From Methanobacteriota archaeon (lineage in GTDB: Archaea > Thermoplasmatota > Poseidoniia > Poseidoniales > Thalassarchaeaceae): a DNA stretch of 40,803 nt. Below are positions 1 to 40,803 of the stretch, piece after piece (position 1 is the stretch's first letter; every line of letters starts with the position of its first letter). The notes beneath the pieces are model-generated. The model was not told the DNA's origin and did not search any database. It worked only from the letters and a program-made list of their open reading frames with translations. Location of the stretch: assembly GCA_002719615.1 (NCBI GenBank), contig PBHZ01000019.1, positions 33,651 to 74,453 on the forward strand. Reading direction: 5' to 3'. The translations under genes and the position numbers were made by a program.

Positions 1-993
1 TTAGCTCCATCTTTGAATGATATTGTTCCTTTAGGTGATAACACATGGATAGCAATTTCTGAAGTAAAGGAAAACTCGCCCTTAATAGGTTCTACAACTT
101 CAGAACCTTCACAGGCTAAAGATGATATTAGTGCCTTTATACCTCCAATATATGCTATTAAGAGTAAGGGAGAAAAGGAAGTACTTTCAAATGGTTCAGA
201 AATTATCAAAGAAGGGGATACATTAGTTTTTGTTACGAATTCCACCTCAAAATTTCGTCTGATAACACGTGCTTTAGGAGCGCTTGATTCTGAATTACCT
301 GATAACCCAACTGTAGCAATTTTTGGTGCAACCCATTTTGGTAGCAAGATAGCTAAGAGGTATTTATCTTCTGGATCAAGTGTTGTTATAATTGAGCCAG
401 ATTTAGATACTGCAAATGAAATTGTTGGTTCAGAAATAGGTATTAATAAAAGATTAGATGTAATACATGGAGATCCGCAAGATGAAGAGCTTCTTAGGGA
501 ATTAGCCATAGATGAGCAAGATATTGCCATTTCTACTTTGGATGATGATAATCTAAATATTTCAATATCTATGAGGGCTAAGGATAAAGGTGTATCAAGA
601 ACAGGTCTTCTGCTTAAAGATAGGGCATTAGTAGAGGCTGTTAAAAGAATAGGACTTACTAGACCTGTTAGTTCCCGACAAGTTGCTATTTCCGCTATTC
701 TAAAATCAATACATAAAAACTATCCCGGATCTTATCAAAATATTCCATCTTTGCCTTCGATAGTTTCTCTTTCAACTATTATCAATTCTGATCATATACT
801 AATTAATTCTTCAATTAAGGATGCCGAACTTAATCTAGATGTGAGAGTAGTAATGATTGATAGGACAGATGATGAGGGTAATAGAGAGTTAAGATATCCA
901 ATTTCTGTGAATTCTATAGAAAACGGTGATAGAGTATATTTGTTAACTCAAAAAGATAATTTAAGGAAAGTTGAGAAGGCCTTAGGTAATTAA
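1..993 (+). CDS. trkA: TrkA-type K+ uptake regulatory protein, 5' end cut by the window edge
   Basis: Rossmann/TrkA-N segment 'TVAIFGATHFGSKIAKRYLSSGSSVVIIEPD' plus a TrkA-C-like region; frame is open to base 1; followed immediately by trkH. Confidence 0.88.
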   Translation, partial: LAPSLNDIVPLGDNTWIAISEVKENSPLIGSTTSEPSQAKDDISAFIPPIYAIKSKGEKEVLSNGSEIIKEGDTLVFVTNSTSKFRLITRALGALDSELPDNPTVAIFGATHFGSKIAKRYLSSGSSVVIIEPDLDTANEIVGSEIGINKRLDVIHGDPQDEELLRELAIDEQDIAISTLDDDNLNISISMRAKDKGVSRTGLLLKDRALVEAVKRIGLTRPVSSRQVAISAILKSIHKNYPGSYQNIPSLPSIVSLSTIINSDHILINSSIKDAELNLDVRVVMIDRTDDEGNRELRYPISVNSIENGDRVYLLTQKDNLRKVEKALGN

Positions 994-994
994 T

Positions 995-2575
995 ATGAGA
1001 TGGGATGTAGTCGGTTTAGTACTAGGTTGGACAATTAGATTAATTGCCCTGCCGCTATTAATCGTTTCATTATTTAGCATATTGGAAGATGGTTTATCAT
1101 ATTCTGTCAAAACATACTTCTTACCTTTATTTATTTCTGGTATATTAGGGCAGTTGATGATTTCACTATCTACTGGATATGAAACATCAAACAGAGTGAG
1201 GGATAAAGAGGCATTTGCATCAGTTGCTTTAGGTTGGATTCCAGTTGTACTAATAGGTGCATTGCCATTTTGGTTAGGAGGTATGTTTTATGGGCCATTT
1301 GATTTTATTTCTGGCGATGCATCATTTAGACAAATTGCTCAGGGGGCGTTATACTCTTGGTTTGAGTCAATGTCAGGTTTTACTACTACTGGTGCTTCAG
1401 TAATTGATCAATCAAGTAGTCCAATTTGTAGAAAAATGTTTGATGAGGGTATTTTGAATGATTGTGTCGGCAGTCAACCGAAGAGTCTTCTTCTTTGGCG
1501 CTCATTAACACAATGGTTTGGAGGAATGGGAGTTATTATGTTGGGTCTTTTGATATTTTCAAGAGCTTTAGGAGGAGGAAAGGCACTTGCTAGGGCTGAA
1601 TTAACAGGTCCTACAGTTTCAAATCTTAGTACTACTTTAGAAGGTACTGCCCGTAAGCTGTGGGCAATATACATAGTACTTACAATAATAGAAGGGATTA
1701 CGCTATATCAATTAACTGATATGGGTGGTTTTGATTCTCTGAATTATGCTTTGACAACAATGCCCTCAGGAGGTTTTGGAACTAGTGACTTGGGCATAAT
1801 GTCCTTTAATGATCCACTTATTGAATCTATTATTCTAATTTTTATGTTGTTAACATGTATAAATTTTACTTTATTGTATTTCGCTATTGCTGGTAGATGG
1901 AGTGAAGTTTCTAAAGATGAAGAATTACGTACTTATTTACTGATTCTATTAGTTGCTTGGATTGCAATGGCCTTCAATCTTAATAGGGCTACAGATTACA
2001 ATATGGCCGAGTCTATTCGACATTCACTATTTCAATCTGTATCTATTTCAAGTACTGGATTTTCAAGTGCTAATTTTTCAGAATGGCCGGTTTTTAGTCA
2101 ATTTGTTTTACTACTTCTGATGATTATTGGAGCAAGTGCAGGGTCTACAGGGGGAGGTTTGAAGGTATTAAGAATTAGAATAGCATTTGAATTAGCTAAG
2201 AGAGAAGTAATGAGAATAATACAACCTAGAAAAGTTGTAACTATAAGATTCAACCAAAATGTAGTTGATGAAGACCGTATTTGGATAATACTTGGAATGG
2301 TTAGTTCTTGGTTGGTTTTAGTTACAGTATCTATGTTAACAATTTCTTTTCTTGAACCAAACCTTTCTTTGACCGATGTTCTCTCAGTATCAATTTCATT
2401 ATTAGGTAATACTGGTCCAGCTTTAGGATCTTTTGGCCCGGTGGGTGCTTCCTCAGTTTGGGCTGACCTCAGTCCTATGTCTATGTTCACTTCAACTATA
2501 TTGATGTGGCTAGGTCGTCTTGAACTACTAACTGTACTTGTATTATTACATCCAAGGACATGGTCTTCAGATTAA
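995..2575 (+). CDS. trkH: TrkH/KtrB-type potassium uptake transmembrane protein
   Basis: Multi-TM protein with 'SMSGFTTTGAS', 'QWFGGMGVIM', 'SAGSTGGGLKVLR' selectivity-loop motifs; adjacent to trkA. Confidence 0.93.
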   Translation: MRWDVVGLVLGWTIRLIALPLLIVSLFSILEDGLSYSVKTYFLPLFISGILGQLMISLSTGYETSNRVRDKEAFASVALGWIPVVLIGALPFWLGGMFYGPFDFISGDASFRQIAQGALYSWFESMSGFTTTGASVIDQSSSPICRKMFDEGILNDCVGSQPKSLLLWRSLTQWFGGMGVIMLGLLIFSRALGGGKALARAELTGPTVSNLSTTLEGTARKLWAIYIVLTIIEGITLYQLTDMGGFDSLNYALTTMPSGGFGTSDLGIMSFNDPLIESIILIFMLLTCINFTLLYFAIAGRWSEVSKDEELRTYLLILLVAWIAMAFNLNRATDYNMAESIRHSLFQSVSISSTGFSSANFSEWPVFSQFVLLLLMIIGASAGSTGGGLKVLRIRIAFELAKREVMRIIQPRKVVTIRFNQNVVDEDRIWIILGMVSSWLVLVTVSMLTISFLEPNLSLTDVLSVSISLLGNTGPALGSFGPVGASSVWADLSPMSMFTSTILMWLGRLELLTVLVLLHPRTWSSD

Positions 2576-4071
2576 CTAAAAGAGTCCAAAGTAAATTGAT
2601 TAGTTGTGTTTGTTGATTTATCCTGAACTATTGACTCTAAATTTTCTGTAACCTCTTGTCTTAACTCCTCTTCATCGAATAATCTCATTACAGATTTAGA
2701 AATGTCTTCACTTTTGGATAAACCATTTAAGAAAAGATGATCTTCTCCGTTAAGTCCTAGTTTTTTTGTAATTCTGATATCATTAATATCATTTCCCATC
2801 TTTTCATCATGGATAGCCAAAAGTATTGGCCACAATTCTTCTTTTACAGAAGATTTACTGGAACTCAAATCTTTAGAGATTTTATCTATTATATTTCGAG
2901 AGGACCAATCTCCACTACTTCTCCTAAGAAAGTTTGGATAACCAAGAAATATTCTCGAATTAGGGCTCTTCGATAGGGGTATTATTGCAGCCTGTGCAGG
3001 GATATTTGATCCCCAGTACCATGAACGATATGCTCTATTTGTGAATTTTGTTGCCAATGCTCTATCTGCTAAACACATCGCTTTACTGATTTTTTCTAAT
3101 TCACCTTTCTTGAAAACTATTTGATTATTCCATGCAAACCATGCCAACATTTCATCAGGATCTTTATCTGAATTTATCATTATTTCAGTAGCACTATCAC
3201 TACTTCTACTTCTGTATATTAATTCTAATGATTTAAAAACATCAACTTGTACATCTCTCTTAGATACGCTAGACATTTGACTCACATTTTCATTTTTTAT
3301 GTGTCCATTACTAATAACGGAGAGTGCTTGTAAATCATGAATCAATGATCTTAAATCACCCACATTACTTTTTACTAAAGAATCCAAAGCGCCCTGGTCT
3401 ATTCCAATCTCTTCATTTATAATGATTTTTCTTGCTATTTTTTTCAAATCTACTACTCCTACTCTCTTGAATACAATTTCTTGTGATAGTCTCAATACTC
3501 TATCTCTATTAGCTCTCCAATTTGTATTTCCCCACAATCTCATAGGGTCATTACATGTCATAATTATTGGATGATTACTAGTTTTTAACAGGTTGATTAA
3601 TTCTCCTTTACCGCCCTTATCTCCCTTTATTTTCATATTCTCTTCTTCTAAACTAAAATTAATCTTTTCATTTGAAATTTGTGTAAATCCTCCACTCAAA
3701 TGATCTACCTCATCTAATAAAATTAGTGTTTTCCCTGACTTCAAAACTCCGTTACTAAAATTATCTAAAGAAATATGCTGTGAACTTCTTGTAGCGGTAC
3801 TTCTAATCGCTGCAGCATTCCGTTCCGCTGATGCGTTCATCTCTATAATGGACCAATCTTTTTCATTGGCAACAGCTCGTGCTAAAGTTGTTTTTCCTAC
3901 TCCTGGGGGGCCAGATAGTAAAATACCTCTTTTTTTAGGTATTTTGCCAGATTCCCATTTTTCTAGCCAGATCCTTATTTTCTCTATTTGCTTTTGATTC
4001 CCTTCCATTTCATTTATGTCCTTCGGACGGTATTTTTCCGTCCAATCATGGAACGCCTCGTCCTCATCCAC
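2572..4071 (-). CDS. rfcL: Replication factor C large subunit (AAA+ clamp loader)
   Basis: 'WTEKYRPKDINEMEGNQKQ', Walker A 'GPPGVGKTTLARAVANE', Walker B 'LILLDEVD'. Confidence 0.93.
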   Translation of the reverse strand: MDEDEAFHDWTEKYRPKDINEMEGNQKQIEKIRIWLEKWESGKIPKKRGILLSGPPGVGKTTLARAVANEKDWSIIEMNASAERNAAAIRSTATRSSQHISLDNFSNGVLKSGKTLILLDEVDHLSGGFTQISNEKINFSLEEENMKIKGDKGGKGELINLLKTSNHPIIMTCNDPMRLWGNTNWRANRDRVLRLSQEIVFKRVGVVDLKKIARKIIINEEIGIDQGALDSLVKSNVGDLRSLIHDLQALSVISNGHIKNENVSQMSSVSKRDVQVDVFKSLELIYRSRSSDSATEIMINSDKDPDEMLAWFAWNNQIVFKKGELEKISKAMCLADRALATKFTNRAYRSWYWGSNIPAQAAIIPLSKSPNSRIFLGYPNFLRRSSGDWSSRNIIDKISKDLSSSKSSVKEELWPILLAIHDEKMGNDINDIRITKKLGLNGEDHLFLNGLSKSEDISKSVMRLFDEEELRQEVTENLESIVQDKSTNTTNQFTLDSFS

Positions 4072-4105
4072 ACATTATCCTTTAATCGGCGACACATCAA
4101 GATTT

Positions 4106-5839
4106 TTATTCTAAAAACATTTTTCCAATACTTTTATTGTTTAAGTGATGTAATATTTCTTCTATACTTGCTCTAATTTGGAATTGATCATCCCTTCTCC
4201 TAACTGTAACTGTCTTATCTTCCTTACTTATATGATCAACAGTAATTGTCCATGGAACTCCTATTTCATCAGCTCTTGCATACCTCCTGCCTATGGATTT
4301 ACTCGTGTCCATTTCCACTCTTACTCCGGGAATTGAATTAGCAATATTTGTTATTTCTGATGCTATTTTATCCATTCCATCTTTTTCGAAAAGTGGTAAT
4401 ATAATTGCATCAATGGGTGACACCTTGTCATTGAATTTCATCATAGTATAATCCTCTCCTTCTTTCACCAACTCTTCATATGAATGATCAAGAAGATGCC
4501 AAATAATTCTATCTATTCCAAAAGCCGGTTCAATTACATGAGGCGTAAACCATTCTCCTGATATATTGGTTTCAATTTCTTTAATTTCTACCATATCCCT
4601 TGTAATGTTTACAGTATTTCCATTGTCTAATTCAACTTTTTTAGGCCAATTATCATCATCTTCTAATTCTTTTAAAGCTTCAATAACTGCGCCCGATTCT
4701 TGTTTAAATATTGGTCCAATTACTGAAGTTTTAGGAGAGATAACTATCCTTTTTTCGACAAGAGTCTCATCAAATGATCTCCATGCTTTCATTAATTTTG
4801 AACCAGAATTAGAATTTTTCTCATGTGATTCTAAATCATGACATGTTCTATTAGCAATTCCTACGCATTCTATCCATCCATATTCACCAAAAATTTCACA
4901 ATCCCAACAATCTGATGCATAGTGTGCCATCTCTGTAGAAATGTGTTGTCTAAATCTGATTCTTTTCGTATCTATCCCTATTTCTGCTAGAAATTCCCAT
5001 GTTTTCAATAAAATCGATGCTACAGTGGGATGTTTGACTAAACCCATAGCAAATGCCTTTTCCAATGTTATATTATATTCCAAATCAAAACCACTTTCGG
5101 GATCAGGAATAAAATTAATTAAAGAATTATTAGATGATAAATCTTCCAGAGGAGGATTTTTGGGATCAATAAAGTATTCTAATTCAGCCATATTAAATTC
5201 CCTTAATCTTATCATCCCCTGTCTTGGACTTATTTCATTTCTATATCCTTTACCAATTTGGATAGCACCGAAGGGTAATTTCTGTCTAAAATGACGGTAA
5301 AGTGATGGGAATAGCATAAACATTCCTTGGGCAGTTTCAGGCCTCATGTATGCTACTCGCTGATTTTTCATAGCACCAATGCTAGTTTTAAACATCAAAT
5401 TCATTGGTTTTGCCGGTGACCACTTACTTTCATGGCAATTAAGACATATTATTGATTTATTTGTTAGTATTTCATTCATTTCTGAAATCTCGATTGTTTC
5501 TGGTTCATCATGAATATTTGCAATTAAATGGTCTGCTCTGTATGTACTGTTACAATTCATACAAACCGTCATCAAATCATTAAATTCTCCTACATGGCCA
5601 CTAGCGATTAACACTTGCTCTGGAGTTATAGTTGGCGAGTCAATTTCTACAATATCACCTTGATTAATCCAATGATCTAGCCAAAAATCTGTAACCTTCC
5701 TTTTTATTCTTGCACCAACAGGGCCGTAATCAATAAGCCCTGAAATACCTCCATATATTTCAAATGAGGGGAGTATAAAACCTCTTCTTTTTAAGATCGA
5801 GGTCAGTCTGTCTAATCGCTTCTCTTCAGACATATTCAA
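4106..5839 (-). CDS. glyS: Glycyl-tRNA synthetase (archaeal/eukaryotic alpha2 type)
   Basis: 'RRGFILPSFEIYGGISGLIDYGPVGARIKRKV', 'RPETAQGMF', 'IQIGKGYRNEISPRQGMIRLREF', 'EPAFGIDRI', anticodon-binding C-terminus. Confidence 0.96.
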   Translation of the reverse strand: MNMSEEKRLDRLTSILKRRGFILPSFEIYGGISGLIDYGPVGARIKRKVTDFWLDHWINQGDIVEIDSPTITPEQVLIASGHVGEFNDLMTVCMNCNSTYRADHLIANIHDEPETIEISEMNEILTNKSIICLNCHESKWSPAKPMNLMFKTSIGAMKNQRVAYMRPETAQGMFMLFPSLYRHFRQKLPFGAIQIGKGYRNEISPRQGMIRLREFNMAELEYFIDPKNPPLEDLSSNNSLINFIPDPESGFDLEYNITLEKAFAMGLVKHPTVASILLKTWEFLAEIGIDTKRIRFRQHISTEMAHYASDCWDCEIFGEYGWIECVGIANRTCHDLESHEKNSNSGSKLMKAWRSFDETLVEKRIVISPKTSVIGPIFKQESGAVIEALKELEDDDNWPKKVELDNGNTVNITRDMVEIKEIETNISGEWFTPHVIEPAFGIDRIIWHLLDHSYEELVKEGEDYTMMKFNDKVSPIDAIILPLFEKDGMDKIASEITNIANSIPGVRVEMDTSKSIGRRYARADEIGVPWTITVDHISKEDKTVTVRRRDDQFQIRASIEEILHHLNNKSIGKMFLE

Positions 5840-6014
5840 TATACTGACTTAGCCTAAAGTCTTTCAAACCATCGTAAAAATTACAATAATTATGTCCTTA
5901 TCTTCAATTGATTTTATTTTTTTTTCTTATATTTTAAGTTCTTTTCATATCAAATCAGAGAAGCATTCATTTATGATTTCAATTCCCTTGACGTCGTAAG
6001 GTGCGATAAAAAAA

Positions 6015-9000
6015 ATGCCAATTATTGAATATGTTGATACTAAAATGGAGACCTCCGAACTTCTTGAGCGTCTATGCCCTCCAGTTCGTAATTGGTTTGT
6101 AGATAAATTTCCTGATTTTACCGACCCTCAAAAAACAGCCATCCCTCAAATTCTGAATGGTGAACACTTACTTTTATGCTCTCCTACAGGTTCTGGAAAA
6201 ACTCTAACTGCTTTCTTATCAATAATAGATGATTTAGTAAGGCGTTCATTAGACGGTTCTCTGACAAATGATGTTCAATGTATTTATATTTCTCCAATCA
6301 AAGCACTTGCTAATGACATACAAAAAAATCTTATTGGTCCACTAATGGAAATTAAAGAAAGATTTTTACCTAATAGGGCTAAAGATATCAAAGTAGGATT
6401 AAGGACAGGAGACACTCCGCAAAAAGAAAGAGAAAGGATGCTTAAAAATCCACCTCACATACTAATAACTACTCCTGAATCTTTAGCTTTAGCCTTAGCA
6501 TCGAAAAGATTTAGGCCCATTTTAAATGATATGAAATGGATGATAATTGATGAAATGCATTCCCTAGTCCCCACTAAAAGAGGGACCCATCTATCACTAA
6601 GTTTGGCACTAATGGATTCTGTAATTGATTCTGATGTACAACGAATTGGAATTAGCGCTACAATGGAACCATTAGAAGCCGTTGCAGAATTTCTAGTTGC
6701 AAGTGATTCTAGAGAAAGTAAGTCAGAACCCCAAAAAGTTTCTATCGTGAAAATTTCCGGATCTAGAGACTTAGATTTAGATATAATCCTCCCCTCTCCT
6801 CGCTTTTCATCCATTCCTGTTAAAGAAATTCTTGAGAAAAATATTGAGGTGATAAAGCAATTAGTTGAAGCCCATACGACGACTTTAGTATTTGTTAACA
6901 CAAGAAATATGACTGAAACAGTGGTACAAAAATTGAAAATAGCAGGTCTTCAAGGGGTTGAAGGCCATCATGGATCAATGGATAAAAATATCCGTTTAGA
7001 TGTAGAGCAAAATTTAAAACACGGTTTACTTAGATGTGTAGTCTCATCATCAAGTTTAGAAATGGGTATAGATATAGGATCGGTAGATTTGGTAATTCAA
7101 GTTAGTTCTCCGGGTTCTATTGCTACAGCATTACAACGTATAGGACGTGCTGGACATCAAGTTGGTGGATTGCCTCGGGCACGTTTCTTGCCCAGTTCGC
7201 CTCATGATTTACTAGAACTTGTAGCATTACAAACTGGAATTCTTAGGGGTAATATGGATCTGCTAAAATTTCCTGAAAACTCTTTGGATGTCTTAGCGCA
7301 ATTTCTGATTGGCCTAACTATAATTAGAGAATGGGATATCGATGAAGGCTATGATTTAGTTTCTTCGTCATGGCCATACCGGAATCTACCCTATGACGAC
7401 TACATAGAAGTCCTCGACCTTCTTGAAGAAGAAAGGCGTATATGGGTTGACTGGGAAGAAAATAGATTTGGGAAAAGAGGGTACGCCCAAATGATTTATT
7501 ATACCAATATCGGAACAATTTCTCCTGACAATAATTACATGGTTTTAACTGGTGATGGGACACTCGTTGGTCAATTATCATCTTCATTTGTGTCAAGCCT
7601 CAGAGGAGGTGATGTTTTCCTTCTAGGAGGATCAACTTATCGAGTTTCAAGTATCAGAGGATCTAGAGTAAATGTTGTTTCAGCTACTGGATATAGGCCT
7701 ACCATACCGTCTTGGACGGGCGAAACCGCGAGTCGTAGTCATGAATTAAGTCAAGAAGTCTTAGATTTATTAAGTATCATTTCAATTCAATCCCGACTGG
7801 GTCTTGACAATAGAATATTTTTTAGAGATGCTTTAGGATTAAATAAACCAGTAGTAAATGCTATTTCTCAGTTTTTAGATGAACACGGGGCTACTACATT
7901 TCAAGTCCCATCCAGTGATAGAATTTTAGTTGAGCAAGTTGAATCTCCATTGCCTACATATGTAATTACTACTTGTAGAGGTAGAGCCTTTAATTTGGCT
8001 CTAGGATATTTATTTGCTGGAATTGCAGCTAAAGATGACATAACTATCCATGAACTATCTTTTGATGAAAATGGTTTTATGATAAAATTAAGCCACGAAG
8101 TAGAAATTTCTATAATTCCTGAAATATTCAAAAATGATAATAGTGAAGAAATATTACAACGTTATTTAATTGATTCCCAATTATTTGCAAAAAGGTTTAG
8201 GGAAATCTCATCCAGAAGTATGCTAAATCCTAGAAGGATTGGTGCAGATGAAGTAAGTCCTAAACAATTTTTACAGAAGGCAGATCAAATACTCCATAAA
8301 CATCGTCAGATGGATGATTCAGTACTTGTCAGAGAAGCAATGAATGAAATCTTAAGTTCTGATCTTGATATGAACCAACTCCGTGATTTTATTTCCAGAA
8401 TGGATAGCGAAGACGTTAGGATAGTTCATCGTAGAGTCAAAATGCCGTCTCCTCTAGGTATGACTCTATTCATGTCCTCGTTTGAAGATTTATTGTCATT
8501 AAGAACTAGGGCTTATCTAATTAAAGATGTAGATCCTGAAATACTCAGACGCCTTTTGGGTGCTAGATCATTAGCAACCGATCTAGATAAATCAAGATTA
8601 GATGAATATTATCAATCTAAAGTAGCAGTGCCTAGTGATGCTGCGAGCCTTTTACGTCTAATGGATATGGGAGGAGGTTTGGAAAAATCTCTAACTAATC
8701 CATTATATGGTGAAAAATTAAAAGAAATTGATATAGATACTACACGAAAATGGGTATACGAATTAGCAGAAAGAGGTTTAATTACCAAAATACGTTCTAC
8801 CGATGATGATAAAATAGATAATAAGTGGTTTTCAATGAGGATGGCTGAAGTCCATGGTACACTGGGTTGTTTGTCGGTAGCTGGTGCTGCAAATATGGAA
8901 GATTTACGATCTTTGTATACTGGAGGTTTAAATTTTGAGATGGGTGAAAACTTTACAAACGGTAAGCCAGATTCATGGAAAAAGACATATCTCTCAGACC

Positions 9001-11309
9001 CTATGGACTGTCTCAGACTCAAATTACTAGATATGTTGGGCTCTGAAGGGCCTCAAACAACTGAACAACTGAGCTCTAGATTACCATTCCCATTTGCTCA
9101 AGTTGAATCAATATTACAAGAATTAGAGATACAAAATCTTGTTTCAATAGGATTTTTTACACAAACAAATGAAGGAGAGTTTATACTTAGAGTTGATGAA
9201 TATCGTATAACAGGTGGCCAAGTAGATGTAGTTGATTACAGGACTTTACAAACGCTATTGCTCCAAAAATCTTTCAAATTATATAATGAGCCAAAAGATG
9301 CTATACGTTCTTTAATAATGGTTCAGAGAAGGGACGAATTATTACATAGGGTCGAAAATTATAGATTTAGAGATTGGACAGATATTAAACATGATACCGA
9401 TGTTTATAATGGTAGATTACTACATAATAGGGTCGGATACACGCTCGGAGACCAATTACCCATATTCTTGGGGCTAAGAGGCGAACCATGGATTGGCGAC
9501 CTGGAGCAAGAACTTCTTGATAAAATACCAAAGGATGGTATTTCTCGTACTGATTTATTCGCTGATTACCCAAAAGGAAAGGATCATATTCATATACAGA
9601 GGACTGTAAAAAACGCTTTAGGCAATTTAGAACGACAACTTCTTGTTGCCAAACAGTATATAGCAGTGCCCAATAGAAAAAGATCTTTAGCTGTTTTCAG
9701 AAAATTACACGGAGTTATCCAACCTTTGTCATTTGAAGATGCTCTTAATAAATTAATTCAACAAATAGGACCAGTTAGGTTACATACTCTTAGATTCTTT
9801 GTTAGTCAGCCAGTAGAAGAACTAGCTGAAACTCTCAGACATCTTGAAACCCAAAAGAAAATTGTACGTGTTGTTGCTCTACAGCCAGATCCAACTGATT
9901 ATTATTCTTCAGTTGAAGATTCAAAAATTCTCCTTTCTCCGTTGGCTGAAGACAGAAAAATGAGGATTTTAGCCCAATCAGATCCATTTTGTAGTAGGTT
10001 CATTCAAGAAATTAGGATGATGCTGAAACAAGGCTGGTATCATCCGGTCTTGAAAGGAGTAGATCCTATAGGTAGAATACTAATGTTTGTAGTAAATGAC
10101 TATCTAGAAATTAAAGATATCAATATTCCACACTCATATTTGGATGAATTCAAAGACACCTTCTCGGAATTATTAGAAAATTACAGAGATAGGCTAGTAG
10201 ATGTGTCTGTAATTTACGCCTTTAATGGAGTCCCTGTACATGATTGTGATGATAACATTCAGGATTTACTTTCAGGTTTAGGTTTTACCTCGATGGGAGA
10301 TGGAGAGAGATATATTAGAGGAGGCGTTGTTGAACCTAGGAAAAGAAGAGAAGTAAATAGACTATTATTCCATCATCACTTTTTACATCAAAAAACGAGA
10401 TGGGAAAATGAAACCATTGCTCTTGAGAATATCAATGAATTAAGAGATGATTTTTCATTACGAGGCCGTTGTGAAATGTTTCGTGTTGATTTGAAGTCTA
10501 TGGCCGCAGCTCATCAGTTACATCAAGGAACTAATCTTAGAGGCCATCTAGTTTGGGCACGATTACCGCATTTTAGAAGACTTTTGGCTATAAGAAATAT
10601 CTCTCCTGATGAAGAAGACGTAGATATATTACAATTTTTTACAGAACATCATGATCCAGACCTGTTCATGGAGAGAAACGCCATGAAAAGAGCAGAATTT
10701 AGGAAATTAATTTCTCCATTAGTACGTAGTGGTCTTTTGATACAAGATTATAGAGGAGGTTTCAAAGCAGTACATCACGCCGAGAAATCTGACCTATGGG
10801 AAGTTAAGCGGGATTATCTTAGAGAACTTGTAAGTGAATATCCAGTTATAACATTAAAACAAGTCGAAAAACTCGCTGGTACACCATTTTCTGCAGAAGA
10901 AATAAGTGATGTCATGCGTGAATTTGAGGATGATGGAACATTAATTAAAGGATTTTTAGTTGATGATTTACAGGATATCTGTTGGGGGCGACAGGACATG
11001 CTCGAGGGTTTAAGTGGTATTATACGCACAAGAGATTTGGTTATTCCTCCTTCAGATCCCTTAAATCATTATTTCAGCGGAGTATTGAGGGAAAAATTTG
11101 GTTTCGGGTCTGCATATATGGTTTTCCATAAAGAAGAACCAATAGCTGCCTTCAAAGCTAATACTCGAGATGGAAAAATAGAGATAACTGATTTTGTAGG
11201 AGATTCAAACTTAGAAAAAGAAGCAATTAGAGTGATGAAAGAATTCGCATGGGAACATGATATGCCATTAACTGGTAAGTTATTTGAAAGAATAAGATCG
11301 AGATCTTGA
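6015..11309 (+). CDS. lhr: Lhr-family ATP-dependent helicase, very long (1764 aa) with extended C-terminal region (start could be ATG 6045)
   Basis: 'LLCSPTGSGKTLTAFL' Walker A, 'IDEMHSL' DEVH-type motif II, 'GISATMEP' motif III, 'LQRIGRAGHQVGG' motif VI; DUF4145/HTH-rich C-terminal half. Confidence 0.93.
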   Translation: MPIIEYVDTKMETSELLERLCPPVRNWFVDKFPDFTDPQKTAIPQILNGEHLLLCSPTGSGKTLTAFLSIIDDLVRRSLDGSLTNDVQCIYISPIKALANDIQKNLIGPLMEIKERFLPNRAKDIKVGLRTGDTPQKERERMLKNPPHILITTPESLALALASKRFRPILNDMKWMIIDEMHSLVPTKRGTHLSLSLALMDSVIDSDVQRIGISATMEPLEAVAEFLVASDSRESKSEPQKVSIVKISGSRDLDLDIILPSPRFSSIPVKEILEKNIEVIKQLVEAHTTTLVFVNTRNMTETVVQKLKIAGLQGVEGHHGSMDKNIRLDVEQNLKHGLLRCVVSSSSLEMGIDIGSVDLVIQVSSPGSIATALQRIGRAGHQVGGLPRARFLPSSPHDLLELVALQTGILRGNMDLLKFPENSLDVLAQFLIGLTIIREWDIDEGYDLVSSSWPYRNLPYDDYIEVLDLLEEERRIWVDWEENRFGKRGYAQMIYYTNIGTISPDNNYMVLTGDGTLVGQLSSSFVSSLRGGDVFLLGGSTYRVSSIRGSRVNVVSATGYRPTIPSWTGETASRSHELSQEVLDLLSIISIQSRLGLDNRIFFRDALGLNKPVVNAISQFLDEHGATTFQVPSSDRILVEQVESPLPTYVITTCRGRAFNLALGYLFAGIAAKDDITIHELSFDENGFMIKLSHEVEISIIPEIFKNDNSEEILQRYLIDSQLFAKRFREISSRSMLNPRRIGADEVSPKQFLQKADQILHKHRQMDDSVLVREAMNEILSSDLDMNQLRDFISRMDSEDVRIVHRRVKMPSPLGMTLFMSSFEDLLSLRTRAYLIKDVDPEILRRLLGARSLATDLDKSRLDEYYQSKVAVPSDAASLLRLMDMGGGLEKSLTNPLYGEKLKEIDIDTTRKWVYELAERGLITKIRSTDDDKIDNKWFSMRMAEVHGTLGCLSVAGAANMEDLRSLYTGGLNFEMGENFTNGKPDSWKKTYLSDPMDCLRLKLLDMLGSEGPQTTEQLSSRLPFPFAQVESILQELEIQNLVSIGFFTQTNEGEFILRVDEYRITGGQVDVVDYRTLQTLLLQKSFKLYNEPKDAIRSLIMVQRRDELLHRVENYRFRDWTDIKHDTDVYNGRLLHNRVGYTLGDQLPIFLGLRGEPWIGDLEQELLDKIPKDGISRTDLFADYPKGKDHIHIQRTVKNALGNLERQLLVAKQYIAVPNRKRSLAVFRKLHGVIQPLSFEDALNKLIQQIGPVRLHTLRFFVSQPVEELAETLRHLETQKKIVRVVALQPDPTDYYSSVEDSKILLSPLAEDRKMRILAQSDPFCSRFIQEIRMMLKQGWYHPVLKGVDPIGRILMFVVNDYLEIKDINIPHSYLDEFKDTFSELLENYRDRLVDVSVIYAFNGVPVHDCDDNIQDLLSGLGFTSMGDGERYIRGGVVEPRKRREVNRLLFHHHFLHQKTRWENETIALENINELRDDFSLRGRCEMFRVDLKSMAAAHQLHQGTNLRGHLVWARLPHFRRLLAIRNISPDEEDVDILQFFTEHHDPDLFMERNAMKRAEFRKLISPLVRSGLLIQDYRGGFKAVHHAEKSDLWEVKRDYLRELVSEYPVITLKQVEKLAGTPFSAEEISDVMREFEDDGTLIKGFLVDDLQDICWGRQDMLEGLSGIIRTRDLVIPPSDPLNHYFSGVLREKFGFGSAYMVFHKEEPIAAFKANTRDGKIEITDFVGDSNLEKEAIRVMKEFAWEHDMPLTGKLFERIRSRS

Positions 11310-11314
11310 TAATT

Positions 11315-12334
11315 TTATTTTATTATTTTAGGAGAAAATAGGTATACGAACCAATTCGTAATATTTTCTATAGTTTTCAATACTGGGTTAAGTATTTTTA
11401 TTACATTCTTATGTAATTCTGGTAATAAATCAAATAAAACAATGGCCATTAAAAACATTGCAAATAAACTGATAAATTTAGCAGCATAACTATGGGTAAA
11501 ATTAAACATATCAATTCCAAAAAATGACCAATTAACATACGTGTCAGTTAGCCAAACTATGCCAACATTTCTGAAAACATTTAGTATGTATATTGTAGGT
11601 ATGGAAATTATCAATGCACGCAAACGTCTTTTCCATGAAACTGAACTTAATGCTACTATTGCACCAACAAATATAATCATTGATTGTAATGCAGAACATG
11701 CTAATATGAAAATTATACTCACCGGAGTCCCATCTGCCTTTTCCATTGGTACAAAAAAACCTGCTTCTCCAAGAGGCTCGGATAATATCCACCGATTTCC
11801 TTCCCAATCAGACGCAAGTATATCTCCTCCTCCATGTAAATCAATTCTCATTGGAGCAGATTGATAACTACCTAATCCTACAAATTCTAGAATAATTTCT
11901 GTGCTAATTGCAGTTGTATATACAAATGCCATATTTAGAACCGGTACGCTGTACACCAAATAGTAAGGAACCATTGACCAAACAACACAGCCCTTTAACC
12001 ATAGTAAAGATTCTGGTATTTTTTCTTTTATATTAATTTCCCAAAACGCTAATGCTATTCCACAGGGTAGTGCAGCAGCAGTCATCAAAACTAATACTGG
12101 GTCTTCAATTTCTACATAATGCTCTGAATATAAATAGAAAAATAGTCCAACTAGAATCCACCCTATCGCAGAAAATTGTGAAATATAAGTACCATCTTTT
12201 TTATGAAAACCCATTGCTAAAAAAGCTACTCCTATTCCTCCAATTATTAATTGCATTGTGATATTTGCAATTCCAAATGTTGAGGCAATTGAGTAAACCA
12301 CTATGCCCACCGGGTCTCTCATATTCGGGCTCAA
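11315..12334 (-). CDS. artA: Archaeosortase A-like (exosortase/archaeosortase family) multi-TM transpeptidase
   Basis: About 8-9 TM segments with conserved Cys in 'ACSALQSM', Arg in 'NVFRNVGIVW' and His in 'FNFTHSYAAKF', in the order of the exosortase/archaeosortase catalytic residues. Confidence 0.85.
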   Translation of the reverse strand: MSPNMRDPVGIVVYSIASTFGIANITMQLIIGGIGVAFLAMGFHKKDGTYISQFSAIGWILVGLFFYLYSEHYVEIEDPVLVLMTAAALPCGIALAFWEINIKEKIPESLLWLKGCVVWSMVPYYLVYSVPVLNMAFVYTTAISTEIILEFVGLGSYQSAPMRIDLHGGGDILASDWEGNRWILSEPLGEAGFFVPMEKADGTPVSIIFILACSALQSMIIFVGAIVALSSVSWKRRLRALIISIPTIYILNVFRNVGIVWLTDTYVNWSFFGIDMFNFTHSYAAKFISLFAMFLMAIVLFDLLPELHKNVIKILNPVLKTIENITNWFVYLFSPKIIK

Positions 12335-12384
12335 CTCATCAATCCGTAAATAGGATGCCCTCTTCCGTTAGGTCGGAGGCGCAT

Positions 12385-12954
12385 ATGTCATTCAATTTTT
12401 CAGACTTCTCAAAGGATTATATTTCTGATCTTACTTCTAATCTTGAAAAATTATCAATCCCAACTTTAGAAGAAATTTGGAATATCATAGAAGATGCTCG
12501 CAATTCTGACAGAACTGTTCACTTAATTGGTAACGGAGGTAGTGCAGGTACACCTTCACACAGTGCTGGTGATTGGTCAAAAGAGTTGAAATTAAGGACA
12601 ATCTCTCATACTGATAATGCATCTTCTTTAACTGCTTGGGCTAATGATACGGATTATGAAAATATCTTTGTAGGTCAATTATCGACATTTATTAATCCTG
12701 GAGATGTAGTAATCGGTTACAGTGGCTCAGGAAATTCAAAAAATGTAATTAATGGAATAAAATATGCCAAAGAAAAAGAATGTCATACTATAGCTATTAC
12801 TGGCAATTATAACGGGATGGACGGTGGAAAATTAGGTAAAATAGTAGATGTAGCTTTAGTAATTCCTTCTAAATCAATGGAAAGAATCGAAGATACACAA
12901 TTAATTGTTAATCATATTATCAAAGAAGCCATTAAGTCTAATAATGGATTGTGA
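12385..12954 (+). CDS. gmhA: SIS-domain phosphoheptose isomerase-like protein (GmhA family)
   Basis: 'VHLIGNGGSAGTPSHSAGDWSKELK', 'DVVIGYSGSGNSKNVINGIKYAKEK', C-terminal 'TQLIVNHII'; start moved to ATG 12385 because the 12265 ORF start overlaps the divergent artA gene. Confidence 0.82.
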   Translation: MSFNFSDFSKDYISDLTSNLEKLSIPTLEEIWNIIEDARNSDRTVHLIGNGGSAGTPSHSAGDWSKELKLRTISHTDNASSLTAWANDTDYENIFVGQLSTFINPGDVVIGYSGSGNSKNVINGIKYAKEKECHTIAITGNYNGMDGGKLGKIVDVALVIPSKSMERIEDTQLIVNHIIKEAIKSNNGL

Positions 12955-13589
12955 TTATTTTGTTACCACCTTTTAGGGATAATGCTAATATTGATGATTA
13001 TCTTGAAATCGAAGAACTCCCGAACAAATCATGGGATGGTAAAATAGCTTATTTAGATAGAGATGGAGTGATTAATATTGGGAGTGAAAATTATATTAAT
13101 TCTCCTGATGAAGTAAAATTATTACCTAATGCGGGATTCTCTGTGGGAAAATTACGTAGACATGGTTATAGAATATGTATTGTTACAAATCAATCTCCGA
13201 TTGGACGTGGCCTATGGGATCATGAGAATCTTCATTTGATACACAATCGTATATCTGAATTATTAATCCAAGAAGATAAAGATGCCAAATTAGATTTAAT
13301 TTTGTATAGTCCTTATTCTCCATGGGATAATTCTTGGGCTAGAAAACCAAATCCAGGTATGTTAGAGGCTGGTCGACAAATTCTTAGCAATTCTTACAAA
13401 CAAGATATTGGAATTTTATATGGCGATAATTGGATTGATAGGCCTGATGAGTCAAAATCGGTGATGGTTGGAGACAGAGATGTAGATGAATTAGCGGCTA
13501 AAAAATATGGTGTTAGATTTTTTAGATGTGACCCAAATATCGGACTATATGATGTTATAGAATCAATATTAGGTGGAAAGAATGGATAA
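12951..13589 (+). CDS. gmhB: HAD-superfamily phosphatase, GmhB-like (D-glycero-D-manno-heptose bisphosphate phosphatase family)
   Basis: 'AYLDRDGVIN', 'CIVTNQSPIGRG', 'ARKPNPGMLE', 'MVGDRDVDELAAKK'; GTG start overlaps the gmhA stop (GTGA). Confidence 0.8.
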   Translation: MIILLPPFRDNANIDDYLEIEELPNKSWDGKIAYLDRDGVINIGSENYINSPDEVKLLPNAGFSVGKLRRHGYRICIVTNQSPIGRGLWDHENLHLIHNRISELLIQEDKDAKLDLILYSPYSPWDNSWARKPNPGMLEAGRQILSNSYKQDIGILYGDNWIDRPDESKSVMVGDRDVDELAAKKYGVRFFRCDPNIGLYDVIESILGGKNG

Positions 13590-14847
13590 TATCGATTTTT
13601 TCATCGGTTTAGACGATACTGACCATCTCAATTTAGGCTGTACTACGGAAAATTTTAATGATTTTTTAAATTATTTGACTGAAAAAATCAACTTTACCAT
13701 AATATCTAGGAGATTGGTGAGATTATGGCCTTTTGCAAATAGGCGAACACGTGGAAATGCTGCATTATCAGCAGTAATTAAACTCAATAGATGTGATGAA
13801 CAAAAATTGTATGATTTTTCTTATGATTGGTTTCAATTATTACTATCTAATATCTCATCACACCCTTCTAGTGACTTTCCAGCTTCTCCAGTAATGATAA
13901 TATCAAAATCTAAATTCTCAGAACAAATTTATTGGGATACTGTAAAAGGATATGTCGATTTAAGCCTCAGATTGAATGAAATTAAGGACTATGAGTGTAA
14001 AATTTTTGCTGGAAATTCATATTGGGGGGTAATAGGTGCGTCCGCAGCAATATCTTGGGTTCCATATGAAAATCATTCATATGAGTTAATTGCATGGAGG
14101 AAAAGTTCGATGATAGGGAAAAAAAGAATAATTGACATAAAGGCCATTACCGAATTGGATGAAAATTTTCCTGAGACATTCGTAAATCGCGATCCAACTA
14201 AAAATCGAGGTTTAATTGCTCCTCGAACTCCTTGTCCTGTTCTGTACGGTATCAGAAGTAAATCTCCTGAAACACTCGAAAAAGCGCACAAATGGCTTCA
14301 ATTAAAAAATAATGTCGAAAAATCTTCTGATCATGCTGTTCATTGTACTAATCAACTTTCAGATGACCACGTAACTCCTTCTTCTGGTACAGTAATTTCT
14401 AAACCTTTAATCTCAAAAGGTGCACATTCATCTGTAAAAGTAATTTTGGATGGAAAATTAAAAACATTAGTTGCATTCTATCAAGGGGGTTCTGTAAACC
14501 TACTCCTTCGTTCTTTGAGACCTGGAGATATTATTTCTTGGACAGGCCTCTATTCTCCTTCCGATTCATCGATACATTTAGAGAAACTTTCTATTTCTGA
14601 TGCAGTTCCAAGGATTATATCTCGCCCGCTGTGTTGTAATGTATCTATGAAAAGTGCTGGAAATAATCAAAATTTACGGTGCACAAAATGTAACTCATAT
14701 ACTGAGAAATACTGGAAAGGGTATATTCCAAATTTTTCTAATATAGATATGGTTGATAATTGGACTGAACCAACTCCCTCTAATAGACGCCACTTGTCAA
14801 AACCATTGAATTTAGGGTTGCCCCATTTGAATAATTTAATACCATGA
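13582..14847 (+). CDS. tiaS: tRNA(Ile2) 2-agmatinylcytidine synthetase TiaS
   Basis: 'FFIGLDDTDHLNLGCTTENF', 'RLVRLWPFANRRTRGNAALS', OB-fold and C-terminal Cys pairs 'CCNV...CTKC'; start ATG 13582 chosen over 13573. Confidence 0.87.
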   Translation: MDNIDFFIGLDDTDHLNLGCTTENFNDFLNYLTEKINFTIISRRLVRLWPFANRRTRGNAALSAVIKLNRCDEQKLYDFSYDWFQLLLSNISSHPSSDFPASPVMIISKSKFSEQIYWDTVKGYVDLSLRLNEIKDYECKIFAGNSYWGVIGASAAISWVPYENHSYELIAWRKSSMIGKKRIIDIKAITELDENFPETFVNRDPTKNRGLIAPRTPCPVLYGIRSKSPETLEKAHKWLQLKNNVEKSSDHAVHCTNQLSDDHVTPSSGTVISKPLISKGAHSSVKVILDGKLKTLVAFYQGGSVNLLLRSLRPGDIISWTGLYSPSDSSIHLEKLSISDAVPRIISRPLCCNVSMKSAGNNQNLRCTKCNSYTEKYWKGYIPNFSNIDMVDNWTEPTPSNRRHLSKPLNLGLPHLNNLIP

Positions 14848-15086
14848 CCTCTTTACCAAATTATATGGCCGACCTATCCACACCCCTACTAATGTTCATA
14901 CTTATCTTCTCGGCAGGATTCATGATTTGGCAATTATTAAAATTAAGACAAAAGAATATGCTAATTAATGCTGGTCATTTTGATGAAGATTATTCTGGAG
15001 AAGCTAAAAATCCCGAGAAATTTATGGAACCCGATGAGGATGCACTTGAAGAGATGCAGGATCTTCTCGACAAGGCATTAGAATAG
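14844..15086 (+). CDS. Small single-TM protein, unknown function
   Basis: 80 aa ORF with N-terminal TM 'LLMFILIFSAGFMIWQLL' and acidic C-terminus; start overlaps tiaS stop (ATGA). Confidence 0.6.
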   Translation: MTSLPNYMADLSTPLLMFILIFSAGFMIWQLLKLRQKNMLINAGHFDEDYSGEAKNPEKFMEPDEDALEEMQDLLDKALE

Positions 15087-15096
15087 TATGATAATA

Positions 15097-15666
15097 TCAT
15101 TCAAAACCGGTTTCTATTAACGAAATTTTTTTAATATCCTCTCCATCTTTTAGTATTCTAACATTATCCATCTCTGAAATTCTGTAAAGAAAAATTGTAT
15201 CCAAAATATCTCTTACCTTACTTCCTCCTTTTGATCCCCATCTTTGCGCATCACTAACTACATTTGAGTAGGAAGCTGAGCTTACCAAAATTTTAATATT
15301 ATCATAATCAAAAATTATATTTTTTAATGCCTCTATATCCTTTTTATCTGCCCTACCATCTTTAGCACACCAATCATCTATGATTATAAGGTCTTGGTCG
15401 TTCATATTGAGGGATAAGTATTTCAAAATTTTTGAACTATCTTCTAAATTATTCTCAATTTCTATAAAGGATATTTTTTCTAACTCTTTGTTCTTTAGTT
15501 CGCTAAATATTTGTGCAGTCCTCTCTCTGTCGGGTAAATATTTGCTCAGCCAAATTACCTTATTACCATTTTTGAGATAGCTTTTTGCAATCGTCAAGCA
15601 TAATGAAGTACCTCCCGAGCCTTGTTCATAAGAAAGATGAACATTCCTGTCTTTGAGGTCAATCAT
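15097..15666 (-). CDS. RecA/RadB-like P-loop-fold protein with degenerate Walker A
   Basis: 'YEQGSGGTSLCLTIAKSYLKNGNKVIWLS' in the Walker A position, Walker B-like 'DLIIIDDW'; overall RecA-superfamily layout. Confidence 0.65.
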   Translation of the reverse strand: MIDLKDRNVHLSYEQGSGGTSLCLTIAKSYLKNGNKVIWLSKYLPDRERTAQIFSELKNKELEKISFIEIENNLEDSSKILKYLSLNMNDQDLIIIDDWCAKDGRADKKDIEALKNIIFDYDNIKILVSSASYSNVVSDAQRWGSKGGSKVRDILDTIFLYRISEMDNVRILKDGEDIKKISLIETGFE

Positions 15667-15746
15667 GTTACTCGATACACATCTGTATGATGGTATTTTC
15701 TATCTCAAGGGCCAAGGCTAAATCATAAACCGTCTTGGATAATCAT

Positions 15747-15968
15747 ATGTCGGAGGATGATGGTGTAGTTGAAAGAATTAAAAAACGTCCATTACCAGAA
15801 TTTAATGATACCGATTCAGGAATTTTTGAAGGAATATTAGAAGATGGTTTCCTGAATGTCGCTCTCAATGATTCAAATCAATTTGGTCCTCATGCTATGA
15901 TAATTTTACTAGGAGTTGTCGCATCAGTTACTGGTTTGATTTTACTTCTTGGCATGAAATTTATTTAA
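15747..15968 (+). CDS. Small predicted tail-anchored membrane protein, unknown function
   Basis: ORF with one C-terminal TM 'AMIILLGVVASVTGLILLLGMKF'; start ATG 15747 preferred over TTG 15735. Confidence 0.55.
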   Translation: MSEDDGVVERIKKRPLPEFNDTDSGIFEGILEDGFLNVALNDSNQFGPHAMIILLGVVASVTGLILLLGMKFI

Positions 15969-17314
15969 TTAAGATATTCTCTTGCTTTTTTAACTGTTAA
16001 ATCTACTATAGAACCACTGAACCCTAAATGATTTTCTGGTTTAAAAACTTCTCTTAGTTTTTCCAAATCTATTTTATTTATAATATCGTTATTTTCGGCG
16101 CAAACATTAAATAAATTTATATTTTCTTCTATCGCTTTCATAGAACAACTTCTAAGAATTTCATGAGCATCGTCTCTCGACATTCCTTGTTCTACAAGTA
16201 CTAACATTACTTTTTCAGCCATAACTAGTCCTTTTTGTAAATCTATATTTTCCATCATTCTTTGACTGTCTACTACCAAATTCTTCATTACTCTGTTACA
16301 TTTAATGATTATGTCATCTAATAAAATCATTGAATGAGATAATGTAAATCTCTCTGCAGAAGAATTAGCCAAATCTCTTTCATGCCACAATAATGCATTT
16401 TCATATGACGGAATAATCATTGAACGTACTATTCTAGCAAGTCCACAAGCATTTTCTGCTGTTATTGGATTTTTTTTGTGCGCCATTGTTGAGGATCCTA
16501 CTTGTTTTTCTACATCGAAATATTCTGCCACTTCTGATATTTCACTTCTTTGTAAATTTCTTATCTCTTGTAATATTTTTTCTACACTGGTAGCTAAATT
16601 TGCCATCCAACCAACCCATTCTATGTACCTATCTCTTCCAACAACTTGTGTTGTAGCCATTGGAGTTTGTAATCCTAGATTTCCCATAATTAATTCTTGT
16701 AATTGAAACGCATTCTCCCCTTGAGCAGCACCTGTACCTACAGCACCAAGAAATTTCCCCGTAGTCGCTCTAGGCGTTAATTCTTTTAATCTCTCCAGAT
16801 GTCTTCTCATTTCGTCTACCCAAACTGCAACTTTTAGTCCAAATGTTATTGGAACAGCTGCTTGTCCGTGCGTCCTTCCAATCATCACTGTATTTCTTTC
16901 TCTTTCAGCTATGTCGCATAGTGTCAGTGTTAAATTGGATAAAGTCTCAACTTGTATTTTTATACTATCTTTAATTTGAAGGGCAACTGCAGAATCTACA
17001 ATATCATTACTTGTAGCCCCAAGGTGGATACACCAACCAGCCTCACCTGCAGCTTCGGCCATGGCTTTCGTTAGTGCCATAATATCATGTCTTGTTTCCA
17101 ATTCTATCTCATCTACTCTATCAGCTGTAACAATACCGGGATCAGCAATATCGGCAATAATATCGTAATGTTCTGGACTCACTCTCCCTAATTTAGAATG
17201 GGCCCAAATCAATGCTCTTTCAACTTCTAATTGTCTTGCATGACGTCCTTCTCGAGACCAAATTTGTTTCGCTTCCTCTCTTCCATAACGATAGTCTAGT
17301 GGCGATACCGGCAT
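15965..17314 (-). CDS. purB: Adenylosuccinate lyase
   Basis: 'MPVSPLDYRYG', 'LGATSNDIVDSA', 'GRTHGQAAVPITFG', signature 'GSSTMAHKKNPI'. Confidence 0.95.
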   Translation of the reverse strand: MPVSPLDYRYGREEAKQIWSREGRHARQLEVERALIWAHSKLGRVSPEHYDIIADIADPGIVTADRVDEIELETRHDIMALTKAMAEAAGEAGWCIHLGATSNDIVDSAVALQIKDSIKIQVETLSNLTLTLCDIAERERNTVMIGRTHGQAAVPITFGLKVAVWVDEMRRHLERLKELTPRATTGKFLGAVGTGAAQGENAFQLQELIMGNLGLQTPMATTQVVGRDRYIEWVGWMANLATSVEKILQEIRNLQRSEISEVAEYFDVEKQVGSSTMAHKKNPITAENACGLARIVRSMIIPSYENALLWHERDLANSSAERFTLSHSMILLDDIIIKCNRVMKNLVVDSQRMMENIDLQKGLVMAEKVMLVLVEQGMSRDDAHEILRSCSMKAIEENINLFNVCAENNDIINKIDLEKLREVFKPENHLGFSGSIVDLTVKKAREYLN

Positions 17315-17353
17315 AACTCTCGATTATGGCGAACCCAACAAAGTGTTTGAGGT

Positions 17354-18106
17354 TTAGCCTTGTTCGATATTCATCGATTCTATATCCCATACTCCTCTTC
17401 CCGAGACAAATGTTGGTGTTCCAAAACAATTTATTCTTTTTTCCATATGAGGTCCGTTGACAGTTATTGTCTCAAACTCCCCCCCTTCTCCATCAAGATT
17501 AAATCTATATTTCTTAGAAAGTAAAATCAACTTTTCTAATCTTTCAGATGTTAATGATTCACCTAGCCATGAGGAATCTAAACCCTCACAAGAAACTGAT
17601 ACAAATTTAATTTCAAAACCATGATTTATCAATGATTTCATATGCTCTTCAGAATTCTTGTGCCACAAAGGGCAGAATGATTTGATTCCAATTTCGTTAC
17701 ACATTCTTTCAATTCTAGTTTTTTGATAATCCGATCTAAGTGCGCCAGTTATCAAGGCGTCAATTTCTATCTTTCCGTCTATAATTTGTATATTTTTTGG
17801 CCTTGAAATTTCTTTCGGCCAAATTTCTTCAAATATTTTCATGTTATTATTTTTACCTTCTAAGGCTCTTTTCAAATCATTTATTTCTAATTCTACTACT
17901 CCTTTAGATTTTACAGGTAGCCAAGGTATATTCATTGAAATGGATTGATACGCAGAAATATGGGTTCCTTGTAGTTGAAACATCATTGAATCATCCTCTT
18001 CAATTTTTACAGTTATTAATGCAACAACTTCCCATCCCTGCATTTGAGCCCACCATGAAGAATAAGCTGAATCCTTCCCTCCTGAATTAAGAACTCCAAC
18101 TTTCAT
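17354..18106 (-). CDS. dph6: Diphthine--ammonia ligase (Dph6, PP-loop ATPase)
   Basis: 'VGVLNSGGKDSAYSSWWA' PP-loop, 'ITGALRSDYQKTRIERMCNEIGIKSFCPLWH', 'NLDGEGGEFETITVNGP'. Confidence 0.92.
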   Translation of the reverse strand: MKVGVLNSGGKDSAYSSWWAQMQGWEVVALITVKIEEDDSMMFQLQGTHISAYQSISMNIPWLPVKSKGVVELEINDLKRALEGKNNNMKIFEEIWPKEISRPKNIQIIDGKIEIDALITGALRSDYQKTRIERMCNEIGIKSFCPLWHKNSEEHMKSLINHGFEIKFVSVSCEGLDSSWLGESLTSERLEKLILLSKKYRFNLDGEGGEFETITVNGPHMEKRINCFGTPTFVSGRGVWDIESMNIEQG

Positions 18107-18204
18107 ATTAATCCGAGTGTGGCATTAGACATGAATGCCTCGCTTTATGGGACTCTTTACAACTAAGATTGATAAGAGAGGGTTGTGGCAAACAACTGAT
18201 AGTC

Positions 18205-18915
18205 ATGCAGCCCAGTGGACGCGGATACGATCATGGTGTTTCGACATTCTCACCAGACGGTCGTCTTTACCAAGTAGAATATGCCAGAGAATCAGTAAAA
18301 AGAGGAACAACAACAGTTGGTCTGAAGTACAAGGATGGAGTAATATTAATTGTCGATAAAAGAATATCAAATAAATTAGTAATTACTGATTCAATAGAAA
18401 AAATGTATCAAATCGATGATCACATTGGAATGACCACTTCTGGACTTGTTGCAGATGCCAGACAATTAGTGGATAAAGCACGTATTCAATGCCAAATCAA
18501 TAGGATGACCTATGGTAGCCCAATATCAATGATAACTTTAGTAAAGAAAATGTGCGACTATAAACAATCTTTTACACAATATGGAGGAGCAAGACCTTTT
18601 GGAACAGCTCTTCTAATAGCAGGTGTAGATCAAGAAGGATCACATCTCTTTGAGACTGATCCATCCGGCGCATACCAATCCTATCATGCAGGAGCAATAG
18701 GAAGAGGAAGGTCCACGGTAATAGATAGTTTTGAGAAATCATGGAAATCCGGAATGACTATGAACGCTGCTATCAAATTAGGACTAGAAGCCCTGCAAGA
18801 ATCACTAGAAGATAGTCTAAATCATGATACTGTAGAGATTTCTATTGTAGATGCTAAAGGATATAAAAAATTAAATCATGAAGAGACTCTTAAGCACCTC
18901 TCTAAGGTTTCTTGA
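18205..18915 (+). CDS. psmA: 20S proteasome alpha subunit
   Basis: 'GYDHGVSTFSPDGRLYQVEYARESVKRGTTTVGL' signature; start ATG 18205 (MQPSGRGYD) preferred over 18169. Confidence 0.95.
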   Translation: MQPSGRGYDHGVSTFSPDGRLYQVEYARESVKRGTTTVGLKYKDGVILIVDKRISNKLVITDSIEKMYQIDDHIGMTTSGLVADARQLVDKARIQCQINRMTYGSPISMITLVKKMCDYKQSFTQYGGARPFGTALLIAGVDQEGSHLFETDPSGAYQSYHAGAIGRGRSTVIDSFEKSWKSGMTMNAAIKLGLEALQESLEDSLNHDTVEISIVDAKGYKKLNHEETLKHLSKVS

Positions 18916-18964
18916 TTTAATTTACTAAGATTACTTAAAGGCAATCACTCTTGTGTAATTCATA

Positions 18965-19654
18965 ATGGTCAGTTTAGATGATGCTGTATTGGCTCGCTGG
19001 GATAAAGGAGGTTCTAGGTACGAAATACTTGTTGACCCCGATTTAGTACAGAAATGGAAAAACAATCCCTCTTCTGTGGATTTATCCGATTTACTTGCTA
19101 CTGAGGAAATTTGGTCTGACGCACGTGCAGGTGATAGACCAACTTCAGATGCACTGATTAATACCTTTGGAAGCACTAATCTCTCTGCGTGCGTAGAAAA
19201 AATACTTAAGAATGGATCAATACAATTGACAACTGACCAAAGGAAGAAAATAATCAATGAAAAGAAAAAGAAAATAATTAATGAAATATCGTCAACTGCA
19301 ACCGACCCAAAAACTAGACTCCCTCATCCTGCAACTCGAATAGAAAATGCATTAAACGAAGCACGGTTTTCTGTGGACCCATTTCTCTCTGTGGAAAAAC
19401 AAGTACAAAAGGCTGTAAAAGTACTTAAGCCACTAATACCTTTACAATTCATTACTGTTAAACTAGCGTTTAGAATACCTGGAAAAGACTACGGAGGAGT
19501 AAACCAATTATTAAGAGGAATTATAACCAAAGAAGAATGGATTAGTGATGGTTCATGGGTTTGTGTGATTGAGGTGGCAGGAGGAATGAAAAATGAAATT
19601 ATTAGTAGAGTCTCTCAAAGGTCTTCTGAAGCCGATGTAAAGGAACTGGTTTGA
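18965..19654 (+). CDS. sbds: Ribosome maturation protein SBDS/Sdo1 homolog
   Basis: 'VLARWDKGGSRYEILVDPDLVQKWK', 'TTDQRKKIINEKKKKIINEIS', 'DPKTRLPHPATRIENAL'. Confidence 0.94.
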   Translation: MVSLDDAVLARWDKGGSRYEILVDPDLVQKWKNNPSSVDLSDLLATEEIWSDARAGDRPTSDALINTFGSTNLSACVEKILKNGSIQLTTDQRKKIINEKKKKIINEISSTATDPKTRLPHPATRIENALNEARFSVDPFLSVEKQVQKAVKVLKPLIPLQFITVKLAFRIPGKDYGGVNQLLRGIITKEEWISDGSWVCVIEVAGGMKNEIISRVSQRSSEADVKELV

Positions 19655-19685
19655 TATTTTTGAACTTTTTACTTTCATCAAGGTT

Positions 19686-20384
19686 ATGAAGTCTAGGCTA
19701 GTCGCGCGGCCTGATAACATGAGTGGTAACAGTGATGCGGACGGTCCGCAAGACTCTCAAATAGTAGTGCCAGGAGATAAACTTGGCCAATCTGGGAGAT
19801 TTGAAGCAGGTCATGGAGTATTAATAAAAAATAATACTCTTTTGGCAACAAAGAATGGTAAATTAATGATAGATGATAATGTTCTAAGTATAGAACCATT
19901 ACATACAACTTATACTCCGAGACCTAGTGATTTAGTTATAGGATTTGTAGAAGGTTGTACAAACAATATTTGGTTTATTGATATAGGTGCACCATTTAAT
20001 GCAATACTTCCCATGAGTCTCGGTCCATCCAAAGCATCATTTGGTTCTACGCGACAAGTTCTGGATATTGGAGAAGCAATTCTATGTAGAGTACAAGAAG
20101 TCGAGGAAACACATTCTAGTGTCGTAACCATGAAGGGAATGGGACTTAGAAAAATTAAAACTGGTAGTATTGATGAAATTGATCCTCATTTTATAGGACA
20201 TTTGTCTAAAAATAGTAATAACATATTAAGAGAAATTAAAGAAGAATCAGATTGTAGGATAATAACTACAGATAACGGTCGTATATGGATTGATGGTGAA
20301 GTTTCAGGAATTATCAAAGCAAGAAACAGACTTAACAATCTCTCAGAGAATTATAAAGTATTAAGTGATGGAGGTAATATATAA
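19686..20384 (+). CDS. rrp4: Exosome RNA-binding subunit Rrp4 (start could be ATG 19719)
   Basis: S1/KH layout; 'VVPGDKLGQ...GHGVL', 'YTPRPSDLVIGFVEG', 'WFIDIGAPFNAILPMS'; upstream of rrp41/rrp42. Confidence 0.92.
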   Translation: MKSRLVARPDNMSGNSDADGPQDSQIVVPGDKLGQSGRFEAGHGVLIKNNTLLATKNGKLMIDDNVLSIEPLHTTYTPRPSDLVIGFVEGCTNNIWFIDIGAPFNAILPMSLGPSKASFGSTRQVLDIGEAILCRVQEVEETHSSVVTMKGMGLRKIKTGSIDEIDPHFIGHLSKNSNNILREIKEESDCRIITTDNGRIWIDGEVSGIIKARNRLNNLSENYKVLSDGGNI

Positions 20385-21103
20385 TGGGTGGATATGGAGA
20401 CATTCAAATGATTGATGAAAATGGTTTAAGGATGGATGGAAGAACTGCTACTCAAGTACGTCCGATTACAATTGAAACTGGCGTAATTCCAGTAGCTGAC
20501 GGATCTTGTCGTATGACTTGGGGTACTAATGATGTTGTGGTAGCAATATATGGTCCAATGGAAGCGCATCCGAGGAAAATACAGAGGCAGGATAGAGCCG
20601 TTTTAGACGTTAGATATAATATGGCTCCATTTTCAACATCTGATAGGATTAGGCCAGGCTTCAATCGCCGAAGTAGGGAAATTAGTAAAGTAACCGCTGA
20701 TGCATTAGAAAGTGTAGTTTTGTTAGAATTATATCCTAGATCCAAAATTCGTGTTGAAATTGAAGTTTTATGTGCTGAGGCAGGAACTAGATGCGTCGGG
20801 TTAACTGCCGCATCTGTAGCATTAGCAGATGCTGGAATTCCGATGACTGATTTGGTTGTTTCTGTTGCTTCAGGAAAAGTTAACGATGTAGTTGTGTGTG
20901 ATTTGAATAAAGAAGAAGATAATTATGGAGAAGCAGACCTTCCGATGGGCGTATTACCTAATTCTGGTGAATTAGTATTCCTGCAAATGGATGGCGACCT
21001 TTCTCCTGAAGAATTTCAAACTGCCTGGGATTACAATATACAAGCCGCTACCGATATTCACAAGATAATGGTCGAAGCTTTAAGAAAAGGAGGTGTTAAT
21101 TGA
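20384..21103 (+). CDS. rrp41: Exosome RNase PH-like catalytic subunit Rrp41
   Basis: 'RMDGRTATQVRPITIETGV', 'ALESVVLLELYPRSKIRVEIEVLCAEAGTRCVGLTAASVALADAGIPM'. Confidence 0.96.
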   Translation: MGGYGDIQMIDENGLRMDGRTATQVRPITIETGVIPVADGSCRMTWGTNDVVVAIYGPMEAHPRKIQRQDRAVLDVRYNMAPFSTSDRIRPGFNRRSREISKVTADALESVVLLELYPRSKIRVEIEVLCAEAGTRCVGLTAASVALADAGIPMTDLVVSVASGKVNDVVVCDLNKEEDNYGEADLPMGVLPNSGELVFLQMDGDLSPEEFQTAWDYNIQAATDIHKIMVEALRKGGVN

Positions 21104-21891
21104 TGACAATTCCTATGGTATCAAAACTTTTGCGTGCCCATTTGAGTGAATTAGCATCAAACGATCAGAGAATTGATGGTAGAGGCAGATGGGATGGTAG
21201 AGACATATCTCTTGAAGTAGATGTTTTAGACCGTGCTGAAGGTTCTGCAAAAGTAATAATGGGAGATACAATCGTTTATGCTGGTGTTAAATTTCAATTA
21301 ATGACACCTTATCCAGATAGGCCAAATGAAGGAGGTTTGATGTGTGGTGCTGAAGTTAGACCAGTAGCAGGCAGGAATTGGGAAGCTGGGCCACCAAGCG
21401 CTGAATCCATAGAATTAGGAAGAGTTGTTGATAGAGGAATAAGGGAATCCGGTTGTATAGATGTGAATAGTTTATGTATTATTCCCGGCGAAAAGGCATG
21501 GCAGGTAATTTTAGATTTGTTTGCAATTTCCGACGATGGTAACTTATTCGATGCATTTGGTTTGGCTGCTATAGCAGCACTAAAAACTGCAATTGTGCCT
21601 TGTGAAAAATTCGAAGTAGGAGAAAATTATCCTCTAATTGTTTCTAAAATACCAATAATGTGCTCTTATCATAAAGTCGGAAATAGATTTGTTTATGATG
21701 CAAATGCACAAGAAGAATTAGGTGGCGATGAACGAATTCATATCACCTTAGGAGATGATAATCATGTGCATTCACTTCAGAAGGGTCTAAAGGGGATATT
21801 CTCGGCGGATGAATTCGCGGAAATAATGGAGAGGGCCAAAATTAAATCTTCGGAACTCAGAAAATTAGTTAAATCTGTATTAGGTGATTAA
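21100..21891 (+). CDS. rrp42: Exosome RNase PH-like subunit Rrp42
   Basis: 'QRIDGRGRWDGRDISLEVDVLDRAEGSAKVIMGDT', 'RVVDRGIRESGCIDVNSLCIIPGEKAW'. Confidence 0.95.
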   Translation: MMTIPMVSKLLRAHLSELASNDQRIDGRGRWDGRDISLEVDVLDRAEGSAKVIMGDTIVYAGVKFQLMTPYPDRPNEGGLMCGAEVRPVAGRNWEAGPPSAESIELGRVVDRGIRESGCIDVNSLCIIPGEKAWQVILDLFAISDDGNLFDAFGLAAIAALKTAIVPCEKFEVGENYPLIVSKIPIMCSYHKVGNRFVYDANAQEELGGDERIHITLGDDNHVHSLQKGLKGIFSADEFAEIMERAKIKSSELRKLVKSVLGD

Positions 21892-21892
21892 A

Positions 21893-22258
21893 ATGGCAAA
21901 GAGAACACAAAAAGCTGGAGCTACTGCACGTTTCGGGGCAAGATATGGTGTTAGTGTCCGCCGTCGTGTGGGCGCTGTAATAGCCAAAAGATCAAAGAAA
22001 TATACCTGCCCTGTATGTCAATATCCTAAGGTGTCAAGACAAGTTTCAGGAATTTGGGAATGCAAAAAATGTTCTCATAAATTCACTGGAGGTGTTTGGG
22101 AACCCTACACAAGGGCAACAGATGCTAATTCTAGAATAATTAGAAGGTCTGTAGAAGGTGCGACTGCAACTGATATGACAATAATTGCACAACAAGCAGC
22201 ATTAGATTATGAAAAGGAACTTTCTGAGAGAGCTTTAGATGAAGATTCAGAAGAATGA
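21893..22258 (+). CDS. rpl37ae: 50S ribosomal protein L37Ae (eL43)
   Basis: 'MAKRTQKAGATARFGARYGVSVRRRVG', zinc ribbon 'CPVCQYPKVSRQVSGIWECKKC'. Confidence 0.95.
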   Translation: MAKRTQKAGATARFGARYGVSVRRRVGAVIAKRSKKYTCPVCQYPKVSRQVSGIWECKKCSHKFTGGVWEPYTRATDANSRIIRRSVEGATATDMTIIAQQAALDYEKELSERALDEDSEE

Positions 22259-22472
22259 GACTTTATCTTTAAGTCTAAAAATTAAATCTCCCTTTGCCGA
22301 TTCTTTATCTGCAAGTTTGACTACAGAAGCTTTTTTTGAATACAAAGACGGAATCATAATTATTAATGAGTCCGCAGATAGTTTTGTAGACTTACGAGCC
22401 AGATGGAATACAATAATGAGAGGGCTTATAGCATCTGAACAAATACTTGAGGCTGTGGAAAAGGAGAGGTGA
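22239..22472 (+). CDS. pcc1: Pcc1-like KEOPS complex subunit
   Basis: 77 aa with C-terminal 'SFVDLRARWNTIMRGLIASEQILEAVEK' pattern and position between eL43 and prefoldin beta, as in the archaeal superoperon. Confidence 0.75.
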   Translation: MKIQKNETLSLSLKIKSPFADSLSASLTTEAFFEYKDGIIIINESADSFVDLRARWNTIMRGLIASEQILEAVEKER

Positions 22473-22478
22473 TTTTCA

Positions 22479-22796
22479 ATCGAAGAGAATAATACTGCGG
22501 AATTACAAAAAATTGTACAAGAATTACAAATTATTAGAGGTCAAATACAAACCCTTTCTTCACAAATTTCTGAATATTCGCTTACTATGGAATCCTTAAA
22601 ATCACAAAGTCCAGAAAAAACTGTGTACAAATCTGTTGGAAATCTACTACTCGAAGTAAGTGATAGAAACGAATTATTTGAAGAATTATCACAATCTAAA
22701 TCAAATATAGAAAATCATTTAAAACTACTTATCGAAAAAGAGGATTCTCTAAGAGAAAAATATGAAGAATTAGTAGTTGCTTTTGGATCACAGTGA
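22479..22796 (+). CDS. pfdB: Prefoldin beta subunit (GimC beta); no canonical start codon in frame upstream of 22587
   Basis: Coiled coil 'EENNTAELQKIVQELQIIRGQIQTLSSQISEYSLTMESLK' then 'KTVYKSVGNLLLEV' then a second coiled coil; the frame stays coding-like from 22473, just after the pcc1 UGA. Confidence 0.82.
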   Translation: MEENNTAELQKIVQELQIIRGQIQTLSSQISEYSLTMESLKSQSPEKTVYKSVGNLLLEVSDRNELFEELSQSKSNIENHLKLLIEKEDSLREKYEELVVAFGSQ

Positions 22797-22800
22797 TAAT

Positions 22801-23628
22801 ATGTCTAAATCTGAGGACGTTTCTCCTTTAATGGGAGATTTTTTAGTATTCCAGCGTCTTTTAAAAGAAGGAAATACACCTAATGCCTTACAATTATCAG
22901 AAGAATTATTGTCTCGCTCCAGGAGTATATCCGAAAGAAATCACTATTATGAAGCTAGAATAAGAATGGAAAGAGCATTAATTGGAGCTATTGATGAAGG
23001 TGAAATAGGTAATGAATTAAGATGGTGTGTCGATAGGTTAAATGCTATTAATCCACAGTCATCTATACACGGAATTGCTTTACTAAATCTTGCTTCATGG
23101 CACCTAAATAAAAATGAATTTATGATGTCTTTAGCCACTCATTCAGAAATTTCTCTGGAAACTAATTTTCCTGATGAGATTGTCGCTCTATCACGTTTAG
23201 AAACTTCTAGAATACTTGCAAAAATGGAAGATTATGAACCAGCAATGAGGCACGCATGGTTAGCTCGCACTATTTTTTCAAAAACCTCAATGACTCCTGA
23301 ATTTTTAGTTAGTAGTTTAGAATGGCTCGATATGGCTTTGGATAATGTAGATAAAAACGCTCCAAATATGGATTTTCATATTAAAAATGCCAAACCAAGA
23401 GAAAAACCTGGCGTTTCTACAATTCCCTCTAATCCAATTGATATCAAATTAGTAGTAGAAGATTTAATTCAGATATTATTTCAAGATTTATCAGGACCAG
23501 AAAGAAATGATATTGGTTTGATTGTTGATGCTTCGGAAGCTCTAGGAATAAAGGAATGGAAAGATATTCTCATCGATAGATTACCTGAAATTCAAGATAG
23601 AAAACTCTTAGCGGCTCTCCAATCGTAA
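22801..23628 (+). CDS. Alpha-helical, TPR-like protein, unknown function
   Basis: Helical-repeat-like 276 aa ORF starting 'MSKSEDVSPLMGDFLVFQRLLKEGN', 4 nt after pfdB. Confidence 0.6.
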   Translation: MSKSEDVSPLMGDFLVFQRLLKEGNTPNALQLSEELLSRSRSISERNHYYEARIRMERALIGAIDEGEIGNELRWCVDRLNAINPQSSIHGIALLNLASWHLNKNEFMMSLATHSEISLETNFPDEIVALSRLETSRILAKMEDYEPAMRHAWLARTIFSKTSMTPEFLVSSLEWLDMALDNVDKNAPNMDFHIKNAKPREKPGVSTIPSNPIDIKLVVEDLIQILFQDLSGPERNDIGLIVDASEALGIKEWKDILIDRLPEIQDRKLLAALQS

Positions 23629-23987
23629 TTTTTTACACTATTTATCTCTTCAATACTCCACCCTATTCTCTCTGGTATTTCTATGCACCATCCTACTTCT
23701 TCTATTGCCGGATCATTGGATAACCACGATAAATGACTCGGCTCAACATCAACTTCAACCCATACTACATATCCGTCCTCTATCAATGAATCATTGTATG
23801 ATTTAGCAATACCCAAAAGTCCTGTTTCTTCAAACAATTCTCTCAAAGCCGCTTCATCTATTCTTTCTCCATCTTCTATTATTCCTCCGGGCAATTCCCA
23901 TCCTCTTATTTTGTTTAAAACCATCAGCCAACAATCATTTTGCTCACCTTTAGGAGTTGTCCAAACTACTACAAATTTATTTTTCAT
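23592..23987 (-). CDS. Nudix hydrolase
   Basis: Nudix box 'GGIIEDGERIDEAALRELFEETGLLG'. Confidence 0.9.
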   Translation of the reverse strand: MKNKFVVVWTTPKGEQNDCWLMVLNKIRGWELPGGIIEDGERIDEAALRELFEETGLLGIAKSYNDSLIEDGYVVWVEVDVEPSHLSWLSNDPAIEEVGWCIEIPERIGWSIEEINSVKNYDWRAAKSFLS

Positions 23988-24957
23988 TATTCATTAACTC
24001 CAAAATTTCTTCTACTAATATCAATGCTTCTTTATCTCCCTCGGCAGCCAATCTCCTTGTCATAAAAAATGCCTCTGATATCCTATCTTGTGCTATCATT
24101 AATTTTACTTTTTCTTTTAACCCGATTTTTTGTGTTATCAATTCTACTTCTTCAATCTCAATTATTGAATTTGAAATTTGTTCCATTTTTTTTAGGAAAT
24201 CAACTCTTTGAGATATCTTTGGAATTTTCCAAGGTTTACTCTTCCGCCCTTCTAATTTATCTTCCATTCTGGATTTAAATAATTCTCTAGATTTGGATTT
24301 GGGGAAATGAGTTTGAGCCTGATCATAACAAAACCAAGCTTGATCAAATTCTTCTCTCCTTTCATGTAATTTTCCTAACTCTATCCATAATTCATAATTT
24401 GAAGAGTTTTGTGATAACAGATATTTACTTAATTCAAGGAATAAATTTTCATAACCAGCTTTTTTTAATCTTTCAATTCTTCTTGAAAATAGAATATTCG
24501 CCCTAGGATCTCTAATATCTAAAAGTTTCAATCTTTCTCTAAATATCTCAATTTCTTTATTATTATTTTTAATATTTAACCACCATATATCAGGATCCAA
24601 AGGATCAATTTTGAATGCAGCTTCTAGCAACTTAATGCCTGATTGAATTAGATTGATGTTATGTAACTGTTCTAGCAGTACCTTATCTCTTCCCAAAATA
24701 TTGAATAAATCCTCGAGAATTAATTTAATCCCTAAATCATCTTTATTTATCATCTTTATTTTAACTAATAGATGCCAGTTATCGGGATTTGTAAAGTCAT
24801 ATAGTATAGCCTGTTTTGCATTTTGTTCTGCCCACATCACGTTATTCTGATCCAATCCTAAATTCAAAAATTTCTCTGCCTGACTTCTATGTCTATTCCC
24901 CAAACTTCGTCTGGGATGCTGTAAATTTTTTTTTATATTTATTTTATCTTGGCTCAT
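23977..24957 (-). CDS. TPR-like helical repeat protein, unknown function
   Basis: 'YELWIELGKLHERREEFDQAWFCYDQAQTHFP' and 'DPLDPDIWWLNIKNN' TPR/HAT-like repeats; start ATG 24957 preferred over 25026, which overlaps the upstream ubiD gene. Confidence 0.7.
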   Translation of the reverse strand: MSQDKINIKKNLQHPRRSLGNRHRSQAEKFLNLGLDQNNVMWAEQNAKQAILYDFTNPDNWHLLVKIKMINKDDLGIKLILEDLFNILGRDKVLLEQLHNINLIQSGIKLLEAAFKIDPLDPDIWWLNIKNNNKEIEIFRERLKLLDIRDPRANILFSRRIERLKKAGYENLFLELSKYLLSQNSSNYELWIELGKLHERREEFDQAWFCYDQAQTHFPKSKSRELFKSRMEDKLEGRKSKPWKIPKISQRVDFLKKMEQISNSIIEIEEVELITQKIGLKEKVKLMIAQDRISEAFFMTRRLAAEGDKEALILVEEILELMNNEK

Positions 24958-24964
24958 AATGAAA

Positions 24965-26236
24965 TCACAAAACCGATTCATACTCTGCTTTATCTGTACC
25001 TGGTGGAAGTGTAGCATCCATTCCAATTTTACTGGTCAAACCTTCCTTGGATCTACTTGGATCAAGACTTGATCCTTTTTGATTGGAAAGTATTACTGTA
25101 TCTTTATCGGGCTGCCATCGAGTCATTAACGCCCATTCTACTCTTGTAGGATTTGAGGTATCTATGTCTTTATCTACCACAATAACTTGTTTCATAGATT
25201 TATGACCATTTAATGCCGCATGTATTGCTTTAACCCCATCGCCTTCTTTTTGTGGTTCTATTTGTACAACCGAAGATAACCAACCACAACCACCATCAGT
25301 CAAGTAAACGTCGGTACATGGAACAACTGCTGAAACGGCGGCTTTTATTGTCGGAGCTCTTGGCATACCCATCAAAGTTCTGTGCTCTACTTCTGCTTGA
25401 ATCAAGGCATGGAATATTGGTTCATTTCTATGATGTACTGCATCATATTCTATTACTGGTTCTTGTCTAACTCCATCTACTGTTCCTGTAATATCTACAT
25501 ATGGTCCTTCATCATCAAATTCGAGTGTTATTCTTGCCTCCATAGCGTATTCAGCATTTGCCGGAACGGCTATTCCATTATTTAATCTAACAAGAGTTAG
25601 AGGCTTTCCATGTAATTTTTGATGCAATGAAGCTGCTACTCTCAATTCATCTAACGGTTCATTGAATGACATTGCTGCAGCCAAAAGAACAACCGGATCA
25701 GGAGCATTGACAACTGCTATTGATACTTCATCTCCATTTTCTTGTGCTCCTTCCATCATGGTACGCAGATGTCTTGGAACAAATCTTGACACAGTATGAT
25801 TTTTATCTCTCAAATATTGTCTATGGAATGACATATTTCTAATTCCTCCATATTCTGCTATAATTACTGATGCTGATTGATATCTTCCTTTATCTTCTTT
25901 GTAGTGCCAAGGAATTGGAATAATTTCTAGATTTACTTGTTTCTGAGTATTACTCATAACTGGGGCTTCATCTTTCTCAATTATTATTGGTTCAGAAGGA
26001 TTCTTCATTGCCCAGGCCATTGTATCAATCAACTCTCCAGGGGTAATGTCAAAGGTACTACATATCCTCTCTCTCGTTAACACGTTAACAGCGGCCTTAT
26101 GTCCGTCTGATTCGGTAATATTAGTGAATAAAAGAGGAGGATTTCCTTTACCAACAGAATATTCCAACATTTCATTAATTACACTAGTTCTTTCTTCAAC
26201 TTTTTCAACATCATGAAGCAAGTCCCGGAATGACAT
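24965..26236 (-). CDS. UbiD-family prFMN-dependent decarboxylase
   Basis: 'MSFRDLLHDVEKVEERTSV', 'GGIRNMSFHRQYLRDKNHTVSRFVPRHLRTMMEGAQENGDEVSIAVVNAPDPVVLLAAAMSF', 'DEGPYVDITGTVDGVRQEPVIEYDAVHHRNEPIFHAL'; start ATG 26236 preferred. Confidence 0.88.
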   Translation of the reverse strand: MSFRDLLHDVEKVEERTSVINEMLEYSVGKGNPPLLFTNITESDGHKAAVNVLTRERICSTFDITPGELIDTMAWAMKNPSEPIIIEKDEAPVMSNTQKQVNLEIIPIPWHYKEDKGRYQSASVIIAEYGGIRNMSFHRQYLRDKNHTVSRFVPRHLRTMMEGAQENGDEVSIAVVNAPDPVVLLAAAMSFNEPLDELRVAASLHQKLHGKPLTLVRLNNGIAVPANAEYAMEARITLEFDDEGPYVDITGTVDGVRQEPVIEYDAVHHRNEPIFHALIQAEVEHRTLMGMPRAPTIKAAVSAVVPCTDVYLTDGGCGWLSSVVQIEPQKEGDGVKAIHAALNGHKSMKQVIVVDKDIDTSNPTRVEWALMTRWQPDKDTVILSNQKGSSLDPSRSKEGLTSKIGMDATLPPGTDKAEYESVL

Positions 26237-26369
26237 ATAGCTTACCAACTGCTCAATCTGTTTGAATGTTAGCAATAACAATGACATTTTATGTCAATAT
26301 CAATTGACTTAAGCCTCTCATTTCTTATACCAAAGGTGGGTCGCCGAGACATCATTTAGAGGGTTATAG

Positions 26370-26810
26370 TTGGGTCGTGGATTATTTTCTGGTTCGAAAA
26401 TGAAGAGTGATCGTAAGAAATATAGGTGGAAGGAACGACAATTCCGAAATCGACAATTCAAGAGGCGTTCTGGAGGAGTCTTGAAACACGATCCTTTGAA
26501 AGGTAGTACCCAAGCCAAGGGAATTGTAATAGAAAAAGTTGGCTTCGAAGCGAAACAGCCTAACTCTGCTATAAGAAAGGCAGTAAAAATTAGTTTAATA
26601 AGAACAGGTAATAAACTGACAGCTTTTGCTCCAGGAGATGGTGCAATTTCGTTTATTGATGAGCATGATGAAGTCTTAGTAGAAGGAATTGGAGGAAGTA
26701 AAGGTAGATCTTACGGTGATTTACCTGGTGTAAGATTTAAAGTAATCAAAGTAAACGGTGTTTCTCTCGATGAGATGGTAAGAGGACGAAAAGAGAAACC
26801 AGTAAGGTAG
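26370..26810 (+). CDS. rpsL: 30S ribosomal protein S12 (uS12), TTG start
   Basis: '[24 protein letters not shown]', '[25 protein letters not shown]', '[20 protein letters not shown]'. Confidence 0.96.
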
Positions 26811-26818
26811 GTGTCATA

Positions 26819-27433
26819 ATGACTGAAGAAGAACAAGAAGAAAAAGTAACTCAAGATCCTATTGCAGGAATTGGGACAATGGTTTTTGGAAAATGGGATG
26901 CTACCGATGTTATTTGTGAGGATCCAGGCTTAGCTCCATATATCAATTTACAAACTATAGGTACTCCACATTCTGGAGGTAGACATGCAAATGAATATTT
27001 TGGAAAAGCTAATCTTTCTATCATTGAAAGATTTATCAATAATTTAATGCGTTCTGGAAAATTCTCAGGAAAAAAACAACATTGCGCCAAAGCCTTTGAA
27101 AATGCATTAGATTCTATTAATGAAAAAACAGGGGCTAATCCTTTACAGAATTTTATCGATGCCATTAAAGAAGCAGCACCATGTGAAGAGATAACAAGAA
27201 TAAAAATGGGTGCTGTTAGTCAACCTAAAGCAGTAGATTCTTCTCCGATGAGGCGTATTGATATTGCCCTAAGAAATCTTTCTGTTGGCTGTGCTTCTGC
27301 AACTGCAAAAAGTAAAAAATCACTAACTGAAGGTATCGTTTCTGAAATCACGAAGGCCGCGCAGGGTGACGTTAGTTCATACTCCGTAGGAAAGAGAGAT
27401 GAAGTAGAAAGAATAGCGTCCTCTGCTAGATGA
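26819..27433 (+). CDS. rpsG: 30S ribosomal protein S7 (uS7)
   Basis: 'NLSIIERFINNLMRSGKFSGKKQHCAKAFENALDSINEKTGANPLQNFIDAIKEAAPCEE'; between rpsL and EF-2. Confidence 0.96.
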   Translation: MTEEEQEEKVTQDPIAGIGTMVFGKWDATDVICEDPGLAPYINLQTIGTPHSGGRHANEYFGKANLSIIERFINNLMRSGKFSGKKQHCAKAFENALDSINEKTGANPLQNFIDAIKEAAPCEEITRIKMGAVSQPKAVDSSPMRRIDIALRNLSVGCASATAKSKKSLTEGIVSEITKAAQGDVSSYSVGKRDEVERIASSAR

Positions 27434-27437
27434 TTTG

Positions 27438-27452
27438 GTTAAGAGACTTAAC
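27438..27452. repeat. Small perfect inverted repeat GTTAAG-AGA-CTTAAC just after the rpsG stop
   Basis: Read directly: gttaag aga cttaac, in the rpsG-fusA intergenic gap; function unproven. Confidence 0.4.
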
Positions 27453-27535
27453 TACTCTACCTTGCTTCATTTATTGTTCTTTACAATCGTATTTATCAAC
27501 CTTAGGCAGGTCGACGAAACAATTGAGGTCATAAT

Positions 27536-29749
27536 ATGGGTCGTAAAGAAGATAATATTGAACGTGCAGTAGAAGTAATGCATACAAGGGAAAATATTCG
27601 AAATTTAGCAATTGCTGCCCACATAGATCATGGTAAAACCACCTTATCAGATAATCTTATTGCCGGAGCCGGAATGATGTCAGAAGATTTGGCAGGAAAA
27701 TCTAGAGTTTTGGATTTTGATGATCAAGAAAGTGCTCGTGGAATTACTATTAATGCTGCTAGTGCATCTATGGTGCACGAGGTAGATGGTTCTGATTATT
27801 TAATCAATCTAATTGATACTCCTGGCCACGTAGACTTTGGTGGAGACGTTACTCGTGCAATGAGGGCAGTAGATGGATGTATCATTTTGGCCTGTGCTGT
27901 TGAAGGTACCATGCCTCAAACAGAAACAGTCGTTAGACAAGCACTCAAGGAAAAAGTAAGGCCTGTATTATTCATAAACAAGGTGGATCGATTAATAAAC
28001 GAACTTCAAATTGATGGTGAAGAAATGATGTCTAGATTTCAGAAAATAATCATCAAAGTTAACAAATTAATCTCTACATTTGCTCCAACAGAGGAGTTAG
28101 CCAAATCCTGGCAGGTAGACGTTTCTAAGGGGACTGTTGCATTTGGCTCGGCTTACTATAATTGGGGAATGTCCATTCCTTATATGGTGAAGAGTGGGAT
28201 AAATATGACACAAGTTATGGATTATTGTAAAAATGATAAACAAAAAGAACTTGCAAAATTGGCTCCAGTACATAGGGTTCTGTTGGATATGGCAGTAGAT
28301 AAACTACCATCGCCATTAGTAGCACAGGAATATAGAATACCCAATATATGGCAGGGTGATTTAGATTCAGAGTTCGCTAAATCAATGATTAACTGCGATT
28401 CCTCAGGACCATTATCATTGATGATAGTAAAGATTTGGATGGATCCACATGCTGGAGAGGTTGCTGTAGGAAGGGTATATTCAGGATCTATTAAACATGG
28501 AGAATCCGTTTGGGCACTTGGTGCTGGTAAGGCAGAAAGAGTACAGCAAGTTAGTATGATGGTTGGAGGCGATAGGATAGCGGTTTCAGAAGTTTCTGCT
28601 GGAAATATAGCAGCATTAACTGGAATAAAAAGTGCCGCTGCAGGAGTTACTATAACACGCAATAAAGATGATACGGGTTTCGAACCAATTCGCCACTATT
28701 CAGAACCTGTCGTTACAGTTGCAGTCGAGCCTCAGTCGATGAAAGATTTACCAAAATTTATTGACGCATTAAGAAGCTTGGCCAAAGCAGATGCCTCACT
28801 ACAGGTTTCTACTAATGCAGAAACAGGGGAGGCATTATTGGCAGGTATGGGCGAACTACATTTGGAAATTACAACATACAGAATTGAAGAAGAACAAGGA
28901 ATTAAAGTGAAAGTTAGTGAACCTATTGTCGTGTACAGGGAATCAATTGAAGGAAATAATAATGGTCGTCCATTTGAAGGTAAGTCTCCAAATCGTCATA
29001 ATAGGTTTTACATTGAGGTTGAACCACTTCCTGAGAATGTTATTCAAGGTTTACGCGATGGAGATTTTGGTAAAGAAGGAGCAATTAGAACTAAAGATGC
29101 CAAAGAGGTTGGGAATAAATTTGCTGAATTTGGCATGGATAAGGATTTAATGCGTAAAATATATGCAATACATGGAACAAATGTTTTGGTGAATGATACT
29201 AAAGGAATACAAAATCTTCATGAAACTAGAGAGTTAATTATTGAAGGTTTTATTGATTGTTGTAAGAAAGGACCAGTAGCTGAAGAACCATTGATGGGAG
29301 TAATGGTAAGATTAGTTGATGCTAAACTACACGAAGATGCGATACATAGAGGCCCTGCTCAGACTATCCCGGCTGTCAGAAATTCTATGAAAGGAGCCCT
29401 AATTAGAGCTCGCTCAGTCATATTTGAGCCAATGCAAAATATCCGTATTGACGCTCCAAATGATGTTATCGGAGGAGTCACGAGTGAACTTAACAAACGT
29501 AGAGGAATAATTGAGGATATGCCGGTCGAGGGAGGAACAGCTAGTGTAATAGGCAAAATGCCAGTTGCTGAATCTTTCGGTTTTTCTAACAGTGTCAGAG
29601 CAGCAAGTCAAGGTAGGGCAGTTTGGAACACAGAAAATGCTGGCTATGTTCATTTGCCTAGGGAACTATTCAATAAAGTAGTTGTTGAAATTAGAGAGCG
29701 AAAAGGTTTGAAAACTGAGCTCCCCGGTGAAGCACAATATATGGATTAA
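27536..29749 (+). CDS. fusA: Elongation factor 2 (aEF-2)
   Basis: 'RNLAIAAHIDHGKTTLSDNLIAGAGMMSEDLAG', 'LIDTPGHVDFGGDVTRAMRAVDG', 'INKVDRLINEL', diphthamide-loop 'AIHRGPAQTIPAVR'. Confidence 0.97.
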   Translation: MGRKEDNIERAVEVMHTRENIRNLAIAAHIDHGKTTLSDNLIAGAGMMSEDLAGKSRVLDFDDQESARGITINAASASMVHEVDGSDYLINLIDTPGHVDFGGDVTRAMRAVDGCIILACAVEGTMPQTETVVRQALKEKVRPVLFINKVDRLINELQIDGEEMMSRFQKIIIKVNKLISTFAPTEELAKSWQVDVSKGTVAFGSAYYNWGMSIPYMVKSGINMTQVMDYCKNDKQKELAKLAPVHRVLLDMAVDKLPSPLVAQEYRIPNIWQGDLDSEFAKSMINCDSSGPLSLMIVKIWMDPHAGEVAVGRVYSGSIKHGESVWALGAGKAERVQQVSMMVGGDRIAVSEVSAGNIAALTGIKSAAAGVTITRNKDDTGFEPIRHYSEPVVTVAVEPQSMKDLPKFIDALRSLAKADASLQVSTNAETGEALLAGMGELHLEITTYRIEEEQGIKVKVSEPIVVYRESIEGNNNGRPFEGKSPNRHNRFYIEVEPLPENVIQGLRDGDFGKEGAIRTKDAKEVGNKFAEFGMDKDLMRKIYAIHGTNVLVNDTKGIQNLHETRELIIEGFIDCCKKGPVAEEPLMGVMVRLVDAKLHEDAIHRGPAQTIPAVRNSMKGALIRARSVIFEPMQNIRIDAPNDVIGGVTSELNKRRGIIEDMPVEGGTASVIGKMPVAESFGFSNSVRAASQGRAVWNTENAGYVHLPRELFNKVVVEIRERKGLKTELPGEAQYMD

Positions 29750-29757
29750 TATATTTT

Positions 29758-31452
29758 TTAATTAATCCTAATTAGTTGGAAATCTGTCAATTCTCTTAAA
29801 ACATCTACTTCTGGACAACTTTTTAGATTATTTAGACATTCATGAGCAATTGAATGATGATACATTGCTCTTTTCTTTGCATATTCGATAGAACCAGACC
29901 TATGAAGATCTTCTATAGCAGCATCTAATTCTTCTTCACTACATGGTCCATTCCCAAAAACTCTATTAAAATTAGATAGATTAGTATTACTATCCATTGC
30001 ATGAATCGCAATCAATGTTCTCTTACCTTGAATAATATCAGATCCTGCAGGTTTTCCTAAGGTTTTCGTGTCTCCCGTGATATCTATAAGATCATCCATT
30101 AATTGGAAACATAATCCTAGATTTAATCCCCATTTAGCCATATTCAAAACTACATCCTGAGGAGCATTAGATAATATAGCTCCAGTTCTAGCACAAGTCT
30201 CAAACATAGCACTCGTCTTACCTGCAATCATTGCGATATATTCTTCCTCTGAAACATGTTTTCTATTTTCAAACTCTATATCCTCTTGTTGCCCTTCGGC
30301 AACTCTTCTAACCATTTCACCGATTGCTCTTACTAAGTATCGGAGATTCTCTCCAGATATTTCAGATGATTCAGCAAGAATTTCGAATCCTACTGCTAGC
30401 ATAGCATCACCTGCATTAATAGCAGTGGCATCGTCATAAGCTACGTGAACGGCATCTAGACCTCTTCTAATAGGGTCTTGATCTATGATATCGTCATGAA
30501 CAAGAGTGAAGTTATGAATTATTTCAATACATGCTCCCAATGTGTAATGACCATTGTTAGCATTTCCGATTGCTTCTCCAACTAGTCTTGGTAAAATTGC
30601 CCTTAATCTTTTACCTCCACCTGAGAAAAGATGAGTCATAGCACCATGTAATCTCTTTTGTTCCATTTTACTTAAACTAAACATAATTTCTTGTTCTACC
30701 TTACTTTTGTGTTCTTTTAAGGCATCCATCAAACCGCTTCCAGGTTTTTCTTTATCTAAATACAATTGACCGCAATCTATAATTTCTTTATTTTCCATAC
30801 TAATTATACTATCGATATTGGGATAATTTTGTTTCAAAAAATGTTTCCATATCATCAAGAACCAAGGCGCAATATATTCGTTAGCCCATTCCCCTTTCCT
30901 TTGCATCATACTCAAAAGTTGATTTTCATCTAACCACTTGACAGTTTCAATTTCATTTTCATTAATGTTTAAACTGACATCATATTGAACTAGTAGAACA
31001 TGATCTATTTCTTTTTCAATCCAATCATTATCCCATCTGCATTGATATTCAAATCGTCCTAATAAATTAAAATCCCAATTTTCCGTTATAGACATGGAAA
31101 TTCCTAATTCATGTTCTAATTTCCTTCTAGCTGCATTAATTACTCCACTGTCGTTCTCAATATTTTCATTATCTAAATCCAAAGGATGACTGCAACATGC
31201 GTTTGCCCAAACTCCTGGAAAAGTTATTTTTTCATTTGAACGCTGTTGAACCAGCATTTCTCCCTTATTATTGACGATTACAACACTAAATGCCCGATGT
31301 CTGTGTCCTTCTCCAAAATGACAATCAAGTTTGCTCATGGTGCCAATCACATTATCTTCTTTATCAACTAATAAGCACATTTCTTCCATCATTTCTGATT
31401 GTTCGGGGTCATGTTTTTCCAAATGCTTAATAGCGTCCGACATATATTTCAA
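29758..31452 (-). CDS. Fused type I isopentenyl-diphosphate isomerase (N-terminal) and GGPP/polyprenyl synthase (C-terminal)
   Basis: N-terminal 'GHRHRAFSVVIVNNKGEMLVQQRS', 'VWANACCSHPLDL', 'ARRKLEHELG', 'IEKEIDHVLLV' (IDI-1); C-terminal 'GGGKRLRAILPRL', 'LVHDDIIDQDPIRRG' and 'LMDDLIDITGDTKTLGKPAGSDI' (trans-prenyl synthase). Confidence 0.93.
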   Translation of the reverse strand: MKYMSDAIKHLEKHDPEQSEMMEEMCLLVDKEDNVIGTMSKLDCHFGEGHRHRAFSVVIVNNKGEMLVQQRSNEKITFPGVWANACCSHPLDLDNENIENDSGVINAARRKLEHELGISMSITENWDFNLLGRFEYQCRWDNDWIEKEIDHVLLVQYDVSLNINENEIETVKWLDENQLLSMMQRKGEWANEYIAPWFLMIWKHFLKQNYPNIDSIISMENKEIIDCGQLYLDKEKPGSGLMDALKEHKSKVEQEIMFSLSKMEQKRLHGAMTHLFSGGGKRLRAILPRLVGEAIGNANNGHYTLGACIEIIHNFTLVHDDIIDQDPIRRGLDAVHVAYDDATAINAGDAMLAVGFEILAESSEISGENLRYLVRAIGEMVRRVAEGQQEDIEFENRKHVSEEEYIAMIAGKTSAMFETCARTGAILSNAPQDVVLNMAKWGLNLGLCFQLMDDLIDITGDTKTLGKPAGSDIIQGKRTLIAIHAMDSNTNLSNFNRVFGNGPCSEEELDAAIEDLHRSGSIEYAKKRAMYHHSIAHECLNNLKSCPEVDVLRELTDFQLIRIN

Positions 31453-31485
31453 ATGTCGCAGTAGTAACTTGCCTATAATCCATCG

Positions 31486-32289
31486 TTATTGTGGTTTAAT
31501 CTTAGTCCCTATTGTAGAACCTGTCCTAACAAGTTGTAAGATTCTTTCTGGTCTATCGCCATTAAGAAACCAGACATTGTCAATTTTTTTCGCTATTTCT
31601 GATGCTCTCATCAATTTCAAATCCATCCCTCCTGTAACATCAACTTCTGAATTATGTGAAGTTCTAATAGAATCATTACTATTCCAAATAGGAACTAATT
31701 CGGCATCAGAATTATCTGGTGGTTTGTCCATTACACCATCAACATCCCCTAAGAGAAAAATTGTAAAATTTACATCTGGTATTTCTATAGAAAGTCTATA
31801 CATTAAATCATCCCCAGATAATATGCCAAATTCTTTTTCATCATCTCTCTCCACTACGTCTCCAAAACAGATTGGAATTATTTCGCCCAATTTTTTTTCA
31901 AATATACTTATATCTCCGATAAATTCTTTCCCGATATTCTTAGCCCAAATAGAAGGTGGAAATCCCGTTGAATTTAAATTAACTCTTTTCAATGAATCTA
32001 TAACTTCATTATTCAATTCTCTCATATCTTCTCTTATTTGTTTAACAGCTTTAATCTGTTTATCATTGATATCGTGATTAATTCCTTCCGAAATTTTCAT
32101 TTCTTTTGATAATATGTGGCCATAAGAACCTGCACCATGTACAATAATAATATTATATTTTTCTTCAATTAAAATTTTTATTACTTTACATACTTTATTG
32201 ATCGCATCTTTATCCAAGGTTTTTACTTTATTTTTATTTGTTATTAAACCCCCTCCAAGTTTAATTACTATTCTACCTTTGGTACTCAC
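31486..32289 (-). CDS. ipk: Isopentenyl phosphate kinase (probable GTG start 32289)
   Basis: 'GRIVIKLGGGLITNK', 'IIIVHGAGSYGHILSKEMKISEGI', 'GILSGDDLMYRLS', 'DVTGGMDLKLMRASEIAKK'; directly upstream of the IDI-GGPPS gene. Confidence 0.9.
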   Translation of the reverse strand: MSTKGRIVIKLGGGLITNKNKVKTLDKDAINKVCKVIKILIEEKYNIIIVHGAGSYGHILSKEMKISEGINHDINDKQIKAVKQIREDMRELNNEVIDSLKRVNLNSTGFPPSIWAKNIGKEFIGDISIFEKKLGEIIPICFGDVVERDDEKEFGILSGDDLMYRLSIEIPDVNFTIFLLGDVDGVMDKPPDNSDAELVPIWNSNDSIRTSHNSEVDVTGGMDLKLMRASEIAKKIDNVWFLNGDRPERILQLVRTGSTIGTKIKPQ

Positions 32290-32377
32290 AAATTGGTGGA
32301 AGAGGTGAGAGTATTCAATACTTACATTGAATGCTGTTATTGGACAACTTAATGTTACATGATTGCTTGGGAGTATT

Positions 32378-32701
32378 ATGAGTGAATCTGGTGACATTGT
32401 AAAATTTCAAAGATGGTTACAATCTCAACTATCAGAAGCAGAGAGTATTGAAGATCCACAAGAGAAAAAAAGAAGAATTTTAAGAATAGATGCCGCACTA
32501 TCAGAAACAATTTTCTTTAGAGAATTATTAGAAACAATTGATGATGTAATTGAGTCACCTTTTGTTCAAAGAGAAACGCCTGTTCGCAATAATGAAAGAC
32601 AGGAATTAACTCCAAAACAAAATAATTCTTTAACCTGCTCTAAGTGCAATGGCGAAATAGATTCAGAGTTAAAATTCTGTCTTCTTTGTGGAGAATACTA
32701 A
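32378..32701 (+). CDS. Small protein with C-terminal zinc ribbon, unknown function
   Basis: 'CSKCNGEIDSELKFCLLCGEY' CxxC...CxxC; start ATG 32378 preferred over 32363. Confidence 0.65.
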   Translation: MSESGDIVKFQRWLQSQLSEAESIEDPQEKKRRILRIDAALSETIFFRELLETIDDVIESPFVQRETPVRNNERQELTPKQNNSLTCSKCNGEIDSELKFCLLCGEY

Positions 32702-33424
32702 TTATTCTTCTTCATCTTCCCATTTTGCTCTGGCTAGAACATACTGTGGATGATTATTTTCTATTACTGATAAGTATTCACCTTCGACTTTTTCAGTTAG
32801 ATAAACTGTAACTCCTGCATGCCATATCATTTCCCCGGAAGCCACCATACGGGCAGTATCAACTTCAAGAATTGTGGGTAGCGAAAAATGCACCTTTCCA
32901 GCTTCAGCTGCTGATCTAATTGATGCAGATAGATGAACATGTGCTCTATTACCTGGCGTCAGTCCAACTTCTAACAGATTATCAGTATGTTCTGGATCGC
33001 AAGGAAAGTATAATGCATCTGGTATATTATCTGTAGGTAAATCTAGTTCAATTTCTAAAGTATGTCCATAAGTAGCCCTTATCATTATCCCCCTTACTTC
33101 ATACCTTCCTTTTGGATCAGTTTCTGCAATCGCATTGAAATGATGAGGTCTTAACCAATGATACCTCTTTTCATCCCGTTTTTTGAATTGTCTGATTATG
33201 TCTTTTATATCTACCCACCCATTTATATCCATTTCTAGATCAAATTTTTCGGGTGCGTGTCTCAGTATCAGAGCTAATCTTCTCGCCATACTGTTTCGTT
33301 CACCAGTCCTCATGATAAATTTCCCTTCTGCATTACATGCTGGGCACAAATGATCATCTGCATAATATCCGTGATTTTGACATTCTCTAATCATATCATA
33401 CATGCCCAGTTGCATTTCTTTCAT
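32702..33424 (-). CDS. kptA: RNA 2'-phosphotransferase (Tpt1/KptA family)
   Basis: 'ARRLALILRHAPEKFDLEMDINGWVDIKDII', 'GRYEVRGIMIRATYGHT', 'HVHLSASIRSAAEAGK'; N-terminal 'CQNHGYYADDHLCPAC'. Confidence 0.9.
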   Translation of the reverse strand: MKEMQLGMYDMIRECQNHGYYADDHLCPACNAEGKFIMRTGERNSMARRLALILRHAPEKFDLEMDINGWVDIKDIIRQFKKRDEKRYHWLRPHHFNAIAETDPKGRYEVRGIMIRATYGHTLEIELDLPTDNIPDALYFPCDPEHTDNLLEVGLTPGNRAHVHLSASIRSAAEAGKVHFSLPTILEVDTARMVASGEMIWHAGVTVYLTEKVEGEYLSVIENNHPQYVLARAKWEDEEE

Positions 33425-33498
33425 GAACCTCTCGGTATACTAACATCTCTGCTGACTTAAACAGTGAATATTATTCATTACCATCTCTTCGCAATATC

Positions 33499-34632
33499 AT
33501 GAAGGCGGTAATAGTTGATTGGCTTCGATCACCATTTCATAGAGCACATAAGGGAAAATTATCCAATGTAAGGCCTGATGAAATGGCTGGCTATTTGGCT
33601 AAAACTATTCTAAAACGAAATAATATATCGCCTGAGCTAGTCGATGATATACTAGTTGGATGTGCATATCCTGAAGGAGAACAAGGATACAACATAGGTC
33701 GTATTATATCATATATTGGTGGCTTACCAAATAGTGTTCCTGGTGTAACCTTCAACAGATTATGTGGTTCTTCAATGCAAGCAGTTTTATCTGCTTCTGC
33801 TAACATAGAAGTTGGATGGGGAGAATGTTTTCTGTGTGGCGGAGTCGAATCCATGAGTCGTATTAAGAGAAGAGGTTTCAATTGGAGCCCTAGTCCGGAA
33901 TTAGAATTAATATTCCCTCAAGCATACATCGGAATGGTTGAAACAGCAGAAAATATAGCTAATTTATGGAAAATTTCTAGAAGTGAGCAGGAGAATTTCG
34001 CACTTCTTTCTCATAAAAAAGCAAATTTTGCCAGAGAATCTGGATTTTTAAATGAAGAAATTGTTACAATAAATAATTCAAAAGAAGATATTATTGAAGA
34101 CGGGTGCATACGAAGTAGTACTACATTAGAGTCAATGTCTAAACTATCACCTGTTCTTGGGGCTAATACTTCAATTACGGCAGCTACTGCCTCTCCTCTG
34201 ACTGACGGCGCATCATTCATGATTGTTTGTAGTGAGAATTTTGCGATAAGAAATAACTTAACTCCTATTGCAAGAATAGTTTCTGGAGCCGTTACAGGTT
34301 GTGATCCTGAAATTATGGGTATAGGTCCAGTAGAAGCCTCTAGAATGGCACTCAAAAGGGCAAAATGGTCTATTGAAGATATAGATATTTTTGAACTAAA
34401 CGAAGCCTTTTCTTCTCAAAGTATAGCTGTAATAAATGAATTAGGAATTAATATTGACAAAGTCAATATCGATGGTGGTTCTCTTGCTATAGGACATCCT
34501 TTAGGGGCTTCTGGAATTAGAATAATAGGTAAAGCCGCTTCTATATTAAATAGAACAAATGGTGAACGAGCAATAGCATCTATGTGCATTGGCGGAGGGA
34601 TGGGAATAGCCATTACATTAGAAAAACCATGA
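33499..34632 (+). CDS. Acetyl-CoA C-acyltransferase (FadA-type thiolase)
   Basis: 'TFNRLCGSSMQAVLSA' active Cys, 'ELNEAFSSQ', 'GGSLAIGHPLGASGIRI', 'ASMCIGGGMGIA'. Confidence 0.92.
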   Translation: MKAVIVDWLRSPFHRAHKGKLSNVRPDEMAGYLAKTILKRNNISPELVDDILVGCAYPEGEQGYNIGRIISYIGGLPNSVPGVTFNRLCGSSMQAVLSASANIEVGWGECFLCGGVESMSRIKRRGFNWSPSPELELIFPQAYIGMVETAENIANLWKISRSEQENFALLSHKKANFARESGFLNEEIVTINNSKEDIIEDGCIRSSTTLESMSKLSPVLGANTSITAATASPLTDGASFMIVCSENFAIRNNLTPIARIVSGAVTGCDPEIMGIGPVEASRMALKRAKWSIEDIDIFELNEAFSSQSIAVINELGINIDKVNIDGGSLAIGHPLGASGIRIIGKAASILNRTNGERAIASMCIGGGMGIAITLEKP

Positions 34633-34701
34633 CAGTATATCATTTTACTAATTATGCTTATTTAGCGACGACCTCTTGAAGTATATCCTATTCCGAATAG
34701 C

Positions 34702-35895
34702 ATGGTTAAAGATACTGGCGTATCTATCAAGGGAGAATCTCTGAAAGATAAGCATATCTTATTCGCAATTACAGGAGGTATAGCAGCTACTGAATCAATT
34801 AAAGTTTCTAGGGAATTGAGACGATATGGAGCGAAACTAACAATATTAATGTCTAAAGAAGCTGAAAAAATAATAACTCCCCTAGCAATATCTTGGGCAT
34901 CTAATTCAGAAGTAAATAGCAGTTGGAATTATGAAATGTCCCAACTAGAAGACTTCGATCTTGTATTGGTAGCCCCAGCCACAAGAAATACTATATCTAA
35001 GCATGTTTATGGAATCCTGGATTCTCCAATAATGATGGCGCTTTCTGCTGCAAGATCTAAATCAACACCCACACTATTCATACCATCTATGCATTTAGAT
35101 TTATTTGACGATCCAGTTACTACCGAATTAATTGAAAAATTAAATTATGAGAATTGTTTTGTCTTAACAGATTCTGTAAAAGAGGGTAAAATAAAACAAC
35201 TCAATCCCGTAGATATAGTAGCCAGAGCTTCTAATATAATTAATAGTTCTCTACCTAATCGTAAAAAAATTGCTATCACTTTGGGTGCTAATAGAGCTCC
35301 AATAGATTCTGTGAGAGCCATACAAAATGCATCATCGGGGAAGACTGGATGGATTATATCAGAATATTTGTACCGTAATGGCCATGATGTAATTTGTATA
35401 GTAGGAAAAACTAGTGAAAGACCAAATTTCAACTTACCTGATATCCGATTAGCCGGCAGTCCACAAGAAATGTTACATCAATCTATAAATTTGGCTTCAG
35501 AAGAAATAAAACCAGATGCATGGATTCATGCTGCTGCAGTATTAGATTACTTCACAGAACCCGAGAAAGGAAAGAGAGCCAGTGAACAAGGAGATTGGGA
35601 AATTACTTTGACTCAAGGGCCAAAACATATTGCCGAATTGATGCCTTTGGTAGGTAATTGCACAAGAATTGGATTTAAATTGGAATCTAATGTAAAAGAA
35701 GATTTTCTTATAGAAAAATCAATCAACCAAATCTCAAGATATAATTTAGATGCTGTAATTGGAAATATCAAAGAACAAATTAATGATTCTAACTACCCAA
35801 GAGCTAGAATCATTGATAAAGATGGTTCGGTAAAGAATTTGAAGGATTACAAAGAATTATGCGAAGCCATAGAATCAGTTATATTGAGTTCTTGA
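34702..35895 (+). CDS. coaBC: Bifunctional phosphopantothenoylcysteine decarboxylase/phosphopantothenate-cysteine ligase
   Basis: 'KHILFAITGGIAATESIKVSRELRRYGAKL', 'LVAPATRNTISKH', 'ITLGANRAPIDSVRAIQNASSGKTG', 'WIHAAAVLDYF'. Confidence 0.93.
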   Translation: MVKDTGVSIKGESLKDKHILFAITGGIAATESIKVSRELRRYGAKLTILMSKEAEKIITPLAISWASNSEVNSSWNYEMSQLEDFDLVLVAPATRNTISKHVYGILDSPIMMALSAARSKSTPTLFIPSMHLDLFDDPVTTELIEKLNYENCFVLTDSVKEGKIKQLNPVDIVARASNIINSSLPNRKKIAITLGANRAPIDSVRAIQNASSGKTGWIISEYLYRNGHDVICIVGKTSERPNFNLPDIRLAGSPQEMLHQSINLASEEIKPDAWIHAAAVLDYFTEPEKGKRASEQGDWEITLTQGPKHIAELMPLVGNCTRIGFKLESNVKEDFLIEKSINQISRYNLDAVIGNIKEQINDSNYPRARIIDKDGSVKNLKDYKELCEAIESVILSS

Positions 35896-35945
35896 TAGGT
35901 TTTATTCCATTACATTCAAAACTGTATCACTTCTCAGTATTTCTT

Positions 35946-37466
35946 ATGAAAGACCAAGGAAAGGCTAAGAGAGGTATTCCGGCTAAATCGGAGTTCAATT
36001 CTTGGTATCCAGCAATCGTTGAAATTGCTGATTTAGTCGATAAGAGATACCCAATTAAAGGCATGGATGTATGGAAACCTTATGGCTGGAAAGCAATGTC
36101 TTTGATAGATTCTATTACACGTGCTGAAATGGAAAGAACCGACCATAATGAATACAGATTTCCCTTACTAGTACCTGAAGATTTATTAGAAAAAGAAAAT
36201 AAATTAGTTGCCAAGTTAAAAGCGGCAAGAGATGCTGGTGTCGACCCATCTGAATTAAGACTCGAGGAGGAAGATGCTGGTTTCAAAAAGGAGGTTTACT
36301 GGGTCAAACATGGAGGAGAAAATAAATTAGATATTCCAATGTTCCTTAGGCCTACCTCTGAGACTCCTATGTACAATATGTTCTCTTTATGGATAAGAAG
36401 TCATGCTGATTTGCCTTTGAAAACATATCAAATAGTTAATACTTTCAGATATGAAACCAAACAAACTAGATCATTTATCAGGGTAAGGGAAATACATTTC
36501 TTTGAAGCACATACTGTACATAAAGATGAAGAAAGTGCTACATTACAGATACAAGAAGATGCTAATATAGTTCAAAATATATTAAGTAAATTATGCCTTC
36601 CTAATATAATATCAAAAAGACCTTTGTGGGATACATTCCCTGGTGCATGGTATACCACTGCTGCAGATGTTGTTATGCCAAATGGTCGAACATTACAAGT
36701 AGCTACTTATCACCACTACAGAGACCAATGGGCTAAATCATTTGATTTATCCTATGAGGATGAAAATGGGAAAACTAAATTTTGTCATCAAACTACATTT
36801 GGGATGTCGGAACGGCTTTTGGGAGCTATTGTTGGCTTACATGGTGATGACTCAGGTTTGATACTTCCTCCTGCAGTATCTCCCATTCAGGTAATTATAA
36901 TGCCTATAGCGACTCATATTTCCGACGATGTAATTATATATTCTACTAATATTAAAAAAGAATTGGAAAATAGTGGTTTAAGGACTAAAATTGACGATAG
37001 AAATATAAGACCTGGAAACAAACATTATCATTGGGAAATAAAAGGAGTACCAATAAGATTAGAAATCGGACCCAAGGATATTTCCAAAAATCAATGTATA
37101 ATTTCTTTGAGAACCGGGGGTAAAGAAATAATTCCCTTAGATAATCTAGTTCCTCACATATATTCTGCTCTAGAATCAATCTCCGAAATATTAACAAATA
37201 GAGCAAATAAATTATTTGATAATATGATTTTACCATTACCTAAATCTACTATTTTAGATGGTAAAATATCTTTTAGTGAGCCGATTAATGAAGGAATTGT
37301 ATATGAATTTCCATTTGATGGAAATGATGCAGATGCTGAATTATTGGAAAGAAACACAGGAATGACGTTATTGGGAGAATGTAATAAACCATATAAAAAT
37401 CCAATATCATGTATAATTACAGGAAAATTAACTACCAAGAAGCATCATCTTTCTAGGATGTATTAA
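35946..37466 (+). CDS. proS: Prolyl-tRNA synthetase (archaeal/eukaryotic type)
   Basis: 'FNSWYPAIVEIADLVDKRYPIKGMDVWKPYGWKAM', 'LRPTSETPMYNMFSLWIRSHADLPLKTYQIVNTFRYE', 'REIHFFEAHTVH'; start ATG 35946 preferred. Confidence 0.95.
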   Translation: MKDQGKAKRGIPAKSEFNSWYPAIVEIADLVDKRYPIKGMDVWKPYGWKAMSLIDSITRAEMERTDHNEYRFPLLVPEDLLEKENKLVAKLKAARDAGVDPSELRLEEEDAGFKKEVYWVKHGGENKLDIPMFLRPTSETPMYNMFSLWIRSHADLPLKTYQIVNTFRYETKQTRSFIRVREIHFFEAHTVHKDEESATLQIQEDANIVQNILSKLCLPNIISKRPLWDTFPGAWYTTAADVVMPNGRTLQVATYHHYRDQWAKSFDLSYEDENGKTKFCHQTTFGMSERLLGAIVGLHGDDSGLILPPAVSPIQVIIMPIATHISDDVIIYSTNIKKELENSGLRTKIDDRNIRPGNKHYHWEIKGVPIRLEIGPKDISKNQCIISLRTGGKEIIPLDNLVPHIYSALESISEILTNRANKLFDNMILPLPKSTILDGKISFSEPINEGIVYEFPFDGNDADAELLERNTGMTLLGECNKPYKNPISCIITGKLTTKKHHLSRMY

Positions 37467-38052
37467 CTTTCTTCTTGAAGAAAATTCCTATTAAAAACAT
37501 TAAGGAAAATATAATTATCAGCGAAATATCAAATATTTCTAAACTTCTTGGTTCTATCCATGTATCTATTTCATGTAATCCATCCCATGATGTCGCTTTT
37601 AGCCAGACAACTTGTGTTTTACCTTCAACACATATTTCTTTCATATTAGCAACGCCTAGTGAACACAGTATCTCTCCCATGCCAAGGTAAATATTTGTTA
37701 TTATGGTTAATAATCCAGAAAAGCCTATGAATAATACCATCTTTCTTCTTTTCTTAATTATCTTACCTTGTTCCTTGATTATAGAATTCATGTCAGGTAG
37801 AAATTCTGGAATTTCAACATCAGAAACGATTGTAGTTTTTTCTTCAGTAATACCATAAGCATCAATTTTGGGACCCATTATGCCCATTTCTTCTAATGCT
37901 TCTCTCCCATAAATTCTTTCGGCAAGAACATAAAGATGTGGATTATTTTCTAATTCAACAGGATCAAGAGTGCCATCTAGGAGCTTCTTCATTAGCTCTG
38001 TGTCATCCATACGATACACTCTCATGACATATCCTTCATCAAATGAACGCAT
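37453..38052 (-). CDS. Predicted two-TM membrane protein, unknown function
   Basis: 199 aa ORF, TM segments near 'MVLFIGFSGLLTIITNIYLGMGEIL' and 'LEIFDISLIIIFSLMFLIGIFF'. Confidence 0.6.
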   Translation of the reverse strand: MRSFDEGYVMRVYRMDDTELMKKLLDGTLDPVELENNPHLYVLAERIYGREALEEMGIMGPKIDAYGITEEKTTIVSDVEIPEFLPDMNSIIKEQGKIIKKRRKMVLFIGFSGLLTIITNIYLGMGEILCSLGVANMKEICVEGKTQVVWLKATSWDGLHEIDTWIEPRSLEIFDISLIIIFSLMFLIGIFFKKKVNTS

Positions 38053-38069
38053 GTTAGGGTCATTCTAAT

Positions 38070-39017
38070 TCATTTACGGCTTACACTCTTCTTAGCCGCT
38101 TTGACTATATCTAATGTACTCATTGACATTTTTTCTAATAATTCTTCCGAATCTCCACTTTCACCAAATATGTCCTTTACTCCGACCATTTCTACAGGAA
38201 CTAGGTTATTTCGCGAATTATGTTCTGCTACAGCACTACCTAATCCCCCTATAATGGAATGATCTTCTGCAGTAACTATGCATCCACATCTTTTACTCCA
38301 TACATCTATTAATACTTCATCTAATGGTTTTATAGTATGCATATCTATTACTGCTGCATTAATTCCTTCCTTTTTCAAAATATTACTGGCTTCAATTGAT
38401 TTTGAAACCATTACTCCACAACTAATTATTACGACATCATCCCCTTCTTTGAGTAAATTTCCTTTACCAATCTTCAAATTATTTTTCGTTTCATTTGTAT
38501 AAGATCGTGAAACCTTGTTTCTGATAGTTCTCATATAGGAAGGACCTTCCAATTGTACTACTTGCATGGTTAGCTCTTCTGCAGAGATATCATCTGCAGG
38601 ATGAATAATTGTCATATTCGGTAAAGTTCGATATATCGCTAAATCTTCTATTGATTGTGCACTACTTCCATCACTTCCAGTGTGTATTCCACCATGGCTT
38701 CCACAAATATGAACCTTTAAGCATGGCCTGGCAATACCATTTCTGACTTGCTCGAATCCTCTTTCAGTGAAAATAGCAAAGGTACTGGCCATAGGAATTT
38801 TGCCCGATGAAGCCAGTCCAGCTGCTACCAACATCATATTTTGTTCAGCAATTCCCAATGAAAATGTCCTATCGGGATATTCAGATCTAAAATGACAAGA
38901 TTTAGTCGATTTACCTAAATCTGCTTCTAAAACTACTATATTGGGATTACTGGCTAACTTCAACAACGCACTACCATAACCATCTCTTGAGGCCCCTCCT
39001 CCAGATGGTGCACTCAC
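38070..39017 (-). CDS. Transketolase, C-terminal subunit (split form)
   Basis: 'RTFSLGIAEQNMMLVAAGLASSGKIPMASTFAIF', 'GGIHTGSDGSSAQSIEDLAIYRTLPNMTIIHPAD'. Confidence 0.94.
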   Translation of the reverse strand: MSAPSGGGASRDGYGSALLKLASNPNIVVLEADLGKSTKSCHFRSEYPDRTFSLGIAEQNMMLVAAGLASSGKIPMASTFAIFTERGFEQVRNGIARPCLKVHICGSHGGIHTGSDGSSAQSIEDLAIYRTLPNMTIIHPADDISAEELTMQVVQLEGPSYMRTIRNKVSRSYTNETKNNLKIGKGNLLKEGDDVVIISCGVMVSKSIEASNILKKEGINAAVIDMHTIKPLDEVLIDVWSKRCGCIVTAEDHSIIGGLGSAVAEHNSRNNLVPVEMVGVKDIFGESGDSEELLEKMSMSTLDIVKAAKKSVSRK

Positions 39018-39835
39018 GACAATTCCTCCATAGCAATCTGAAACTCTTCGTCATTTGGGGCTTTTCCATGGAATGATGGATTATTTTCCATATATGATAC
39101 TCCTTTTCCTTTTATTGTATTGGCAATTATTGCCATTGGTCCTTCACTGCCATTATTAGCCCAATTAATTGCATCACAGATTTCATTCATATTATGCCCA
39201 TCTATCTCTCTAACATCCCATCCGAATGATTCAATTTTACTACTTAGATTACCTACTTCCATTTGTTTAGACACAAAATCGTCATTTTGTATTTGATTTC
39301 TATCGATTATTAACTTTAAATTATTACTTGAGTGAAAATTTGCTGCCATTATTGCTTCCCATAATTGCCCTTCTTGAGTTTCCCCATCACCTATCATCAC
39401 CCAAATTCTCCTGTTACTATTATCTAATTTAGCAGCTAATGAGCACCCTAGCCCAAACGATAGTCCCATACCCAAACTTCCCGCAGAGAAATCAACTCCA
39501 TCTGTCCATTTCATATCAACATGGCCTTGGCATACAGAACCTAATTTTCTGAAGGACATGAAATCTTGTTCATTGATAATATCAAACTCATATAAAATAG
39601 AATAAACTGCAGGACTGGCATGCCCTTTACTCATTATAAATCGATCTCTATCTTCCCAATTTGTATCTGAAGGATTTATATTCAAAACAGTACCATATAA
39701 TCCTACAATCATATCAATAGCCGACAAAGATCCTCCCGGATGTCCTGATTGAGCTTCATGTATCATTCTAATTATATTGATTCTACATCTCAATGCCATT
39801 TCTTCTAATTCAGTTATATCCATATTAAACGGCAT
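39014..39835 (-). CDS. Transketolase, N-terminal subunit (split form)
   Basis: 'EAQSGHPGGSLSAIDMIVGLYG', 'DRFIMSKGHASPAVYSIL', 'MIGDGETQEGQLWEAIMAANFH'; overlaps the downstream subunit by 4 nt. Confidence 0.94.
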   Translation of the reverse strand: MPFNMDITELEEMALRCRINIIRMIHEAQSGHPGGSLSAIDMIVGLYGTVLNINPSDTNWEDRDRFIMSKGHASPAVYSILYEFDIINEQDFMSFRKLGSVCQGHVDMKWTDGVDFSAGSLGMGLSFGLGCSLAAKLDNSNRRIWVMIGDGETQEGQLWEAIMAANFHSSNNLKLIIDRNQIQNDDFVSKQMEVGNLSSKIESFGWDVREIDGHNMNEICDAINWANNGSEGPMAIIANTIKGKGVSYMENNPSFHGKAPNDEEFQIAMEELS

Positions 39836-39952
39836 GTGCTCACTTATACCGGACGTTGTGCTAAAGGCTATTGATGGTTTCCAATTTTTTGATTAATTTT
39901 TTAGACGCACATTCAAATCATCAGGTATCTTACGAGGCTTGAGGAGAGTATC

Positions 39953-40803
39953 TTGGGATTGCCTTCAACAGATAATAATGCATGGCGAAATCGCCTCAAG
40001 AATATGAACATTCCCAATTCTATACAAAATGATGATTTTATGATGTATTGCCTTGAAATTCTAAAGGATGGAGGGAGAATTAGTTTATCCGATGGATTAA
40101 AATTGTATAATACTCCTAATTTATCTGCTTTGTGTTCATTTGCTAACCTTATCAAACAATCTAGATTCGATGATAATATCTTTTTCAATGAAAACCTTCA
40201 TGTCAATACTACGAACATATGTGTTTTGGCCTGTAGATTCTGTGCTTTCAGGAAAGGCCCTAGACATTCCGATGCTTATGATCTATCAGTGGATGAGGTA
40301 ATACATAGAATCAAACCATTTGCTGAATCTATTGATGAAGTCCATTCTGTGGGGGGACTTCATCCTCAATGGACAATAGATCATTATACAGAACTTTATA
40401 GAAAGATAAAATATTTTTACCCTCATATTCATGTGAAATCATTGACTGCTGTAGAAATCAAACATATTGCAAACCGCTCTGGGATTAGTGTACTTGAGAC
40501 TCTTAAATTATTAAAAAAGTCTGGACTTAACTCGATTCCGGGTGGCGGCGCCGAAATACTTGTTGATACTGTTCGTGATAGAATTTGTAGAGGAAAAGAA
40601 AACTCTTCTGAATATCTAGAAATTCATGGGTTAGCACATTCCTTGGGCATTCCTTCTAACTGCACTATGCTTTTCGGTACTATTGAAACTGTCGAAGAAC
40701 GCTTAATGCATTTACACAAACTAAGAATTCAACAAGATAAGACATCTGGTTTTCAATGTTTTGTACCCTATCCCTTCCTTCCTGACAAAACAAGATTACC
40801 CGA
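39953..40803 (+). CDS. mqnE: Radical SAM protein, MqnE-like (aminofutalosine synthase), 3' end cut by the window edge; probable TTG start
   Basis: Translated by hand: 'HVNTTNICVLACRFCAFRKG' (CxxxCxxC), 'VHSVGGLHPQWTIDHYTELYRKIKYFYPHIHVKSLTAVEI', 'LNSIPGGGAEI', 'CTMLFGTIETVEERLMHLHKLRIQQDKTSGFQCFVP'; GGAGAG a few nt before TTG 39953. Confidence 0.82.
   Translation, partial: MGLPSTDNNAWRNRLKNMNIPNSIQNDDFMMYCLEILKDGGRISLSDGLKLYNTPNLSALCSFANLIKQSRFDDNIFFNENLHVNTTNICVLACRFCAFRKGPRHSDAYDLSVDEVIHRIKPFAESIDEVHSVGGLHPQWTIDHYTELYRKIKYFYPHIHVKSLTAVEIKHIANRSGISVLETLKLLKKSGLNSIPGGGAEILVDTVRDRICRGKENSSEYLEIHGLAHSLGIPSNCTMLFGTIETVEERLMHLHKLRIQQDKTSGFQCFVPYPFLPDKTRLP

Follow-up and report, generated by a model that had tools for sequence, protein, structure and literature searches.

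The window, the whole 40,803-nucleotide stretch of DNA analysed here, comes from an uncultured ocean archaeon of Marine Group II (MGII) and carries on its minus strand a gene that joins an intact type I isopentenyl diphosphate (IPP) isomerase and an intact short-chain trans-prenyltransferase in one reading frame (Table 1). The frame is open from 31452 to 29758, with 564 codons when counted from TTG 31452, and the remaining frames over the same interval contain 25-71 stops each. Both TTG 31452 and ATG 31443 are possible start codons, of which ATG 31443 is the likelier. An initial annotation had described this uninterrupted frame, leaving out its strand, as a single-ORF fusion of IDI-1 and GGPP synthase (GGPPS). 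The frame is real and all the motifs quoted for it are present in the translation; domain profiles, invariant active sites and a confident model with two domains all support the fusion, which recurs in many independent genomes. The AlphaFold model (pLDDT 89.7) showed two confident domains and a flexible linker, in which confidence was lowest at residues 231-234 (pLDDT <50); the mutual orientation of the two domains is left undefined (pTM 0.60).

Table 1. Features of the fusion locus in the window.
Feature	Position	Strand	Remarks
idi1-ggpps fusion gene	29758..31443	minus	561 aa from ATG 31443
Type I (Nudix) IPP:DMAPP isomerase domain	30807..31386	minus	about aa 23-215; C87, H45, E146/E148, W197
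IDI C-terminal tail (IIDCGQL) and linker	30730..30807	minus	from alignment of fused and split genes
Trans-prenyltransferase (GGPPS-like) domain	29761..30729	minus	HDDIIDQD, FQLMDDLID, F at -5 of first DDxxD
Isopentenyl phosphate kinase (IPK)	31486..32397	minus	NF040647, 192 bits (cut-off 120); directly upstream of fusion
RNA 2'-phosphotransferase (KptA)	32702..33424	minus	next gene upstream after IPK; conserved neighbour
Elongation factor 2 (EF2)	27536..29749	plus	convergent, just 3' of fusion; conserved neighbour

The gene order KptA, IPK, IDI-GGPPS with convergent EF2 was largely kept in the loci that we read, some MGIIa loci being rearranged, and the IPK adjoined the fusion in nearly all MGII loci examined. 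Isopentenyl phosphate kinase makes IPP, the substrate of IPP isomerase. Elsewhere, the window encodes an archaeosortase A-like protein (11315-12334, minus strand; TIGR04125, 97.6 bits, over the cut-off) and, at 12265-13589 on the plus strand, a GmhA-like isomerase followed by a GmhB/histidinol-phosphatase-like HAD phosphatase, both below equivalog cut-offs. This pair suggests heptose synthesis in the source archaeon. At 38070-39835 (minus strand), transketolase appears by eye to be two adjacent genes for its N- and C-terminal parts.

The isomerase half matched the NCBIfam model IPP_isom_1 (TIGR02150) over residues 26-201 with 148.4 bits, above the family cut-off of 105.8, and the Pfam NUDIX domain over residues 51-198 of the fusion protein; TIGR02150 was matched by all 40 aligned members. 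The catalytic positions C87, H45, E146 and E148 were invariant across 45 Poseidoniia sequences, so that the loss of catalytic residues against which the initial annotation had cautioned did not appear on alignment. Likewise, the HRAF, CSHP and APWF motifs were invariant across 40 sequences; the catalytic Cys, the metal-binding His/Glu set and the C-terminal Trp are all present. A structure search with the model matched this half to human IDI1 structures. Isomerisation of IPP to DMAPP is the predicted activity of the N-terminal half. None of 60 genomes held a type II isomerase over the cut-off, short and weak matches being all that was seen, and 7 of 14 control genomes exceeded it; within this sample, we reject the idea that a type II IDI serves as back-up. 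The genome also encodes a stand-alone Nudix protein (L003:1480-2004, minus strand) with 26% identity to the isomerase half, for which Pfam gives a generic NUDIX match only.

The C-terminal half matched polyprenyl_synt (PF00348) over residues 266-515 with 223 bits. Both aspartate-rich motifs are present, and the active-site positions checked in this half were invariant across 45 Poseidoniia sequences except for one D-to-E change ending the second DDxxD. Its closest solved relatives include the archaeal GGPP synthases 5jfq and 1wy0, and Foldseek aligned it with 5jfq at a TMt of 0.94. In trans-prenyltransferases, the residue at position -5 of the first DDxxD governs chain length, and an aromatic residue there is a mark of archaeal GGPPS. 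All 45 sequences showed Phe at this position (NFTLVHDD), in a motif without insertion. At the same time, this half missed the NCBIfam equivalog cut-offs (GGPP_syn 243 of 500 bits; IdsA 257 of 468 bits), and therefore the C20 product is a prediction drawn from the -5 residue and from homology. The fused prenyltransferase might instead make FPP, a C25 product or a mixture, in which case GGPP would come from a different enzyme, for example the genome's second prenyltransferase (L002:1429-2418). The missed cut-offs, and a best score with the short-chain IdsA model, speak for such a product, but the invariant Phe, as in 5jfq, speaks against it, and the paralogue has Ala at -5 (HTATLIHDD), which by chain-length rules suggests a longer product. 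We consider this alternative unlikely, and a C20 product remains our preferred reading. The L002 prenyltransferase adjoins a putative FAD-dependent reductase that is geranylgeranyl-reductase-like by eye.

Separate, adjacent IDI and GGPPS genes on the same strand were found in the 7 Marine Group III genomes that we read and in 5 of 5 genomes of the Poseidoniaceae genus g12. At 9 of these 12 split loci, the two genes share 4 nt where IDI stops and GGPPS starts (ATGA or TTGA); the overlap is longer at two, and at the remaining locus GGPPS begins on the final base of the IDI stop codon. The GGPPS frame always differs from the IDI frame. IDI has a conserved G-E/D-V/L tail, with codons similar to a Shine-Dalgarno sequence (L111-L115, L119-L125), and GGPPS usually starts 11 nt past the Gly codon of that tail. 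Fused genes often have a Met 12 nt (MGIIb) or 15 nt (MGIIa) past the same Gly codon, and therefore a net gain of 1 or 4 nt would merge the two frames. The register suggests that a net change of +1 or +4 nt, at the place where the genes once overlapped, may have fused them. In the two-domain tree, the split g12 genes fell, weakly supported (81/59), outside all fused MGII genes, and a test of this tree did not reject a group of g12 and MGIIa (p-AU 0.31); in the EF2 tree, built for comparison, g12 lay inside MGIIa (99/94). These trees are compatible with a single fusion followed by fission in g12 and also with separate fusions with different spacers. Since living relatives include the fused gene as well as the overlapping pair, their sequences allow the stages of a gene fusion to be followed.

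The full-length protein could be accompanied by a stand-alone GGPPS translated from an internal start, left over from the start codon of the formerly coupled gene. The initial annotation had taken 30798 to be the sole internal ATG near the junction, which is wrong, since further ATGs lie at 30729 and 30684; its remark that ATG 30798 has no clear Shine-Dalgarno sequence holds, and the match is 3 nt at most at each of the three. Several genes of the window (EF2, S7, Rrp41, Rrp42 and one transketolase subunit) have Shine-Dalgarno sequences of 5-7 nt. In relatives with separate genes, IDI stops and GGPPS starts within the aligned tail and linker region, and ATG 30729 aligns near the start of stand-alone GGPPS genes. 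On the one hand, 28 of 56 distinct fused genes retain an ATG at the junction whose Shine-Dalgarno match is at least 4 nt long, the relic Met described above is found in many MGIIb and MGIIa genes, and matches of at least 5 nt precede 25% of junction ATGs vs 4.8% of other in-frame ATGs, which would fit internal initiation in some lineages; the sequences are related and not independent, and the P value of this comparison is therefore indicative at most. On the other hand, in the lineage of the window the old start Met has been replaced by Leu (CGQLYL), the remaining ATGs have the short matches given above, and fused genes as a whole do not conserve the relic ATG or ATG 30729. Accordingly, we regard a second product as improbable for the window gene and favour a single polypeptide.

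In a scan of public genomes, all 34 full-length copies of the fusion belonged to Marine Group II (Poseidoniales), with 62-95% identity, and one additional copy was broken off by a contig end. A class-wide search gave a match in 337 of 340 genomes, and the strongest matches listed, which number more than 150 and represent both families of Marine Group II, cross the junction in one stop-free frame. A match stronger than 1e-140 occurs, by our own reading of the match table, in about 250 of the 319 Marine Group II genomes; most of the remaining ones are incomplete, with only the paralogue or a fragment matched. No viral copies were found in IMG/VR. The fusion extends across the Marine Group II clade, being common to nearly the whole order, and is not a local oddity. 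Separate adjacent genes do occur in Marine Group III and g12, but contigs of many studies carry the fusion at 47-95% identity and in frame every time, so that an assembly or frameshift artefact joining two genes, which the initial annotation had considered near 30790-30800, is refuted and deserves practically no credence.

The isomerase half resembles the human enzyme. The domain from the window scored 150 bits against human IDI1 and 60 bits against E. coli Idi. Human IDI1 matched the Poseidoniia domains with 38-49% identity and 142-194 bits, and thaumarchaeal, haloarchaeal and bacterial IDI-1 with at most 108 bits. In a tree of 60 sequences, in which eukaryotes were represented by human IDI1 and IDI2 only, Asgard sequences were absent and bacterial sampling was narrow, the human and Poseidoniia sequences formed one group (100/100) apart from the haloarchaeal, thaumarchaeal and sampled bacterial IDI-1. 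Outside Poseidoniia, samples of Thermoproteota, Halobacteriota and other Thermoplasmatota were searched, and none gave a match of similar strength. Within this sampling, similarity and tree rule out a bacterial-type IDI-1 as the source, and the isomerase half is closer in sequence to the human enzyme than to any sampled bacterial or other archaeal version. In a 2012 review, archaeal IDI1 genes, of apparent bacterial origin, were known only in Haloarchaea and Thaumarchaeota (PMC3533463). A eukaryote-type isomerase in archaea is relevant to the exchange of genes between archaea and eukaryotes.

Considering the open frame in very many genomes, the intact active sites, the lack of a type II IDI over the cut-off, the adjacency of the IPK and the split relatives, we hold it highly probable that the gene encodes one bifunctional polypeptide that carries out isomerisation and then GGPP synthesis for archaeal ether lipids. 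The N-terminal type I isomerase would turn part of the IPP from the neighbouring IPK into DMAPP, and the tethered C-terminal prenyltransferase would condense DMAPP with three IPP to GGPP for these lipids. Both activities, the C20 product and an uncut protein are predicted, and the tether would hold the two activities close together and in a fixed ratio. More tentatively, we propose a wider scenario, which taken as a whole is plausible but falls somewhat short of even odds. The ancestor of Poseidoniia (MGII and MGIII) may have exchanged the isomerase gene with a eukaryotic lineage, lost the type II IDI and coupled the gene translationally to GGPPS; a change of one or four bases may then have created, in Marine Group II, an obligate bifunctional enzyme controlling the GGPP supply for the membranes of these widespread ocean archaea.

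Both chemistries are known, as are fusions of IDI to other isoprenoid enzymes, and a natural IDI-GGPPS fusion seems undescribed within the literature searched, in which we found only an engineered one and outside which most subscription journals lay. In uncultured ocean archaea, the predicted bifunctional enzyme would occur order-wide at the point where the pathway branches towards archaeal membrane lipids. Human IDI1 (PDB 2dho, 2i6k) shares fold and active-site residues with the isomerase half and is about 42% identical to the domain in the window and 43-49% to those of MGIII; it is a stand-alone enzyme, whereas the window isomerase is archaeal and fused to a prenyltransferase. Similarly, the GGPP synthases of Geoglobus acetivorans (5jfq) and Pyrococcus horikoshii (1wy0) share the fold, both DDxxD motifs and the aromatic residue at -5 with the other half, but they are separate proteins and the window GGPPS is the C-terminal half of a fusion. 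One Moraniibacteriota genome has a single ORF with IDI-1 and a prenyltransferase-like domain in the same order (L160:1296-2663; L222), and this type was not found in 16 family members or elsewhere among 116 sampled genomes of the phylum. In contrast to the Marine Group II fusion, its prenyltransferase is poorly conserved and its isomerase lies elsewhere in the tree, consistent with a separate origin. The IspH-UbiA Rosetta-stone fusion also combines a precursor-forming enzyme with a prenyltransferase-family protein, but with other enzymes and in another pathway (MEP, UbiA family) (PMC4746011). In the diatom fusion PtIDISQS, an IPP isomerase is likewise fused to a downstream isoprenoid enzyme; the partner is squalene synthase, not GGPPS, and the fusion is eukaryotic (cited in PMC12168105). 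The engineered fusion PpIDI-(GGGGS)2-SaGGPPS, which raised the GGPP supply in Pichia yeast, is artificial, but it has the same two enzymes in the same order with a flexible linker, as in the window gene (PMC6786277).
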